NCBI RefSeq assembly: GCF_001586775.1
Contig: NZ_LQXS01000003.1
Span: forward strand, 124,001 to 188,000
DNA from: Sphingobacterium populi
GTDB lineage: Bacteria > Bacteroidota > Bacteroidia > Sphingobacteriales > Sphingobacteriaceae
Direction of reading: 5' to 3'
DNA length: 64,000 nucleotides
Position 1 is the first letter of the stretch. Each line of letters starts with the position of its first letter. The notes under the pieces were generated by a model. The model saw nothing but the letters and a program-made list of their open reading frames with translations, was not told the origin of the DNA and did not search any database. Below, one piece after another: positions 1-64,000 of this stretch. The position numbers and the translations under genes are program-made.

Positions 1-877
1 ACAGGCCACCGTCTAGATAGAAAGATTGCATATTGGCGGAGGCGCGCTCTACATATCCGTCGGTAGCAATACGCGATAGCCGGGCGTTGAATGCAAACTT
101 ATCCTTAAGTAGACCCGATCCAACTTTAACCGTGTTTTTCCACGAATTGAAGGATCCATACGAATTATTCAATTCCGCATAAGCCTCGGTTTCCAATACA
201 TCGGTTTGAATGTTGACGGAAGCGCCAAATGCCCCAGCGCCATTGGTAGAGGTGCCAATACCGCGTTGTACTTGGATGCTTTCTACCGAAGAAGCAAAAT
301 CTGGGAGATTGACAAAAAATGAACCCATACTTTCCGCATCATTTAGCGGAATGCCATTCAAAGTAACATTAATACGTTCATTATCTGATCCGCGTATGCG
401 CATGCTTGTGTAGCCAATTCCAGCGCCAGCATCCGAACTCACTACCACGCCTGGCGTCTGATCGAGTAAGAAGGGAATATCTTGTCCTAAATTTGTTTTT
501 CGGAGCTCTTCTTTACTGATATTACGAAAAGTAGTCGCACTATTCTCGCGTGCTCTGGTCGATTGTACGAACACCTCACCTGTCTGGCGCATAGCTCGCT
601 TTAAAATAACAGTTATCCTAGATCGCTCTGTCGGAATGATTTGTGATACTGTTTCATATCCAACATAACTCACTTTTAGGGATGGCGCAGCAACTGGAAT
701 TGTAATCACAGTTGTACCATGTGCATTGGTAATCTGTGTTACATTCCCGATAGCTACCGTGGCTCCTACGATCGGTTGATTCTGATCATCAGTTACTTGG
801 ATAGTCATTTTTTCTTGTGCGAAACTGAAGCAAGCCATCAGGCAAAGCGTACATAAAGCAAAATAGTGCTTCATCAT
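1..877 (-). CDS. TonB-dependent receptor, 5' part (probable thiamine-compound importer)
   Basis: Outer-membrane TonB-dependent receptor; about 292 codons are visible and the C-terminal barrel lies beyond the left edge. The minus-strand reading starts ATG-ATG at 877/874 and gives a signal peptide ending near CFSFAQ. Next come a carboxypeptidase-regulatory-like beta domain (about residues 22-105, with the phrase SYVGYET) and a plug domain with TPGVVVSS, MRIRGSD, NGIPLNDAES and VQRGIGTSTNGAGAFGASVN, all typical of the family. A TPP riboswitch lies directly upstream on the same strand. Thiamine-regulated receptors are known in Bacteroidota, so I infer uptake of thiamine or a precursor. The substrate rests on the riboswitch, not on the protein. 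The main uncertainty is which of the two adjacent ATGs is used. Confidence 0.9.
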   Translation of the reverse strand, partial: MMKHYFALCTLCLMACFSFAQEKMTIQVTDDQNQPIVGATVAIGNVTQITNAHGTTVITIPVAAPSLKVSYVGYETVSQIIPTERSRITVILKRAMRQTGEVFVQSTRARENSATTFRNISKEELRKTNLGQDIPFLLDQTPGVVVSSDAGAGIGYTSMRIRGSDNERINVTLNGIPLNDAESMGSFFVNLPDFASSVESIQVQRGIGTSTNGAGAFGASVNIQTDVLETEAYAELNNSYGSFNSWKNTVKVGSGLLKDKFAFNARLSRIATDGYVERASANMQSFYLDGGL

Positions 878-905
878 GTTAAAGTGTTTTTTAGCGTTAA
901 ACGTA

Positions 906-927
906 GTGCTGCAAGGGGTTACAACAC
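906..927 (-). promoter_or_regulatory. Hairpin between TPP aptamer and start codon (possible expression platform)
   Basis: On the minus strand GTGTTGTAA and TTGCAGCAC pair over nine positions (two G-U) around a CCCC loop. The ACCCCT of this hairpin is also complementary to the AGGGGT that opens the aptamer's 5' strand, so the two structures could exclude each other. There is no U-tract, so control of translation or of alternative folding is more likely than simple termination. This is inference from base pairing only. Confidence 0.4.
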
Positions 928-944
928 CTTCTATTTAACTTCCC

Positions 945-1046
945 TCCCTACGTCGGCATTATCCGAATCAGGTACGTTTCCACATTCGTGAAACTGGGTA
1001 TAATCTCAGCCTGTATTTGTGTTATAAAAAAACAAGGCACCCCTAA
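945..1046 (-). promoter_or_regulatory. TPP (THI-box) riboswitch aptamer
   Basis: Read on the minus strand, the conserved THI-box blocks appear in order: AGGGGTGCC (about 1036-1044), GGCTGAGA (1004-1011) followed by ACCC, then ACCTGA, GGATAATGCC and GACGTAGGGA (945-972). These are the hallmark pyrimidine-sensor and pyrophosphate-sensor helices of the thiamine pyrophosphate aptamer. It sits in the leader of the TonB-dependent receptor, with about 67 nt between aptamer and start codon. The gene-free stretch 878-1206 holds this element, its promoter and the promoter of the gene on the other strand; I see nothing else in it. Confidence 0.95.
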
Positions 1047-1055
1047 TCGATGGCG

Positions 1056-1063
1056 CAAAGCTA
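1056..1063 (-). promoter_or_regulatory. -7 promoter element for the riboswitch/TonB receptor transcript
   Basis: TAGCTTTG on the minus strand matches the Bacteroidota -7 consensus TAnnTTTG. A start a few bases downstream would place the first transcribed base just before the aptamer's P1 strand. No clear -33 TTTG is seen. Confidence 0.5.
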
Positions 1064-1150
1064 AATCTTTCTGACAGAATTTAAAAGCTTAAATTACAGA
1101 AGTCCAAAATTTTTGCAAGATGTTAATTTTTATATTCGCTCGGTTTTCTT

Positions 1151-1158
1151 TACGTTTG
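1151..1158 (+). promoter_or_regulatory. -7 promoter element for the amidohydrolase gene
   Basis: TACGTTTG matches TAnnTTTG and lies 48 nt before the ATG at 1207. No clear TTTG is seen at the usual distance upstream. Confidence 0.4.
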
Positions 1159-1206
1159 ACAGCAAGGGTGAGGTCATGTCTTTGCCTTCATTCATTTTTA
1201 CATTAA

Positions 1207-2379
1207 ATGACTACTTACTACACTGCAGATTACATCTTGCCTATTACTTCGCCTCCGATTAAAGGTGGGGTTGTCGCTATTGATGAAAATGGACTTATCG
1301 TCGGCCTTTACCAGTCCAACGATCCATTGCTTCATGACAAAGAATTAATTCGATGTGCCGGAGTGCTCACGCCAGGATTTGTAAATGGACATTGCCACTT
1401 GGAGCTTTCTCACATGAAAGGCAAGGTGCCCAAAGGCATTGGCTTACCAAAATTTTTGAGTACCGTAATGGCCGAAAGATCGACCGCGGAAGAGGAAGTC
1501 GAAAAAGCAATGGTAGATGCAGACCGAGCAATGTTCGCGAACGGAATCCAGGTTGTAGGCGACCACGTTAATACGCCTGTATCTGCTACCGTAAAAGCAC
1601 AAAGCCCGATTTGCTATCATACTTTTGTTGAGCTAATTGGTTTTGATCCGGCAGTAGCAGATGACCGAGTTGACCAAGCAAGGGATACCGAATACGAATT
1701 CGAACCTCAGCGCACCTCTATCACGCCTCATGCAGCCTATTCTTGCTCCAAAAAACTGCTAAGATCACTCTCTGATAAGGTGGACGATAAAAATATATTT
1801 AGTATCCATAATCAAGAAAGCGACGAAGAAAATAAATTTTTCAGGTACAAGCAAGGCGCATTTCTTGATTTTTATAAGGAGAACAATATTTCGCACGATC
1901 ATATGACAGCCAATGGGAAGAATGCCCTGCAAAATAGCTTGCAATTTCTTCCCGAAGACAATCGGGTGTTATTAGTTCATAATACCTATACTGCTCCGAA
2001 AGATATGGACTACGTAGCTCGGATTGGCAGGGATGTGTACTATTGTCTATGTCCTCGGGCTAATTTATATATCGAAGGTCGATTGCCAAAGATTCAAAGC
2101 TTCGTACTTAGCAAGCAGAAAATTATGCTTGGTACAGATAGCTTGGCTTCTAATGATACCCTGGATATTTTAGAAGAGCTGAAAACCATTCATGCGGAGT
2201 TTGCAGATTTGTCTTTCGAGACCACGCTAAGTTGGGCTACAATCAATGGAGCGAAAGCGTTAAGAGTAGAAGATCAATATGGGTCGTTGGAAGTTGGAAA
2301 ATCTCCAGGGCTTATTTTAATCAAAAATATGGACAGTTTGTCGCTTACTGCGCAAGCAACAGTAGAACGTATTGTCTAA
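1207..2379 (+). CDS. Amidohydrolase-superfamily deaminase/hydrolase (390 aa)
   Basis: Metal-dependent amidohydrolase of the cytosine deaminase/ATZ-like subgroup, which includes adenosine-derivative and aminofutalosine deaminases. The HxH metal site is in GHCHLELSH (H62, H64). Other probable ligands or catalytic residues are H175 (ITPHAAYS), H201 (SIHNQESDEEN), H258 (LVHNTYT) and D311 (LGTDSLASND). CPRANLYIEGRLP is the substrate-side loop typical of purine-derivative deaminases. An N-terminal beta segment (residues 1-55) matches the composite domain of the family. No signal peptide, so cytosolic. The start is the first ATG. It is separated from acylphosphatase by 81 nt that carry that gene's own promoter motif. 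The substrate cannot be assigned from sequence alone. Confidence 0.85.
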   Translation: MTTYYTADYILPITSPPIKGGVVAIDENGLIVGLYQSNDPLLHDKELIRCAGVLTPGFVNGHCHLELSHMKGKVPKGIGLPKFLSTVMAERSTAEEEVEKAMVDADRAMFANGIQVVGDHVNTPVSATVKAQSPICYHTFVELIGFDPAVADDRVDQARDTEYEFEPQRTSITPHAAYSCSKKLLRSLSDKVDDKNIFSIHNQESDEENKFFRYKQGAFLDFYKENNISHDHMTANGKNALQNSLQFLPEDNRVLLVHNTYTAPKDMDYVARIGRDVYYCLCPRANLYIEGRLPKIQSFVLSKQKIMLGTDSLASNDTLDILEELKTIHAEFADLSFETTLSWATINGAKALRVEDQYGSLEVGKSPGLILIKNMDSLSLTAQATVERIV

Positions 2380-2447
2380 TCTTGTTTGTTGATCTGTATC
2401 GCAGGCTATAGTACAAAAGAGATTGGGTTAAAATGAGAATGTCAGAT

Positions 2448-2455
2448 TATATTTG
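2448..2455 (+). promoter_or_regulatory. -7 promoter element for acylphosphatase gene, 5 nt from the ATG
   Basis: TATATTTG matches TAnnTTTG, with a TTG at 2423-2425 (22 nt spacer). Only five bases separate it from the ATG at 2461, so the transcript would be nearly leaderless. Confidence 0.55.
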
Positions 2456-2460
2456 CAAGC

Positions 2461-2739
2461 ATGAAACAGTGGAACATCACCGTAATCGGTAAAGTGCAGG
2501 GCGTGCACTTTCGGGCATCTACTAAAGCTGTGGCAGATCAATTAGGTATTAAAGGTTTCGTCGTAAATCAAGCTGATGGTTCTGTTTTTTTGGAGGCAGT
2601 GGGCGACGATTTTGCTCTTGAAAGCATAAAAGAATGGTGCTGGGAAGGTCCAGATAATTCCGCAGTAGAAAACGTCGAGATAGTCGAAGTCGAGCCAAAA
2701 ATATATCAGAATTTTGAAGTACTAAAAAAACTGCGCTAG
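2461..2739 (+). CDS. acyP: Acylphosphatase
   Basis: Small cytosolic enzyme (92 aa, the usual family length) that hydrolyses acyl phosphates. The phosphate-binding loop GKVQGVHFR contains the essential Arg (R18), and VVNQADGSV contains the catalytic Asn (N36); both are intact. The stop codon TAG overlaps by one base the GTG start of the flippase gene, so the two are probably translationally coupled. The start is fixed by the family's N-terminus and by the promoter motif five bases upstream. The physiological substrate in bacteria is generally unclear. Confidence 0.95.
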   Translation: MKQWNITVIGKVQGVHFRASTKAVADQLGIKGFVVNQADGSVFLEAVGDDFALESIKEWCWEGPDNSAVENVEIVEVEPKIYQNFEVLKKLR

Positions 2740-4274
2740 TGTCAGGCATCAAAAGACTTGTATCGGATACGATTATTTATGGGTTTACGACCATTGTATC
2801 TCGATTACTAAATTTCATTTTGACACCCATATTTACAGAACGCCTAAAAAGTGTGGCTGTTTATGGCGTGTTTACGCACTTATATGCCTGTATCTCACTT
2901 CTCAATGCCCTTTTGGCTTTTGGCATGGAGACCACATTTTTTAGATACCTGCAAAAAGTAGCTCCCGAAGAAAAAGGTAAAGTTTATGATCAAGCCTTTC
3001 TGATTACCTTATTCACTTCTATAGTCGTTGGTTTACTAATCTATTTTAATCAAGTACAGATCGCGACTTGGCTTAGCCAAGGCGGCATTGTAGCCGATTA
3101 TGTCGTTTACGTGCAGATGTTGCTCGGCGTGCTTATTACGGATGCGTTAGCGGTGGTTCCTTTTGCTAAGTTGCGTGCCGAGGGGCGTCCGATACGCTAT
3201 GCGATGCTTAAGGTGATGAATGTTCTCATTACATTGAGTTGTAATTTGGCTTTTCTTTACTTGTTTCCAACACTGATGGCTCAAAGTGAGTTTTGGAATA
3301 GTTTGCTAGGAGGTTGGTTTCGACCCGATTGGATATTGGGCAATATATTTTTGGCAAATCTGATTGCCAGTGCGTCCACCTTATTGTTTTTGTTGCCTCA
3401 ATTAATGGCATTGCGCATCCGCTTAGATACGGTTTTAACCAAGAGTATGTTGGGATATAGCTTCCCGATCCTGATTGCCAATTTATCCTTTGTCATCAAT
3501 GAATTTTTGGATAAAATGATCTTTCCCTATCTCCTTCCCGGAGCGCAAGGCGCACAAGATTTGGGTATTTATGGCGCGGTATCGAAGCTTGCTATCTTTA
3601 TCTCTTTATTCGTCACTGCATTTCGATTGGGGGCCGAACCTTTCTTTTTTTCGTATGCAAAAAATGAAAATGCCAAGAAAACCTATGCGGATATCATGCA
3701 TTATTTTGTGCTGTTTTTGGTGATTGGGATGCTAGGTATATGTGCGAACCTCGATTGGTTGAAGAACTTTTTAAGATCCGATGATCCGGTAGAGCAGGCG
3801 CGATTTTGGTCTGGGCTATTCGTCATCCCGGTACTCTTGTTCAACTACGTGCTGCTTGGGATTTATATGAATCTTTCCGTCTGGTACAAGCTCACCGATC
3901 AGACTCGCTACGGCTTATATATTTCCGTGATCGGCGCTATCATTACGGTGGTGCTCAACATCATCTTAATCCCACGTTATTCGTATGTTGGAGCGGCCTT
4001 GTGTACGACGTTTACCTACATCTGCATGGTTTTGTTATCCTATTTTTGGGGTCAGAAAAATTATCCCATTCCTTACACGGTTGGTAAGATTTCTTTATAT
4101 TTACTAAGTGCTATTCTATTGTCCGCTATTATGCAAGGGCCGTTAAATAGTAATTTCTGGTGGTGTAATTTTCTACTTGTAGTGTATGTCGCTGCGATAG
4201 GGGTTAGTGAAAAGGCGATGATTATGCGCCTTTGGAAGGGAGCTGCTAAAGCGTCCAATCAGCCATCGAAGTAA
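2739..4274 (+). CDS. Polysaccharide-biosynthesis flippase (Wzx/MATE-like)
   Basis: Integral membrane protein of 511 aa with about 14 hydrophobic segments and the N-terminal pattern KRLVSDTIIYG...SRLLNFILTPIFT, typical of the polysaccharide_synt/oligosaccharide flippase family of the MOP superfamily. It probably moves a lipid-linked sugar across the inner membrane. It starts with GTG at 2739, overlapping the acylphosphatase stop by one base; the next in-frame Met is at about residue 63, well inside conserved sequence, so GTG is preferred. No glycosyltransferase genes are nearby, so the cargo (O-antigen, exopolysaccharide or peptidoglycan precursor) is unknown. The symporter gene follows after 24 nt. 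Confidence 0.85.
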   Translation: MSGIKRLVSDTIIYGFTTIVSRLLNFILTPIFTERLKSVAVYGVFTHLYACISLLNALLAFGMETTFFRYLQKVAPEEKGKVYDQAFLITLFTSIVVGLLIYFNQVQIATWLSQGGIVADYVVYVQMLLGVLITDALAVVPFAKLRAEGRPIRYAMLKVMNVLITLSCNLAFLYLFPTLMAQSEFWNSLLGGWFRPDWILGNIFLANLIASASTLLFLLPQLMALRIRLDTVLTKSMLGYSFPILIANLSFVINEFLDKMIFPYLLPGAQGAQDLGIYGAVSKLAIFISLFVTAFRLGAEPFFFSYAKNENAKKTYADIMHYFVLFLVIGMLGICANLDWLKNFLRSDDPVEQARFWSGLFVIPVLLFNYVLLGIYMNLSVWYKLTDQTRYGLYISVIGAIITVVLNIILIPRYSYVGAALCTTFTYICMVLLSYFWGQKNYPIPYTVGKISLYLLSAILLSAIMQGPLNSNFWWCNFLLVVYVAAIGVSEKAMIMRLWKGAAKASNQPSK

Positions 4275-4298
4275 TCGCTGAATTTTAAACCTAATCGT

Positions 4299-5612
4299 AT
4301 GCCAATCGAGCCGCAATCCATACGTGTGGACGCGCCTAAGCGTAAGCCAAAATTTTACGAGTTACTGTACGTACAAGTATTGTTTGCTATCCTTGCGGGC
4401 GTGTTACTGGGACATTTCTATCCAAGCATTGGTGAATCTTTGAAACCTCTGGGAGATGGTTTTATACAGCTTATCAAAATGATTATTGCTCCAGTGATCT
4501 TCATTACCGTGACGCTAGGGATTGCTTCTATGAGTGATATGAGGAAGGTAGGACGTGTCGCAGGCAAATCATTTATCTATTTTCTTTTCTTCTCCACTCT
4601 CGCCCTAGTGATTGGTTTGGTCGTAAGTAATGTGGTGCAACCTGGTTACGGGCTTCATATCGATCCTAAAGGCTTGAATATAGATGAAGTTTCAGAATAT
4701 GTGGCAGGCGCTAAAGACTCTACTTTGGTTAAGTTTGTGCTAAATATTATCCCACAAACCCTAGTCAGTCCACTCACTGGTACTAATATTTTGCAAGTAC
4801 TTTTTACAGCGATTATTTTCGGGATCGGCATTGCGTCGACTATAGATCGCAGCAAGCCAGTATACGATTTTCTTCAAGCACTGTCTGCTCCTATTTTTAA
4901 GGTGGTAAGCATGTTGATGAAACTCGCGCCTGTGGGCGCATTTGGGGCGATGGCTTTTACCGTCGGCAAGTACGGGCTGAGTTCGATGTCCAATCTCATT
5001 TATCTTGTACTTACCTTCTATTTTACTTCTTTCTTCTTTATTTCTGTCGTGTTAGGTGCGGTAGCGCGATACAATGGCTTCAATATTTTTAAACTGCTGC
5101 GGTATCTGAAAGATGAATTGTTATTGGTGTTAGCTACGAGTTCCTCCGAATCAGCTTTGCCGAGTCTGATGCAGAAAATGGAAAAGGCTGGATGTGCCAA
5201 ACCCGTGGTCGGACTTGTTGTGCCGACAGGTTATTCTTTCAATCTGGATGGCACCAATATCTACATGACCTTAGCCGCGTTATTTATTGCGCAAGCATGC
5301 GACATCGAGCTAGGGTTAGATCAGCAAATTATTTTGCTCTTGGTTGCCATGCTAAGTTCAAAAGGTGCTGCCGGCGTATCGGGAGCAGGATTTATAACTT
5401 TAGCTGCTACACTAGCCGTGGTTCCAGAAGTTCCGGTAGCGGGTATGACATTGATTTTGGGAGTGGACAAATTCATGTCTGAATGCCGCGCGCTTACTAA
5501 CTTAGTCGGCAATGCAGTAGCTACCGTAGTTGTTGCACGATGGGAGAAACAGTTGGACCAGCGCCAGTTGCAAGATGCATTAGACGGAAAGTTAACGCCG
5601 ACACTGGAGTAG
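4299..5612 (+). CDS. Dicarboxylate/amino acid:cation symporter (DAACS/SDF family)
   Basis: Inner-membrane transporter of 437 aa for C4-dicarboxylates or glutamate/aspartate, driven by H+ or Na+. The serine-rich re-entrant loop [12 protein letters not shown] (residues 280-291), the TM7 motif [13 protein letters not shown] (311-323), the second re-entrant loop ([13 protein letters not shown], 353-365) and the TM8 segment [19 protein letters not shown] (390-408) are all intact. These are the binding-site landmarks of the GltP/DctA family. The ATG at 4299 gives a short basic N-terminus before TM1. The gene follows the flippase closely (24 nt) and may be co-transcribed, although the functions look unrelated. 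Substrate choice between DctA and GltP types is not resolved. Confidence 0.9.
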
Positions 5613-5787
5613 GGCAATTTCTTTATCGCAATTTTCCTAATACGTTAATAAACGTTAACATTTAGCATAGAAAGTCGCTTAAGTCGTCTAAAAGCTTGTT
5701 TAGCTTGCCTCAGTAAGCGTTCTCCGTGCTAAAAGGCATCATTTTTGTTTTCTCTGTCAGCATTGTGACAGAATCAATCCTAGTTAT

Positions 5788-6555
5788 ATGTACATAATCT
5801 TCCTCATCATTGGGGTTATCATTACGTTTGTTTTAAGCGTCCTCAGTGGAGGCGGAGCGAGTTTGTTGGTCATGCCGATCATTACGGCATTTATTGGTGT
5901 ACGTGGCGTTGCGCCAATCATGACGATTGGAATAGCTTGTAGTAGCGTGTCAAAAACCTTTTTCTTCTGGAAAGATATCGATTGGCATTTGTTCAAATGG
6001 CTTTTTCCTTCAACTGTTATAGGTTCAGTCATAGGAGCTCGTTTATTGGCCGAAGTGCCGACAGATCTGTTACAAGTTATTATCGGATTATTTCTTGTCT
6101 CTACCGTTGTGCAGTTCAAAGCACCTCAGCAAGTAGAGGTAGAACAAAAAACAACGATCAAAGCTTGGCATTTTGCACCGATGGGACTGATCGTTTCTTT
6201 CCTTTCTGGATTAATCGGCGGTGTCGGTCCATTAATGAATTCCGCGTACCTTAAGTACGGCATGTCCAAAGAAGCATTGCTAGGAACGCGCTCTGCCAAC
6301 GCCATATTATTACACATTACTAAAATCATCAGTTACGCTGCCTTGGGCCTTATTGATGGAGAAATTGTGAAATATGGTTTGATTGTTGGAGCAGCCTCCA
6401 TGATTGGCGTCTACTTTGGCCGGAAGCTGTTAGGTCGTATTTCAGAATACATGTTTCGCATGATCGTTGTATCTAGTATGGTGCTGAGCGGAATCTATAT
6501 GCTGATTAAAAACAAAGAATACATATTATCTTATTTAGCGGAGGTATCGCTATAA
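5788..6555 (+). CDS. TauE/SafE-family sulfite exporter-like membrane protein
   Basis: Membrane protein of 255 aa with about eight hydrophobic helices arranged as two similar halves. The signature glycine-rich segments LSGGGASLLVMPIITAF (near residue 20) and FLSGLIGGVGPLMNSAYLKYG (near 138) are characteristic of TauE/SafE (DUF81). Family members are anion exporters or importers for sulfite, sulfoacetate or other small organic anions; the substrate here is unknown. It stands alone, with 175 nt upstream holding only a weak AACGTT-containing dyad, and 144 nt downstream with a weak ATGCTTA/TAAGCAT hairpin (6567-6597). Confidence 0.85.
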   Translation: MYIIFLIIGVIITFVLSVLSGGGASLLVMPIITAFIGVRGVAPIMTIGIACSSVSKTFFFWKDIDWHLFKWLFPSTVIGSVIGARLLAEVPTDLLQVIIGLFLVSTVVQFKAPQQVEVEQKTTIKAWHFAPMGLIVSFLSGLIGGVGPLMNSAYLKYGMSKEALLGTRSANAILLHITKIISYAALGLIDGEIVKYGLIVGAASMIGVYFGRKLLGRISEYMFRMIVVSSMVLSGIYMLIKNKEYILSYLAEVSL

Positions 6556-6699
6556 AAATAAAAAAGATGCTTACGCAACACTATAAGTCATAAGCATGAT
6601 TACCTTGAAAAATTAAATAGTTGGTAGTACTATGTCCCACTATCTCTTAATGAGGAAGGTCGGAATAGTACGTAAGATCTTAAAAGACAAATTTTAAAT

Positions 6700-8064
6700 A
6701 TGAAACTGTCCATTTCAAAAGGTGTTCATTTGGTAGAGCCGGGAGATTTCGAACCGGCGGATCACTGGTATCCACGCGCCTTGAACTCCAACCTACACCC
6801 ATTGGTGTCGTATTTTTTAAATTTAAATAATCATCAGTTGGTAGAGCGCTACGTGCGGCTAAATCCCCATGTGCAGAGCAAAGCATTAGAAAAGGTCATC
6901 AACTACACACCGAAATATTTCAAATGGGCTGGTACCGATTTGATGCACGTTGTGAATAGCAAAGGCCAGAAAAAGCTCGTAGTTATTGAAACTAACTCCT
7001 GCCCGTCAGGTCAGAAATCTATGCCACTACCAGAGTTTGATCCAGAGAGCGGCGGCTATTATAAACTGATGAATGACACATTTAAGCCCATCGTAGATGC
7101 ACATGAAGAGACTGGTGCACTTGCTCTGATTTACGATAAAAACCCCATGGAAAATGTAGGTTATGCGTCTGCCATTGCCGACGTATTCGGTGAGCCCGTT
7201 TATTTGGCAGAATACAAGGCGAGTGATGCCGAATCCGTAAAGTTTCAAGATGGCAAACTACATATACAAGACGAAAAAGGTGAGTGGGTGCCAATTAGAG
7301 CGGCATTTCGCTACGTTACACAGCATCCGTGGGATCGTATTCCTGAAAAATCCAAAACATTACTCTTGAATCCCATCGAAGCATGCTTGGCGGGTGGCCG
7401 AAACAAAAGTGCTGCTTATAAGGCGTATGCAGATTTCAATCAAGAATTTAAGCAAGATGGTTTAGAGATCTACGTGCCCAAAACTTTCTTAGATGTTTCG
7501 CTCAGCGAGCTGGCTTCCTACTACGATCAATTAGAAGGCAGCATGGTCATCAAAGTGCCAGATAGCAATGCTGGGCAAGGCGTATACACCGTCACTTCGC
7601 AATCAGAATTTGATAAAGCATATCAAGCTCTGTCTGCCAATCCAGATGATAAGTACCTCATTCAGGAATTAATTTTCAGTAATGCAAACGAAAAGTTTGA
7701 AAATGCCTTTTATCATATAGGAACGTTACCCGATACCAAGAACAGGAGCTTTGCTTTTGATGCAAGGATGATGGTGCATGCTACCGATAAAGGAATGAGA
7801 CCGTTGGCCATCTATTCTCGGAAATCCAAGTATCCACTCAATCAGCCTTTGCCAGAAGGATTGGACTCATGGGAAGTTTATGGAACCAATCTGTCCGTCA
7901 AAAACACCGACGGATGGTCCTATGATGACGTGCGCCTGATCTTGTTCGATATCAAAAATTTCGGTATATTAGGATTAGGTCTAGATGAGTTGATCGAAGG
8001 TTTCGTGCAAAGCTGTATGGCCGTTTACACGATCGATCAACAGGCTAAAAAGATGTTTGATTAA
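6700..8064 (+). CDS. Uncharacterised ATP-grasp-like protein beside two-component genes
   Basis: A 454-aa soluble protein without signal peptide or membrane segment. It has pieces reminiscent of the ATP-grasp fold: VVIETNSCPSGQKSMPLP (about 92-109), LLLNPIEACLAGGRNKS (about 223-239), a glycine-rich nucleotide-loop-like stretch MVIKVPDSNAGQGVYTV (about 281-297), YLIQELIFSN (about 319-328) and SFAFDARMMV (about 349-358), resembling the strand with metal-binding residues. The fold call is by eye and tentative; a circularly permuted ATP-grasp, as in glutathionylspermidine-synthase-like proteins, would fit. Its stop is 13 nt before the ATG of the lone receiver protein, followed by a hybrid kinase, so it may be regulated by, or make a signal for, that phosphorelay. 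No function is assigned. Confidence 0.6.
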   Translation: MKLSISKGVHLVEPGDFEPADHWYPRALNSNLHPLVSYFLNLNNHQLVERYVRLNPHVQSKALEKVINYTPKYFKWAGTDLMHVVNSKGQKKLVVIETNSCPSGQKSMPLPEFDPESGGYYKLMNDTFKPIVDAHEETGALALIYDKNPMENVGYASAIADVFGEPVYLAEYKASDAESVKFQDGKLHIQDEKGEWVPIRAAFRYVTQHPWDRIPEKSKTLLLNPIEACLAGGRNKSAAYKAYADFNQEFKQDGLEIYVPKTFLDVSLSELASYYDQLEGSMVIKVPDSNAGQGVYTVTSQSEFDKAYQALSANPDDKYLIQELIFSNANEKFENAFYHIGTLPDTKNRSFAFDARMMVHATDKGMRPLAIYSRKSKYPLNQPLPEGLDSWEVYGTNLSVKNTDGWSYDDVRLILFDIKNFGILGLGLDELIEGFVQSCMAVYTIDQQAKKMFD

Positions 8065-8077
8065 AGAAGGAAAAGAT

Positions 8078-8422
8078 ATGAATAATGTATTGGTGATAGA
8101 AGATGATTTGATGTTTTGTAAGCTGGTGAGTAATTACTTGAACAAAAACGGGCATCAAGCATCACAGGCTACGGATGGAGCTTCTGCTAAGGAGCAACTA
8201 CAACGAGCCGAATTTGATGTGGCATTGGTGGATTATCGCCTGCCAGATACAAATGGTGTAGATTTAGTGCGATGGATTAAGGAAAATGCAAAGGTCACAA
8301 AAGTAATCGTGATGAGCCGGATGCTTGATGATCAACTGCGTCAGGAAGCACAGTCGCTCGGAGTGACCACATTCCTTAATAAACCATTTAACCCATCAGA
8401 ACTTCTGGAACTTCTGAAATAA
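8078..8422 (+). CDS. Stand-alone response regulator receiver domain (CheY-like)
   Basis: A 114-aa single receiver domain without an output domain. The acidic pocket is IEDD near the N-terminus, the phospho-acceptor Asp is in VALVDYRLPDTNG, MSR sits at the Ser/Thr switch position, and KPF is the conserved Lys. All are in place. I take the ATG at 8078 (after AAGGAAAAG) because it starts directly at the first beta strand; an in-frame upstream ATG at 8057 overlaps the preceding gene and adds seven residues. It is a probable phosphorelay shuttle for the downstream hybrid kinase, which carries its own receiver and an Hpt domain. The stop codon is followed within 7 nt by a 14-bp inverted repeat. Confidence 0.93.
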   Translation: MNNVLVIEDDLMFCKLVSNYLNKNGHQASQATDGASAKEQLQRAEFDVALVDYRLPDTNGVDLVRWIKENAKVTKVIVMSRMLDDQLRQEAQSLGVTTFLNKPFNPSELLELLK

Positions 8423-8428
8423 AAAGTC

Positions 8429-8482
8429 TGCTATTTACGTTTACGGTGTGCTTTTAAGCGACTGCATCAAACGTAAATAGCA
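8429..8482 (+). promoter_or_regulatory. 14-bp perfect inverted repeat between response regulator and kinase genes
   Basis: TGCTATTTACGTTT (8429-8442) and AAACGTAAATAGCA (8469-8482) are exact reverse complements around a 26-nt loop. The loop contains a small GCTT-TT-AAGC dyad (8450-8459 region). It fills almost all of the space between the receiver stop (8422) and the kinase start (8491/8497). There is no T-run, so it is not a classical terminator; an RNA stabiliser or processing site, translational control of the kinase, or a protein-binding dyad are possible. Confidence 0.6.
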
Positions 8483-8496
8483 CAACCCCATTGTCC

Positions 8497-11058
8497 GTGA
8501 ATTCATTAAAAAGCAAGATATTCTTCATATTGATGCTGTCGGCACTTTGTATCGGCGGGATCGGATTTTATTCGATCAATAACTTGTTTGAACTCACCAA
8601 TCGTGTAGCGCAATTGTCGAATCCGAACAAGAAGTGGGAGCTTTTTCGGAAAATCACGGCCGATTTGCATCGACTGAATGATATCTTTTATACACAAAGT
8701 TTACATCCGGCAGAAGATTTTGATAGGCAACACGTGATCCTGATTGACTCTATTGACGACAATATTCGCAGACTGCGATCGCTTTATTCGAACGAATTAG
8801 ATTCGGCTGGTATTCGAGATCTGGATTCCATTCCAGGCGTCTTAGAGCAGATAAAAAATGAGTTTCGAGTGCTTAAATCTATGCGTAGCGAAAAGCAACT
8901 CGAAGTACTGGACAACTTGGAAGAGGATTTATTGGCTAAGTTAGATACATTTAGCTCCAGCGACTCGCTCAATATTATAGATCGCATCTCGTTGGAGATT
9001 CGCAGTCGCAACATTCCGGACAGCATGTTTTTCCAGAAAGAGGAGAATGGCGATAAAAAACGAGGTTTTTTTCAACGCCTTTTCTCAAAAGCCAAACCCC
9101 CAAGGCCAGAACCTAAAGTATTACAGCAAACCTACAAGACCATAACAGACACGGTCGTGCATACCGTCACCGATACAGTGGTAGTCGAACGAGTGGATCT
9201 GCCACCTGCCGAAGATCGCGTAACAGAGGTGATAAAAGATGCTTTTGCAAACTATTATACGGATGAGCTGGAGCTCATGGAGCGAATCAATCAAAATGAG
9301 ATTAAGCTCTACCAAAAAAGTGCACGTATCACGATGGATCTGGAGCAGATTCTTAATGATTTACGATTTCAAGAAAATAACCAAACGATGGAGCAAGCGC
9401 GTCGCACAGCGGCGTTCTCCAAAAACTTCCAGCATACGATCATCGTAGTAATCGTCTCTTTTGCAGTGTTGAGTTTCTTGTTGGTTTTCTTAGTTGGGCG
9501 AGATATCAACAAAAACAAAGAATACCAGCAGCAGATTCTCAAAAATGAAGAAAAGGCCAAAAGAGAAGTTATCGCGAAGCAACAATTTCTAACGACAATG
9601 AGCCATGAGCTCCGTACGCCACTCACTTCGATCATTGGTTACGCCGAATTGTTGGACTCATCAGATATCAAAGCGAAGTCGATCAAATCGTCATCTTTAC
9701 ACCTGCTGAATGTGGCTAACGAAATATTGGATAGCGCTAAGATAGAGTCGGGCATTATTGAGATATCCGATCAAGTATTTGACTTAGCCGAACTATTGCA
9801 ACAGATCAAAGACAATACCGTAAATATGATTGCCGATGCGCAATTGGATGCGCAGTATACCATTCCTGAAGAGCCGTTCTACGTTTCGTCGGATGCATAC
9901 CGGATTCAGCAAATTATATATAATCTGATTCATAATGCGATCAAGTTTAGTTACAAAGGTTTTGTAAAACTAACAGCAGGAGTAGTCGAGACCGATGGAA
10001 TCTATGAAGTCAGTATCGATGTAGCCGATTCAGGAATCGGTATCCAAGAGTCCAATATCAATAAGATCTTTGAAGAATACCAGCAAATTGGTACATACAA
10101 AAATAAGTCAAAAGGTATTGGATTGGGGTTGGGCTTAGTGAAGAAGGTGGTACAACAATTACATGGAACTATTTCAGTAACTAGCAAAGTGGGCGAAGGG
10201 TCTACTTTCCATTTATTTTTACCCTTAAAAAAAGCAGAAGCACCTATTTCCAAAGATGAGATTGCAGGATTATCGAAAGCCCTGCTGAAAGGTAAAGCGA
10301 TCTTTTGTGTAGACGACGATCCCCTCATTACTAGGCTCTACGAGATGATATTGAGCGAATATGGCGCGAAAGTAACCTCCATCAACGATCCGTTAAAAGC
10401 ATATCAACATCTCAAAACCGAAGGAGCGAAATACGACCTTGTGATTACCGATGTGAAAATGCCGGAAATGACAGGTCATGAATTGCTCGCAGCTTTGACA
10501 GCCGCAGGAATGCGGCCGAAGAAAGTAATTGCATCTACTGCCAACGTGTTGCTCAACGACGAGGAAAAGAATGAACTAGAGGCGTATGATGCTTACATAT
10601 CCAAGCCAATCTTAAAGATTAAACTTCTGAAGTCAATTACCGAAATATTAGACGTAGATTGGGATACCTCAGGAACACACGAGCCGAACGCTATATCCAG
10701 AGGTTCCGCACAGCCTATGTTTCATATAGAAGATTTGGAAGCATTTACCATGGGAGATGATGCCATGCTTGAAGAAGTGCTGGAAGAGTTGCAAACAGGC
10801 AATAGCACGATGTTGCAAGATGGCATGCGTTATCTCCGCGAGCGTAATGCCGTTGCTTTGGGTGAATTGGTGCACAAGCTCAGTTCGCGCTTTGCACAGA
10901 TTAAAGTCAAGGAGATTCGACCGGTCAAACCACTGGAAAAAGCATTGCTTAATCAGGAAGATAAGATGACGGAGGCCGAAGAATTACTCACCTATTGGAG
11001 CGAGGTCAATCACCGTTTGGGGCAATATATAGCCGATCGTTTTAAGCCAATTGGCTAA
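8497..11058 (+). CDS. Membrane hybrid histidine kinase (HisKA-HATPase-REC-Hpt)
   Basis: Sensor kinase of about 853 aa. TM1 (about 6-26) and TM2 (about 311-332) bound a ~285-residue extracytoplasmic helical region. HisKA follows with the phospho-His in SHELRTP (about H370), then HATPase_c with N-box NLIHNAIKFS, DSGIGI and GIGLGLGLVKK. A receiver domain has DDD and phospho-Asp in ITDVKMPEM (about D652), and a C-terminal Hpt-like helix has LVHKLSSRF (about H793). No ATG lies near the start: TTG at 8491 and GTG at 8497 are both possible, and I prefer GTG because MNSLKSKIFF fits such kinases. The extracytoplasmic region carries a basic patch (KKRGFFQRLFSKAK) and a TDTVV repeat. It probably works with the preceding receiver in a multistep phosphorelay; the signal is unknown. 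Confidence 0.92.
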   Translation: MNSLKSKIFFILMLSALCIGGIGFYSINNLFELTNRVAQLSNPNKKWELFRKITADLHRLNDIFYTQSLHPAEDFDRQHVILIDSIDDNIRRLRSLYSNELDSAGIRDLDSIPGVLEQIKNEFRVLKSMRSEKQLEVLDNLEEDLLAKLDTFSSSDSLNIIDRISLEIRSRNIPDSMFFQKEENGDKKRGFFQRLFSKAKPPRPEPKVLQQTYKTITDTVVHTVTDTVVVERVDLPPAEDRVTEVIKDAFANYYTDELELMERINQNEIKLYQKSARITMDLEQILNDLRFQENNQTMEQARRTAAFSKNFQHTIIVVIVSFAVLSFLLVFLVGRDINKNKEYQQQILKNEEKAKREVIAKQQFLTTMSHELRTPLTSIIGYAELLDSSDIKAKSIKSSSLHLLNVANEILDSAKIESGIIEISDQVFDLAELLQQIKDNTVNMIADAQLDAQYTIPEEPFYVSSDAYRIQQIIYNLIHNAIKFSYKGFVKLTAGVVETDGIYEVSIDVADSGIGIQESNINKIFEEYQQIGTYKNKSKGIGLGLGLVKKVVQQLHGTISVTSKVGEGSTFHLFLPLKKAEAPISKDEIAGLSKALLKGKAIFCVDDDPLITRLYEMILSEYGAKVTSINDPLKAYQHLKTEGAKYDLVITDVKMPEMTGHELLAALTAAGMRPKKVIASTANVLLNDEEKNELEAYDAYISKPILKIKLLKSITEILDVDWDTSGTHEPNAISRGSAQPMFHIEDLEAFTMGDDAMLEEVLEELQTGNSTMLQDGMRYLRERNAVALGELVHKLSSRFAQIKVKEIRPVKPLEKALLNQEDKMTEAEELLTYWSEVNHRLGQYIADRFKPIG

Positions 11059-11082
11059 CAAAGAAAGATGTCAGGTGCTGTT

Positions 11083-12084
11083 TTACGAGAAGATAAGTTC
11101 TGCATCAAATTGATGCTCGATTTCTTCTAATACTTCCAAAATCTCAGCTAGTGTAGGAAGGCTCACCAAACGCATTCTATATTCCTTGAAGTTCGGGATA
11201 CCTTTGAAGTAATTGGCATAATGTCTGCGCATTTCAAAAATACCCGTTTTATCGCCTTTCCACTCGATAGATTTTGTCAAGTGCGTTTTACACACATCCA
11301 CCCGCTCTTTGATCGTGGGGCCAGCCAAATGTTCGCCGGTCTCAAAAAAATGTTTGATTTCTCTAAAAATCCATGGGTAGCCAATCGCTGCACGACCAAT
11401 CATAATACCATCCACTTCATATTCTTGGCGCCAGGCAGCTGCTTTTTCTACTGAATCCACATCTCCGTTACCAAAAATTGGGATTTTCACGCGAGGGTTT
11501 TTCTTCACATCACGGATCATCGTCCAGTCAGCCTGGCCTTTGTACATCTGTGCACGTGTACGGCCATGTATAGAAAGTGCTTTGATGCCTACATCTTGCA
11601 AGCGTTCGGCTACTTCGTAAACATTCTTAGTATTGTCGTCCCAGCCCAATCGCGTTTTGACGGTTACGGGTAAATTTGTGCCTTCCACCACAGCTTTGGT
11701 CATCGCTACCATCTTGTCAATGTCTTGTAGCAGACTAGCGCCTGCACCACGGCAAGCAACATTCTTGACCGGGCATCCATAGTTGATATCGATAAGATCC
11801 GGACCAGCTTGGGAGCTGATCTCAGATGCCATACGCATATGGTCGATCTCGGAGCCAAAAATTTGGATTCCAATTGGACGCTCGTACTCAAATATGTCTA
11901 ATTTTTGACGCGACTTGGCCGCATCACGAATTAGCCCTTCAGATGAGATGAACTCTGTATACATCATATCTACGCCATTTTGCTTACAAACGAAGCGAAA
12001 TGGCGGATCACTTACATCTTCCATAGGTGCAAGTAATAGCGGGAACGCGCCCAAATCAATATGATCTCCGATTTTTACCGACAT
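11083..12084 (-). CDS. dusB: tRNA-dihydrouridine synthase (DusB family)
   Basis: FMN-dependent enzyme that reduces uridines in the D-loop of tRNA. The 333-aa protein has the TIM-barrel signature APMEDVSDPPFR near the N-terminus, IDINYGCPVKNV with the catalytic Cys (C104), SIHGRTRAQMY for FMN phosphate, and IFGNGDV with MIGRAAIGYPWIF near the C-terminal side of the barrel. Length and order are normal for DusB. The start at 12084 is supported by a -7 motif seven bases upstream. It converges with the hybrid kinase gene across a 24-nt gap with no visible terminator. Confidence 0.95.
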   Translation of the reverse strand: MSVKIGDHIDLGAFPLLLAPMEDVSDPPFRFVCKQNGVDMMYTEFISSEGLIRDAAKSRQKLDIFEYERPIGIQIFGSEIDHMRMASEISSQAGPDLIDINYGCPVKNVACRGAGASLLQDIDKMVAMTKAVVEGTNLPVTVKTRLGWDDNTKNVYEVAERLQDVGIKALSIHGRTRAQMYKGQADWTMIRDVKKNPRVKIPIFGNGDVDSVEKAAAWRQEYEVDGIMIGRAAIGYPWIFREIKHFFETGEHLAGPTIKERVDVCKTHLTKSIEWKGDKTGIFEMRRHYANYFKGIPNFKEYRMRLVSLPTLAEILEVLEEIEHQFDAELIFS

Positions 12085-12091
12085 AGCGGCA

Positions 12092-12099
12092 CAAAGATA
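12092..12099 (-). promoter_or_regulatory. -7 promoter element for dusB, 7 nt from the ATG
   Basis: TATCTTTG on the minus strand matches TAnnTTTG and is separated from the dusB ATG by seven bases, implying a very short or absent leader. Confidence 0.5.
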
Positions 12100-12118
12100 C
12101 GAAATATTTTATTGCAGC

Positions 12119-12766
12119 TTAGTAAGTGCCAACTACGTAGCCGAGCATGTAGTCGTTGAAGCGCTCGTAATACACATCATATATATTGGAAATTCCATCC
12201 ACATCCAAGCGAACCTGCATCACACCTTGCGGCGTGTATTCAAACGGTAAAATCGTCATATTATGATAGAACGATGTACCTTTGTTACCTTGTAGTTTAT
12301 ACACGGCTTCCTTGGCACACCAGCAGGCGTATAATTGCTCTACGCGGTTCGAGATCGCAGGAATAAAAGCTAGTTCCTCAGGACGGAGAAATTTTTCTTT
12401 TATACGTTCAATTTTGTCTTTCACCAGCTCCAGATCAATGCCGCAGGCGCCCTTCTTACTTAGCATAGCACCAGCATAGTCGAACGAGTGGGTTAACGAG
12501 ATTTGTAGTGGATAATCTGGCAGATATGGTTTGCCATTGCTATCGGGTACACATTGAATGTACTGCTCTGTATGTAATAATTGGCGTAATAATACGCGTG
12601 TAGCCAACCAGTGCAACGTTCGCTTGCCTTTATTTAAGTTTTTTAAGGTATGCAACTCAGCGTCACTAAGTTGTAGAAAAGCTAAGAGCTCGTCTGCTGT
12701 CTCCTCTATTTTCCAGATTGCAAATTTAGAGTCCGTATCGAGCTCCCGTAGATAGACTAATCCCAT
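12119..12766 (-). CDS. 4'-phosphopantetheinyl transferase superfamily protein
   Basis: Transfers the phosphopantetheine arm of CoA to carrier proteins; Sfp-like size (215 aa). Conserved pieces are ISLTHSFDYAGAML (about 89-102), CGIDLELV with Mg-binding D111 and E113, and ACWCAKEAVYKLQG with K152/E153 of the (W)xxKEA motif. The ATG at 12766 is chosen over the in-frame start at 12808 because the extra residues are unlike the family and because a TAnnTTTG motif ends only three bases before 12766. No polyketide or peptide synthetase is nearby, so it may act on fatty-acid or other carrier proteins. It is transcribed divergently from dcd. Confidence 0.88.
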   Translation of the reverse strand: MGLVYLRELDTDSKFAIWKIEETADELLAFLQLSDAELHTLKNLNKGKRTLHWLATRVLLRQLLHTEQYIQCVPDSNGKPYLPDYPLQISLTHSFDYAGAMLSKKGACGIDLELVKDKIERIKEKFLRPEELAFIPAISNRVEQLYACWCAKEAVYKLQGNKGTSFYHNMTILPFEYTPQGVMQVRLDVDGISNIYDVYYERFNDYMLGYVVGTY

Positions 12767-12769
12767 AAT

Positions 12770-12777
12770 CAAAAATA
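12770..12777 (-). promoter_or_regulatory. -7 promoter element for the phosphopantetheinyl transferase gene, 3 nt from the ATG
   Basis: TATTTTTG on the minus strand, with only three bases (ATT) between it and the ATG at 12766. If used, the mRNA would start at or next to the start codon. Confidence 0.5.
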
Positions 12778-12817
12778 AGCAACAAAAGTGAAATTTGCTG
12801 AATATCATTCAATGATG

Positions 12818-12825
12818 TATTTTTG
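12818..12825 (+). promoter_or_regulatory. Promoter for dcd (-33 TTTG and -7 TAnnTTTG)
   Basis: TATTTTTG at 12818-12825 is preceded by TTTG at 12794-12797 with a 20-nt spacer, close to the full Bacteroidota consensus. It lies 46 nt before the dcd ATG at 12872. Confidence 0.6.
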
Positions 12826-12871
12826 ATGCCCGGTGATTTTCCTATTACTGGGTTTAACAAGAAGAAAATAT

Positions 12872-13408
12872 ATGATCTTATCTGATAAGCGAATACTAGC
12901 AGAGATTGAAGAGGGGACGATAGTCATTGAGCCTTTTGATCGTACATGTCTAGGTACCAATTCCTACGATGTGCATTTGGGCAAATATCTGGCTACCTAT
13001 CGAGACCGAGTGCTGGATGCGAAGAAACACAATGAGATAGATCATTTTGAGATTTCTGAAGCGGGCTTTGTTTTGCAACCGAATACCCTATATTTAGGCG
13101 TAACGCTTGAGTATACAGAAACGCATAAGCATGTTCCCTTTTTAGAAGGAAAATCCAGCACCGGAAGGTTGGGAATTGACATTCACGCCACGGCTGGCAA
13201 GGGCGATGTGGGTTTTTGTAATACTTGGACATTGGAAATTTCCGTCGCGCAACCAGTTCGGGTATATGCGGGAATGCCGATCGGGCAGTTAATTTATTTT
13301 GATGTGGAAGGCGATATCGAAACGTTGTACAACACCAAAGGAAATGCCAAATACAACACCAAGACGGTTCGTCCAGTCGAAAGCATGATGTGGAAGAATT
13401 CTTTTTAG
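12872..13408 (+). CDS. dcd: dCTP deaminase
   Basis: Converts dCTP to dUTP, feeding dTMP synthesis. The 178-aa protein shows EGKSSTGRLGIDIHATAG (residues 92-109; the Ser/Arg residues contact the triphosphate) and GFCNTWTLEI with the catalytic Glu (E122). C-terminal KYNTKTVRP closes the site. The start at 12872 (ATGATCTTATC) gives the family N-terminus MILSDKRILAEI; an upstream in-frame start at 12833 adds an unrelated hydrophobic stretch and is rejected. It could in principle be a bifunctional DCD-DUT, which motif reading alone cannot exclude. Confidence 0.95.
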   Translation: MILSDKRILAEIEEGTIVIEPFDRTCLGTNSYDVHLGKYLATYRDRVLDAKKHNEIDHFEISEAGFVLQPNTLYLGVTLEYTETHKHVPFLEGKSSTGRLGIDIHATAGKGDVGFCNTWTLEISVAQPVRVYAGMPIGQLIYFDVEGDIETLYNTKGNAKYNTKTVRPVESMMWKNSF

Positions 13409-13448
13409 CCTCTTACTAAGCACCATCAGGGTCATATATTAACTTGCC

Positions 13449-15395
13449 ATGGCAATCCCATCACTTGCAAAAAGGTTTCGTAAAGACAATCCTCGTTGGG
13501 TAATATTACTCATCGACGTAGTAATTGTGCTGCTTTGCTATGCTTTCTCTAGTTATGTAGTCAATAGCTCCAAAGGCACTTTTGATTTCGATATCATGCT
13601 GCAAAAAGCCTGTACTGTCACAGTTGCTTATGCGCTTTCCTTCGTTTTTTACCGGACATATCGCGGTATTGTCCGTGAAGCTGGGATACAAGATGCGGGT
13701 CGAATTATGATCGCTACTTTTAGCGCGTTAGCCTTATTGATGCTATTATCTCTTGTAGCACGCAATACTTTAAGCAGCGAGCATGTAGTAGCCCAATTTC
13801 TACAATTATCGTATGCAGTTATATTTATGCATGTGTTTTTGACCACCGTTGCCCTTGTTTCAGCACGAGTGTTTTATCGTACCATTTACGAGTCACTTTT
13901 TCTACAAGGGCGTAAGCTGACGCGTGTGTTGATCGTCGGTGCGGGAAACATGGGGGGCATCACACTAAATATTTTAAGAGGCGATATTAAGCAGAAATAC
14001 AAAGTTGTCGCCTTTGCCGACGATAACCCATCCAGAATCGGTAAGATGATTCATGGCTACAAAATTTTGAACGTTCAGCAGCTTACTGAAGATACGCTGC
14101 AATTTATGAACGTCGATGAAATAATTATCGCATTGGATGATAATTATCAAGAACGCTTAAACCGCATTACACAGATGGTAGAGGATTATCCTGTGAAAAT
14201 CAAAATTTTACCATCCACAGCCAAGATCCTACATGGCCAGATCGCAGTTAACCAGCTTCGTCCGCTACAGATTGCTGATCTGCTAGGTAGAGCAGCAATT
14301 CAATTGGATAATCCGATTGTGGCCGAGGCGTTATCAGGCCGGATGGTATTAGTTACAGGAGGAGCAGGATCGATAGGTAGTGAATTGGTGCGACAGATCG
14401 CCATCAACACCGAAGCCAAACTCGTCGTGCTGGATCAGGCAGAATCCCCGCTTTACGATTTGCAACAAGAATTGAAACACCTGATCGCCTCGGATAGCGC
14501 ATTTATTGTGGGCAATGTGCGTGATAAGCAGTTCATGGAGAGTGTATTTGAGAAGTACAGACCAGAGGTGATATTCCATGCAGCGGCATATAAGCATGTG
14601 CCATTGATGGAAAGTAATCCGTACGAATCCGTGCGCACTAACGTGTACGGCACAAAAGTAGTCGCAGATCTAGCTAGTGCATATGGCGCCGATAAGTTCG
14701 TGATGATATCTACCGATAAAGCGGTGAACCCAACCAATGTAATGGGCGCGACCAAGCGGACTGCAGAAATTTACGTATCTGCGTTGAATGGATTAAGTGC
14801 GACCAACTACATTGTCACACGATTTGGCAATGTGCTGGGCTCTAACGGGTCGGTGATTCCATTATTCGAAAAACAATTAAAAAGTGGCGGGCCACTTACG
14901 GTTACTCATCAAGATATCACTCGCTATTTTATGACCATTCCCGAAGCTTGCCAATTGGTACAAGAAGCGGCAATCATGGGCAAAGGTGGTGAAGTATTTG
15001 TGTTTGATATGGGCAAACCCGTGCGTATTACCGATTTGGCTAAGCGCATGATCCGCCTCAAAGGATATCGTTATCCAGAAGATATACAGATCCAATATAC
15101 CGGGCTACGGCCTGGCGAGAAAATCTATGAGGAGCTGTTGGCTAGCGATGAAAATACACTACAGACGCATCATAAAAAGATTATGATCGCCTTGGTGAAT
15201 ACGCAGGATGCAACATCCAGTATTTCTCAGATCAATGACTTGTGCCAGTTCGTACAGAGCGCCGATCCAGAAAATGATCAAATGCATCTGGTGAGCAAAG
15301 TGAAAGATTTGGTACCGGAGTTCACTTCGCAAAATTCTAAGTTTACGGATCTGGATGAGCCCGTATCGCAAAATGCGACTTCGCCAAAACATTAA
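13449..15395 (+). CDS. Membrane nucleotide-sugar 4,6-dehydratase (PglF/WbpM/CapD family)
   Basis: Polysaccharide biosynthesis enzyme, probably a UDP-GlcNAc 4,6-dehydratase making a UDP-keto-deoxy sugar. The 648-aa protein has about four N-terminal membrane helices (about 15-125), a CoA-binding-like Rossmann domain starting LIVGAGNMGG (about 160), and the catalytic SDR domain with LVTGGAGSIGSELVRQ (about 301-316), HAAAYKHVPLME and MISTDKAVNPTNVMGATKR (about 417-435, the active-site region). GLRPGEKIYEELL near residue 560 is typical. It opens a tight plus-strand run (dehydratase, dnaG, yraN, glutaminyl cyclase; gaps 35, 9 and 15 nt). The sugar product is inferred from the family. Confidence 0.9.
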   Translation: MAIPSLAKRFRKDNPRWVILLIDVVIVLLCYAFSSYVVNSSKGTFDFDIMLQKACTVTVAYALSFVFYRTYRGIVREAGIQDAGRIMIATFSALALLMLLSLVARNTLSSEHVVAQFLQLSYAVIFMHVFLTTVALVSARVFYRTIYESLFLQGRKLTRVLIVGAGNMGGITLNILRGDIKQKYKVVAFADDNPSRIGKMIHGYKILNVQQLTEDTLQFMNVDEIIIALDDNYQERLNRITQMVEDYPVKIKILPSTAKILHGQIAVNQLRPLQIADLLGRAAIQLDNPIVAEALSGRMVLVTGGAGSIGSELVRQIAINTEAKLVVLDQAESPLYDLQQELKHLIASDSAFIVGNVRDKQFMESVFEKYRPEVIFHAAAYKHVPLMESNPYESVRTNVYGTKVVADLASAYGADKFVMISTDKAVNPTNVMGATKRTAEIYVSALNGLSATNYIVTRFGNVLGSNGSVIPLFEKQLKSGGPLTVTHQDITRYFMTIPEACQLVQEAAIMGKGGEVFVFDMGKPVRITDLAKRMIRLKGYRYPEDIQIQYTGLRPGEKIYEELLASDENTLQTHHKKIMIALVNTQDATSSISQINDLCQFVQSADPENDQMHLVSKVKDLVPEFTSQNSKFTDLDEPVSQNATSPKH

Positions 15396-15430
15396 TTTTT
15401 TCTTTCTAGTTATCCTTAGTACATTCGGGT

Positions 15431-17407
15431 ATGATCAAGCAGGAGGTAGTAGACAAGGTCCTGGATGCAGCACGCATAGATGAGGTTGTAGGAGATTTTG
15501 TGCCCCTCAAAAAACGAGGAACTTCCCTCATCGGGAATTGTCCGTTTCACGATGAAAAAACACCATCTTTCAATGTTTCGGTAGCCAAAGGTATCTACAA
15601 ATGCTTTGGCTGCGGTGCTGGTGGCGATTCGCTTAAGTTTGTGATGGAGATCGAGAAATTCTCATATCCAGAGGCGATTCGGTATCTGGCCAACAAGTAT
15701 CACATTCAAGTCGAGGAAGTCGAACGATCGCCCGAGCAGATGGCCAAGCAAGATAAGCGCGAGAGCTTATTCGTGCTAACTAAATGGGCAAGTCAATATT
15801 TCGTAGATCAATTGTGGGATACGGAAGAAGGTCGCTCCATCGGTCTGTCTTATTTCAAAGAGCGCGGTTACCGCGAAGATATCATCCGCAAGTTTGCCTT
15901 AGGCTATTCGTCCGATAAATGGGAAGCGCTGGTCACTGCCGCCGAAAAAGCCGGATTTCAGCAAGCATATATCAAAGAGATTGGCCTAGCCATTCAACGC
16001 GAAGACCAGACTTTGTACGACCGCTTTCGCGGTCGAGTGATCTTTCCGATATTCAACGTCACCGGGCGCGCTATCGGATTTGGTGGGCGAACGCTCAAGA
16101 CCGAGAAGAGTGTTCCGAAATATGTCAACTCACCTGAAAGTGAGATTTATCATAAATCCGATGTGCTCTATGGTCTTAACCTGGCCAAGAAAGCGATTGC
16201 GGATGCCGATATTTGTTACCTCGTAGAAGGTTATGCCGACGTAATTTCCATGCATCAAGCAGGCGTGGAAAATGTGGTGTCTTCCTCTGGTACATCACTC
16301 ACCAGCGGGCAGATTCGGTTGATCTCCAGATATACTAAAAACGTCACGATTCTATATGATGGTGATGCTGCCGGTATCAAAGCGTCTTTGCGCGGTACCG
16401 ATATGTTGCTCGAAGAAGGGTTGAATGTCAAGGTCTTGCTCTTCCCAGATGGGCATGATCCAGATTCCTATGTCCAGAAGTTTGGCTCGGCACATTTCAA
16501 GGAATACATTACTAAGCATCCCGAGGATTTTGTATTTTTCAAAACCAATATTCTACTCAAAGATTCGGGTAATGATCCCGTCAAAAGAGCTGAAGTTATT
16601 CGCGATGTGGTGGAAAGTATTTCGTTGATTCCAGACGAAATCAAGGTTTCATTGTACATCCGTCAATGCAGTACCTTGTTAGATATGGAGGAGCGGATTC
16701 TCCTGTCGGAATTAAACAAAATGCGCATCAATAAGTCAGCCGCTAAAGAGAAAAAAGCGGCCGCTAGCGCTGGCGATCAGCCTCCTGCCGAATTCTTTGC
16801 CGCAATGATGGGTTCGGACGATGCTGCCACAACCTCACAGCAAGCCGCGACACCGCAAAGCACTAAGTTGTCGTCCGAAGTATTGCAAGAACGAGAATTG
16901 ATTCGCATCTTATTGAACTATGGCCACGAGCAAGTCACTTGGGATCCCGAAGTGGAGAACATGCCAATTGCGCCATATCTCATCAATAACTTTGACGATA
17001 TTAGTTTCGAAGACCCAGCCAGCGCGTATATCTTCGATGTCTTCAAAAAAAAGATGGTCGACTTTGAGATACCCGAAGCCAAGCACTTTATTTCTGATCA
17101 AGAGCCCGGAGTCTCCGATCTTGCCGTTACGCTTATTGCGAACCGGTATGAGCTGAGCCCGAACTGGAACGATGACAAGCGCAAGATTTATGTCACGACC
17201 GAATTGGATCACCTGAAAAGTTTGGTAACTGAAACCGTATACCGCTTGAAAAAACGGAAAGTAGAGCGCGAGCTGCAGAAGATTCGCGAAGAGTTAAAAT
17301 CACCTCAATCGGCGGTTGATCTGGAAATATTGATGGCCAAATACAAGAAGTACAAAGATATGGAGATGATGCTAGGCGAATACCTAGGCAACACCATCGT
17401 CAAATAA
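15431..17407 (+). CDS. dnaG: DNA primase
   Basis: Makes RNA primers at the replication fork. The 658-aa protein has an N-terminal CHC2 zinc finger (C37, H40, C58, C61 in GNCPFHDEKTPSF...YKCFGCGAGGD). The catalytic core has a TOPRIM domain: the acidic EGYADVISM near residue 265 and the DGDAAG motif near 307, followed by FPDGHDPDSY. A C-terminal helical region (about 490-658) should bind the DnaB helicase. An Ala/Lys-rich low-complexity linker separates the core from the C-terminus (about 435-480). Cytosolic, full length, with ATG at 15431. Confidence 0.97.
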   Translation: MIKQEVVDKVLDAARIDEVVGDFVPLKKRGTSLIGNCPFHDEKTPSFNVSVAKGIYKCFGCGAGGDSLKFVMEIEKFSYPEAIRYLANKYHIQVEEVERSPEQMAKQDKRESLFVLTKWASQYFVDQLWDTEEGRSIGLSYFKERGYREDIIRKFALGYSSDKWEALVTAAEKAGFQQAYIKEIGLAIQREDQTLYDRFRGRVIFPIFNVTGRAIGFGGRTLKTEKSVPKYVNSPESEIYHKSDVLYGLNLAKKAIADADICYLVEGYADVISMHQAGVENVVSSSGTSLTSGQIRLISRYTKNVTILYDGDAAGIKASLRGTDMLLEEGLNVKVLLFPDGHDPDSYVQKFGSAHFKEYITKHPEDFVFFKTNILLKDSGNDPVKRAEVIRDVVESISLIPDEIKVSLYIRQCSTLLDMEERILLSELNKMRINKSAAKEKKAAASAGDQPPAEFFAAMMGSDDAATTSQQAATPQSTKLSSEVLQERELIRILLNYGHEQVTWDPEVENMPIAPYLINNFDDISFEDPASAYIFDVFKKKMVDFEIPEAKHFISDQEPGVSDLAVTLIANRYELSPNWNDDKRKIYVTTELDHLKSLVTETVYRLKKRKVERELQKIREELKSPQSAVDLEILMAKYKKYKDMEMMLGEYLGNTIVK

Positions 17408-17416
17408 AATCACTGC

Positions 17417-17773
17417 ATGACCGAGAAGAAAGATAAGGGCGATTTTGGTGAGCAACGCGCACAAGCTTATCTTCGGAGTTGTGGTTACGAAATACTTACG
17501 GTAAATTGGCGACACAAACATGTAGAAGCCGATATTATTATGAAAGATGGCGACATTCTGGTGTTTGTAGAAGTCAAAACTCGTTCTTCGTTGCGGTATG
17601 GTTATCCGGAAGAATCCGTGAACTATGCCAAGCAAAAGAACTTAGTTCGGCTTGCGAATGTGTATCTCGCAAAATACGGACACGAAGGAGAAATACGATT
17701 TGATATTGTATCCATCATTTCCGAAGACGAAGTCATAATAGAACACATTAAAGATGCCTTTTGGCACTATTAA
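17417..17773 (+). CDS. YraN family (UPF0102) nuclease-like protein
   Basis: Small protein of 118 aa with the restriction-endonuclease-like fold. Landmarks are KGDFGEQRAQAYL (E12), the acidic pair in HVEADIIMKDGDILVFVEVKTRSS (E38, D39, E52, K54), and a C-terminal helix after NLVRLANVYLAKY. The E-D-ExK arrangement suggests metal-dependent nuclease chemistry, but the family's function is not firmly known. It lies 9 nt after dnaG and 15 nt before the glutaminyl cyclase gene. Confidence 0.9.
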   Translation: MTEKKDKGDFGEQRAQAYLRSCGYEILTVNWRHKHVEADIIMKDGDILVFVEVKTRSSLRYGYPEESVNYAKQKNLVRLANVYLAKYGHEGEIRFDIVSIISEDEVIIEHIKDAFWHY

Positions 17774-17788
17774 ATAAAAAATACACGT

Positions 17789-18832
17789 ATGAAATACCAA
17801 GCTTTTGCGGTAGCGTTATCCGCCTGTTTATTCCTGATAGGTTGTAAAAGTCAAAAAGGAAGATTCGAATTTGTGACACCCGAAGCAGGCACATCTGTAT
17901 TAAAAGGGGAGAAGCTTCAATTAGCGCTCCGTTTCCCGGATGAAACAGTTGATTCGGTAGTATACTCAGTAGATGGAGATCTATTGGCGAGCAAGACAGA
18001 TACTACCGCTTTAGAATTCGATAGCAATCAATTCAACTATGGTAATCGTAGCTTGAGTGCCAAAATATATTACGGAGGCAAAGAAGATATCGCCTATACC
18101 AACATTCTTATTGTACCACCAACGCCTACGGCATATCAATTTGAAGTAATTAATACCTATCCGCACGACCCCACAGCCTTTACTCAAGGCTTGCAGTACG
18201 AAAATGGAATTCTGTATGAATCCACTGGTATGAAGGGGCGCTCTTCTCTGCGCAAAGTCGATTTAAAGACGGGCAATGTAATCCAAAAAACCGATTTAGA
18301 CGGTGAACTATTTGGTGAAGGAATGACTATTGTAGGAGATAAAATTATCTTCTTGACCTACACTAGCGGAGTCGGATTTGTCTACGACAAATCAAGCTTA
18401 AAGCGACTGCAGACATTTGATTATACCAATCCAAATCAAGAAGGATGGGGCATTACCTACGATGGCACTCGATTGATCAAAACCGATGGATCTTCCTTCT
18501 TGTATTTTGTAGATCCTGCTACGTTCCGTGAGCTTGGCTCTATCGAAGTATTTGACGATCGCGGACCGGTACCGAATCTCAATGAACTAGAATATGTCGA
18601 TGGAAAGATCTACGCGAACCTGTATTATGGTGACCGCGACGAAGTAGTTATTATCAATCCTGAAACTGGCGTAGTAGAAGGAAAAATTAATTTTGTAGGA
18701 CTGTATAACGGCGAGCGTCAGCCTTTAAACAATGAGATGAATGGTATTGCCTACAATGCCAACACCAAAACGTTCTACGTTACCGGTAAAGACTGGACAA
18801 AACTATTCGAAGTACGTTTGTCGCCCAGATAA
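17789..18832 (+). CDS. Lipoprotein glutaminyl-peptide cyclotransferase (type I, beta-propeller)
   Basis: Catalyses formation of pyroglutamate from N-terminal glutamine. The 347-aa protein begins with a lipoprotein signal, lipobox LIGC with C19, so it is anchored in the envelope. A ~95-residue Ig-like beta domain (about 24-112) precedes the plant-type glutaminyl cyclase propeller starting at YQFEVINTYPHDPTAFTQGL; EGWGITYDGTRLIKTDGSS and LNELEYVDGKIYANLYY are typical repeats. N-terminal pyroglutamate is common on exported Bacteroidota proteins, so it probably acts on secreted proteins. It ends one base before the convergent deformylase gene, leaving no room for a terminator. Confidence 0.9.
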   Translation: MKYQAFAVALSACLFLIGCKSQKGRFEFVTPEAGTSVLKGEKLQLALRFPDETVDSVVYSVDGDLLASKTDTTALEFDSNQFNYGNRSLSAKIYYGGKEDIAYTNILIVPPTPTAYQFEVINTYPHDPTAFTQGLQYENGILYESTGMKGRSSLRKVDLKTGNVIQKTDLDGELFGEGMTIVGDKIIFLTYTSGVGFVYDKSSLKRLQTFDYTNPNQEGWGITYDGTRLIKTDGSSFLYFVDPATFRELGSIEVFDDRGPVPNLNELEYVDGKIYANLYYGDRDEVVIINPETGVVEGKINFVGLYNGERQPLNNEMNGIAYNANTKTFYVTGKDWTKLFEVRLSPR

Positions 18833-18833
18833 T

Positions 18834-19508
18834 TTATAATGGCGGTGCGCCATCTTTAGCGGAGAATTTTATAGAAGTATTCAGCGAAGTGCTCGGCGTT
18901 GCTTCTTGCTCTTCCACACGGTCGGGGTACAAAATACCAAATAAGTGGTCAATCTCATGTTGAAAGATCACCGCGGTAAATCCTTCTACATTTTCTTCGA
19001 CAACATCCCCACTCGGTAAGTCGTATTGCAAGCGAATGGCGTAGCTGCGTTCCACTTCTTCGCGACGATCTGGAATAGAAAGACAGCCTTCTGCACCAGT
19101 ACGCAATAAAGTAGAGCGCCAGATGATTTTGGGATTGATATAACTTTCGAACGGTCCTCCTACTTTGTCGAATCGCTGTACCAAGATCAGATTTTTGTTA
19201 ATACCTACTTGCGGAGCTGCAATCCCGACGCCCGCATGCGCTTCATCTTGCACCGTCGCCAGCATGCGCGCAATTAGAGTTTGCAACAGCGGATCTGCCG
19301 GATCAATATCTTTCGATGTCGCGGACAATACAGCCAACTCCATTTCATCTGTCACTAAAAAAACGTGCATCGTTCCCTTTCCATCAGTAATGAGCTTGCG
19401 TTCATGTGCCGCAAAAGTGGATTCGATTTTTTGCTTTGTGGAAGTTTTTTGTGCCATAAGCGTGCTGGTCTGGATCATGCACAGTAGGATAATAAAAGCC
19501 TGTTGCAT
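18834..19508 (-). CDS. def: Peptide deformylase with N-terminal signal peptide
   Basis: All three deformylase motifs are intact: GVGIAAPQVG (93-102), EGCLSIP (140-146, metal ligand C142) and QHEIDHLFG (183-191; H184 and H188 ligands, E185 catalytic). The fold and spacing are normal. Unusual is the N-terminus: about 20 residues (MQQAFIILLCMIQTSTLMAQ) look like a cleavable signal peptide, followed by about 65 residues before motif 1. Deformylases act on nascent chains in the cytosol, so an exported copy would need a different role. The start at 19508 has a -7 motif 19 nt upstream. An internal start is possible but would leave the promoter far upstream. Confidence 0.92.
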   Translation of the reverse strand: MQQAFIILLCMIQTSTLMAQKTSTKQKIESTFAAHERKLITDGKGTMHVFLVTDEMELAVLSATSKDIDPADPLLQTLIARMLATVQDEAHAGVGIAAPQVGINKNLILVQRFDKVGGPFESYINPKIIWRSTLLRTGAEGCLSIPDRREEVERSYAIRLQYDLPSGDVVEENVEGFTAVIFQHEIDHLFGILYPDRVEEQEATPSTSLNTSIKFSAKDGAPPL

Positions 19509-19527
19509 AGCGTGCGGATTAGTTTAC

Positions 19528-19535
19528 CAAATGTA
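19528..19535 (-). promoter_or_regulatory. -7 promoter element for the deformylase gene
   Basis: TACATTTG on the minus strand, 19 nt upstream of the ATG at 19508; matches TAnnTTTG. Confidence 0.45.
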
Positions 19536-19574
19536 TCGATTTTTTTGGAGTCTGGCATCCTACGTTTTAAATCG

Positions 19575-19582
19575 TATTTTTG
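19575..19582 (+). promoter_or_regulatory. -7 promoter element for ruvX-ybeY
   Basis: TATTTTTG, 12 nt before the ATG at 19595; matches TAnnTTTG. It is divergent from the deformylase promoter, about 40 bases away. Confidence 0.45.
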
Positions 19583-19594
19583 TAAAAAAAAGAT

Positions 19595-20008
19595 ATGCGT
19601 ATAATGGCTTTCGATTACGGAACCAAACGAGTAGGTATAGCCGTGACGGATCCGTTGCAGATCATCGCCAATCCGTTAACGACGTTGCATCCGGACAAGT
19701 TGTGGCCTTTTCTCCATGAATATATGCAAAGCGAAGTCGTCGCGACTTTTGTCGTAGGCAAGCCTAGGCAGATGGACGGCACTGACTCACAATCGGCCGA
19801 GCATGTGGTTGGATTCACGCGACGCTTGCAGCGCGAATTTCCCGGTATACCCGTTGTCGAGATTGACGAAAGATTTACTTCCAAAATGGCGACAGCAGCC
19901 ATTTCGCAGAGCGGTATGAACCGCAAAAAAAGACAAAACAAGGAAACGGTGGACACGTTGTCGGCCACGATTATTTTACAAGACTACTTGAATAGCAAAT
20001 CCATATAG
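19595..20008 (+). CDS. ruvX: Putative Holliday junction resolvase / pre-16S rRNA nuclease RuvX (YqgF)
   Basis: RNase H-fold nuclease of 137 aa. MAFDYGTKRVGIAVTDP holds the first catalytic Asp (D7), VGKPRQMDGT and VVEIDERFTSKMA the second acidic residue, and DTLSATIILQDYL the last. The family is implicated in 16S rRNA 5'-end maturation and formally annotated as a junction resolvase. It lies 2 nt before ybeY, another 16S rRNA maturation factor, which favours the rRNA role. A second ATG at 19604 is possible. Confidence 0.93.
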   Translation: MRIMAFDYGTKRVGIAVTDPLQIIANPLTTLHPDKLWPFLHEYMQSEVVATFVVGKPRQMDGTDSQSAEHVVGFTRRLQREFPGIPVVEIDERFTSKMATAAISQSGMNRKKRQNKETVDTLSATIILQDYLNSKSI

Positions 20009-20010
20009 TA

Positions 20011-20448
20011 ATGGCATTAAAGGATATTACTTTCTTCGTCGAAGATATCGATTTTACATTAAAACAGAAGCAAAAGGTGCGGCAATGGGTCGCTGATACG
20101 ATCAAAGCCGAAGGCTTTGCGCGCGTCGGAGAGTTGAATTTCATTTTCTGCTCGGATGAGTACCTGTTGGAAATTAATAAACAGTACCTCAATCACGATA
20201 CGTTTACCGATATCGTTACGTTCGATAGCTCCGAAGACGAGCATGTGGTCGCTGGAGATATATTTATTTCCGTAGATCGGATCCAAGATAATGCGCAAAA
20301 ATTTGGCGTTCCGCAGCATGATGAATTGCACCGCGTCATTATTCACGGTGTGCTACACCTTTGTGGATATTTGGACAAAAAGCCAGCGGATAAAAAGCTA
20401 ATGACGGCCAAAGAAGATCACTATTTGGGCACAAGAGCATTTTCTTGA
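20011..20448 (+). CDS. ybeY: Endoribonuclease YbeY (16S rRNA maturation)
   Basis: Metal-dependent RNase of 145 aa used in rRNA processing and ribosome quality control. NHDTFTDIVTF and GDIFISVDRI are family blocks. The metal site is IIHGVLHLCGYLDKK: H112 and H116 are present, but the third His expected after GYD in HGxLHLxGYDH is replaced by Lys with one inserted residue. I recall this variant from other Bacteroidota, so it is probably lineage-wide; H137 in KEDHYL could substitute. It forms an operon with ruvX (2-nt gap) and ends before a strong bidirectional terminator. Confidence 0.93.
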   Translation: MALKDITFFVEDIDFTLKQKQKVRQWVADTIKAEGFARVGELNFIFCSDEYLLEINKQYLNHDTFTDIVTFDSSEDEHVVAGDIFISVDRIQDNAQKFGVPQHDELHRVIIHGVLHLCGYLDKKPADKKLMTAKEDHYLGTRAFS

Positions 20449-20496
20449 TGTGAGATATGCTGTCTTCGACGATACGGGTGGTATGTCACAATACCA

Positions 20497-20540
20497 AAAA
20501 ACAACAGGCCCGAATGCATGCATTCGGGCCTGTTGTTTTT
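20497..20540. terminator. Strong bidirectional rho-independent terminator between ybeY and ndk
   Basis: A 21-bp perfect stem (20497-20517 with 20520-20540), AAAAACAACAGGCCCGAATGC and its complement around AT, with A-rich and T-rich flanks on the two sides. The centre GCATGC is self-complementary. It lies between the convergent ybeY and ndk genes. Confidence 0.92.
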
Positions 20541-20557
20541 GTTATCAAGATGAGTGA

Positions 20558-20977
20558 CTAGAAGCGCTCGAATTGAGAGAAGAAGAAATCTCCTTCGATG
20601 GCAGCATTCTCGTCAGAGTCCGATCCATGTACAGCATTTGCTTCGATAGATTTTGCATATTTGTTACGGATGGTACCTTCATCTGCTTTAGCAGGATCCG
20701 TAGCGCCGATTAATGTGCGGAAATCTTCAACTGCATTTTCTTTTTCCAAGATAGCCGCTACAATTGGTCCCGAAGTCATGAACTGTACAAGCTCTCCGTA
20801 AAACGGACGTTCTTTGTGTACTGCATAAAAGTTACCTGCGGTTACATCCGTAAGATGCACATATTTCATTGCTACGATTTTAAAACCGCCAGCGGTGATA
20901 TCGTTCAAGATTGCTCCGATATGTCCGTTTGCTACTGCATCCGGCTTAATCATCGTAAAAGTTCTATTTGTTGCCAT
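20558..20977 (-). CDS. ndk: Nucleoside diphosphate kinase
   Basis: Balances NTP and dNTP pools by phosphate transfer through a phospho-His. The 139-aa protein has [10 protein letters not shown] at the N-terminus and the active-site NAVHGSDS (H117), both canonical. The ATG at 20977 is chosen because [13 protein letters not shown] is the family start; an in-frame codon 21 residues upstream gives unrelated sequence. A -7 motif lies 18 nt upstream of this ATG. It converges with ybeY on the shared terminator. Confidence 0.97.
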
Positions 20978-20995
20978 AATGGGTGAAATTTTATG

Positions 20996-21003
20996 CAAAG
21001 GTA
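20996..21003 (-). promoter_or_regulatory. -7 promoter element for ndk
   Basis: TACCTTTG on the minus strand, 18 nt upstream of the ndk ATG at 20977. It supports that start over the longer reading. Confidence 0.5.
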
Positions 21004-21052
21004 AGAATTTGTCTTTGAAAAAGATGTCAGCACGGCACAAATTTGATGTGAC

Positions 21053-21628
21053 CTACTGCAACGTAGCAGCTACTAAATGTGGTAGCATATCTTTCTGAAA
21101 GGAGATAAAGTTCTTACGCACGTCTGCATCAGATACGGCGGTAAAGGCAAAGGAGAAAACGATGTTTTTGCTGCACTTGATCAAGAATGTCAGCTTTTCC
21201 TCGGGTACAACTGCACCAATAGTTTCATTCTGAATGAAGGAACTGAGCAAAAGAAACTCTAAATCGTCTGATAGAATCTTAAGGTACTCTTGGGCGTTAG
21301 CAGATTCGCGTATAAATTCCCAGCCAATAAATTCATTACATACAGTATAGGTTACGCGACTTACGCGGAGGATGGTTTTAGCTAAAAAAGTATGCAAATC
21401 CTGCTCTCCTACATTTTTACTTAGGATGTCTTGTACATTTTCCTGTATATAATCCATAAGGATTGCATGCAGGATAAGCTCTTTGCTGCTGAAATGCTTG
21501 TAGAAGGTAGCTTTCGCCACATTAGCATGCTTTGCAAGCTCATTGACGCTGGTTTTGTTGTAGCCATAACGCCGGAATAGCTCGCGGGCAGATTTCTTAA
21601 TATTGTTTACAATGATATCCGTATCCAT
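21053..21628 (-). CDS. TetR/AcrR-family transcriptional regulator
   Basis: A 191-aa protein with an N-terminal TetR helix-turn-helix (about residues 8-55: ARELFRRYGYNKTSVNELAKHANVAKATFYKHF in overlapping pieces). The C-terminal helical domain should bind a ligand. It lies 52 nt downstream of pheS in the same direction and may be read through from it. No efflux pump or other obvious target is adjacent, so neither ligand nor regulon can be named. Confidence 0.9.
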   Translation of the reverse strand: MDTDIIVNNIKKSARELFRRYGYNKTSVNELAKHANVAKATFYKHFSSKELILHAILMDYIQENVQDILSKNVGEQDLHTFLAKTILRVSRVTYTVCNEFIGWEFIRESANAQEYLKILSDDLEFLLLSSFIQNETIGAVVPEEKLTFLIKCSKNIVFSFAFTAVSDADVRKNFISFQKDMLPHLVAATLQ

Positions 21629-21680
21629 CAGATTGCGCTTAACTTTGGCGGATGGTTATAACGTTTGTCACGCTACTTTG

Positions 21681-22721
21681 TTACAAGATTTCTGTTTCGA
21701 ACTGAGCTAAGAAGCGTGTGTCATTTTCTGAGAAAAGACGTAGGTCACGGATTTCATATTTCAGATTCGTGATCCGCTCTATGCCCATGCCAAAGGCAAA
21801 TCCACTATATTTTTTGGAGTCGATTCCGCAGTTTTCCAACACATTAGGATCTACCATTCCGCAGCCTAGTATTTCTACCCAACCCGAGTTTTTACAAAGT
21901 TGGCAACCTTTTCCTTTACAAATCGTGCACGAGATATCCATCTCTGCCGACGGCTCCGTAAAAGGGAAGTAAGAAGGCCGGAAACGCACTTTTGTACCTT
22001 CACCATAAAGTTCCTGTACAAAATGGAAGAGCGTCTGCTTTAAGTCGGCAAATGATACGTTCTCATCTACATATAAGCCTTCCACTTGATGAAAGAAACA
22101 ATGTGCACGAGCCGAAATAGCTTCATTGCGAAATACTCGTCCGGGCATGATCGCGCGGAAAGGCGGTTGGCCGGCTTGCATCAATCGTACCTGTACCGAG
22201 GAGGTGTGTGTACGCAATGCGATATCATTTCCATCCTGTTTTTTGATGAAAAATGTATCCTGCATATCTCTCGCCGGATGCTCTGGCGGGAAGTTGAGGG
22301 CAGAAAAATTGTGCCAGTCATCTTCAATCTCCGGACCTTCTGCCACGATGAATCCAAGCTTCTTGAATATTTCGACGATCTCTTTTCGTACCAAAGAAAG
22401 CGGATGTCTTGAACCAAGTTGAAATCCTTCTCCCGGAAGCGTAAGGTCACCGTCAAAGGAGCTATCTTGGTTGTTGCCTGCATCGCCGACCGTATCAAGT
22501 GCATTCTTCAGCGTAGTTTCGGCCAATATTTTGAATTCGTTCAGTACTTTTCCCAGCGTTCGTTTCTCTTCCGTAGAAACCGACTTGAACTCTTCAAACA
22601 AAGATTTGACAATGCCTTTGGAAACCAAAAATTTGAGACGAAAAGCCTCTATCTCTGTGGCGTTTGTCAAGGAGCTTTCCTTAATCTCTTGCGTATACTG
22701 CGCTATCTTATCTTGCAACAT
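21681..22721 (-). CDS. pheS: Phenylalanyl-tRNA synthetase alpha subunit
   Basis: Catalytic alpha subunit (346 aa) of the alpha2beta2 PheRS. It has an N-terminal coiled coil (about 1-90), class II motif 2 in FRNEAISARAHCFFHQVEGL, SYFPFTEPSAEMDISC, and motif 3 in FGMGIERI. A CxxC...CxxC zinc-like set (CTICKGKGCQLC) is visible in the insert. The ATG at 22721 (MLQDKIAQY) is favoured over 22760 because a TAnnTTTG motif ends four bases upstream of it. pheT is not in the window. Confidence 0.96.
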   Translation of the reverse strand: MLQDKIAQYTQEIKESSLTNATEIEAFRLKFLVSKGIVKSLFEEFKSVSTEEKRTLGKVLNEFKILAETTLKNALDTVGDAGNNQDSSFDGDLTLPGEGFQLGSRHPLSLVRKEIVEIFKKLGFIVAEGPEIEDDWHNFSALNFPPEHPARDMQDTFFIKKQDGNDIALRTHTSSVQVRLMQAGQPPFRAIMPGRVFRNEAISARAHCFFHQVEGLYVDENVSFADLKQTLFHFVQELYGEGTKVRFRPSYFPFTEPSAEMDISCTICKGKGCQLCKNSGWVEILGCGMVDPNVLENCGIDSKKYSGFAFGMGIERITNLKYEIRDLRLFSENDTRFLAQFETEIL

Positions 22722-22725
22722 GCGC

Positions 22726-22733
22726 CAAAGATA
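22726..22733 (-). promoter_or_regulatory. -7 promoter element for pheS, 4 nt from the ATG
   Basis: TATCTTTG on the minus strand with four bases (GCGC) to the ATG at 22721, so the leader would be almost absent. Confidence 0.5.
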
Positions 22734-22799
22734 CTGGAAAATATTAAAAATTCCTTGCATCCGTCATTACATGGGCATCTGCTTTTTTCGTTTTTCGGA

Positions 22800-23243
22800 T
22801 TAGAAAGGAAGTCCGTCGTTGTCATCGTCGTTCTCCCGGAAATCGACTTTCGGCTCTTCTGTCTGATCTTCGCTTCGTTCGCTAGTGCGATCGCCTGCTT
22901 GTTGCTCAAAATCTGACCGCCGACCAAGCAAATTGAAGCTTTCAGCAACAATCTCCGTCGTAAACCGACGTATTCCCTCTTTGTCTTCGTAGGTGCGAGT
23001 GCGTAGTTTTCCTTCGATATATACTAACTTGCCTTTTTTTAGATATTTAACAGCCAAGTCGGCCAAGGCTCGCCAAAGTACAATGTTGTGCCACTCTGTT
23101 TGCTCTATTTTTTTGCCGTCTTTATTATAAAACTCGGAAGTGGCAAGTGGGAAACTTGCAACAGAGACATTGCCATCTAAATAGCGAATTTCAGGGTCTT
23201 TGCCCAAATGTCCTACTAATATCACTTTGTTTACGCTAGCCAT
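22800..23243 (-). CDS. ssb: Single-stranded DNA-binding protein
   Basis: OB-fold protein of 147 aa that coats ssDNA during replication and repair. MASVNKVILVGHLGKDPEIRY opens the OB fold, and TEWHNIVLWRALADLAVKYLKKG and YIEGKLRTRTYEDK are the family core. A short acidic tail ends in DDDNDGLPF, the partner-binding tip common to SSBs. It lies 17 nt downstream of mutY, so the two repair genes are probably one transcript. Confidence 0.96.
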   Translation of the reverse strand: MASVNKVILVGHLGKDPEIRYLDGNVSVASFPLATSEFYNKDGKKIEQTEWHNIVLWRALADLAVKYLKKGKLVYIEGKLRTRTYEDKEGIRRFTTEIVAESFNLLGRRSDFEQQAGDRTSERSEDQTEEPKVDFRENDDDNDGLPF

Positions 23244-23260
23244 ATGGAATAATTTAGGTG

Positions 23261-24313
23261 TTATTGTGGGAAATTGTCCGTCCTTAAGAAGGAAAAGATC
23301 AGTTTATGTTTAGCTAATGTATCTAATTTTTCCAACAAAATGTATTGCCAATCCGTTTTTTTATTTTTTATATCAATGTCTTCCGGGAGCAAGTAGAATT
23401 GAGCATAAATATGCTGATGGCTTAGGATTTGCTTAATAGAATCACCAAGTGGTATAGGTATGTTTTGTGCGAAATGCGTTTTGAAAGCAGCGTTTTCTTG
23501 TAGCTCTGTTACTGAGATAGGAGCCGCCGTTTCGATCATCGGGAACTCGTGTAAATTTGCCCAGATATCTCCGTCCGGCCGTTTGGCAATCATCACTTCT
23601 GCGCTCCGGCGAATAATGAAGTAATGGAAATAACGCTTTCGTATTTTCGTTTTTTTTATCTTCTTCGGCAGCAATGCAATTCTTCCTGTAGCAAAAGCGT
23701 CACATTCATGAACAAAAATACAATTCGCGCATAAAGGTTGCTTCGGCTTACAAACTGTTGCGCCAAAATCCATAATCGCCTGATTGTATAACCCAGGTTC
23801 TTTCTCACTAATCAGCGAATCGGCTAATTCCTGAAATTGTTTCTTGCCGGCGCCGCTATTAATATCAGTATCGATGCCAAATACACGCGACAATACCCGA
23901 TATACATTCCCATCTACGACGGCGCGCACTTCATTGCTAGAAAATGATGCGATGGCACTTGCTGTGTACGAACCAATACCAGGTAGTTGAATAAGCTCGT
24001 GATAGGAAGTCGGAAATCTACCACTATAATCATGCATGACTGCTTTTGCCGCTTTGTGCATATTGCGCGCCCTTGAATAATAACCCAAACCCTGCCATAG
24101 TCGTAGGATAAAATCTTCGGGAGCGTCTGCAAAATCGCTCACCGTTGGCAACTGTGTTACAAAAGTCTGAAAATAAGGCAGGCCTTGTTCAACACGTGTT
24201 TGCTGAAGGATGATTTCCGATAGCCAGATGATATAAGGATCTGATGTTTGTCGCCAGGGTAATTCGCGTGCATTTTGCGCGTACCATTGGATGAGTTTCG
24301 AAGAAAATGACAT
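23261..24313 (-). CDS. mutY: A/G-specific adenine glycosylase
   Basis: Removes adenine mispaired with 8-oxoguanine. The 350-aa protein has EIILQQTRVEQGLPYF with the catalytic Glu, the helix-hairpin-helix LPGIGSYTASAI, catalytic Asp in VVDGNVYR, and a complete [4Fe-4S] loop CKPKQPLCANCIFVHEC (C-x6-C-x2-C-x5-C). A C-terminal NUDIX-like recognition domain follows from about residue 225. The ATG at 24313 (MSFSSKLIQWY) fits the family better than an in-frame ATG at 24337. ssb follows after 17 nt. Confidence 0.96.
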   Translation of the reverse strand: MSFSSKLIQWYAQNARELPWRQTSDPYIIWLSEIILQQTRVEQGLPYFQTFVTQLPTVSDFADAPEDFILRLWQGLGYYSRARNMHKAAKAVMHDYSGRFPTSYHELIQLPGIGSYTASAIASFSSNEVRAVVDGNVYRVLSRVFGIDTDINSGAGKKQFQELADSLISEKEPGLYNQAIMDFGATVCKPKQPLCANCIFVHECDAFATGRIALLPKKIKKTKIRKRYFHYFIIRRSAEVMIAKRPDGDIWANLHEFPMIETAAPISVTELQENAAFKTHFAQNIPIPLGDSIKQILSHQHIYAQFYLLPEDIDIKNKKTDWQYILLEKLDTLAKHKLIFSFLRTDNFPQ

Positions 24314-24399
24314 GGAGCCAAAGTTTGAAAATATCATGCCGAATTACAAAATGTAGTGTTAAAATTTGTGAAATATCAGGCGTAAATTTTAATAATCAT

Positions 24400-24407
24400 T
24401 AAGTTTG
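24400..24407 (+). promoter_or_regulatory. -7 promoter element for the M23 peptidase-bactofilin genes
   Basis: TAAGTTTG, 34 nt before the ATG at 24442; matches TAnnTTTG. No convincing -33 element. Confidence 0.4.
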
Positions 24408-24441
24408 CGACTTGTGTAAAAAATAGAAAGAGCAAAAAATT

Positions 24442-25296
24442 ATGCTGAAGAAGAAGACTTCTGTATTGATTGTTAGTGCCGACGGTAATCCTAACAAAAA
24501 GATTCAGATTCCTACATTCTTACTGTCTTATTGGAAACATATTGCGTTTTCATTTACTACAGTTGTGCTGTTGGGTGTGGTGGGGATCGTATATTTTGTA
24601 AATCACAGAAATGAGAAACGCTATGCGGAGGTGTATTTAGAAAAGATCGATAAACTACGTAAACGAAACCAACAGCTTACGCTAGATGATGCTAGTAAAC
24701 AGGTGAATATCGACGACGTAAGACGCTCCATTAATAACTTCGACAGCACCTTGAATCGCATCAATGCGAAGATGAAAAAAAGAGGATTGAAAGCTCTTGC
24801 TATCAATAACGCAGGTGGACCAATCGTGGAAGACGATGGCAATCTAGAAGAACTCGCCAAGTATTATGTGAATATGCTCGAAGACGTTGAAAATCGTTTG
24901 GATGGCGCGCCTTTCGGCCGTCCGCATAGCGGCCGTATCACTTCCCGTTATGGTTACCGAGGAAATCCATTCACCGGAGGTGGTCGCGAAAAACATTCTG
25001 GTATTGATTTTAAAGGACGTACCGGAGAAAGCATAAAAGCTACCGCCAAAGGAACTGTCATCTTTGCGGGTTATAAAGGTGGCTATGGAAACTTGGTGGC
25101 TGTAAGGCATGCCAATGGGTACGAAACGCGCTACGCGCATCTCAGTAGAATTCGTGTAAAACGTGGTCAACGCATCGATGTAGGCACCACGGTCGGCTTG
25201 CTGGGCAGCACAGGTCGCAGTACAGGACCACATCTTCATTATGAAGTATTGCAAGGTGGCCGCACAATCAATCCTGAAAAGTACTTCCAATTCTAA
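24442..25296 (+). CDS. Membrane-anchored M23 peptidase (LytM-type)
   Basis: Probable peptidoglycan endopeptidase of 284 aa. It has a cytoplasmic N-terminus, one TM helix (about 28-50), a coiled coil (about 55-130), then an M23 domain. Zinc ligands are visible in HSGIDFKG (H and D) and HLHYEVLQGG (HxH); the intervening GYGNLVAVRHANGYETRYAHLS is typical. All metal ligands appear intact, so it should be active. A bactofilin gene follows by 33 nt, a pairing seen in cell-shape systems where bactofilin scaffolds localise an M23 enzyme. Confidence 0.92.
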   Translation: MLKKKTSVLIVSADGNPNKKIQIPTFLLSYWKHIAFSFTTVVLLGVVGIVYFVNHRNEKRYAEVYLEKIDKLRKRNQQLTLDDASKQVNIDDVRRSINNFDSTLNRINAKMKKRGLKALAINNAGGPIVEDDGNLEELAKYYVNMLEDVENRLDGAPFGRPHSGRITSRYGYRGNPFTGGGREKHSGIDFKGRTGESIKATAKGTVIFAGYKGGYGNLVAVRHANGYETRYAHLSRIRVKRGQRIDVGTTVGLLGSTGRSTGPHLHYEVLQGGRTINPEKYFQF

Positions 25297-25329
25297 TACA
25301 ATTACTAGAAAATCCACGCAACTCGCGCT

Positions 25330-25731
25330 ATGTTCAAGCCCAAACAAGATAAAGTTCGCAAGATAGACCGTCCTGAAGAATTTCAGATCAACACGGTGAT
25401 TGCTGAAGGCATATCCATCGAAGGGGATCTTATCGGCACCGAGAGCTTACGCATTGATGGCAAGCTCCAAGGAAATGTACGCATGGATAAAGGCGTCATT
25501 ATTGGTGAATCTGCTTACGTGGATGGCGATATTTCATGCGAAACATTAATCGTGTACGGCCGAGTTACGGGAGATGTAAAGTGTCATACTTTAATTTTAA
25601 AATCGGTTGGCAAATTGTATGGAAATGTCGCTATAAGCCAATTTGCGGTAGATATGGGCGGTCAGTTAGTCGGTGCCGTCGCGGTTGCAGAAGTACGCGA
25701 GCCCATGTTGTTAGAAAGTAAAGCCAATTAA
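25330..25731 (+). CDS. Bactofilin (polymer-forming cytoskeletal protein)
   Basis: A 133-aa protein with a central right-handed beta-helix: short repeats such as GISIEGDLIG, LRIDGKLQGNV, AYVDGDISCETLIVYGRVTGDV and LYGNVAI, from about residue 18 to 125. The N-terminal tail is short and charged, and no TM is seen. Bactofilins polymerise without nucleotide at the membrane and position cell-wall enzymes. Placed 33 nt after the M23 peptidase and 27 nt before a small membrane protein, so the three genes probably form one unit. Confidence 0.92.
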   Translation: MFKPKQDKVRKIDRPEEFQINTVIAEGISIEGDLIGTESLRIDGKLQGNVRMDKGVIIGESAYVDGDISCETLIVYGRVTGDVKCHTLILKSVGKLYGNVAISQFAVDMGGQLVGAVAVAEVREPMLLESKAN

Positions 25732-25758
25732 TTCCAAATCTACACGCGATAACAGCTC

Positions 25759-26196
25759 ATGAACGAAACAACATTCGTGATCCACACCTTACATCGCGGC
25801 AGATTTATCCAGATATTGCTAGGATCTTTATTTGTAGTAGGTATTGGCGCGTCCTATAGCCATATTGGTGAGATTCCGAAAATCATTGCTCTGCTAGTTT
25901 GTTTACCAGTACTATTATTTTTAAGCGTCAAGTGGAGTCAACAGCCATCCACATGGTCTACTACTCCTGGTGTGCTGCGCGTAGTTAAGGGCGATAATAC
26001 GTGGGAGTTCAACCTACAGGATATTACGTATATCCAAAATCATATGCGGTCGGGTGGCAATCTTTTAGCTATTCACCAGAAAAAGAAATTCCAGCCCACA
26101 CGTTTTTGGCGAAACAAGCTATTTCAGTCTGTCGATGACTTGACCGAGATGCTGCGTCATCTGGAAGGATTAGGTGTGCCCATTACGCTTGCCTAA
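25759..26196 (+). CDS. Small membrane protein of unknown function beside bactofilin
   Basis: A 145-aa protein with two adjacent hydrophobic helices (about 16-36 and 40-57). They are followed by a ~85-residue cytoplasmic-like beta-rich domain (PGVLRVVKGDNTWEFNLQDITYI, then KKFQPTRFWRNKLFQSVDDL) that resembles a PH-like membrane-associated domain. I do not recognise the family. Its position 27 nt after bactofilin suggests a part in the same envelope or shape module, which is inference only. The ATG at 25759 is the only reasonable start. Confidence 0.75.
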   Translation: MNETTFVIHTLHRGRFIQILLGSLFVVGIGASYSHIGEIPKIIALLVCLPVLLFLSVKWSQQPSTWSTTPGVLRVVKGDNTWEFNLQDITYIQNHMRSGGNLLAIHQKKKFQPTRFWRNKLFQSVDDLTEMLRHLEGLGVPITLA

Positions 26197-26264
26197 GCAC
26201 TGCGAATCCCGATCTATCGCATATTTTTTACGAATCCTTATCCGCAATAGTTTCTTTTGTTTTG

Positions 26265-26272
26265 TATGTTTG
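26265..26272 (+). promoter_or_regulatory. -7 promoter element for M1 peptidase gene, 6 nt from the ATG
   Basis: TATGTTTG with six bases to the ATG at 26279. It argues against the longer reading that starts at 26174 inside the previous gene. Confidence 0.5.
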
Positions 26273-26278
26273 ACGACT

Positions 26279-28144
26279 ATGAAACGACTTTATACTTTTC
26301 TTTCCCTCGGGCTTTCTCTTCTTATGCTAAATGCGCAAGCGCAGCGCAAGGGTTATTGGCAGCAGAAAGTGGATTATACGATGCATATCGATGTCGACGA
26401 AAAAGCATATCAGTATGCAGGTGATATGAAATTGCAGTATACCAACAACTCTGGTAAGGCACTTCACAAAGTGTACTTTCATCTCTATTTCAATGCCTTC
26501 CAGCCGGGGAGCATGATGGATTATCGGTTGCAAAACATTGCTGATCCGGATAAGCGAATGATGGCGAAATCTGCTAATTCTGCCGCGTTACAAAGTAGAA
26601 TTTCTTTACTACAGCCCGATCAGGTCGGTTATCAGAAGATTAAATCATTAACTTTCAATGGTGTGCCAGCAAACTATGCGGTAAGTGGTACGATTCTCAC
26701 TGTCGAATTACCAGCTGCGCTAGAAGACGGTGCCGTTGGCGAATTCAAGATGACTTGGGATGCGCAAGTACCCGAGCAGATTCGCCGTGGCGGTCGCAAT
26801 TCTAAAGAAGGTGTGGCTTTGTCTATGACGCAATGGTATCCCAAAATGGCTCACTTCGACGATTATGGATGGCATTTGGATGAGTACGTTGCTCGCGAGT
26901 TTATAGCACCCTTTGGCAATTTTGACGTCACTATTCATTTAAATAAAGATTACGTCGTGGGCGGATCTGGAAAACTGCAAAATCCTACGCAGGTTAAAGG
27001 ATATGATCGGACAGCCAAACCAAAGGTCGATAAAAATAATAAGGTAGCATGGCATTTCAAAGCGAATCAAATACACGATTTTGCTTGGGCGGCCGATCCT
27101 AAGATGATGGTCGACTCGGCGAAAACCAAAGGCGGCGTGACCGTGTACACAGTTTTCTTACCTACAGACAAAGAGGTCATTCAAAATTGGAAAACGGCGC
27201 TAGGTTTGGCAACGGAGTTTTTTGATTTTGCTTCCGCAAAATTTGGTGCTTACCCTTGGCCAACCTACAGCATTGTACAAGGTGGAGATGGTGGCATGGA
27301 ATATGGAACGGCCACACTGATTACTGGAGGACGCAAACTCGACGGATTGGTTGGTGTAATTTTTCATGAAGCAGCGCATTCTTGGTATCAACATCTTTTC
27401 GGTATCAACGAAACGGTAGACGAATGGTTTGACGAAGGCTTTACAAGCTATGTGCAAGATATCGCATTTCAGCAATTGTTTGCGAAAAAAGGTGCCGTAG
27501 AAACCAATCCAATGATTGATTCGTACCGTGCATATTATAAGCTTGTATTGTCGGGAAAGGAAGAGCCCATGAGTTTACTAGCCGATTACTACAAAACTAA
27601 CTATGGTTATACGCAAAGCTCTTACACCAAAGGTGCAGTGCTGGCTGAGCAGCTGGGTTATATCATCGGTAAAGAAAACCTAGAAAAAACCTTCTTGGCA
27701 TTCTATGACCAATGGAAGTTCAAACATCCTACTCCGAATGATTTTAAACGTGTGGCGGAAGAGGTTTCGGGCATCAATCTTAAATGGTACTTCAACCTGT
27801 TCATCAATACCACACGAACGATTGATTACGGTATTCAGGAAGTGACGGACGAACAGATCGTATTATTAAATAAGTCGGACATTGCGATGCCGTTAGATGT
27901 GTTGGTAGAATACCAAGATGGCACTCAAGAGTTGTTTTACATTCCGCTTCGCGAAATGCGGGGACAAAAACCTGCTGAAGGTTACTCGATGTACAACGGG
28001 GTGAAACGTACGGTGCTGGAAGATTGGTTTTGGACAAAGCCCACTTACCACATTTCGCTATCTAAGAAGCCGAAGCAAGTCATCATAGATCCTACGCAGC
28101 GATTGGCCGATGTAGAATCAAGCGATAATATGCTCAAGCGATAA
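26279..28144 (+). CDS. Secreted M1-family zinc metallopeptidase
   Basis: Aminopeptidase-like enzyme of 621 aa with a Sec signal peptide (MKRLYTFLSLGLSLLMLNAQAQ). The beta-sheet N-domain is followed by the catalytic domain: GGDGGMEYGTATLI (the GAMEN-like exopeptidase loop) and the zinc motif HEAAH-x18-E (H363, E364, H367, E386), all intact. It therefore probably removes N-terminal residues from peptides in the periplasm or outside. The start at 26279 is chosen from the signal peptide and the promoter motif six bases upstream. A strong terminator sits 3 nt after the stop. Confidence 0.93.
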   Translation: MKRLYTFLSLGLSLLMLNAQAQRKGYWQQKVDYTMHIDVDEKAYQYAGDMKLQYTNNSGKALHKVYFHLYFNAFQPGSMMDYRLQNIADPDKRMMAKSANSAALQSRISLLQPDQVGYQKIKSLTFNGVPANYAVSGTILTVELPAALEDGAVGEFKMTWDAQVPEQIRRGGRNSKEGVALSMTQWYPKMAHFDDYGWHLDEYVAREFIAPFGNFDVTIHLNKDYVVGGSGKLQNPTQVKGYDRTAKPKVDKNNKVAWHFKANQIHDFAWAADPKMMVDSAKTKGGVTVYTVFLPTDKEVIQNWKTALGLATEFFDFASAKFGAYPWPTYSIVQGGDGGMEYGTATLITGGRKLDGLVGVIFHEAAHSWYQHLFGINETVDEWFDEGFTSYVQDIAFQQLFAKKGAVETNPMIDSYRAYYKLVLSGKEEPMSLLADYYKTNYGYTQSSYTKGAVLAEQLGYIIGKENLEKTFLAFYDQWKFKHPTPNDFKRVAEEVSGINLKWYFNLFINTTRTIDYGIQEVTDEQIVLLNKSDIAMPLDVLVEYQDGTQELFYIPLREMRGQKPAEGYSMYNGVKRTVLEDWFWTKPTYHISLSKKPKQVIIDPTQRLADVESSDNMLKR

Positions 28145-28147
28145 GAA

Positions 28148-28187
28148 ACTAAAAGAGCCAACTCATTCCTGAGTTGGCTCTTTTAGT
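28148..28187. terminator. Bidirectional terminator between M1 and M3 peptidase genes
   Basis: A perfect 18-bp stem, ACTAAAAGAGCCAACTCA (28148-28165) with its complement (28170-28187), a TTCC loop, and T/A-rich ends on both sides. Confidence 0.9.
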
Positions 28188-28206
28188 TTTATTGGAAGAG
28201 GAAGAA

Positions 28207-30324
28207 TTAGTTTAAGCCTCTTTTTTTCATTAAGTGCACTGGGTTTGGATCGGCACCACGGAAGTTACGATACATCTCTGCCGGATTACCCGTTCCGCCA
28301 CGTTCCAAGATGTTGCGACGGAATGAACTTGCTGTAGATTGATCGTAAAGGCCTTTTTCTTTAAAAGCAGCAAATGCATCAGAATCCAACACTTCGGACC
28401 ATATATAGCTGTAATAACCGGAAGAATATCCTCCTGAAAAGATATGCTGGAAGTTCGTAGTTCTATAACGTGGGATGATCGCATCAATCAATCCAATCTT
28501 GCGCATTGCAGCATCTTCAAAAGCCATAGCATCGACCGTAATTGGAGAAGTTGCAGCGTGATAATTCATATCTAGCAACGATGCTGCTAAATATTCTACC
28601 GTGGCAAAACCTTGGTCGAATGTGCCTGCTTTTTCCATCTTCTCGATCAATGCATCTGGAATTGCTTCGCCTGTCTCAAAATGTTTAGCATAAGTTTTCA
28701 TGACTGCAGGATCGGCCGCCCAGTTTTCCATGATTTGAGAAGGTAATTCTACGAAATCGCGTGGTACCGAAGTGCCTGATAAGCTTTTGTATTTTACATT
28801 AGACATTAGTCCGTGTAAAGCATGTCCAAACTCGTGAAATAAAGTACTTGCTTCATCAAAGGTGAGTAAGGCAGGTTTGTCGCCCACGGGTTTGGTAAAG
28901 TTGCACACGATAGAAATGACCGGAGCAATGCGTTTGCCGTCTTTGGTGTACTGTGAGCGATACGAGGTCATCCAAGCGCCAGAGCGTTTGGAATCGCGTG
29001 GGAAGAAATCAGCATATAATATTCCGAGGTGCGAGCCATCTTTGTCCTTAACCTCGTACACTTCTACCTCTTCGTGGTATACAGGCACATTGTTCAATGC
29101 TACAAAACTCAAGCCCCACAGCTTAGCGGCAGTTTGAAATGCGCCTTCGCGTACTTCTGCTAAGCCAAAGTAAGGTCTGATTTCCTCTTCATTTAAAGCA
29201 AAACGTTTAACGCGCACTTTCTCTGCATAATAACGCCAATCGTACGGTGCTACTTGGAACGTATCGCCAGCTAATTTAATCTCTTGCTGTAAATCTGCTT
29301 CTTCTACCTTTGCTTTCGCTAAGGCAGGTCCCCAAAGTTTATTTAATAAGTTAAATACATTCGCCGGATTTTCTGCCATAGCTTCTTCCAATACATAGGC
29401 TGCATGCGAAGGATAGCCCAATAACTTGGCTTTTTCTAAGCGGAGGTTAGCAATTTCGATTGCATTTTCTTTATTATCAAACTCGCCGCCATTATTGCCT
29501 CTCAGTTGGTAAGCATTCCAGATTTCCTTGCGCAACTCGCGGTTGTCGGCGTATTGTAGGAATGGCATTACTGATGGGTTTGATAGTGTGAATACCCATT
29601 TGCCTTCTTTGCCTTTTTGCTGTGCAGTAGCCGCAGCCGCAGCACGAACGCCTTCTGGCAATCCAGCCAAATCTTTTTCGTCTTCGATCACCAATTCGTA
29701 GGTTTTCGCTTCGGCTGGTAGATTTTCGCCAAAGGAATTGGTCAAAGTAGATAATTTAGCGTTGATTGCTTTAAGTTTTTCCTTACTGTCGTCTGGCAAA
29801 TTGGCCCCTGAGCGCACAAAACCTTTGTAGGTTTCTTCTAGTAATTTGGTGTCCTCATTATCCAAACCCAAACCGTCTTTTTGATCATATACCGCTTTGA
29901 CGCGAGCAAACAATTTTGCGTTCAATTGGATCTCATCACGATGTGCAGACAGTACTGGTGCCATATCTGCTGCAATCGCTTGTAGCGAATCGGTTTTGTT
30001 TGCAGAATTCAGATTGCCAAAAATCACGGCAACTTGACTCAACATAGCGCCAGCATTTTCCAGAGCTACGATGGTGTTTTGAAAAGTTGGTTCATCTTCA
30101 TTATTTACGATCGAGTCGACTTCAAGATTATGAAGTCTGAGCGCTTCGGCGTAGGCCGGACGGAAGTGTTCGTCTTTGATCTTATCAAAAGGCGGAACAT
30201 TAAATGGAGTGTCAAAGAATGCTAACAAAGGGTTGTCCATTGTTTCTTTTTGGTTAGATTCTCCGCAACCTACTACGATGGACGTGATCACCATGCAGAT
30301 AGGAAGTAATCGTTTTTTAATCAT
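28207..30324 (-). CDS. Lipoprotein M3-family metallopeptidase (Dcp-like)
   Basis: Zinc peptidase of 705 aa of the thimet oligopeptidase/peptidyl-dipeptidase type. The N-terminus is a lipoprotein signal with lipobox VVGC, so it is membrane-anchored outside the cytoplasm. The active site FHEFGHALHG (H497, E498, H501) and the downstream Glu ligand in VPRDFVELPSQ (E526) are intact. Length and the C-terminal FSGGYSSGYYSYIWSEVLD block are typical of Dcp. It converges on a shared terminator with an M1 aminopeptidase; together they could degrade peptides in the envelope. The -7 motif is 33 nt upstream. Confidence 0.94.
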   Translation of the reverse strand: MIKKRLLPICMVITSIVVGCGESNQKETMDNPLLAFFDTPFNVPPFDKIKDEHFRPAYAEALRLHNLEVDSIVNNEDEPTFQNTIVALENAGAMLSQVAVIFGNLNSANKTDSLQAIAADMAPVLSAHRDEIQLNAKLFARVKAVYDQKDGLGLDNEDTKLLEETYKGFVRSGANLPDDSKEKLKAINAKLSTLTNSFGENLPAEAKTYELVIEDEKDLAGLPEGVRAAAAATAQQKGKEGKWVFTLSNPSVMPFLQYADNRELRKEIWNAYQLRGNNGGEFDNKENAIEIANLRLEKAKLLGYPSHAAYVLEEAMAENPANVFNLLNKLWGPALAKAKVEEADLQQEIKLAGDTFQVAPYDWRYYAEKVRVKRFALNEEEIRPYFGLAEVREGAFQTAAKLWGLSFVALNNVPVYHEEVEVYEVKDKDGSHLGILYADFFPRDSKRSGAWMTSYRSQYTKDGKRIAPVISIVCNFTKPVGDKPALLTFDEASTLFHEFGHALHGLMSNVKYKSLSGTSVPRDFVELPSQIMENWAADPAVMKTYAKHFETGEAIPDALIEKMEKAGTFDQGFATVEYLAASLLDMNYHAATSPITVDAMAFEDAAMRKIGLIDAIIPRYRTTNFQHIFSGGYSSGYYSYIWSEVLDSDAFAAFKEKGLYDQSTASSFRRNILERGGTGNPAEMYRNFRGADPNPVHLMKKRGLN

Positions 30325-30357
30325 TTAAAGTCTATTTAGTCGTCGAAATTTTACCTG

Positions 30358-30365
30358 CAAAGGTA
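30358..30365 (-). promoter_or_regulatory. -7 promoter element for the M3 peptidase gene
   Basis: TACCTTTG on the minus strand, 33 nt before the ATG at 30324; matches TAnnTTTG. Confidence 0.45.
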
Positions 30366-30451
30366 GGTATTAATTTCTACTGTATCACCTACGTGGTGCT
30401 GAAACGAAATGGGATAACATAAGATGATTACTGAGCAGATAAGTAGCTGTG

Positions 30452-30769
30452 TTAAAAAATATGCCACCAAGGTTTTACAATTCCGACATACCAAATGCCA
30501 TTTTCTTCTTTAGTAGGATATGTTTTGATATAATTACCCTGTCCGGGATTGCCTCTGCCTGATCTAATATCAAATGCGTGGCGATGAAAAGGGCAAATCA
30601 ATTTTCCTTCTTCGCACCAGCCCTGAGATAGATCTGCACCAGCGTGCGGGCATTTGGAACTCATAATATGAGGCTGGCCAGACTGGTAAACTAAGCAAAG
30701 CTTTTTGCCGGCGATGTCGATAGAAAATACGCCCGCCTGTTCTGGAATTTTAAATTTGTGCCATATCAT
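30452..30769 (-). CDS. Small Rieske [2Fe-2S] ferredoxin-like protein
   Basis: A 105-aa protein consisting of one Rieske domain with both ligand pairs intact: C40-P-H42 (CPHAGADLSQG) and C59-P-F-H62 (CPFHRHAFD). No signal peptide or membrane helix, so a soluble cytosolic electron carrier like those in dioxygenase systems or the NirD family. No partner oxygenase or reductase is adjacent. It is divergent from ispH. The redox partner is unknown. Confidence 0.9.
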   Translation of the reverse strand: MIWHKFKIPEQAGVFSIDIAGKKLCLVYQSGQPHIMSSKCPHAGADLSQGWCEEGKLICPFHRHAFDIRSGRGNPGQGNYIKTYPTKEENGIWYVGIVKPWWHIF

Positions 30770-30850
30770 ATATAAAGATGAACAAATTGTTTACAAAAAC
30801 GTTGCATGTAAATGCAGATTGACAAAGAGTTGGATATCGCATCTATTGAT

Positions 30851-30858
30851 TACCTTTG
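30851..30858 (+). promoter_or_regulatory. Promoter for ispH (TTG-N18-TACCTTTG), 7 nt from the ATG
   Basis: TACCTTTG with a TTG at 30830-30832 (18-nt spacer), and seven bases to the ATG at 30866. It supports 30866 as the start and implies a very short leader. Confidence 0.6.
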
Positions 30859-30865
30859 CAATACT

Positions 30866-31714
30866 ATGTCTAAGAATTTACAAGTTACGATTGACAAAGA
30901 TTCCGGTTTCTGTTTTGGAGTGGTCTATGCAATAGATATGGCCGAAGAAATATTGGAAGAAGAAGGACAGCTCTATTGCCTAGGCGACATAGTGCATAAT
31001 GACGAAGAGGTCGCGCGATTAAAAGCAAAAGGATTACAAATTATTGGTCACGAGGATCTTTCTGGATTGCAAAATGCAAAGGTATTGATCCGAGCACATG
31101 GGGAAGCGCCAGAGACCTATCGAATAGCGTTGGAGAATAATATTACGCTGATTGATGCATCTTGTCCAGTCGTACTGAAGCTGCAAAACCGGATCAAAAC
31201 CTCTCATGATAATAAGGAGAAAATACTCATTTTTGGTAAACATGGTCATGCTGAAGTTATTGGATTAAAGGGGCAAACGAATGATGAGGCAATTGTTTTT
31301 CAGGATATTGCCGAGTTGGATGATGTAGAGCTGCCAGGGTCCTTTACCCTATATAGCCAAACCACCAAAAGCGTCGATAAATTTTACGCGATTAAGGAAG
31401 AATTGATTAACCGCGGATATGAGGTGAAGGCAAACGATACGATTTGCAGGCAAGTATCGAATCGTTATGAAGACTTGTTGCATTTTGCGCAAGCCTACGA
31501 TCGTATTGTCTTTGTATCAGGTAAGAAGTCTTCCAATGGAAAAGTGTTGTATGATGTATGCAAAACGGCTAATCCCAACAGCTATTTTGTGTCTGACGTG
31601 AGTGAGCTAGATGCTGCAGTTTTTCAATCTAATGAGTCGGTAGGCATCTGCGGAGCTACCTCTACGCCGATGTGGCTAATGAAGGAAGTGAAGGCGTCGC
31701 TTGAAACGCTTTAA
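30866..31714 (+). CDS. ispH: 4-hydroxy-3-methylbut-2-enyl diphosphate reductase
   Basis: Last step of the MEP isoprenoid pathway, producing IPP and DMAPP with an Fe-S cluster. The three cluster cysteines are present: C16 (SGFCFGV), C100 (DASCPVV) and C194 (NDTICRQVSNR). Catalytic and substrate residues sit in IRAHGE, GKHGHAEV and GATSTP. The 282-aa length is normal. The ATG at 30866 is preferred over 30812, because the extra 18 residues are not family-like and the promoter lies between. hemH follows 69 nt downstream with its own promoter motif in the same geometry. Confidence 0.95.
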   Translation: MSKNLQVTIDKDSGFCFGVVYAIDMAEEILEEEGQLYCLGDIVHNDEEVARLKAKGLQIIGHEDLSGLQNAKVLIRAHGEAPETYRIALENNITLIDASCPVVLKLQNRIKTSHDNKEKILIFGKHGHAEVIGLKGQTNDEAIVFQDIAELDDVELPGSFTLYSQTTKSVDKFYAIKEELINRGYEVKANDTICRQVSNRYEDLLHFAQAYDRIVFVSGKKSSNGKVLYDVCKTANPNSYFVSDVSELDAAVFQSNESVGICGATSTPMWLMKEVKASLETL

Positions 31715-31768
31715 GGTCATATTTACATCACATTGCGTGCGTTTGCAGCCGTGATTATCAAGAAATCT

Positions 31769-31776
31769 TAAATTTG
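31769..31776 (+). promoter_or_regulatory. Promoter for hemH, 7 nt from the ATG
   Basis: TAAATTTG with TTTG at 31742-31745 (23-nt spacer). Exactly seven bases separate it from the ATG at 31784, the same geometry as ispH. Confidence 0.5.
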
Positions 31777-31783
31777 CTTGTAC

Positions 31784-32818
31784 ATGAAGAAGAGTGCAAA
31801 AAAAGGCATATTGCTGGTGCAATTGGGCACACCAGATAAACCTACTACCCGCGATGTTGGTCGTTATTTAGATGAGTTTTTGATGGATGGTCGGGTTATT
31901 GATATTCCTTATCTAACACGAGCTTTGCTCGTGAAAGGCGCAATCGTACCTCGGAGAGCACCGAAATCTGCCGCAACCTATAAAACCATTTGGGATGAGG
32001 AGACTGGTTCACCATTGATGTATTACAGCGTGAAACAGCAAGAAATGCTGCAGGCTGCCTTGGGAGAAGAATATCACGTGGCCTTGGCCATGCGTTATCA
32101 AAACCCTTCATTAGCGGATGTACTCGAGGAGTTAGAAGGAATGCTATTGGAATCTATACGTGTGATTCCCTTATTTCCACAATATGCTTCTGCCACTACA
32201 GGCTCAGTTATTGATCGCGTGATGGAAATAGTGCGCAAGTGGCAATACATACCAGCAATCAGCTTTGTAAATAGTTTTTGCGATGATGATTTGGTGGTGG
32301 AGGTGATTGCAGAGCACGCGCAGCGACACGATCTTAATAGCTTTGACCATATTCTTTTTAGTTATCATGGATTGCCCGTCAGGCAACTACAAAAGATCAA
32401 TCCGCGTAAGGAAGAAGCGTGTGACAGCCATGGCTGTGCCGTTTGTAGAGAAAACACCAATCCTTATTGCTATGTGTCGCAATGTTATGCTACAACACGT
32501 GCGATCGTTGCTAAGCTTGGGCTGCGCGAAGAGCAATATTCTGTTTGCTTCCAATCGCGTTTAGGCAAAACGCCGTGGATTCAGCCCTACACATCCGATG
32601 CGTTACATGATTTGGCGACCGTAGGTAAAAAGCGCCTGTTGGTATTCAGTCCGGCTTTCGTGGCTGACTGCATCGAGACGCTGGATGAGATACAAGTTGA
32701 ATACGCAGACGAATTCAAAGCGTTAGGTGGAGAAGAGGTCGCTATGGTAGAGAGCCTCAACCTAAATCCGAAATGGATTGAATCTTTGAAGCGCATGGCG
32801 CTAAATGAAACGAATTAA
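31784..32818 (+). CDS. hemH: Ferrochelatase with cysteine-rich insert
   Basis: Inserts ferrous iron into protoporphyrin IX to make heme. The 344-aa protein has the active-site His in FSYHGLP (H195) and the catalytic Glu in DCIETLDE (E299). Between them lies an unusual five-cysteine segment, C213, C218, C221, C229 and C234 (ACDSHGCAVC...PYCYVSQCYATT), where most homologues have one Cys before ATT. Some bacterial ferrochelatases are known to hold an internal [2Fe-2S] cluster, so this may be a cluster site. The ATG at 31784 is used rather than the TTG at 31778. Probably supplies heme for the cytochromes at the right end of the window. Confidence 0.94.
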   Translation: MKKSAKKGILLVQLGTPDKPTTRDVGRYLDEFLMDGRVIDIPYLTRALLVKGAIVPRRAPKSAATYKTIWDEETGSPLMYYSVKQQEMLQAALGEEYHVALAMRYQNPSLADVLEELEGMLLESIRVIPLFPQYASATTGSVIDRVMEIVRKWQYIPAISFVNSFCDDDLVVEVIAEHAQRHDLNSFDHILFSYHGLPVRQLQKINPRKEEACDSHGCAVCRENTNPYCYVSQCYATTRAIVAKLGLREEQYSVCFQSRLGKTPWIQPYTSDALHDLATVGKKRLLVFSPAFVADCIETLDEIQVEYADEFKALGGEEVAMVESLNLNPKWIESLKRMALNETN

Positions 32819-32820
32819 TT

Positions 32821-34074
32821 ATGATGATTATCTATAATACCATTCTACTGTTTGTTTTTGACCTGTACATATTCTTTGCACTGCGCAGCTCGGGAATACA
32901 GTTTGCCAAAAAAAAATGGTTTAGTTGGGTATGGTGGGGTTACAGTGCGATGCTCGCTTTAGGCGTACTGATTTCCTACAAATATAGTATTCCGCTGATG
33001 TACCGATCCATCATTTTGGTGGCTTTTTTTATCACAGTGGTCTGCAAGCTTATTTATGTCATTATTCTACTAATCGATGATGTTCGGCGTGGGGGCGTTT
33101 GGCTGGCAAGGCTATTTCGCCAAAGAACGCCGAGTCCTGTAGTCGAAGAACAACAAGAGCAGGTTGATGCTCAAAAGCATGGTATCAGCCGCTCCGATTT
33201 TTTGCTGAAATCCGGTATCGCAGTAGCTTCAATACCTTTCTTTCCACTAACTTGGGGTGTGATCTCTGGTGCGTATGACTATAAAGTGCGCCGCCAAAAA
33301 CTATATTTTCCAAACCTTCCTAAGGAATTTCATGGTATGAAATTGGGACAATTATCCGATGTTCACTCAGGGTCATTCTACAATCATAAAGCCGTGTTGG
33401 GAGGTGTAGAAATGTTACTGGGCGAGAAGCCTGATGTGATCTTTTTCACAGGAGATTTGGTGAATAATGAAGCCTCGGAAATGCGCGATTACCAAGATAT
33501 ATTCGCTAAGGTAAAAGCGGAACTGGGCGTATTCTCTGTCTTGGGTAATCACGATTATGGTGATTATAAATATGGTTTTGAAGATTCGGCCGCGAAGCGA
33601 AAAAATTTTCAAAATCTGGTAGATACGCACAAAGTCATGGGCTGGGATCTGCTTCGCGATGAGCATCGTCGTATTAGCATGGGTGGCGAAAGTATAGCTA
33701 TCCTTGGTGTAGAAAATTGGGGCATGGGTCGTTTTCCTAAAAAAGGAGATTTGTCCAAGGCATTGCAAGGTACGGATGAAGATGCGGTTAAATTGTTGAT
33801 GTCGCACGACCCTTCGCATTGGCGCGCGCAAGTGTTAGATACTGATGTGGATGCTATGTTTGCCGGGCATACGCACGGTATGCAATTTGGCGTGCGTGCC
33901 GAACATTTTCAATGGAGTCCTGCACAATATATCTATCCAGAATGGGCTGGTTTGTATAAAGAAGGAAACAAGCAATTGTACGTGAATGCCGGTTTTGGCT
34001 TCTTGGGATACCCAGGTCGCGTAGGTATCCTCCCAGAGATCACGATTTTTGAATTGCTCCGCGGGCAGGCGTAA
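32821..34074 (+). CDS. Membrane-anchored metallophosphoesterase
   Basis: A 417-aa protein with about three N-terminal membrane helices (about 5-22, 38-53, 62-85), a basic, Glu/Gln-rich linker and a short fourth hydrophobic stretch (about 133-150). The calcineurin-like phosphoesterase domain follows. Metal motifs are complete: GQLSDVHSG (D180, H182), FTGDLVNN (D212), LGNHDYGD (N243, H244), LMSHDP and AGHTHGMQ. It resembles the YaeI/YkuE group, which includes UDP-diacylglucosamine or lipid-linked pyrophosphatases; the substrate here is not known. It starts 2 nt after hemH, so it is co-transcribed with it. Confidence 0.9.
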   Translation: MMIIYNTILLFVFDLYIFFALRSSGIQFAKKKWFSWVWWGYSAMLALGVLISYKYSIPLMYRSIILVAFFITVVCKLIYVIILLIDDVRRGGVWLARLFRQRTPSPVVEEQQEQVDAQKHGISRSDFLLKSGIAVASIPFFPLTWGVISGAYDYKVRRQKLYFPNLPKEFHGMKLGQLSDVHSGSFYNHKAVLGGVEMLLGEKPDVIFFTGDLVNNEASEMRDYQDIFAKVKAELGVFSVLGNHDYGDYKYGFEDSAAKRKNFQNLVDTHKVMGWDLLRDEHRRISMGGESIAILGVENWGMGRFPKKGDLSKALQGTDEDAVKLLMSHDPSHWRAQVLDTDVDAMFAGHTHGMQFGVRAEHFQWSPAQYIYPEWAGLYKEGNKQLYVNAGFGFLGYPGRVGILPEITIFELLRGQA

Positions 34075-34098
34075 AGCACTGCTGAAGATGTTGCCTCG

Positions 34099-35286
34099 TT
34101 ATTTTAATGATTCCAGCGCTTGTTGCAAGTCTGCTTTGAGATCGTCAATATGCTCAATCCCGACTGAGATGCGCAGCAAACCTAAGTGGAAAGCAGGTTT
34201 GCCCTGTGCTCCCGGCTGCTGAGTAGAATTCCACAAACTGGCCGGATGAGTAATCAGGGATTCGACACCTCCTAAACTCACAGCATTGCCGAATAGCTGT
34301 AGCTTGCTCAAAAGCTGCTGTGCATTACGATAAGCAACCTGTTCATCAGCTCCGGCGAGCTCCACCGAAAGCATTCCTGTAAATCCGCGCATTTGCTTTG
34401 TAGCCAAGGCATGCTGCGGATGCGAAGGTAAACCCACATAAATGACTCTCTGAATACCCTGTTGCCCTTCCAGCCAAGTTGCTAATTCTAACGCATTTTC
34501 ATTGATTTGCCTGATTCGTAGGGAAAGTGTTTTTAGTCCGCGCAACAAGAGCCACGAGTCCATCGGGCTAAGTGATGCACCTAAAACCAATGATTTGCGC
34601 CAAGCTTTTTGAATAAATTCTTGGCTTCCACAGATCGCGCCCGCAGTCAGATCGCTATGGCCCCCCAGATATTTCGTCGCACTATGTACTACGGCATCTA
34701 TACCAAAGTCAATCGGTTTCTGGTTAATCGGGGAAGCGAAGGTATTATCGACGATAGTAAAGATGTCGTTACGCTTTGCTAATTGCGCTACGGCCTGCAA
34801 ATCCGTAATCTCCAGATTTGGGTTGGAAGGTGTCTCCAAATAAATCAGCTTCGTGTTTTTTTGTATCGCACGCTCAAATTCATTGATGTTCGTTTGGTCT
34901 ACATGTGTTACTTCAATGCCGTAGGCAGGTAGAAATTCTCGAAAGAAAACCTGTGCTGCTGCATAATGCGCTTTCTGCACAACGACATGATCCCCGGCTA
35001 CGACAGTAGCAAGTACAGCGGTAGATATCGCTGCCATCCCTGTCGCTAGCATTAATCCATCTTCTGTATTTTCTAGCTTAGCAATGAGTTCTCCAAGCTG
35101 ACTGTTGGTCGGGTTGCCATGCCGATGATAGAAGTAAGGTGATTTAGTCCCAGTAGCATCCGTTAATTGTTGCTCGGCGCTCGCACTTGCCGTGTAAGTG
35201 GCGGTCTGATAAATTGGTGTAGTTATCGCTCTTGTATCATTATAATGCTCGCCCTCATGGATCAAATCCGTTTCTACCTTTCTCAT
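34099..35286 (-). CDS. Trans-sulfuration enzyme family PLP protein (cystathionine synthase/lyase-like)
   Basis: PLP-dependent enzyme of 395 aa of the Cys/Met metabolism family (MetB, MetC, CGL, MGL). The Schiff-base Lys is in VVHSATKYLGGHSD (K205). PLP phosphate contacts come from ATGMAAI and YHRHGNPTNSQL, IYLETPSNP holds the substrate carboxylate region, and IVDNTFASP the ring-binding Asp (D180). GVESLITHPAS near the C-terminus is typical. It acts in sulfur amino-acid interconversion, but sequence reading cannot separate gamma-synthase, gamma-lyase and beta-lyase. Stands alone, with no promoter motif recognised upstream. Confidence 0.9.
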   Translation of the reverse strand: MRKVETDLIHEGEHYNDTRAITTPIYQTATYTASASAEQQLTDATGTKSPYFYHRHGNPTNSQLGELIAKLENTEDGLMLATGMAAISTAVLATVVAGDHVVVQKAHYAAAQVFFREFLPAYGIEVTHVDQTNINEFERAIQKNTKLIYLETPSNPNLEITDLQAVAQLAKRNDIFTIVDNTFASPINQKPIDFGIDAVVHSATKYLGGHSDLTAGAICGSQEFIQKAWRKSLVLGASLSPMDSWLLLRGLKTLSLRIRQINENALELATWLEGQQGIQRVIYVGLPSHPQHALATKQMRGFTGMLSVELAGADEQVAYRNAQQLLSKLQLFGNAVSLGGVESLITHPASLWNSTQQPGAQGKPAFHLGLLRISVGIEHIDDLKADLQQALESLK

Positions 35287-35362
35287 AAACTCTTTTTTTT
35301 CTAATATAAGAAAAAAGTCTGTTCAAATGGTAGACTATTCACGGAGTCTGTCCTTGATTGCT

Positions 35363-36028
35363 TTACAATACTTCCATTAACTTGGTACGTAGCGCATCTC
35401 CGTGAAGATTGCGAGCAATGATGATGCCTTGAGGATCTACTAATATATTTTGAGGAATAGCTTTTACACCGTAAATTAAACTCGCGTAGTTATTCCAGCC
35501 CTGCAAATCCGAGATGTGTTTCCACGTCAAATTATCGTCTTTGACTGCTTTAGCCCAATTCTCAAATTCCGAGTCGAAGGAAATGCCGAGGATTTCAAAA
35601 TTTTTGCCTTTAAACTCCTCATATAACGCTACTAACTTCGGATTTTCTGCGCGGCAAGGCGGGCACCAACTTGCCCAGAAATCTACTAATACATATTGTC
35701 CTTGCAGATCAGATAGCGCATAGGGAGATCCTTCTAAATCGAATTGTGTAATACTTGGCGCCTTTTTGCCCACCGAACTGTTTTCCAATGCCTTCAGATA
35801 GCGGTCGAAAATTTGTCCTTGCGTACTTTTGCGTACTTTCTTATCCAGCTTTTTAAATAGTACGGTCAGCTCTTTATAATCAGGATCGTAGCCACCCACT
35901 TTCTGAATCAACGAAATGCTACTTACATCTTTAGGGTTAGCGGTTATTCTTTCGATTAACTCTTCTTTAGATTGCGAAAAGGTCAATAATGGGAGGTACA
36001 GTATTATAAATATAGCTATCGACTTCAT
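35363..36028 (-). CDS. Secreted TlpA-like thioredoxin-fold protein
   Basis: Envelope redox protein of 221 aa with a signal peptide (cleavage after about residue 19, LLTFSQ). An ~80-residue helical N-terminal region precedes an AhpC/TSA-TlpA domain. The active site is WASWCPPCRAENP (C122, C125) and the cis-Pro region is VKAIPQNILVDPQG. Such proteins reduce or rearrange disulfides outside the cytoplasm, including in cytochrome c maturation. A TAnnTTTG motif lies 17 nt upstream. Confidence 0.92.
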   Translation of the reverse strand: MKSIAIFIILYLPLLTFSQSKEELIERITANPKDVSSISLIQKVGGYDPDYKELTVLFKKLDKKVRKSTQGQIFDRYLKALENSSVGKKAPSITQFDLEGSPYALSDLQGQYVLVDFWASWCPPCRAENPKLVALYEEFKGKNFEILGISFDSEFENWAKAVKDDNLTWKHISDLQGWNNYASLIYGVKAIPQNILVDPQGIIIARNLHGDALRTKLMEVL

Positions 36029-36045
36029 AAAGTATGTTATTTATC

Positions 36046-36053
36046 CAAATTTA
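36046..36053 (-). promoter_or_regulatory. -7 promoter element for the TlpA-like gene
   Basis: TAAATTTG on the minus strand, 17 nt upstream of the ATG at 36028; matches TAnnTTTG. Confidence 0.45.
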
Positions 36054-36190
36054 GTATACTTAGACGGTTCGAGGTTAAGAAAGTTTAAGAATGCTACAGT
36101 TCGCCAGATAATAAGATATTAATGGCAGTATGTACGAATATTTTTGCTCGATATTTCTTCGATTCAGCCATCTTTATCTTCGTTTTTCTT

Positions 36191-36198
36191 TACATTTG
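36191..36198 (+). promoter_or_regulatory. -7 promoter element for the NagB-LmbE fusion gene
   Basis: TACATTTG, 38 nt before the ATG at 36237; matches TAnnTTTG. No -33 element at the usual spacing. Confidence 0.45.
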
Positions 36199-36236
36199 CT
36201 ATTCTATCACTACCGTAAATAACTTATTTTAATAAA

Positions 36237-38153
36237 ATGGCCAGATTAAATTTATTGGAAGAAACTCGGTTTGAGAAGGTGCCTGTTAAGGTATATCCCA
36301 CAGCAGATGAGGCGTCGATCGATGTAGCTCACCGTATTTCACACTTGATTCAAAGCAAACAACACAACGGTGAAAAAGCAATTTTGGGCTTGGCTACCGG
36401 TGCTACGCCTATCAAAGTGTATCGTGAGCTAGTGCGTTTGCACCGCGAGGAAGGATTAAGCTTTCAAAATGTCGTCACATTCAACCTGGATGAATATTAT
36501 CCGATGCACCCGACGGCAGATCAGAGTTACGTTTCTTTCATGAAAAAACATCTGTTTGATCTGGTTGATATTCCTACTGAAAATATTCATATTCCGGATG
36601 GTACCATTCCTTCAGATCAGGTTCACGCTTACTGTGAGGAGTACGAGCGCAAGATCAGCAGTTATGGCGGTTTAGATATTCAACTGTTAGGTATTGGTCG
36701 TACAGGTCACATTGGTTTCAATGAGCCCGGTTCAGCGCCAAACTCGGGTACGCGTTTAGTCACGTTAGATGATTTGACGCGTAGAGATGCTTCCAGAGAT
36801 TTTGGTGGTAAAGAAAATGTACCTACCAAAGCCATTACGATGGGAGTGGGAACTATATTCAAAGCCAAGGAAATAATCTTGATGGCTTGGAATGAGAAAA
36901 AAGCAGAAATCGTTAAGAAAGCCATAGAAGGCGAACTTTCGGCAGATATTCCTGCAACGTATTTGCAACTTTCAGATAATGTAGAATTCATCCTAGATCA
37001 AGACGCCGCTTCTTTATTGACGCGTTTTGATACGCCTTGGTTGGCCGAAGACGTGATCTGGACGGATGAATTGGCCAAAAAGGCGGTTGTATGGCTTTCT
37101 TTGGAATTGGATAAAGCGATTCTAAAGCTTACTGACGATGACTATAATACGCACGGTATGGCGCAGTTGGTTACGGAGAGAGGGCCGGCTTATGGCATCA
37201 ATATTCGCGTATTCAATGAATTGCAACGCACGATTACTGGCTGGCCAGGAGGCAAGCCCGGCGTAGACGATTCCAACCGCCCAGAGCGAGCTAATCCTGC
37301 TTCTAAAAATGTAATTCTTTTCTCGCCACATCCAGATGACGATGTGATCTCGATGGGAGGCACGTTTATCCGTTTGGCAGATCAAGGCCATCAGGTGCAT
37401 GTGGCGTACCAGACGTCTGGCAATACCGCAGTGTGGGATGATGATGTATTGCGCTATTTAGAATTTGTGATTGATTTTGCGTCGAGCGCCGAAGAAAAAG
37501 AGGCTAAACAAAAAATTTATGAAGAAGCCAGAACCTTTTTCGCGTCTAAAAAGCCAAATCAAGTAGATCCTGAAGTGATTCGCACTGTAAAAGGTTTGAT
37601 TCGTAAAGGAGAAGCGATTGCTGGAGCGCGTTTTGTTGGATTGCCTGATGAGCACATTCATTTTCAAGATTTACCATTTTACGATCGGGGCAAATTTTCT
37701 AAAGAGGTAGATTTTGAAGACGATATACAACAAACGATGGATTTGCTTCGCCAAGTAAAACCACATCAAGTATTTGCCGCAGGCGATTTTGCAGATCCAC
37801 ATGGCACACACCGCGTGTGTTTTGATATCATTCTACAAGCGTTGCTTCGCTTAAGAGAAACTGACGAATGGACGAAAGATTGCTGGTTGTGGTTGTATCG
37901 CGGTGCTTGGCATGAGTACCCGATCCATGAGATTGAGATGGCTGTTCCGCTTTCTCCACAAGAGGTGAAGCGTAAACGTATCGCGATTTTCAAACATCAA
38001 TCGCAGAAAGATGTGCCGGTCTTCCCGGGCGATGATCCGCGCGAATTCTGGGTGCGTGCTGAAGACCGTACTAGTGAAACTGCCGGCTTGTATCACAAGC
38101 TTGGCCTTGCTAATTACGAAGCCATTGAAGCATTCGTTCGCTGGAAATTTTAA
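36237..38153 (+). CDS. nagB: NagB-like glucosamine-6-phosphate deaminase fused to PIG-L/LmbE deacetylase
   Basis: A 638-aa two-domain protein. Residues ~15-265 are NagB-like: LGLATGATPIKVY, TFNLDEYYPM (D85, E86) and LLGIGRTGHIGFNEPGS (H158, E163). In E. coli NagB the residue two before the catalytic His is Asp (D141, NDGH); here it is Thr (T156). Residues ~357-560 are an LmbE/PIG-L domain: FSPHPDDDVISMGG (H365, D367, D368) and DPHGTHR (about 520-526) give the zinc site of N-acetylglucosamine deacetylases. The fusion suggests coupled deacetylation and deamination of GlcNAc-6-phosphate to fructose-6-phosphate, but this is inference. This long form is known in Bacteroidota. Cytosolic, monocistronic, with a terminator downstream. 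Confidence 0.9.
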   Translation: MARLNLLEETRFEKVPVKVYPTADEASIDVAHRISHLIQSKQHNGEKAILGLATGATPIKVYRELVRLHREEGLSFQNVVTFNLDEYYPMHPTADQSYVSFMKKHLFDLVDIPTENIHIPDGTIPSDQVHAYCEEYERKISSYGGLDIQLLGIGRTGHIGFNEPGSAPNSGTRLVTLDDLTRRDASRDFGGKENVPTKAITMGVGTIFKAKEIILMAWNEKKAEIVKKAIEGELSADIPATYLQLSDNVEFILDQDAASLLTRFDTPWLAEDVIWTDELAKKAVVWLSLELDKAILKLTDDDYNTHGMAQLVTERGPAYGINIRVFNELQRTITGWPGGKPGVDDSNRPERANPASKNVILFSPHPDDDVISMGGTFIRLADQGHQVHVAYQTSGNTAVWDDDVLRYLEFVIDFASSAEEKEAKQKIYEEARTFFASKKPNQVDPEVIRTVKGLIRKGEAIAGARFVGLPDEHIHFQDLPFYDRGKFSKEVDFEDDIQQTMDLLRQVKPHQVFAAGDFADPHGTHRVCFDIILQALLRLRETDEWTKDCWLWLYRGAWHEYPIHEIEMAVPLSPQEVKRKRIAIFKHQSQKDVPVFPGDDPREFWVRAEDRTSETAGLYHKLGLANYEAIEAFVRWKF

Positions 38154-38199
38154 TCCAGAGAAATATCACCATGCGATAGCACCAATAAATATAAACATG

Positions 38200-38236
38200 A
38201 GCCTTTCGGAAATGATTTTTCGAAAGGCTTATTTTT
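38200..38236 (+). terminator. Rho-independent terminator of the NagB-LmbE gene, overlapping the ctp stop codon
   Basis: AGCCTTTCG (38200-38208) pairs with CGAAAGGCT (38221-38229), followed by TATTTTTG. The right arm and T-run cover the last codons and stop of the convergent protease gene (stop 38229-38231). Confidence 0.8.
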
Positions 38237-39845
38237 GTACGATCAATTGAGGCGCTAATACTTCCATCGCCTTGCGGATGTATTTATCATCACGGTTTTT
38301 AACTTTGAAATAAGCCTCACGGCCGAAGTAGTAACGACCAACTAATGCTTCAATATCCGTCTGTATTAGGTCGTGCAAATCACGCTGCTTTTGAGTAGAT
38401 ACCTCAATACCTCCTGTCTTGTTGAGGAAATCGATAAAGGCTAAGTATTCATTGTATGGCAGATTATAACCTTGCAAAAAGTTTTCGATCGAATAGGCAG
38501 GAAGTTGCTTGGTGAAGCGCTCGTAGACGAATTGATCTAGATAATTGGATTTGGTAATCTGTTGATACAACAGGCTCAACTCATTATAATCTCTTGGAAT
38601 CAGTACGTCGGGCACGATACCTCCGCCAGAATATACTTCCCGTCCCATTCCCGTTTTGTAAGCTTGTCCATGTGCATACAATGTATCCAAAGCCCAAAGT
38701 CCTTTATACATACTTGCAGAAGATACCATATTAGACCAGTTGGCGCTGTATTTTTTCTGAATGCTCCTGCCCAAAGGTGTGTAGTATTTGGCGATACTGA
38801 GGTTGATGGTGGATCCATCTGCAAAATCAAACTGCTCTTGTACGATACCTTTGCCATAACTGCGGCGGCCTATAATCGTACCGCGATCCCAGTCTTGAAT
38901 AGCACCCGCGACTACCTCACTTGCGGAAGCGGTGCGATCATTGACTAATACAACCAGTTTGCCATCCTTAAATTCTCCGGTACGTTCAGAGAAATATTCA
39001 CGCCGCTTTTCATGCGCACCCTCTGTGTATACGATAAGGCGTTTGTCTGAAAAAAATTCGCCTGCCAACTGTATGGCGACATGAAAGTAACCGCCACCGT
39101 TATCGCGAAGATCTAAGATCAAACTTTGCGCTCCTTGCTTCTTTAGCTGGATGATGGCCGAGCGAAATTCATCAGCGGTACGCTGACCAAACCTTCGAAT
39201 CCTAACGAATCCCACGGTAGGCTCTATCATATAAGCTACGTCTAATGAGCTAACGTTGACCTGATCGCGCGTAGCTTTGATCGGAACCGGAAGTTCAATA
39301 TTCTCTCGTTTGATATGGAAGCTGACCTCTGAGCCACGATTACCACGGATCAACTTATCTACTTCTTCTTTAGAAACCCGCACGCCAGCAAGTTCCTTAT
39401 TGTCAATACGCAAAATACGATCCCCCACTTTGAAGCCCGCCTTATCTGCCGGTCCGTTCGTAATGAGGCCTACGATCAAGAGCGTGTCATTAAGATTGAA
39501 GTATTCCATTCCGATGCCTTCGAAAGTACCTTCGAGGATTTCGGTTTGTGATTGTGATTCCTTTGCCGAAAGAAACGTTGAATACGGGTCTAAATGGGCA
39601 ATAATATGATTGATTGCGCCGTTTTGTACCGAGTCGGTATTGATGCTATCGACATAGGCGGCAGAGATTAGATCTACCACTTGTTGGATCTTGTAGGTGT
39701 TATCAGAAAGGCCAATAGGTACTAACGTATTCCCTGGCTTATTCCCTTGCTGATCAGCATAGTTTTGACCCAAAATTAGCCCCAGCACTAAGGTAGCGCC
39801 ATAGGTGGCGGCAACAAAAATATTTTTCCTAGTCTCCTTCTGCAT
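38229..39845 (-). CDS. C-terminal processing peptidase (S41 family, Ctp/Prc-like)
   Basis: Serine protease of 538 aa acting in the envelope. The N-terminus has one hydrophobic segment (about 10-27: signal peptide or anchor). A PDZ domain follows (about 85-185, with GIGMEYFNLNDTL and GPADKAGFKVGDRIL), then the S41 domain. The Ser-Lys dyad region is RTASASEVVAGAI and RRSYGKGIVQEQF, both intact, with DLRDNGGG between them. It probably trims C-termini of exported proteins or cell-wall hydrolases. A -7 motif lies 17 nt upstream, divergent from a hypothetical gene. Confidence 0.93.
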   Translation of the reverse strand: MQKETRKNIFVAATYGATLVLGLILGQNYADQQGNKPGNTLVPIGLSDNTYKIQQVVDLISAAYVDSINTDSVQNGAINHIIAHLDPYSTFLSAKESQSQTEILEGTFEGIGMEYFNLNDTLLIVGLITNGPADKAGFKVGDRILRIDNKELAGVRVSKEEVDKLIRGNRGSEVSFHIKRENIELPVPIKATRDQVNVSSLDVAYMIEPTVGFVRIRRFGQRTADEFRSAIIQLKKQGAQSLILDLRDNGGGYFHVAIQLAGEFFSDKRLIVYTEGAHEKRREYFSERTGEFKDGKLVVLVNDRTASASEVVAGAIQDWDRGTIIGRRSYGKGIVQEQFDFADGSTINLSIAKYYTPLGRSIQKKYSANWSNMVSSASMYKGLWALDTLYAHGQAYKTGMGREVYSGGGIVPDVLIPRDYNELSLLYQQITKSNYLDQFVYERFTKQLPAYSIENFLQGYNLPYNEYLAFIDFLNKTGGIEVSTQKQRDLHDLIQTDIEALVGRYYFGREAYFKVKNRDDKYIRKAMEVLAPQLIVQK

Positions 39846-39862
39846 CTACGTGGTTTGGAAAG

Positions 39863-39870
39863 CAAAATTA
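39863..39870 (-). promoter_or_regulatory. -7 promoter element for the S41 protease gene
   Basis: TAATTTTG on the minus strand, 17 nt upstream of the ATG at 39845; matches TAnnTTTG. Confidence 0.45.
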
Positions 39871-39982
39871 CTTGCAAAATCACACTATTGAAAATGTAAT
39901 AACAATTATTTTATGTACAAAATGGAGTCCAACATGTTTTTATAAAAGGTAAATAATTTGTAATATTTGAAAAAATCTTTAA

Positions 39983-40552
39983 ATGCACGAAATAGAACCG
40001 TTTTACAACTGGAGAGACGATTACATAGCGTCCGAAGATGAGCGTAGCCCTTTCTTTGGAATGGAATATAGTGAGTTTGAATTTGATAAGAAAATTTATA
40101 ATTTTCTACTACACCCGCAGTGGGATGAGTTTGGCTCACACACCTTATACCTCAAAGTTTTGTATGCCGATTATGAGCGTGGATATGCAATTATCGAGTT
40201 GATCGGCGAATGGAACGATGCGATCTACAACGATATTATGCTGATGAAGCGAGAGCTAATTGATATGATGATCGACGAGGGCATTACGCAATTTGTGCTG
40301 ATCGGAGAAAATGTGCTAAACTTCCACGCATCAGACGATTCGTACTACGAAGAGTGGTTTCAGGATATTGAAGATGGCTGGATTGCCGGACTCAACTTTC
40401 GACCCCATGTTATTGAAGAATTTGTGCGCAATCAGATCGATTACTATGTCAGTTTTGGCGATTACCTCAATGATTTTCCTTGGCGCACATTGAAACCAAA
40501 ACAATTGTATCATCACATCAAAGAACATATCAGCAGAAGGTTGGGTATGTGA
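39983..40552 (+). CDS. Acidic protein of unknown function (189 aa)
   Basis: I do not recognise this family. The protein is soluble in appearance, with no signal peptide or TM, strongly acidic, and rich in aromatic residues (MHEIEPFYNWRDDYIASEDE, YYEEWFQDIEDGWIAGL, DYYVSFGDYLND). The middle (about 50-115) has alternating beta and helix patterns (LYLKVLYADYERGYAIIELIGEW, then a long Met/Glu-rich helix and FVLIGENVLNFH). The 137-nt divergent gap to the protease gene and the 100-nt gap to fumC suggest its own transcript. It reads as a real gene: a clean frame, conserved-looking composition, and no competing gene on the other strand. Confidence 0.75.
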   Translation: MHEIEPFYNWRDDYIASEDERSPFFGMEYSEFEFDKKIYNFLLHPQWDEFGSHTLYLKVLYADYERGYAIIELIGEWNDAIYNDIMLMKRELIDMMIDEGITQFVLIGENVLNFHASDDSYYEEWFQDIEDGWIAGLNFRPHVIEEFVRNQIDYYVSFGDYLNDFPWRTLKPKQLYHHIKEHISRRLGM

Positions 40553-40617
40553 CCTTGCTGTGACATTTGACGATGGATACGACCGATGATGATTCGGCAA
40601 GAAAGGCTTATTTTCTT

Positions 40618-40625
40618 TAACTTTG
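40618..40625 (+). promoter_or_regulatory. -7 promoter element for fumC
   Basis: TAACTTTG, 27 nt before the ATG at 40653, with TTCG at 40593-40596 about 21 nt upstream in the -33 position. Confidence 0.5.
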
Positions 40626-40652
40626 CTTTACACATTACAATAATATTTAACT

Positions 40653-42050
40653 ATGTCATTCAGAATCGAAAAGGATACCATGGGCGAAGTCCAAGTGCCT
40701 GCAGACAAATACTGGGGAGCACAGACGGAACGTTCAAGAAACAATTTTAAAATAGGTCCATCGGCTTCTATGCCAAAGGAAGTGATCGATGGTTTTGCTT
40801 ACTTGAAGAAAGCCGCAGCGTATGCGAACTACGATTTGGGCGTATTGCCTGTAGAAAAAAGAGATGCCATCGCAGCAGTTTGTGATGAAATATTAGCAGG
40901 CAAGCTAGATGAGCATTTTCCATTGGTGATTTGGCAGACCGGCTCTGGTACGCAGTCCAACATGAATCTCAACGAAGTGATCGCTAATCGTGCACAAGTA
41001 TTGGCCGGAGGCCAGATCGGTGAAGGCGAGCCTATCTTGAAAGCGAATGATGATGTCAATAAATCTCAATCTTCTAACGATACGTATCCGACAGGAATGC
41101 ACATTGCTGCTTACAAAGCAGTAGTAGAAACAACCATCCCAGGCGTAACGCAATTGCGCAATACCTTAGCGAAGAAAGCAGCAGATTTCAAAGAAGTGGT
41201 AAAAATTGGTAGAACACATTTGATGGATGCTACGCCAATCACGCTAGGACAAGAAATCTCTGGTTATGTAGCGCAGTTGGATTACGGATTGCGTTCGTTG
41301 AATAATAGCCTTTCTCACTTGGCAGAAATCGCATTGGGCGGTACGGCAGTAGGTACAGGATTGAATGCGCCAGAAGGATACGATGTGTTGGTCGCTAAAT
41401 ACATTGCTGAATTCACTGGACATCCATTTGTGACTGCTCCTAACAAATTCGAGGCTTTGGCGGCACACGACGCGATTGTAGAATCTCACGGAGCATTGAA
41501 GATGTTGGCGGTTTCTTTGAATAAAATAGCGAATGATGTACGTATGTTGGCATCAGGTCCGCGTTCGGGAATTGGTGAAATATTAATTCCAGAAAACGAG
41601 CCAGGATCTTCTATCATGCCAGGAAAAGTAAATCCAACACAATGCGAAGCATTGACGATGGTAGCAGCACAGGTAATGGGCAACGATGTAGCGATCACCA
41701 TTGGTGGTACGCAAGGACATTACGAGTTGAACGTATTCAAACCACTGATGGCGTACAACTTCTTGCAGTCGGCACGCCTGATTGGCGATGCTTGTATGTC
41801 GTTTGATGAGCATTGTGCCCAAGGAATCGAGCCAAATCATACGCGTATCAAAGAGTTGGTGGACAACTCCTTAATGTTGGTGACGGCATTAAATACTAAG
41901 ATCGGCTATTACAAATCGGCCGAGATCGCGCAAACAGCACATAAGAATGGCACAACCTTGAAAGAGGAAGCCGTTCGCTTGGGTTATGTAAGTGCCGAAG
42001 ATTTCGATGCATGGGTGCGCCCAGAAACGATGGTTGGAAACATCAAATAG
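40653..42050 (+). CDS. fumC: Fumarate hydratase, class II
   Basis: Iron-independent fumarase of the TCA cycle, converting fumarate to L-malate in the cytosol. The 465-aa protein has [51 protein letters not shown] and the signature loop [15 protein letters not shown] (about 317-331), which carries the catalytic Ser. Length and order match FumC. The ATG at 40653 is the family start. A lipoprotein gene follows after 15 nt. Confidence 0.97.
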
Positions 42051-42065
42051 TATATTATTTTTACG

Positions 42066-42584
42066 ATGATAAATAGCTATCGTAGCCAAGCATGCCTACT
42101 TTTAGTGGGCATGCTTTTGTTTTCTGCAAGCTGTGTGCGGCAATCCGAAATGCAGACTACCGGAGCCGATTTTTTTCAAGGTGAATGGGTGCAGGATTCT
42201 ATTCCGGGTCAAGAAAGTATGCTGCATTACACATTGCACCATTTTAAGGTGACCTGTGATTCCATCTATGCTACCTTTCAAGTGAATTCTACAGTGAAAA
42301 ACATGTCTGATAGCTGTTTTGGTTCGGGCAGTTGGAAGGAATATGCCAAAGGCGTTTACGTGGTGCGGGGAGATAGTCTGATTGTAGATGGCTTGTACAC
42401 TAAACCCAATTTTAAACAAAAGATTTCTGGTTGTTATCGATCTGGAACGTATATTCCCCGATTCAGAATCGTAACAAAAGATGCAGATAATGTGGTCTTG
42501 GAAAGTCGTTTCGATCAGCGACCTATCGTGCTACGCAAAACGGCGGATATTACTTGCGTGCCTAAGCCACGGTGGGAGTATTAA
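42066..42584 (+). CDS. Small lipoprotein of unknown function downstream of fumC
   Basis: A 172-aa protein with a lipoprotein signal ending FSASC (C23 as the lipidated Cys). The remaining ~150 residues are beta-rich, with FFQGEWVQDSIPGQ near the start and RFRIVTKDADNVVLESRF near the end, a pattern like small lipocalin- or META-like beta-barrel lipoproteins. The family is not identified. It starts 15 nt after fumC and is probably co-transcribed, but a link to fumarase function is not evident. Confidence 0.8.
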   Translation: MINSYRSQACLLLVGMLLFSASCVRQSEMQTTGADFFQGEWVQDSIPGQESMLHYTLHHFKVTCDSIYATFQVNSTVKNMSDSCFGSGSWKEYAKGVYVVRGDSLIVDGLYTKPNFKQKISGCYRSGTYIPRFRIVTKDADNVVLESRFDQRPIVLRKTADITCVPKPRWEY

Positions 42585-42606
42585 GACGCAAATGAAAAGG
42601 CAACTG

Positions 42607-43695
42607 CTACAGTTTTACATCTGCCCATATCGGATAGTGATCCGAAAATTTGCGCTTAATAATGCCGTAGTTCAACACGTCGAAATCGGCAAAAATATAG
42701 TCAATCTGTAAAATAGGAAACACCTCAAAGTGAGTGACACCCCAACCACGACCTTTTTTCTGAAAAGCATTGTTCATCGTCTTTCCAATCGTATTCACGC
42801 TGTACGACATAGGTGTATCGTTGAAATCTCCCATCACTAGCTTTGGATAAGTGGTATCATCGAAGTGAGCCAGTAGATGCTCCACCTGTCGGCTGCGATA
42901 ATAAAAGGCATCTTTTAGTTTGCGGCCTACGCGCTTGCTAGCCGCTTTTTCGTCGGGTGTGCCCGATGGGTTTTTAATAAAATCTTTGTCTTCATCCTGC
43001 AATAAGAAGGAGCGCAGATGTACGTTGTACACTCGAATCGTATCTTGCTCTTTTACGATATCGGTAAATACAATGCGGTTGATTCCATAAGAATAATCAT
43101 TGATTACGCCAGCGTCCACGATCGGATATTTGGAGAACGTAACGTGGCCGTAGCCATGATAGGCATTTTCATTGGCAGGTGAGAAATAGTAGGCTTTGAA
43201 GTTGCAAGCCTTCTTCATCTTCTCTGTAAACTTCTGATCTCCAGATACCGTACTTTGAAATTCCTGCATGCAAAGTACATCTGGCTGGTTATCCTGTACG
43301 AGTTTGATCACGCTATCTTGCGTATGGACATTCTTATCCGAAATGGCTTGAAAAAGGTGGACGTTGTACGACATGACCCGTAAAACGCTGTCTCCTGAGT
43401 CGACCGGCGTACTGCTATTAAAGGCTACGTGCTTACTCATTAGTGGCCACCCGATCAGGATGGTGAAAAAAGAGAACGTTGCAAACAAGGGTCTTCTAAA
43501 CAACCAGTAAATGACAAAAAAGAGATTTGCCAACAGAATGGGAGGGTAAGCCAAGCCAAAGAGGGCCGTAGGCCAGAAAAAGGTCGGATTGATGAATGAT
43601 GCAGAGTAGCTTACTACTAAGGTCAATACAGCAAGTGAATTGAGTAGCAATACAATCTTGCTAAAAAAACCGAGGCTATTCGTGTATCTGGACAT
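42607..43695 (-). CDS. Membrane-anchored endonuclease/exonuclease/phosphatase family protein
   Basis: A 362-aa protein with about three N-terminal membrane helices (residues 10-100) and an exo/endonuclease-phosphatase domain. Conserved blocks are VMSYNVHLF, DVLCMQEFQS (metal Glu), YNVHLRSF, VMGDFNDTP (catalytic Asp/Asn) and FSDHYPIWADV (catalytic His). The domain occurs in DNases, sphingomyelinases and phosphatases; the substrate here is unknown, and the membrane anchor argues against a DNA repair role. The ATG at 43695 is used, leaving 4 nt to the broken rhomboid gene upstream; an in-frame start at 43749 would overlap that gene. Last gene of the mutL transcript. Confidence 0.88.
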   Translation of the reverse strand: MSRYTNSLGFFSKIVLLLNSLAVLTLVVSYSASFINPTFFWPTALFGLAYPPILLANLFFVIYWLFRRPLFATFSFFTILIGWPLMSKHVAFNSSTPVDSGDSVLRVMSYNVHLFQAISDKNVHTQDSVIKLVQDNQPDVLCMQEFQSTVSGDQKFTEKMKKACNFKAYYFSPANENAYHGYGHVTFSKYPIVDAGVINDYSYGINRIVFTDIVKEQDTIRVYNVHLRSFLLQDEDKDFIKNPSGTPDEKAASKRVGRKLKDAFYYRSRQVEHLLAHFDDTTYPKLVMGDFNDTPMSYSVNTIGKTMNNAFQKKGRGWGVTHFEVFPILQIDYIFADFDVLNYGIIKRKFSDHYPIWADVKL

Positions 43696-43699
43696 GGTA

Positions 43700-44572
43700 C
43701 TACTTTTCCTGCTTACTGGCTTTAAAGAGGATTTCTTTTTCAAATGCACTTAGACTTTCGTATCCATTCAAGGATATTTTGTCTAAGATCTCGTCAATTA
43801 CTTCCTGATTAGGAAGATCTGCGCGGTAGCTTTTGTATGTAGGTCCTTTGGGTTTATGATGTACTACTTTTAGCGGGCTCTTTTTTTTCTTACGAAGCAT
43901 GTTGCTCCAGTCGCTACCCTGTTTTAAAGCATACATGAAACTAACTCCCCAAATGATGGCGGCGATATAAGCACCAACGGCAGTTTGATCCGATAAAACA
44001 TAGTAACCCAATTGTAATGCCAAATATATAAGAGCAATGGTGCGTAATCGCACATTCCCAAATAGAAACAGTCGAATTTCTGTGTCGGGTACAAGGACCA
44101 ACAGTGATCCGATAACAGCTGCATTAGCCACCGCACCACTGTGAAGATATGACGCGCCTTGTGTAGCAAAAAAAGTGCAACTGGCCTAACCCAAGATAAA
44201 CAATACCAGCACAGAGTATGGCACCCGCATATACGGTGAGCAATTGCCGAGTTTGCAATAAATTGAGGAAAATGCGCCCTGTCAGATAAAGCCACAGACA
44301 ATCAAAAAGCAACTCTAATAAATGCTCATTAAGGAAAGAATACGATAGTAAAGACCAGGGTTGTGCTACGAAGGTGGATAGATCTTTTGGAAGACTAAGT
44401 ACCGAGAGCGTACGATCGAATAGTGGCGTAGAAATCGTTTCGGTATCGTGTAGCAGATCAAAGATGTAGATCAATACGAATAGCAGAATTTTGCAGAGAT
44501 AATATAAGGCACAGGAGATCCTGAGCGATAGGTCGTCCGCAAAAATTCCTTCAATGTCCCTTCGTTGTACAT
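43700..44572 (-). pseudogene. Second rhomboid-family protein, broken by two compensating frameshifts
   Basis: The ATG at 44572 opens a frame (MYNEGTLKEFLRTTYRSGSP...) that stops after 34 codons. Adding one A in the A4 run at 44489-44492 would join it to a second frame containing ILLFVLIYIFDLLHD and NEHLLELLFDCLWLYLTGRIF. That frame ends at about 44131. Removing one base from the 7-base run at 44168-44174 would continue into the third piece, ANAAVIGSLLVLVPD...IRLFLFG, to 43700. The first and third pieces share one frame, so the net length (291 codons) is undisturbed. The pieces together match a ~290-aa Bacteroidota rhomboid paralogue. The expected GxSG serine is not obvious (LHSGAVANAAV instead). 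Alternatives are assembly error in homopolymers, or slippage. It lies 8 nt after an intact rhomboid gene. Confidence 0.8.
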
Positions 44573-44580
44573 CACGTTTT

Positions 44581-45294
44581 CTAATAAAAATTGGTACGTC
44601 TGATTCCCCAGGCTTTAAGTAAGATAAAACCGCAAAGTGCGCCGCCTACATGTGCTAAATGCGCAATAGAAGAGCTATTATTGGCAAATCCTAGATAAAT
44701 CTCAATCAAAATATATCCACCTACAAAATATTTGGCCTTGATGGGCACTGGGATAAACAGAAATTGCAAAGGCATGTTGGGGTACAAATAAGCAAATGCG
44801 AGCAAAAGTCCAAAGACCGCTCCCGAAGCGCCTACCATAGGCGTGGTGTATATGGAGCGCAGCAAGTCATAACTCTCTGTGTCCATCGGGCGAGTTGGTC
44901 GGACGCTGTTGCTATATAAATCGATTTCTAGCCAATCGTGTGCGCTTACAGTACCAGTAATTTGATATACTTCGATCGCCTGTACTCCATATTGAAATAC
45001 TAATGCCCCTAAGCCGCAAATCAAGTAATAGTTTAGGAAGCGCTTATTGCCCAAAACTTGCTCGATAATAGAGCCAAACATCACTAATGCAAACATATTA
45101 AAGAAAATATGCATCAAGTTACCATGCATAAACATGTAGGTAATGGGTTGCCAAATTTTAAACAAGGGCGAATCGGGATAAAAAACACCGAAGAAGAATG
45201 TAGATCCTGAAAAGATCGCTGAACCAATAAAGAATATTACATTAGTAATAAGTAGGTTTTTGGCGATTGGTGGTAAATTGTTCAACGGGTTCAT
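44581..45294 (-). CDS. Rhomboid-family intramembrane serine protease
   Basis: Membrane protease of 237 aa with six or seven hydrophobic helices. The catalytic Ser lies in GASGAVFGLLLAF, the catalytic His in AHLAHVGGALCGF, and the HGNLMHIFFNMFALVMFG block contains the conserved HxxxN. It cleaves membrane-spanning substrates within the bilayer; targets are unknown. The ATG at 45294 (MNPLNNLPPIAKNLL) is preferred to the upstream in-frame start at 45414, which lies inside mutL. It follows mutL by 26 nt and precedes a degenerate paralogue, so the pair looks like an old tandem duplication. Confidence 0.93.
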   Translation of the reverse strand: MNPLNNLPPIAKNLLITNVIFFIGSAIFSGSTFFFGVFYPDSPLFKIWQPITYMFMHGNLMHIFFNMFALVMFGSIIEQVLGNKRFLNYYLICGLGALVFQYGVQAIEVYQITGTVSAHDWLEIDLYSNSVRPTRPMDTESYDLLRSIYTTPMVGASGAVFGLLLAFAYLYPNMPLQFLFIPVPIKAKYFVGGYILIEIYLGFANNSSSIAHLAHVGGALCGFILLKAWGIRRTNFY

Positions 45295-45320
45295 ACAATT
45301 CTTAAAATAAATTTTTAGTG

Positions 45321-47198
45321 TTAAAGTGTTTTCGCAAAACGTTCGGCTAACTCCTGCAACGTAAATGTAATGATGATTGGCTTTCCTTGCAAAGAGATGT
45401 TTGGTACTGCGCAAGCAAACAGTTTATCAATCAAGTCTGCCATGGAAGCGTGATCCAGCGGCGTGCCTATTTTTAGCGCTGCGCTACGCGCAAGACTTTT
45501 GGCTAAGTTTTCCCGTTTGCTCATCTTGAGCTCATCCTTATTATTTTTGAAATCTTCTAGCAACTGCTCAATCACGGTTGTTTCGTTCAGGTGGTTGCCC
45601 ACATCTGCCGGAATACCGTCTACAATATACGTTGTTTTTCCAAATGGACGCAGCTGAAATCCCAGCGACTGCAAATCGGGTAATATTTCTTGCATTAGTA
45701 CGGCATCGGCATTGCTCAATTCGATCGTCTGCGGGAATAAGCTCTGCTGACTCAACCCTTGCTGACGTTCCAGATGTTCCACAAACTGCTCATACAAGAT
45801 GCGTTCGTGTGCCGCCTGCTGGTCGATCAGCATAAAACCCGAATGTATCTGCGAAACAATATATCTTTGATGTAGCTGAAAGGGCTGCTTTACAACGCTG
45901 GTTTTGATGTCATCTTTCTCTTCCGGATCCTCGTCAGGCAATAGCGGCAACTGTTGCGCGGTATTATCCTGCTCCGTAATTTGGTATAAAGTATCCCAAT
46001 TTTGCGGAATAGCCGATTTTTTTTCAAACCCCAACGCATAATCAGCACTTCGAGTCGAGGTGCGTGCTGCGCTTGCCCCGTCTGATTCAAACGGATTGAA
46101 ACTCGGGTTAAACGTAATCGTTGGCACTTGGATCTCGTCGAGGGGTTTTTGTGAGATCATATGATTAAAGCTCGTTTCCTGATCAAAATCCAAGGTAGGA
46201 GCAATATTATATCTTCCTAAAGAACGCTTTACCGCAGAGCGCAGGATCGCATAAATAGATTTTTCGTCCTCGTACTTGATCTCCGTCTTTGTCGGGTGCA
46301 CGTTGATATCGATCTTTGCCGGGTCAATATCAATGCATAGCACATAAAAAGGATAAGAATCTGAGGGCAGAATATCTTCAAACGCATTCATCACCGCATG
46401 ATTCAGATAGGGATCTTTTACGAAGCGTTTGTTCACAAAGAAAAACTGCTCACCACGGGTTTTCTTCGCAAACTCCGGTTTGCCTACAAAACCTTGAATA
46501 CGCAGAATTGTTGTGTCTTCCTCTACCGGGACCAAGCGCTGATTGTAATTATTCCCAAATAGGTGAACAATACGCTGTTTTAACACCTCTTTGGGCAGTC
46601 GAAAAACTTCGTTGCCATCGCTATGCAAAGAGAAGCTAATTTCGGGATGCGCTAAAGCGACACGCTGAAATTCGTCAATGATATGGCGCATCTCCACCGC
46701 ATTGCTCTTTAGGAAGTTACGTCGAGCTGGGATATTGTAGAAAAGATTCTTGATGCAGATGTTAGTTCCGGCAGGAATATTTTCAGGATATTGATCAATC
46801 ACTGTCGAGCCTTCGATTTGCACAATCGTGCCCAACTCGTCTTCCACACGTCTGCTGCGCAATTCTACATGAGCAATAGCCGCAATAGAAGCCATTGCTT
46901 CACCACGAAATCCCATCGTACGAATGGCAAAAAGATCTTCCGCCTTCCGAATTTTTGAAGTAGCGTGCCTTTCAAAACAAAGGCGCGCATCTGTAACGCT
47001 CATGCCACAGCCATTGTCGATCACCTGGATCAGCGATTTTCCGGCATCCTTTACGATCAATTTGATCTGATCGGCTCCAGCATCAATCGCGTTCTCCACC
47101 AGTTCTTTCACAGCCGAAGCAGGTCGTTGTACAACTTCTCCAGCAGCGATCTGGTTAGCCACAGCATCTGGCAATAGTTGAATGATATCCGACGTCAT
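45321..47198 (-). CDS. mutL: DNA mismatch repair protein MutL
   Basis: GHKL ATPase that links mismatch recognition to strand processing. The 625-aa protein has ELVENAIDAGA (catalytic Glu), DNGCGM, RHATSKI and GFRGEAMASIA in the N-terminal ATPase, and a C-terminal dimerisation domain from about residue 430. In nuclease-type MutLs the C-domain has DQHAxxExxxxE and CPHGRP motifs; here they read DQQAAHERILYE (from about D459) and ISLQGKP, so the metal site looks degenerate. No mutH is in the window. The gene is first in a minus-strand run with two rhomboid genes and an EEP-family gene. Confidence 0.96.
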   Translation of the reverse strand: MTSDIIQLLPDAVANQIAAGEVVQRPASAVKELVENAIDAGADQIKLIVKDAGKSLIQVIDNGCGMSVTDARLCFERHATSKIRKAEDLFAIRTMGFRGEAMASIAAIAHVELRSRRVEDELGTIVQIEGSTVIDQYPENIPAGTNICIKNLFYNIPARRNFLKSNAVEMRHIIDEFQRVALAHPEISFSLHSDGNEVFRLPKEVLKQRIVHLFGNNYNQRLVPVEEDTTILRIQGFVGKPEFAKKTRGEQFFFVNKRFVKDPYLNHAVMNAFEDILPSDSYPFYVLCIDIDPAKIDINVHPTKTEIKYEDEKSIYAILRSAVKRSLGRYNIAPTLDFDQETSFNHMISQKPLDEIQVPTITFNPSFNPFESDGASAARTSTRSADYALGFEKKSAIPQNWDTLYQITEQDNTAQQLPLLPDEDPEEKDDIKTSVVKQPFQLHQRYIVSQIHSGFMLIDQQAAHERILYEQFVEHLERQQGLSQQSLFPQTIELSNADAVLMQEILPDLQSLGFQLRPFGKTTYIVDGIPADVGNHLNETTVIEQLLEDFKNNKDELKMSKRENLAKSLARSAALKIGTPLDHASMADLIDKLFACAVPNISLQGKPIIITFTLQELAERFAKTL

Positions 47199-47291
47199 AC
47201 CGCGAAGTTACAAAAATGCTTTATTATCATTGGATGACATTAGTTGAAAAATAAAGCGAGATATTCGGATCACGAAAAGTGAATTACGGGA

Positions 47292-47825
47292 ATGGAGAAA
47301 GTATTAGTTATCGTTATACACCCAGATTTAAAAAATTCGGTGATCAATAAAAGATGGATCAATGAGTTGGAGCAATATCCTGATCAATACCACGTGCATG
47401 ATTTGTACCAGCAATATCCTAATGGCATAATCGACGTGGCGGGGGAACAACAGCTCATCGAACAGTATAATAAAATCGTGTTTCAATTTCCTTTGTATTG
47501 GTTTAGCAGTCCGCCGCTATTCAAGACTTGGCAAGATGAAGTGCTTACCTACGGTTGGGCATATGGTAGCAAAAGTGGTTTTAAGATGGCTGGCAAGAAG
47601 ATAGCACTTGCAATTTCTGTCGGTGTGGCAGAAAATATCTATTCGGCCGCAGAAAAGTATAAATATACCTTAGAAGAGCTAACGCGCCCTTTCGAACTAA
47701 CGTTTGAGTATGTAAAGGCAGATTATCGTCCATTATTTGCCTATTACGATCTTGAAATCAATACCCAAGCAACTTGGATCGAGCGTAGTGTGCCATTGTA
47801 TCTGAAGTATCTGACTGCTTTGTAA
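47292..47825 (+). CDS. NAD(P)H-dependent oxidoreductase (flavodoxin-like, KefF/MdaB type)
   Basis: FMN/FAD quinone reductase-like protein of 177 aa. VLVIVIHPDLKNSVINKRW begins the flavodoxin-like fold. IVFQFPLYWFSSPPLFKTWQDEVLTYGWAYG is the hallmark flavin and substrate loop of the NQO1/KefF group, and LAISVGVAENIYS follows. Cytosolic. Such enzymes reduce quinones and may protect against electrophiles. It stands alone, followed by a lipoprotein gene 66 nt downstream. Confidence 0.9.
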   Translation: MEKVLVIVIHPDLKNSVINKRWINELEQYPDQYHVHDLYQQYPNGIIDVAGEQQLIEQYNKIVFQFPLYWFSSPPLFKTWQDEVLTYGWAYGSKSGFKMAGKKIALAISVGVAENIYSAAEKYKYTLEELTRPFELTFEYVKADYRPLFAYYDLEINTQATWIERSVPLYLKYLTAL

Positions 47826-47891
47826 CATATCGCAATAGCTTCCTTAGTTTTCTCGCGACAATCCATATCTTGCATGCTCAATATAGACTTT

Positions 47892-48614
47892 ATGAGAATA
47901 GTGTTCAATATTTTGCTTGTCCTAGCGCTCGCTAGCTGTGTGCAGTCGGAGCAAAAACAAGCCGCCATCAGTCAAGATAGCAAAGCTGGAGAATGGGTAG
48001 ATTTATTGCACAGTGATTCGTTGACGGGTTGGCATTTGTACAATGCTGGCAACATGGCGTCCAAATGGAAAGTACAACAAGGAGAACTGATCTGCGATCC
48101 GCACAAATCGGATGGCATTTTCGGCGACCTCATTACGGATAAAGAATACCAAGATTTTGAATTGGATCTGGAGTGGAAAGTGAATAAGGGCGGAAATAGC
48201 GGCATTCTGATTAATGTGAAAGAAGATTCGGCTTATGCAGCTACATTTGCCACAGGCTTGGAGATGCAGTTGTTGGATAATCAATTTGCTGAGCCGCGGC
48301 ATCAACGGGATTCTACGCACTGGGCAGGCTGCTTGTATTCGGTAGATTGTAATGCTAAAAACTCTTTGCCATTGCCCTACGGGCAATGGAATAAAGCACG
48401 CATCGTACAGCATAACGGAAAAGTGAGCTTTTGGTTGAATGAAAAGCTCACTTTTGAACGAGAAATCGATTCGCCTACCTTCCAAGAATTGGTAAACAAT
48501 AGTCCGATTACGGCTTATCCTGACTTTGGCAAGTATGCTTCAGGTAGGATAGCTTTACAAAACCATACTGATTCGGTTTCATTTCGGAACATTCGAATTA
48601 AGGAGCTGCTTTAA
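47892..48614 (+). CDS. Lipoprotein with DUF1080 (3-keto-disaccharide hydrolase-like) domain
   Basis: A 240-aa protein with a lipoprotein signal (MRIVFNILLVLALASC, C16) and a single concanavalin-like DUF1080 domain: LLHSDSLTGWHLYN, FELDLEWKVNKGGNSGILINV, GLEMQLLDNQF, SPITAYPDFGKYASGRIALQNH. The family includes 3-keto-glycoside hydrolases and related carbohydrate-active proteins in Bacteroidota. The ATG at 47892 is chosen over 47874 because it gives a clean signal peptide. A hairpin terminator lies downstream, shared with msrB. The substrate is unknown and no glycan-utilisation genes flank it. Confidence 0.9.
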   Translation: MRIVFNILLVLALASCVQSEQKQAAISQDSKAGEWVDLLHSDSLTGWHLYNAGNMASKWKVQQGELICDPHKSDGIFGDLITDKEYQDFELDLEWKVNKGGNSGILINVKEDSAYAATFATGLEMQLLDNQFAEPRHQRDSTHWAGCLYSVDCNAKNSLPLPYGQWNKARIVQHNGKVSFWLNEKLTFEREIDSPTFQELVNNSPITAYPDFGKYASGRIALQNHTDSVSFRNIRIKELL

Positions 48615-48640
48615 GGCTTTAATCCGCATTTTTTTATAAA

Positions 48641-48675
48641 AAAGACCACATTGTTTATGCTGCAGTGTGGTCTTT
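48641..48675. terminator. Bidirectional terminator between the DUF1080 lipoprotein gene and msrB
   Basis: AAAGACCACATTG (48641-48653) pairs with CAGTGTGGTCTTT (48663-48675), 13 bp with one G-U, preceded by a T/A-rich run and flanked by convergent genes. Confidence 0.85.
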
Positions 48676-48704
48676 ATATGTTACTTACCAGCTAAATATG
48701 GTGC

Positions 48705-49169
48705 TTACTGTACCACTTCTGGCACAAACTTCATTGAGATCGAATTCACGCAATGACGTGTGTTTTTCGCGGTAAAACCTTCTCCGTTAAAAACGTGCCC
48801 AAGATGAGCACCACAGGCATTGCATAAAATTTCCGTACGACGGCCATCGGCATCCGTATCCCGGCGGATGGCACCTTTAATCTCATCGTCGAAGCTGGGC
48901 CAGCCGCAAAAAGATTCAAACTTATCTTCCGAACGATACAATGGCGCGTCACAACGTTTGCACAAATATGTGCCTTGCTGTTTATTGTCAAGCAATTCGC
49001 CGGTGAATGGGCGCTCGGTTCCTTTATCCTCGATGACATATTTCTCTTCTGCCGTCAATTCGTTATACTTGTCGTTATTCATTTCCGTTCGATTTTTAAT
49101 AGATTTATTTCCACAATTTACTTGTAGTACTGAAATCCAAATGATGCCCAAAATTATAAGTAATTTCAT
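48705..49169 (-). CDS. msrB: Exported peptide-methionine (R)-S-oxide reductase
   Basis: Repairs methionine-R-sulfoxide. The 154-aa protein has the zinc-binding CxxC pairs (C70/C73 and C116/C119), FCGWPSF, and the catalytic Cys in RHCVNSISM (C140). The first ~18 residues are hydrophobic and end VNCGN, so it is probably an exported lipoprotein, although Asn before the Cys is unusual for a lipobox and a plain signal peptide or anchor is possible. Probably protects envelope proteins from oxidation. A TAnnTTTG motif lies 24 nt upstream. Confidence 0.94.
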
Positions 49170-49193
49170 GCTTAATTTGTTTAGATCTATTCA

Positions 49194-49201
49194 CAAAAAT
49201 A
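49194..49201 (-). promoter_or_regulatory. -7 promoter element for msrB
   Basis: TATTTTTG on the minus strand, 24 nt upstream of the ATG at 49169; matches TAnnTTTG. Confidence 0.45.
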
Positions 49202-49302
49202 CTAAATAAACCCATTTAAATCGCATTTTAAGGGAGTTATTTAGAACGGTTATAAATTAAACTATTCAGTCACCAAATTGTCAGGGATTGTTTAAATAGT
49301 TA

Positions 49303-49310
49303 TACTTTTG
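49303..49310 (+). promoter_or_regulatory. Probable promoter of the respiratory (ACIII) operon
   Basis: TACTTTTG matches TAnnTTTG, with a TTG at 49278-49280 (22-nt spacer). It lies 84 nt before the ATG of the first cytochrome gene and is the only good candidate between msrB and the operon. Confidence 0.55.
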
Positions 49311-49394
49311 TGCAAAGTTTAGTGGGGTGAAAACTCTACTTTCAAAGAGATTTTGAATATATCATACACATTAAAATAGTATAAAGTGCTAAAT

Positions 49395-49844
49395 ATGAGA
49401 AATATCTCATCCGTTTTGGGAAAACTGGCGAAGTCAATATCAGTTGGTTTGGTGTTGTTGTTTGCCGCTACAAGTGTATCAAATGCGCAGGATGCCTCTA
49501 ATGGGGGTGCCCTTTTTAAAGCGAATGCATGTCATTCTTGTCATGCTGTAGGTCGTCAGTTGACTGGGCCAGATTTGGCTGGGTTAACGGATCGTCGTGA
49601 AGAATCGTGGATTATCAAGTGGGTGCACAATCCACAAGGAATGGTCGATTCTGGTGATCCGCAAGCGGTAGAGCTGAAAAGTAATTTTAACACAATTATG
49701 GCGCCGTACGCGCATTTGTCTGAGGACGATATTCGTGATATCATCGCATATCTTCAAGCAGAAGAAGTGAAAGCGGCAGCGAAAAAGGAGCAGGCGGCAG
49801 CGCAAGGTGGTGGTGCTGGCGGTAGCAAGGGGCAAGTACGTTGA
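49395..49844 (+). CDS. Monoheme c-type cytochrome, first gene of the ACIII operon
   Basis: Exported c-type cytochrome of 149 aa: signal peptide to about residue 32 (VSNAQ), one heme site C46-HSC49-H50 and a probable axial Met (M102 in TIMAPYAHLS). The C-terminal tail is Ala/Gly/Lys-rich, a flexible linker-like sequence. The ATG at 49395 is preferred to the GTG at 49386. The stop (TGA, 49842-49844) overlaps the next ATG as TGATG, so the pentaheme ActA gene is translationally coupled. It could deliver electrons from the ACIII multiheme subunit to the oxidase. In related genomes this domain may be fused to ActA; that needs comparison. Confidence 0.88.
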   Translation: MRNISSVLGKLAKSISVGLVLLFAATSVSNAQDASNGGALFKANACHSCHAVGRQLTGPDLAGLTDRREESWIIKWVHNPQGMVDSGDPQAVELKSNFNTIMAPYAHLSEDDIRDIIAYLQAEEVKAAAKKEQAAAQGGGAGGSKGQVR

Positions 49845-50683
49845 TGATTGTCATCGTGTCTGTCTTAGTTGTGGTTGTCGTAGGTGTATCTATTTTATTG
49901 TCTCGCGTCGCTAAGACTTTAGAAAAAGTAATCGATACCAATAAAGAATCTATCGATGTAGCTACTGCAGAGTATGCTGCGCGTGGGTCTAAGTTCGGTC
50001 AGTTTGCTAAAGCATTCGTTCGTAATAAGAAGTTGGTGTTCTTCGCGGTCTTGATGATTGTTGCACTTCTAGGTGTAGTAGGTTGGAAGACCGGATGGAA
50101 TGTCGGTGTGCACCAAGGATATCAGCCAGTACAGCCGATCAAGTTCTCGCACCAAATTCACGCTGGTGTAAATCAGATCGAGTGTCAATACTGTCATGGT
50201 GGTGCATTCAAATCGAAGAATGCTTCTATTCCTTCGGCAAACGTTTGTATGAACTGTCATAACACCATTACTGCTGGTGAGCACTATGATAACGATAGTG
50301 GTATCTCTCCGGAGATTGCCAAATTGTACCGCGCGGTAGATTGGGATCCAGAGACACGTACTTACGGTAACGATACGCGTCCGATTGAATGGATCAGAAT
50401 TCACAATCTTCCTGATTTCGCGTACTTCAACCACTCACAACACGTTGTCGTTGCGGGTGTCGAATGTCAGACTTGTCACGGTCCGATCGAATCAATGGAA
50501 GAAGTATATCAATATTCACCATTGACGATGAAGTGGTGTATCGATTGTCACCGTGAAACGTCGGTAAATACAGACAATGAGTACTACGATCAATTAATCG
50601 AGGCACACGATAAATTGAAAAAAGGCGAAAAAATGACTGCCGCTATGATCGGTGGTCTAGAATGTGGTAAGTGTCACTATTAA
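49844..50683 (+). CDS. actA: Alternative complex III subunit ActA (pentaheme cytochrome c)
   Basis: Electron-transfer subunit of ACIII, 279 aa. It has two N-terminal hydrophobic helices (about 2-20 and 64-82) and five CxxCH heme motifs (114-118, 135-139, 208-212, 232-236, 274-278), the last being CGKCHY at the very C-terminus. Five hemes match the known ActA. The ATG at 49844 overlaps the previous stop by one base; a TTG at 49841 is the alternative. ActB follows after 39 nt. Confidence 0.92.
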   Translation: MIVIVSVLVVVVVGVSILLSRVAKTLEKVIDTNKESIDVATAEYAARGSKFGQFAKAFVRNKKLVFFAVLMIVALLGVVGWKTGWNVGVHQGYQPVQPIKFSHQIHAGVNQIECQYCHGGAFKSKNASIPSANVCMNCHNTITAGEHYDNDSGISPEIAKLYRAVDWDPETRTYGNDTRPIEWIRIHNLPDFAYFNHSQHVVVAGVECQTCHGPIESMEEVYQYSPLTMKWCIDCHRETSVNTDNEYYDQLIEAHDKLKKGEKMTAAMIGGLECGKCHY

Positions 50684-50722
50684 TCAAATTAGAAAAAACG
50701 CAATCTTAATATACAGCTTTAC

Positions 50723-53700
50723 ATGGATAGCAACAAAAAATATTGGAAAGGGTTAGAAGAGCTAAATCAAACTCCTGCGTTCGTACAGTCGAGCAAGGGA
50801 GAGTTTTCTGAGTCGATTCCCGTAGAGGATGTATTGAATGAAGAAGGATTGAGCACCAAAACTCCTCGTCGGGACTTTTTAAAAGTTCTTGGTTTTGGTT
50901 TAGGTGCCGTATCCTTGGCTGCTTGTCAAAATACTCCTGTTCATAAGGCCGTTCCTTATCTTATTAAACCTGAGGAAGTAACGCCGGGAGTTCCTAACTA
51001 TTATGCTTCGTCATTTAATGGGCAAAGTGTTTTGGTACGTACACGTGAAGGTCGTCCTATCTTGGTAGAAGCTAACCCAAATAGTGTGGGTTTAACGCAA
51101 GGTACAGAATCGGCTACAGTCGCTTCGGTATTGGACTTGTACGACATGACCAACAAACTACAGAATCCGCAAATTGGTGGGAGAGATGTAGAGTGGGCAA
51201 AATTAGATGCTAAGGTAACTGAAGCATTGAACAAATCTGTGCAAGCGGGAAAACGCGTTGCCATTGTTTCGAGAACGATCAATAGCCCAACTTCGTTGGC
51301 AGCTATTGCTGAATTCACTAATAAATATCCGGGTACTATACATGTACAATTGGATCCTATTTCTTATGCTGGTATTCGTGCTGCCAATGAAGCTAGCTTT
51401 GGTCAAGCAGTTGTCCCTTCGTACAATTTCGAGCAGGCACAAGTTGTTTTGTCGGTAGGTGCAGATTTCTTGGGTACTTGGCTAGATGGTGAGCAGCATA
51501 CGCAAGACTACATAAAAAATAGAAATTATAAATCGTTAGAAGCGGGCAGAATGTCACGGCATATCCAATTCGAAACTGGATTAAGCATGACAGGTACCAA
51601 TGCGGATGTGCGTATCGCCATCAAACCTTCTGAAGAAGCTGGTGTCTTGATCTCTTTGTATAATGAGATCACTGGATCATCTTTAGCGGGAGGTATTCAG
51701 CAAGCGAATGCAGCTACAGCGATCAAGCTGGCAGCACAAGAATTGTTGAAGAATCGTGGTCAAGCGGTGGTCGTAGCAGGATCAAACGATGTCAATATTC
51801 AAACGTTGACGAATGCGATTAACTCAGCGATTGGTGCTTATGGTACTACAATCGATTTAGTAAATTACTCTAAAAAACACCAAGGGTCTGAAAGTGACTT
51901 TGCTTCCCTTTTAGGAATGGCAAACGCAGGCCAGATCGGTGCAGCTATTCTTTGGAATAGCAATCCAGTATACGATTATTACGATAGTGCAGCAGTAAAA
52001 CAAGCACTAGCAAAAATTGACTTCACTGTTTCTTTCTCAGACCGCGCAGATGAAACTGCTTCAGAATTGAAAGCAATTGCTCCAGCAAGTACATTCTTAG
52101 AATCTTGGGGTGATGAATCGGCGAAAGTTGGATATTATACGATTGTACAACCTACGATCAACCCGGTGTTCAATACACGTCAGGCAGAAGTTAGCTTGTT
52201 GACGTGGGCAGGAAATAATACAGACATCTATACGTATGTACGTAATATCTGGGAATCGCAAATACTGCCAGGTAGTACTAAGAATTGGACCGATATTCTA
52301 CAAACAGGGTTCGAATACAAAGGCAACACGACGGGTACATCTGCTACGTTTGCGGGCAATGTAAGTGCTGCTGCTACAGCAGCCTCAACAGCTGCACAAT
52401 CGATTAAAGCTGGTGATGATTTCGAGCTATCCTTGTACCAACCTGCTAATATTCGCGATGGTCGCTATGCGAACAACGCTTACTTGCAAGAGCTTCCGGA
52501 TCCAGTTTCCAAAGTAACTTGGGATAACTATATAGCGCTTAACCCGAAAGATGCTGAGCGTCTTGGTTTTGGAGAGAAAAGCACAGCTACTGTAAAAGCA
52601 GGAGATTTAGAGATTGAGCTTCCTGTGCTAGCGCAGCCAGGCCAAGCCTTGGGTACTGCTTCTGTTGCTTTAGGATACGGACGTACCAAAGTTGGTAAGG
52701 CAGGTAATAGTGTTGGTGTTAATGCTTTCCCTTTTGCGCAAGTAAAAGCAGGAACAATTCAATTTGTGAACAAAGTAGCTATCAGCAAAGCATCTCGTAT
52801 TTACGAATTGGCGCAAACACAAACGCACCATACGATCGAAGGGCGTAATATTATTCGTGAAACAACTTTTACGAAATTCTTGCAGAACCCTGCTTCAGAA
52901 GCCGGTAAATTCTCGGATGATCATAAAACGTACGACTTGTGGAACAAGTTCGAGCAGCCAGGTCACAAATGGGTAATGGCGATCGACTTGAATGCATGTA
53001 CAGGTTGTGGTTCTTGTATTGTAGCATGTAACGTAGAGAACAATATTCCAGTTGTAGGTCGTGATGAAGTACGTCGTCGTCGTGAGATGCACTGGTTACG
53101 TATCGACCGTTATTACACCATCGAAGAAGGCGGAAAAGGATACACCAAAGAAGATGATATTGCCAATCTTGCTTCTTACGAGAATGTAAGTGTAGTACAT
53201 CAACCAATGATGTGTCAACATTGTGAGCACGCTCCATGTGAAACGGTTTGTCCGGTATTGGCTACGGTTCACTCATCAGAAGGATTGAACCACATGGCTT
53301 ACAACCGTTGTTTTGGAACACGTTACTGTGCGAATAACTGTCCGTACAAAGTGCGTCGCTTCAACTGGTTTAACTACTGGAACGATTCGCGTTTTGATAA
53401 CTATTTGAACAATGAATTCACACAATTGGTGTTGAATCCAGATGTTACGACACGTTCTCGTGGTGTGATGGAAAAATGTTCGATGTGTATACAACGTATT
53501 CAAGCAGGTAAGCTTCATGCAAAAATGGAAGGTCGTAAAGTGCAGGATGGAGAAATCCAAATGGCATGTTCAAGCGCTTGTAGTGCTAACGCTATGATCT
53601 TCGGTGATGCTAACGATCCTAATTCAGAAGTTTCCAAAGCATTGCGTAGCGAGCGTATCTACTACGTATTGGAAGAAATCAACGTTCAGCCAAATGTAGG

Positions 53701-53737
53701 TTATATGACGAAAGTCAGAAATACCTTTGAAGCTTAA
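50723..53737 (+). CDS. actB: Alternative complex III subunit ActB (molybdopterin-like and Fe-S subunit)
   Basis: A 1004-aa periplasm-facing subunit of ACIII. A Tat-like twin Arg with hydrophobic run and Cys (RRDFLKVLGFGLG...LAAC; R49, R50, C68) lies behind a ~48-residue leader. Residues ~75-730 resemble the molybdopterin oxidoreductase fold, which in ACIII carries no cofactor. The C-terminal ferredoxin region (about 750-970) carries four cysteine clusters (CTGCGSCIVAC, CQHCEHAPCETVC, CFGTRYCANNCPY, CSMCIQRI with ACSSAC) for three [4Fe-4S] and one [3Fe-4S] centres in known complexes. It relays electrons from menaquinol to ActA. Full length. Confidence 0.95.
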   Translation: MDSNKKYWKGLEELNQTPAFVQSSKGEFSESIPVEDVLNEEGLSTKTPRRDFLKVLGFGLGAVSLAACQNTPVHKAVPYLIKPEEVTPGVPNYYASSFNGQSVLVRTREGRPILVEANPNSVGLTQGTESATVASVLDLYDMTNKLQNPQIGGRDVEWAKLDAKVTEALNKSVQAGKRVAIVSRTINSPTSLAAIAEFTNKYPGTIHVQLDPISYAGIRAANEASFGQAVVPSYNFEQAQVVLSVGADFLGTWLDGEQHTQDYIKNRNYKSLEAGRMSRHIQFETGLSMTGTNADVRIAIKPSEEAGVLISLYNEITGSSLAGGIQQANAATAIKLAAQELLKNRGQAVVVAGSNDVNIQTLTNAINSAIGAYGTTIDLVNYSKKHQGSESDFASLLGMANAGQIGAAILWNSNPVYDYYDSAAVKQALAKIDFTVSFSDRADETASELKAIAPASTFLESWGDESAKVGYYTIVQPTINPVFNTRQAEVSLLTWAGNNTDIYTYVRNIWESQILPGSTKNWTDILQTGFEYKGNTTGTSATFAGNVSAAATAASTAAQSIKAGDDFELSLYQPANIRDGRYANNAYLQELPDPVSKVTWDNYIALNPKDAERLGFGEKSTATVKAGDLEIELPVLAQPGQALGTASVALGYGRTKVGKAGNSVGVNAFPFAQVKAGTIQFVNKVAISKASRIYELAQTQTHHTIEGRNIIRETTFTKFLQNPASEAGKFSDDHKTYDLWNKFEQPGHKWVMAIDLNACTGCGSCIVACNVENNIPVVGRDEVRRRREMHWLRIDRYYTIEEGGKGYTKEDDIANLASYENVSVVHQPMMCQHCEHAPCETVCPVLATVHSSEGLNHMAYNRCFGTRYCANNCPYKVRRFNWFNYWNDSRFDNYLNNEFTQLVLNPDVTTRSRGVMEKCSMCIQRIQAGKLHAKMEGRKVQDGEIQMACSSACSANAMIFGDANDPNSEVSKALRSERIYYVLEEINVQPNVGYMTKVRNTFEA

Positions 53738-53766
53738 TCTTGTTCAATTTTTTGAAATAAACAACT

Positions 53767-55248
53767 ATGTCATCGCATAACGAATCAATATTAAGAGAAC
53801 CATTAGTAACCGGGAAAAAGATCACGTACGCCCAAGTGACGGACGATGTATTGCTTCCGGTTGAAAACAAGCCTAACAAAGCTTGGTGGATAGGATTTAT
53901 CGTGGCTGTCTGCGGAGCCATGCTTTGGGTTATCAGTGTCGGTTACACATTTTGGACTGGTATTGGTGCTTGGGGTTTGAATAAGACCGTAGGATGGGCT
54001 TGGGATATTACCGACTTTGTATGGTGGGTTGGTATCGGTCACGCCGGTACACTGATATCTGCTGTACTCTTACTTTTCCGCCAAAACTGGCGTAACTCCA
54101 TTAACCGTTCGGCAGAAGCGATGACGATCTTCGCTGTAATTTGTGCCGCTACTTACGTTGTGGCTCACATGGGTCGTCCTTGGTTAGCATACTGGATTTT
54201 CCCACTTCCGAATCAATATGGTTCGCTTTGGGTAAACTTCAACTCACCATTAGTATGGGATGCCTTTGCAATCTCTACTTACTTTACGGTATCATTAGTA
54301 TTCTGGTACGTAGGTTTATTACCGGATATCTCTTCGGTACGTGACCGCGCTACTGGCTTGAAAAAGAAAATCTATTCTACCTTATCATTTGGTTGGAATG
54401 GTTCTGTTAAAACTTGGCAGCGCTTTGAGATCGTTTCTCTAGTATTAGCCGGTATTTCGACCCCATTGGTACTTTCGGTACACACGATTGTATCCATGGA
54501 CTTTGCTACATCGGTAATCCCTGGATGGCACACCACGATCTTCCCTCCGTACTTCGTAGCAGGAGCGATCTTCTCTGGTTTTGCGATGGTACAAACGTTA
54601 TTGTTGATTCTTCGCAAAGTGATGAACTTTGAGAACTATATCACGATGTTCCACATCGAGTCTATGAACAAGATCATCATGGTAACGGGATCTATCGTAG
54701 GTATCGCTTACTTGACTGAGTTATTCATTGCATGGTACTCTGGTTCTGAATACGAGATGTATGCATTTGCCAATCGTGTTGCTGGTCCGTATGCTTGGGC
54801 TTACTGGGCGATGATGACCTGTAATGTAATTTCTCCACAGTTATTCTGGTTCAAGAAAATTCGTACCAGTATTCCGATCTCATGGGTGCTATCTATCGTA
54901 GTAAACATCGGTATGTGGTTCGAGCGTTTCGTAATTATCGTGACTTCGCTACACCGCGATTACCTGCCATCGTCTTGGGCAATGTTCTACCCAACGTGGG
55001 TTGATGTAGGTATCTTCATCGGATCAATCGGACTATTCTTCACGTTATTCCTATTATTCATCCGTTTCTTACCAAGTATTGCCATGGCAGAGGTAAAATT
55101 ACTATTGAAGAGTGCTTCACTACAGCAAAAAACGAAATTGGTTCAAGAGGGTGCATTCCCAGAAGAACAAGTACAGTACTTTAGAGATTCGTTGACAAAG
55201 TATGATTCCGTTTCGGAAGAGGATATTAATGCTTTACGTAAAAAATAA
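53767..55248 (+). CDS. actC: Alternative complex III subunit ActC (NrfD-like membrane subunit)
   Basis: A 493-aa polytopic protein of the NrfD/PsrC family with about ten hydrophobic helices. NKAWWIGFIVAVCGAMLW opens TM1, and VSVHTIVSMDFATSVIPGWH and FPPYFVAGAIFSGFAMV form the typical quinol-site region. ActC is one of two NrfD subunits that bind menaquinol and may move protons. It starts 29 nt after actB and is followed by actD after 5 nt. The C-terminus is a charged cytoplasmic tail. Confidence 0.95.
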   Translation: MSSHNESILREPLVTGKKITYAQVTDDVLLPVENKPNKAWWIGFIVAVCGAMLWVISVGYTFWTGIGAWGLNKTVGWAWDITDFVWWVGIGHAGTLISAVLLLFRQNWRNSINRSAEAMTIFAVICAATYVVAHMGRPWLAYWIFPLPNQYGSLWVNFNSPLVWDAFAISTYFTVSLVFWYVGLLPDISSVRDRATGLKKKIYSTLSFGWNGSVKTWQRFEIVSLVLAGISTPLVLSVHTIVSMDFATSVIPGWHTTIFPPYFVAGAIFSGFAMVQTLLLILRKVMNFENYITMFHIESMNKIIMVTGSIVGIAYLTELFIAWYSGSEYEMYAFANRVAGPYAWAYWAMMTCNVISPQLFWFKKIRTSIPISWVLSIVVNIGMWFERFVIIVTSLHRDYLPSSWAMFYPTWVDVGIFIGSIGLFFTLFLLFIRFLPSIAMAEVKLLLKSASLQQKTKLVQEGAFPEEQVQYFRDSLTKYDSVSEEDINALRKK

Positions 55249-55253
55249 TAGCA

Positions 55254-55790
55254 ATGAGCAACACAAAATATATACTAGGTAGTTTTGCGGATCCTGACGA
55301 GATGATGCACGGGATCGAAAAACTACAAGAGAACAATATCAGCATTTACGATTGCTATACACCGATGCCAATACACGGTATTGAAGCGAAGTTAGGTGTA
55401 AAGCCTTCTCGCTTACCAATTGCCGCTTTTATTGCTGGTGCTACGGGTACAATCCTAGGTTTTAGTTTGTTGTTTTATACAACAGCATACGATTGGCCGA
55501 TGAACGTAGGGGGAAAGCCATCGCTACCTTTGCCGAACTTTGTGCCAGTTACTTTTGAGGTAACGATTTTATTATGTGCATTGGGTATGGTAGCTACATT
55601 TTTCTATCGCAATCATCTGTTTCCAGGTCGTGCACCACGTGTGATGGACCTACGGGCATCTGATGATAGATTCATTATTGCTATTGATGCAAAAGAAAAC
55701 ACAGATCACTCCCTGATTGACGGTTTGTTGAAAGATGCCGGCGCAGTAGAGGTTAAATACAATGAAAGGAAATATGTTAGCTATGAATAA
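55254..55790 (+). CDS. actD: Alternative complex III subunit ActD (DUF3341)
   Basis: A 178-aa protein with a cytoplasmic N-terminal alpha/beta domain (YILGSFADPDEMMHGIEKLQ), two TM helices (about 59-82 and 96-120, with LPIAAFIAGATGTILG) and a C-terminal ferredoxin-like half (LRASDDRFIIAIDA). This is the DUF3341 architecture of ActD. Its role is structural within ACIII. Its last 8 bases overlap the start of actE. Confidence 0.94.
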   Translation: MSNTKYILGSFADPDEMMHGIEKLQENNISIYDCYTPMPIHGIEAKLGVKPSRLPIAAFIAGATGTILGFSLLFYTTAYDWPMNVGGKPSLPLPNFVPVTFEVTILLCALGMVATFFYRNHLFPGRAPRVMDLRASDDRFIIAIDAKENTDHSLIDGLLKDAGAVEVKYNERKYVSYE

Positions 55791-56415
55791 GAAGAACTTT
55801 CTTGGAACTGTATGTGCGGCGGTTGCATTAGCTGCTGTAGTTTCTGCTTGCGGAGACGGTACTACTCGTAGTACAGGTTGGGAATTTTCTCGTAATATGT
55901 ATGATCCGATTGCTTTCAATCCGGATCAGCCGAATAAAAACTTTAAAAACGGCATCACTGCACAAACTCCTCCTACTGGTACTACACCAGTTGGTTTTAC
56001 GCGCTTTGATTATGAAAATAGCGTAGAAGGATATCAATTAGCGGGTGCTGAGATTACTACCAACCCATTAACTGTCACCGAACAAAATCTGAAAGAAGGA
56101 CATGCTTTGTATGTCACTTACTGTGCAGTATGTCATGGTACAGAAGGAAATGGTGATGGTACGATCACGAAGGACAGATCGGTAGAGGATTCTAGAGGTA
56201 AACGTACTTTAGAAAACTTTCCAGAACCTCCATCGTATCAAAAATCTGCCGGAATGCCATCCTCACGTGGTGGTCAAATGTCTGAATTGACTGCGGGTAA
56301 GATCTTTCACACCATCACATACGGATGGAACTCTATGGGGCCGCACGCATCACAGATCTCACCAGAAGACCGGTGGAAAGTTGTTATGTATGTGCAAGAA
56401 TTACAAAAGAAATAA
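55783..56415 (+). CDS. actE: Alternative complex III subunit ActE (monoheme lipoprotein cytochrome c)
   Basis: A 210-aa c-type cytochrome with a lipoprotein signal (lipobox VSAC, C23). One heme motif C114-AVC117-H118 sits in YCAVCHGTEGNGDG, and a probable axial Met lies in the C-terminal part (GWNSMGPHASQ). Of three in-frame ATGs (55762, 55774, 55783) the last gives the best signal peptide (MNKKNFLGTVCAAVALAAVV) and overlaps the actD stop by 8 nt. Anchored on the periplasmic face of ACIII; accepts electrons from the multiheme part. Confidence 0.93.
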   Translation: MNKKNFLGTVCAAVALAAVVSACGDGTTRSTGWEFSRNMYDPIAFNPDQPNKNFKNGITAQTPPTGTTPVGFTRFDYENSVEGYQLAGAEITTNPLTVTEQNLKEGHALYVTYCAVCHGTEGNGDGTITKDRSVEDSRGKRTLENFPEPPSYQKSAGMPSSRGGQMSELTAGKIFHTITYGWNSMGPHASQISPEDRWKVVMYVQELQKK

Positions 56416-56434
56416 TTAAACATCAAGTTAATAA

Positions 56435-57670
56435 ATGGGAACTCACAATCATCATCACGATTATAATTTTAGCGAGCAGTTTCAATTTGGTGGCGTAGCC
56501 AAAATTTTGAGCATTGTCGCTGTTGTAATTGGTATAGCAAGTATTGCATGGGGTTTGTTGTCGCATGATCACATCATCCATGAGCGTACTTACGCCAATT
56601 TATTATTGATGGGCTATTATTTCACTTGTGTATGTGCCGCTGGTGCATTCTTTGTGGCACTACAATTAGTCACTCAATCAGGCTGGTCAGCAGGTTTACT
56701 ACGCATACCTCAGGCAATGGCGAGTGTATTACCAATTGCATCAATCATATTATTGATTATCGTTGGTCTAGGATTATACACACACAATCTATATCACCAC
56801 TGGCATGCAGATGGTCTTACAGATCCAACAAGTCCTAATTATGACGCCTTAGTAGCAGGTAAAGCAGCATTTTTGAATGTTCCTGGATTCTTGATTCGTC
56901 AGGTACTATTCATGGGTTCATACAGCATTTTCGCTTTTATCTTAGCTAAATTGTCTTACAATGAAGATTTGAGTGGTGGTTTGAATGGCTATAAAAAGAG
57001 CTTTAAATTATCTGCCTTATTTTTAGTAATCTTTGGATTTACTACTCCAATCTGGTCATTTGATACGATTATGTCGCTAGAGGCACATTGGTTTTCGACC
57101 ATGTTTGGTTGGTACAATTTCGCAGCTATGTGGGTAAGCGGTATTTCTGCCATTACGTTGATCCTAATCTTGTTGAAAAAAGCGGGATATATGTCATGGG
57201 TGAATGAAAACCATTTACATGATTTAGGTAAATTGATGTTCGGTTTCTCGATTTTCTGGACCTATGTATGGTTTGCACAGTTCATGCTGATTTGGTATTC
57301 AAACATTCCGGAAGAAACCGTATATTTCTACAAAAGATGGGAACCGGAATATAAACCATGGTTTTGGTTAAGTATTGTTATTAATTTCGTAGCGCCGTTG
57401 CTATTATTAGTTGATCGCGATGCGAAACGTAAAGAAACATTTATGATGTGTGTGGCTATCTTGCTTCTATTGGGTCACTGGTTGGATTATTATATCATGA
57501 TCATGCCGGGTACAGTAGAGTCGCACCGTGGTTTCGGTATTATTGAGATCGGTACAGCAATTGGTTTTACAGGTCTGTTTACCTTCCTCGTGCTTAGCAA
57601 ATTGAGCAAGCATGCATTGGCGCCGAAGCATCATCCATTTTTGGACGAAAGTTTACATCATCAGATTTAA
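56435..57670 (+). CDS. actF: Alternative complex III subunit ActF (second NrfD-like subunit)
   Basis: A 411-aa membrane protein with about ten hydrophobic helices and a His-rich N-terminus (MGTHNHHHDYNFSEQF). It is the paralogue of ActC and completes the membrane core of ACIII; WSFDTIMSLEAHWFSTMFGWYNFAA and YYIMIMPGTVESHRGFGIIEIG are family blocks. It starts 19 nt after actE and ends 39 nt before the oxidase subunit II gene, so the quinol oxidising complex and the terminal oxidase are one transcriptional block. Confidence 0.94.
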   Translation: MGTHNHHHDYNFSEQFQFGGVAKILSIVAVVIGIASIAWGLLSHDHIIHERTYANLLLMGYYFTCVCAAGAFFVALQLVTQSGWSAGLLRIPQAMASVLPIASIILLIIVGLGLYTHNLYHHWHADGLTDPTSPNYDALVAGKAAFLNVPGFLIRQVLFMGSYSIFAFILAKLSYNEDLSGGLNGYKKSFKLSALFLVIFGFTTPIWSFDTIMSLEAHWFSTMFGWYNFAAMWVSGISAITLILILLKKAGYMSWVNENHLHDLGKLMFGFSIFWTYVWFAQFMLIWYSNIPEETVYFYKRWEPEYKPWFWLSIVINFVAPLLLLVDRDAKRKETFMMCVAILLLLGHWLDYYIMIMPGTVESHRGFGIIEIGTAIGFTGLFTFLVLSKLSKHALAPKHHPFLDESLHHQI

Positions 57671-57709
57671 GGTTAAGTAGCGCATTACGTATAAACGTTT
57701 TTATAGAAA

Positions 57710-59047
57710 ATGAAGTTTACAAAATATAACAAGTTCAAGACGATAATAGGCTGTTTGCTCCTGTTGAATTTAATGGTGGCTTTGCCAGTATCTGCTTCTG
57801 TACAAGATTCGGTGGTGAGCAATGTCCAAGTGGATGAAGCGGCTACACCGGGTGATGAAGCGCAGGTGGATAGTGTTACGGTAGCTACCGACGATGCTTC
57901 TGGAGATACAACTACTTCGGCGGTCGTATCACCAGATGAGCAAGCTACTACCAATGCAACAACATCATCTGTTGAAGCAGATAAGCAAATTGATTCGCAG
58001 GTGTATAAAGACATCACCTATTATTTGATGTATTTCTTATTGATTTGCATCATAGTAGCAGTGATTGGCAAGATTCAACATATCTATACACTATCGCGTC
58101 GCATAAGTGGTAAGTACAATCCACTAGCCAACAATAATCTTCAAGCAGCATTACTTTTAGTGTTTCTGATTTTGTTCTTGGTGGGTACCTATTATTCCTA
58201 CGCAGTATGGGGAGTGTGGTCTTGGAGAGCAGCAGTGACAGAACATGGTAAAGACATCGATCAGATGTTTATCATCACGTTAATCATTACCACATTTGTG
58301 ATGATTGTCGTACACATATTACTATTGGTATTTGCATACTTATACCGTATGCGCCTAAACCGCAAGGCATATTTCTACCCACATAATGACTCGATCGAGC
58401 GTTTGTGGACCATCGTACCTGCTATTGTCCTTACGGTATTGGTATTGTTCGGTTTCTTTACTTGGAGAAAGATTACCAATGTGCCACAAGAATTACAAGA
58501 TTCTGCACTTCAAGTAGAGGTGATGGGTGAGCAATTTATGTGGACAGTTCGTTATCCAGGTGCCGATGGTGCTATTGGAAAGCGTAATTACAAATTGACA
58601 TCGCCTACCAATCCTTACGGTATCGATTTTACGGACAAAAATGCGTGGGATGATATTCAGGGAGCTGATATTGTATTGCCAGTAAATCAACCAGTACGTT
58701 TCCATATAATTTCGAAAGATATTATTCACTCTTTCTATATGCCAGATTTCAGAGTGCAGATCAATGCCGTACCAGGTATGACGAATTACTTCCAGTTTAC
58801 GCCTACAACGACCACACGTGATATGCGTGACAAGCTGAATGATCAATCGTATGATTTTGTGATGCTGTGCGCGAAGATCTGTGGATCCAGCCACTTCAAT
58901 ATGCAGAAGAAAGTCGTAGTGGTAACTGAGGCGGAATACAAAGAATGGCTTGCTAAACAACCGAAGTTCTTCACCGAATCACTTCAACAGGAGTATGCTC
59001 AGGCAGAGAAAGGTGAAGAAGTGTTGAAAACAGCTTCATTGAATTAA
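57710..59047 (+). CDS. ctaC: Cytochrome c oxidase subunit II
   Basis: Holds the CuA centre that receives electrons from cytochrome c. The 445-aa protein has a signal peptide (about 1-30) and a Thr/Ala/Asp/Val-rich low-complexity linker (about 31-90). Two or three TM helices follow, then the cupredoxin domain with HSFYMPDFRVQINAVPGM and the CuA site C387-AKI-C391-GSSH395-FNM398. In most subunits II the loop reads CSExC; here Glu is missing (CAKIC). Longer than canonical subunit II because of the linker and extra TM region, as in other ACIII-linked oxidases. Followed by ctaD after 27 nt. Confidence 0.94.
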   Translation: MKFTKYNKFKTIIGCLLLLNLMVALPVSASVQDSVVSNVQVDEAATPGDEAQVDSVTVATDDASGDTTTSAVVSPDEQATTNATTSSVEADKQIDSQVYKDITYYLMYFLLICIIVAVIGKIQHIYTLSRRISGKYNPLANNNLQAALLLVFLILFLVGTYYSYAVWGVWSWRAAVTEHGKDIDQMFIITLIITTFVMIVVHILLLVFAYLYRMRLNRKAYFYPHNDSIERLWTIVPAIVLTVLVLFGFFTWRKITNVPQELQDSALQVEVMGEQFMWTVRYPGADGAIGKRNYKLTSPTNPYGIDFTDKNAWDDIQGADIVLPVNQPVRFHIISKDIIHSFYMPDFRVQINAVPGMTNYFQFTPTTTTRDMRDKLNDQSYDFVMLCAKICGSSHFNMQKKVVVVTEAEYKEWLAKQPKFFTESLQQEYAQAEKGEEVLKTASLN

Positions 59048-59074
59048 TTTTTTAAAAGAGTTTTAATTTTAGAT

Positions 59075-60961
59075 ATGTCAACTACAGTTATATCGCACGG
59101 CGCAGCAGATCACGATTCGCACGATCATCACCACCATCATGAGACGTTCTGGACTAAATACGTATTTAGCCAGGATCATAAGATGATCGCGAAGCAATTC
59201 TTGATCACAGGTATTATCATGGCCGTTTTTGCTATGATCTTATCAATCTTGTTTCGTATTCAAATTGCGTGGCCTGATGCTGAATTTCCAATCTTAGAAG
59301 TTTTCCTAGGAAAATGGGCTGAGGGTGGTCGTATTAAACCAGAGTTCTTCTTATCATTGGTTACTATTCATGGTACGATGATGGTGTTCTTTGTATTGAC
59401 AGCCGGCTTATCAGGTACGTTTAGTAACTTATTGATTCCTTATCAAATTGGAGCACGTGATATGGCGTCTCCGTTGATGAACATGCTTTCTTACTGGTTC
59501 TTTTTTGTAGCCTGTATCATCATGATCGCATCGTTCTTTATTGAGTCTGGCCCAGCTTCTGCTGGTTGGACGATCTATCCACCATTGTCGGCCGTACCAA
59601 CTGCTATTGCAGGTTCAGGTTTGGGTATGACGTTGTGGTTAGCAAGTATGGTGCTTTTTATTGCGTCGCAAGTATTGGGTGGTACTAACTACGTAAGTAC
59701 AATCTTGAACATGCGTACAAAAGGTATGGATCTTTGGAAAATGCCTTTGACTATTTGGGCGTTCTTCTTAACAGCGATCGTTGGTTTACTATCCTTCCCA
59801 GTTTTGGTTTCTGCCGTTGTCTTATTGATCTTTGATAGATCGGCAGGTACATCTTTCTACTTATCCGATTTAGTAGTTGGTGGTCAGATTTTGCCAAATG
59901 AAGGTGGTTCTCCAATCTTGTTCCAACACTTATTCTGGTTCTTAGGTCACCCAGAGGTATATATCGTAGTAATGCCAGCTTTAGGTTTGACATCGGAAGT
60001 TATCTCAACCAATGCGCGTAAACCAATCTTTGGTTACCATGCGATGGTATATTCATTAGTGGGTATTACGGTACTTTCTTTCATTGTTTGGGGTCACCAC
60101 ATGTTTGTAACAGGTATGAGTCCTTTCTTAGGAGGTGTGTTTATGATCACCACGTTGATCATTGCGGTACCTTCTGCTGTAAAGGCTTTTAACTACATCG
60201 CTACTTTATGGCGTGGTAATATTCGATTCACTCCAGCGATGATGTTCGCCATTGGTATGGTTTCATTCTTCGTATCTGGTGGTGTTACGGGTATTTTCTT
60301 AGGTAACGCCGCACTGGATATCAATCTGCATGATACCTATTTCGTAGTAGCTCACTTCCACTTGGTAATGGGTTCTGCTTCGATCTTCGGAATGCTTTGC
60401 GGTGTGTACCATTGGTATCCTAAAATGTTTGGAAGAATGATGGATGAGCGTCTGGGTTATCTACATTTCTGGATGACTTTTATTGGTGCTTATCTCGTGT
60501 TTTTCCCGATGCACTTTATGGGTGTAGATGGTGTACCACGTCGTTATTATTCATTCACTGATTTTCCTTTCATGGAAAAGTGGGTGTCTGTAAATATCTT
60601 AGTGACTTGGGCAGCGATCATCTCAGCATTAGCACAGGTAGCTTTCTTGTGGAATTTCTTTGCCTCAATCTGGTTGGGCAAGCGTGCTCCTCAAAATCCA
60701 TGGAATTCTAATACATTGGAGTGGACTACTCCGGTAGAGCATTTCCACGGTAACTGGCCAGGTGAAATTCCTGAAGTACACCGTTGGCCATATGATTATT
60801 CGAAACCTGGTCATGATGAGGACTTTATTCCTCAGCATATTCCATACTCTCAGACAATGAGCTCTAACCAGCTGCATGACTTTGAGGGCGACGAGGAAGC
60901 GATCCGCATCCAAAAAGCCTGGAATAAAGAAAATGACCGAGAAGAAACAATAATACACTAG
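59075..60961 (+). CDS. ctaD: Cytochrome c oxidase subunit I (aa3-type)
   Basis: Catalytic heme-copper subunit of 628 aa with at least 12 TM helices. LGHPEVYIVVMP holds the CuB His and cross-linked Tyr, with the A-family Glu just before them; WGHHMFVTGM gives the other two CuB His; HDTYFVVAHFHLVMG gives the heme a3/a axial His. The N-terminus is His/Asp-rich (HDSHDHHHHHE), the C-terminus acidic. It reduces O2 to water and pumps protons. A 13-bp hairpin follows the stop, before ctaA. Confidence 0.96.
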   Translation: MSTTVISHGAADHDSHDHHHHHETFWTKYVFSQDHKMIAKQFLITGIIMAVFAMILSILFRIQIAWPDAEFPILEVFLGKWAEGGRIKPEFFLSLVTIHGTMMVFFVLTAGLSGTFSNLLIPYQIGARDMASPLMNMLSYWFFFVACIIMIASFFIESGPASAGWTIYPPLSAVPTAIAGSGLGMTLWLASMVLFIASQVLGGTNYVSTILNMRTKGMDLWKMPLTIWAFFLTAIVGLLSFPVLVSAVVLLIFDRSAGTSFYLSDLVVGGQILPNEGGSPILFQHLFWFLGHPEVYIVVMPALGLTSEVISTNARKPIFGYHAMVYSLVGITVLSFIVWGHHMFVTGMSPFLGGVFMITTLIIAVPSAVKAFNYIATLWRGNIRFTPAMMFAIGMVSFFVSGGVTGIFLGNAALDINLHDTYFVVAHFHLVMGSASIFGMLCGVYHWYPKMFGRMMDERLGYLHFWMTFIGAYLVFFPMHFMGVDGVPRRYYSFTDFPFMEKWVSVNILVTWAAIISALAQVAFLWNFFASIWLGKRAPQNPWNSNTLEWTTPVEHFHGNWPGEIPEVHRWPYDYSKPGHDEDFIPQHIPYSQTMSSNQLHDFEGDEEAIRIQKAWNKENDREETIIH

Positions 60962-60964
60962 AGC

Positions 60965-61005
60965 ATATTTAGCCTGGTCAGTTTCCAACTTTCCAGGCTA
61001 AATAT
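60965..61005 (+). terminator. Hairpin after ctaD (terminator or mRNA end)
   Basis: ATATTTAGCCTGG (60965-60977) and CCAGGCTAAATAT (60993-61005) form a perfect 13-bp stem, 15-nt loop, followed by CTTTATTAT. The T-run is weak, so partial termination or 3'-end protection of the upstream operon is likely. Confidence 0.65.
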
Positions 61006-61037
61006 CTTTATTATCATCATACCACGACTACTTAGGG

Positions 61038-62081
61038 ATGTATCCTGCCACTGAAAAACGATTTATTATTGCCAACAGGGTTACAATAATCTTTTTGTTT
61101 TTAGTTATTGCGGCAGGTGGTATCGTGAGAAGTACGGGGTCGGGGATGGGATGTCCAGATTGGCCAAAATGTTTTAATCGTATTATTCCTCCTACCGATA
61201 TATCGCAATTGCCCGAGGGCTACGAACAGCAATATATTGAGGGAAGGCAAAAAAAGAATGAACGTTTTGCAAATATGGTGCAACGCTTTGGCTTCCAACA
61301 AGAAGCTGAGCAGATTCGTACAGATCCATCCATTTTGGTACATGAGGATTTCAATGCAGCTAAAACTTGGACGGAGTACATCAATCGTTTAGTTGGTGTC
61401 ATTGTCGGTTTTTGTTTGTTGGCCACGGCTTACTTATCGTTGAATTACCGAAAAACTAATCCAGTCATTACGATATGGAGCGTTCTTAATCTTTTTGTTG
61501 TTATTATTCAGGCTTGGTTAGGTTCAATTGTAGTTTCTACTAATTTGATGCCTTGGATTATTACCATTCACATGGTATTGGCGCTGGTGATATTGGCGAT
61601 TGCCATTTATACATTTTACCTTGCTACTACCAAGCGTAATAGGCGATTGTTAGTGAATCGCTCTTCTCTCGCTATCAAATGGATGGCGGGTGCTTCCTTA
61701 TTAATTTTATTCATACAGATAGTATTGGGTACGGAGGTAAGAGAGTTGGTAGATGTATTACGCGGACAAGCTATTCCACGAAGTGGATGGATCGAGGCAA
61801 TTGGTACTGCTTATGACCATCACCGAATTCTAGGTTACATAACATTTGTGTTGACTTTGGCAGTTTGTTGGATTGTCAAAAGTAGATTTAGTAATAACAG
61901 TATTCAAAGCAAGTTTGCTTTGATAATTATAATATTGGCGGTGATACAAATGAGTTCGGGTATTATTTTAGCCCGCTACGCTTTGCCACCGTATATGCAG
62001 ACAACGCATTTGGTCGTTGCGAGCCTATTTTTTGGCGCGCAGTATTACTTAATGTTGTTGACGACAAAGGCAAAAGTATGA
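61038..62081 (+). CDS. ctaA: Heme A synthase (CtaA/COX15)
   Basis: Oxidises the C8 methyl of heme O to a formyl group, giving heme A for the aa3 oxidase. The 347-aa protein has about eight TM helices. RSTGSGMGCPDWPKCF near the N-terminus holds the paired cysteines typical of the family; axial His candidates lie in WTEYINRLVGV (acidic loop before it), ITIHMVLAL, YDHHRILGY and TTHLVVASL. Upstream, a hairpin separates it from ctaD; no clear promoter motif is seen in the 76-nt gap, so it may depend on read-through. Confidence 0.93.
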   Translation: MYPATEKRFIIANRVTIIFLFLVIAAGGIVRSTGSGMGCPDWPKCFNRIIPPTDISQLPEGYEQQYIEGRQKKNERFANMVQRFGFQQEAEQIRTDPSILVHEDFNAAKTWTEYINRLVGVIVGFCLLATAYLSLNYRKTNPVITIWSVLNLFVVIIQAWLGSIVVSTNLMPWIITIHMVLALVILAIAIYTFYLATTKRNRRLLVNRSSLAIKWMAGASLLILFIQIVLGTEVRELVDVLRGQAIPRSGWIEAIGTAYDHHRILGYITFVLTLAVCWIVKSRFSNNSIQSKFALIIIILAVIQMSSGIILARYALPPYMQTTHLVVASLFFGAQYYLMLLTTKAKV

Positions 62082-62104
62082 CGTGCGTATTACATGCATT
62101 AAGG

Positions 62105-62112
62105 TATTTTTG
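62105..62112 (+). promoter_or_regulatory. -7 promoter element for ctaB
   Basis: TATTTTTG, 25 nt before the ATG at 62138; matches TAnnTTTG. No -33 element recognised. Confidence 0.4.
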
Positions 62113-62137
62113 CGGCGAATTAATTTGATGATGATCC

Positions 62138-63043
62138 ATGGGGACGTTTATTTCGGATTTTAATAAGCTGGTCAAGTTGAGGTTAACGTTAACCGTAGTG
62201 TTTTCGGCCTCTATTTCGTTTTTGATTGGTGCTGTGCAGCAGGATAATATCATCTGGACGAATTGGCTTTTGCTAACTTTGGGTGGCTTTTTGGTCACGG
62301 GAGCAGCAAATGGCTTCAATGAAATCATTGAGAAGGATTTGGATAAGTTGATGGAGCGTACGAAAGATCGTCCGTTGCCTTCAGGCAGAATGACCAATGG
62401 ACAAGCGTTGGTATTAAGCGTATTCATGGGTATTACCGGTACCTTGGTGTTAGTGGAGTTGAATTTTATTGCAGGTTTATTGTCTGTATTTTCGATCTTT
62501 CTATACGCCTTCGTGTATACTCCGCTGAAGCAAAAATCGCCAATTGCAGTGTTTGTAGGTGCATTTCCAGGTGCATTGCCACCATTGATTGGTTATTATG
62601 CAGCGTTTGAAGCGGCAGGTTTTGGATTAGCGTACAGTTCCGTGAGTGAGGCAGCTGTTATTATTACGCCGATAGTTCTTTTCGTCATACAGTTTGCATG
62701 GCAATTTCCACATTTTTGGGCGATTGCTTGGGTTACAGATGAGGACTATAAAAAGGCAGGCTTTCGGTTGTTGCCTACCACGAAGAAAGATAAGGTTTCC
62801 GCATGGATGCTTTTTTTATCGTGTATTGTAATGATCCCGGTAGGATTTCTGCCGATGTATTACGGTTTTGGTGGTTGGATATTTACAATCGTCGCTTTAC
62901 TGGGCGGATTGTTGTTTACTTGGTACGGATACCAACATATACAATCACCACAAGATAGTACCGCGCGTAAGATCATGTTTACGTCTTTCGCTTATTTACC
63001 GATCTTACAGATCGCATTATTAGTAGATTTTATACCCTTTTAA
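62138..63043 (+). CDS. ctaB: Protoheme IX farnesyltransferase (heme O synthase)
   Basis: UbiA-family prenyltransferase of 301 aa that adds farnesyl to heme B, giving heme O, the substrate of CtaA. The prenyl-diphosphate/Mg motif NGFNEIIEKDLDKLMERT followed by KDRPLPSG (about 50-78) is intact. The second conserved region is in AWVTDEDYKKAGFRLLP (about 198-214). Seven to nine TM helices. The gene is 56 nt after ctaA and 6 nt before a subunit III gene. Confidence 0.95.
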   Translation: MGTFISDFNKLVKLRLTLTVVFSASISFLIGAVQQDNIIWTNWLLLTLGGFLVTGAANGFNEIIEKDLDKLMERTKDRPLPSGRMTNGQALVLSVFMGITGTLVLVELNFIAGLLSVFSIFLYAFVYTPLKQKSPIAVFVGAFPGALPPLIGYYAAFEAAGFGLAYSSVSEAAVIITPIVLFVIQFAWQFPHFWAIAWVTDEDYKKAGFRLLPTTKKDKVSAWMLFLSCIVMIPVGFLPMYYGFGGWIFTIVALLGGLLFTWYGYQHIQSPQDSTARKIMFTSFAYLPILQIALLVDFIPF

Positions 63044-63049
63044 CGAGGA

Positions 63050-63634
63050 ATGGATAAGATGATAGATAGCAATGAGCAATTAGTACAATCGCGCAAAGCC
63101 AAAAAATTCAACCTTTGGCTAGGCATGATTGGTATGTTCATGATGTTTGCCGCGCTGTCAAGCGGTTTCATTGTGTACACCGCTAGTGGTATCGATAAAG
63201 GGATTAAAACGATATTGCCTTACGCGTTTATTTATAGTACCGTAGCAATCGTGTTGAGTAGTGTTGCGATGCATGTGGCTTACACAGCGGCAAAAGCTGG
63301 ACAATTAGGTCGTCAGAAATTGATGTTGCTGATTACGATAGCCTTAGGAATTGTCTTCTTTGTATCGCAAATCAATGCATGGTCAACATTAATTGATCGG
63401 GGGATTTATTTCCAAAATCCTAACGCTTCGCAATCATTTATATATGTGTTTACGTGGTTGCACTTAATGCACATTATTGCCGGATTGATCGTTTTGCTTC
63501 GCTGTTATATCGGTGCTGTAAGACGTATATCGACAGATAAAAATCAATTTAGAATGGAAATAGCCACTATTTTTTGGCATTTTCTGGATCTATTGTGGAT
63601 TTATATTTATGTTTTCTTACTTTTGAATCAATAA
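63050..63634 (+). CDS. Cytochrome c oxidase subunit III-like protein (first copy)
   Basis: A 194-aa heme-copper oxidase subunit III with five predicted TM helices: LWLGMIGMFMMFAALSSGFIVYT opens TM1, then FIYVFTWLHLMHIIAGLIVLL, and HFLDLLWIYIYVFL at the C-terminus. This short five-helix form is usual in bacteria. It has no metal ligands and probably stabilises subunit I. The ATG at 63050 follows GAGGA, one of few Shine-Dalgarno-like sequences in the window. A second subunit III gene begins 9 nt after its stop. Confidence 0.92.
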   Translation: MDKMIDSNEQLVQSRKAKKFNLWLGMIGMFMMFAALSSGFIVYTASGIDKGIKTILPYAFIYSTVAIVLSSVAMHVAYTAAKAGQLGRQKLMLLITIALGIVFFVSQINAWSTLIDRGIYFQNPNASQSFIYVFTWLHLMHIIAGLIVLLRCYIGAVRRISTDKNQFRMEIATIFWHFLDLLWIYIYVFLLLNQ

Positions 63635-63643
63635 AACTAAACA

Positions 63644-64000
63644 ATGAGTACAACGACTGTATCGCAATTGGATAAGGTTAAAGACGGACCTTGGAGTGGT
63701 GGTAAATCACCGTGGAATTTGGAGTACGGAAAGATCATGATGTGGTTTTTCTTAGTATCTGATGCGTTCACTTTTTCTGCGTTCTTAATCTATTATGGAG
63801 CTCAGAAGTTTGCTAATGCAACTTGGGTTGACCCTGATAAAGTGTTTCAATCTATCCCAGGTATCGCCGAGAGCGGTCAACCATTGGTTTTCGTGGGTAT
63901 TATGACGTTTATTTTGATTATGTCATCAGTCACCATGGTGCTAGCGGTAGATGCTGGTCATCGTAATGATCGTAATGCCGTAATTAAGTGGATGTTATGG
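63644..64000 (+). CDS. Cytochrome c oxidase subunit III (second copy), 3' truncated by the window
   Basis: The first 119 codons are present. The reading starts MSTTTVSQLDKVKDGPWSGG and continues with WFFLVSDAFTFSAFLIYYG (TM1 with the subunit III SDAxxF pattern) and LVFVGIMTFILIMSSVTMVL (TM2). It begins 9 nt after the first subunit III gene. Paired subunit III genes are common in ACIII-linked oxidase loci of Bacteroidota; subunit IV would be expected beyond the right edge. Confidence 0.9.
   Translation, partial: MSTTTVSQLDKVKDGPWSGGKSPWNLEYGKIMMWFFLVSDAFTFSAFLIYYGAQKFANATWVDPDKVFQSIPGIAESGQPLVFVGIMTFILIMSSVTMVLAVDAGHRNDRNAVIKWMLW

Follow-up and report, generated by a model that had tools for sequence, protein, structure and literature searches.

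The 64,000-nucleotide window of Sphingobacterium populi analyzed here contains a gene whose product joins a half of the NagB type (glucosamine-6-phosphate deaminase, GlcN6P deaminase) to a half of the LmbE/PIG-L type, and the NagB half carries Thr where E. coli NagB has Asp141. This raises the question of whether both halves are active enzymes, and of which amino sugar they act on.

The gene and its family

The gene is a single uninterrupted open reading frame with the following parts:

36237..38153, + strand: NagB-LmbE fusion gene, 638 aa, member of NF002557/PRK02122 (Pfam and NCBIfam profiles)
36279..37022, + strand: NagB (GlcN6P deaminase) domain, residues 15-262 (PF01182; model against 2bkv)
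37023..37301, + strand: helical linker, residues 263-355 (secondary structure in the AlphaFold2 model)
37302..38150, + strand: LmbE/PIG-L deacetylase domain, residues 356-638 (PF02585; model against BshB 6p2t and diacetylchitobiose deacetylases)

Glucosamine_iso (PF01182) was found above the gathering cut-off at residues 22-244, and PIG-L (PF02585) at residues 361-535 with 62.3 bits against a gathering cut-off of 28.2. The reading frame and these domains confirm the fusion described in an earlier sequence-only reading, which had also taken both halves to be folded; in an AlphaFold2 model of the window protein (38 sequences; mean pLDDT 89.1, pTM 0.83) both domains were indeed well folded.

The protein matched the family NF002557/PRK02122, "glucosamine-6-phosphate deaminase-like protein", over its whole length and without difference (1025.7 bits against a cut-off of 384; residues 5-638 correspond to profile positions 19-652). 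It passed the nagB equivalog TIGR00502 (247.2 bits, cut-off 236.9) and fell below the cut-offs of the NagB subfamily model NF001684 (257.9 of 326 bits) and of TIGR04001, the BshB1 bacillithiol deacetylase (28.6 against 182.5 bits). A pattern scan of bacterial genomes found relatives encoded in 533 stretches, the best 80 of which were all from Bacteroidota by record titles. The window gene belongs fully to a catalogued fusion family, is ordinary for Bacteroidota, and is not an oddity. A frameshift or chance fusion was ruled out, since 130 full-length aligned sequences share the architecture, which is under strong constraint. In a tree of the NagB domains a single clade of all fusions was not resolved, with many forks open and bootstrap values not settled. 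We take BT0258 of Bacteroides thetaiotaomicron to be a member of NF002557/PRK02122. A literature search found no NagB-LmbE fusion with tested activity; an iron-response table lists BT0258 as a GlcN6P deaminase (PMC10434189), and a ChIP table gives PGN_0606 of P. gingivalis as deaminase-like (PMC3764172).

The LmbE half, gene neighborhoods, and NagA

Residues were counted in 38 fusion proteins less than 80% identical, with NagB of E. coli and B. subtilis as reference sequences. In full, the LmbE motifs of the window protein read S-P-H365-P-D367-D368-D and D-P-H522-G-T-H525:

37329..37340, + strand: LmbE metal/base motif H365-P-D367-D368 (H365 and D368 in 38/38, D367 in 37/38)
37800..37811, + strand: second LmbE motif H522-G-T-H525 (H522 and H525 in 38/38)

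By MshB numbering, these conserved residues are presumably the metal ligands, general base and acid. With all HPDD and HxxH residues present the zinc site is complete, as had been noted from the sequence. Residues 356-638 of the model superimposed on BshB (6p2t) with Z 23.5 and rmsd 2.6 over 209 residues, and on diacetylchitobiose deacetylases, found with Foldseek and then structurally aligned, with Z about 21-22. The C-terminal half thus shares both motifs and the fold with diacetylchitobiose deacetylase (8bgn, 3wl4) and BshB at Z 21-23.5, but is only about 20-22% identical to them and sits fused behind NagB. In a sequence search, the sole matches of this half were diacetylchitobiose deacetylases and a single LmbE-related protein, with weak E-values. 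This half is very likely to be a functional LmbE-type deacetylase. We predict, with slightly less than even confidence, that it acts on GlcNAc-6-P, because of the gene's locations and of where NagA is missing. The proposed step is that of NagA (TIGR00221), which belongs to an unrelated amidohydrolase family.

The neighbors of the window gene itself, encoding a TlpA-like thioredoxin, a Cys/Met PLP enzyme and an S41 protease, are uninformative on amino sugars. Ten clusters of amino-sugar marker genes were looked for within about 10 kb of the fusion. Of 42 distant fusion loci, 21 had at least one, whereas none occurred in 40 control stretches that were equal in size and drawn from the same genomes (Fisher p 3.7e-8). 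This p-value is optimistic, as the markers were picked after the neighbors had been seen and the loci are not independent. At a chitin locus (L150), SusC/D-like genes, a Thr-type fusion, a GH20 gene and the gene for a 1578-aa GH18 protein lie in a row, together with a two-component pair. The F. johnsoniae chitin locus is arranged in this way, and by that arrangement its nagB, Fjoh_4557, would also be a NagB-LmbE fusion. Deletion of Fjoh_4557 gave no phenotype, which was put down to three further genes resembling nagB, and attempts to express the protein failed (PMC5127042). In locus L154:8003-18126 a fusion with RTGHV and a full zinc site directly follows nagA (287.6 bits, TIGR00221); a GlcNAc 2-epimerase, a sialate esterase, an MFS transporter and a NanA-like lyase are also encoded in this apparent sialate operon. 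AnmK and NagX-like genes adjoin the fusion in L169, and a NagP-like transporter is encoded near it in L066.

A fusion paralogue was seen in L163:2389-10471 and L066:116-8540 beside genes for an APH-type kinase, a nucleotidyl transferase or NagP-like transporter, KduI, and a KduD-like dehydrogenase, a gene set that points to a locus for glycosaminoglycan or uronate use. In genome G107 this paralogue has Asn at position 141.

The earlier reading had proposed a search for canonical nagA and nagB, and neither was found in the window genome (3.56 Mb, 95.6% complete). Profile searches for nagA gave partial hits of at most 23 bits, the three weak hits being other amidohydrolases, and the sole other PF01182 gene is a 6-phosphogluconolactonase. 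The genome has two further PIG-L genes, one of them BshB1 (L083, 269.3 bits against TIGR04001), three GH20 genes, a kinase weakly resembling NagK between pfkA and gapA, and a weak NagP-like match only. A long PIG-L protein, with a frame of about 900 aa, is encoded on its contig C4 (L085:1-2061).

Within Sphingobacterium, nagA was found in 56 of 60 genomes and the NagB half in all 60, nearly always in a frame of fusion length. The two nearest relatives of the window strain, S. corticibacter and S. chungjuense, carry the fusion at 98% identity and lack nagA. Relative to these, dN of the window gene was 0.005 in the NagB half and 0.011-0.014 in the LmbE half, at a dS of 0.49-1.4. Since dN is this low, both halves are under purifying selection and neither is decaying after the loss of NagA. 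In a phylum sample of 118 genomes, 39 had the fusion and 32 of these lacked nagA. Its presence in 7/39 fusion genomes compares with 8/11 genomes having stand-alone NagB only (Fisher p 0.0012, kinship ignored), a contrast that is confounded by phylogeny and arises only against stand-alone-NagB genomes. Over all genomes the fusion and NagA were not anti-correlated (nagA in 7/39 against 9/79, p 0.39).

It is a realistic, if lesser, possibility that the N-terminal half is a normal GlcN6P deaminase and that the LmbE half deacetylates something else, NagA handling GlcNAc-6-P where present. Candidates would be free GlcNAc, a chito-oligosaccharide as in the archaeal diacetylchitobiose deacetylase, a cell-wall sugar or another amide. 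All 56 nagA-containing genomes of the genus also carry the fusion's NagB half, and since NagA and the fusion coexist there, most of the genus does not depend on the C-terminal half for deacetylating GlcNAc-6-P; yet the clade of the window strain, without NagA, holds the fusion under strong constraint. Likewise, nagA adjoins the fusion in the sialate operon, but is missing from most fusion genomes of the phylum sample. The AnmK and NagX-like neighbors point to cell-wall recycling, and diacetylchitobiose deacetylases are the closest solved relatives of the C-terminal half by sequence, although structurally BshB scores similarly.

The NagB half and the Asp141 position

The following residues of the NagB half were compared with the E. 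coli enzyme:

36489..36491, + strand: Asp85 (E. coli Asp72), invariant in 38/38
36702..36704, + strand: Thr156 (at the E. coli Asp141 position), Thr 25, Asn 7 and Ser 6 of 38
36708..36710, + strand: His158 (E. coli catalytic His143), invariant in 38/38
36723..36725, + strand: Glu163 (E. coli Glu148), invariant in 38/38
36900..36902, + strand: Lys222 (E. coli Lys208), invariant in 38/38

The fold and the equivalents of Asp72, His143, Glu148, and Lys208 are shared with E. coli NagB (1dea/1cd5), while the window protein differs from it by the replacement of Asp141 and by the additional LmbE domain. The phosphate-loop T-G is invariant in the 38 fusions. Arg172 of E. coli NagB is a phosphate ligand; its column varies among the fusions (Ser 17, Arg 9, Tyr 5), and the window protein keeps the residue as Arg187.

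The sequence-only reading had described the catalytic NDGH motif as changed to RTGH. The alignment agrees with the replacement, with Arg155 falling on E. coli Asn140 and Thr156 on Asp141, but NDGH is canonical for the E. coli-like branch only. None of the 38 fusions has Asp in this column, and a lineage-specific loss of Asp141 was ruled out, as Thr, Asn or Ser is the state of the whole family. B. subtilis NagB (2bkv), the nearest solved relative, reads RNGH (GIGRNGH), and residues 15-262 of the model superimposed on 2bkv_B with Z 38.0 and rmsd 1.2 over 242 residues at 44% identity. Like the window protein, the B. subtilis protein (2bkv/2bkx) has an RxGH motif in which the residue in place of Asp141 is neutral; it differs in having Asn instead of Thr and no LmbE domain. 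It is an active monomeric GlcN6P deaminase with a tabulated KM of 0.13 mM (PMC9812318), and GamA and NagB of B. subtilis are GlcN6P deaminase isozymes (PMC3648570), whereas E. coli NagB is an allosteric hexamer (PMC4008608). Since an active enzyme has Asn there, Asp141 is a mark of the E. coli-like, hexameric branch and not of all deaminases. In the phylum sample, stand-alone NagB genes come in an xDGH and an xNGH type. The comparison corrects a common reading of this site: a NagB active site can do without Asp141. We predict that the NagB half is very likely a monomeric-type GlcN6P deaminase.

The earlier suggestion that the lost Asp means altered chemistry or a different sugar, so that the N-terminal half is not a GlcN6P deaminase, is unlikely. 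That the family mostly has Thr and never Asp at this position is in its favor, as is the variable Arg172 column, even with Arg187 kept in the window protein; the activity of the Asn-type B. subtilis NagB and the four invariant catalytic equivalents argue against it. Moreover, Asn-bearing and Thr-bearing fusion paralogues have identical architecture, and the Thr form fills the NagB slot in GlcNAc and sialate loci, namely the chitin locus and the sialate operon. It is also highly improbable that one half is non-catalytic, with the NagB half acting for example as a sugar-phosphate sensor for the deacetylase or as a scaffold: domain fusions are sometimes regulatory, but the catalytic residues of both halves are complete and conserved in the 38 members, and both are under similar constraint.

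Proposed function and further fusions

In the best reading, to which we give about an even chance, an active deaminase half, the usual GlcN6P deaminase of Bacteroidota, is joined to a working deacetylase half, plausibly converting GlcNAc-6-P to Fru-6-P in one chain. The zinc-dependent C-terminal half would deacetylate an N-acetylated amino sugar of the pathway, most likely GlcNAc-6-P, and the N-terminal half would convert glucosamine-6-phosphate to fructose-6-phosphate and ammonia using His158, Asp85, and Glu163, with Thr156 merely occupying the place of Asn in monomeric NagB. A single chain running both steps would matter most where NagA has been lost, as in the window genome. Both activities and the deacetylase substrate we infer from the NF002557 and TIGR00502 scores, the invariant catalytic residues, the superposition on 2bkv and the active Asn-type NagB of B. 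subtilis; from the amino-sugar loci, including those with Thr-type fusions (L154 and L150); and from the NagB half in 60/60 genomes of the genus, the constrained gene of the nagA-free clade and the NagA contrast in the phylum. The complete sites, purifying selection and amino-sugar loci thereby lend partial support to the earlier proposal of deacetylation and deamination in one chain. The lack of a phenotype on deletion of Fjoh_4557, the coexistence of NagA and the fusion in most of the genus, the silence of the window gene's own neighbors, the weakness of the NagP-like hit and the phylogenetic confounding of the NagA contrast count against this reading.

Tentatively, and with somewhat less than even confidence, we propose that such a one-chain enzyme replaces NagA in the many Bacteroidota lacking it, including this species. 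As 32 of 39 fusion genomes are without NagA, amino-sugar catabolism in a large part of the phylum may rest on a deaminase-fused deacetylase of another superfamily. The nagA-free Sphingobacterium clade offers a clean testing ground for such a replacement.

Several genomes were found to have more than one fusion locus. S. alkalisoli (L008/L047) and Sphingobacterium sp. SGR-19 (L023/L052) each have two separate loci, and three occur in certain other genomes of the class. Genome G099 has two or three copies broken at contig ends (contigs C6, C35, C29, and C30), which are likely paralogues collapsed in assembly. In Sphingobacterium sp. UT-1RO-CII-1 a stand-alone RTGH NagB of 264 aa (L030:8961-9755; 383.2 bits against NF002557) lies directly upstream of the fusion and has the appearance of either a partial tandem duplication or a gene fission.

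A second, unlabelled NagB-LmbE fusion family of 775-797 aa (about 790) was found at ten loci of the phylum sample (L193-L202; for example L196:8387-10768 and L201:8114-10453). The three members that were scanned scored 188-229 bits, below the NF002557 cut-off, and had no Pfam match above cut-off. A profile-profile comparison matched the two families (probability 100, E 2.4e-52) over a region that starts at the N-terminus, includes the linker and extends into the LmbE half. In a model of the second family (pLDDT 78.0), residues 42-349 matched NagB (Z 23) and residues 426-777 matched LmbE proteins (Z 15.7). It is a mirror image of the NF002557 fusions in that Asp141 (GIGPDGHI) and His143 are kept, while Val, Ile or Thr takes the place of Glu148; its LmbE motifs are PHHDD and DTH. 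The genes around it include those for canonical NagB, NagX-like proteins, ROK and BadF kinases, and GH18/GH20 enzymes.
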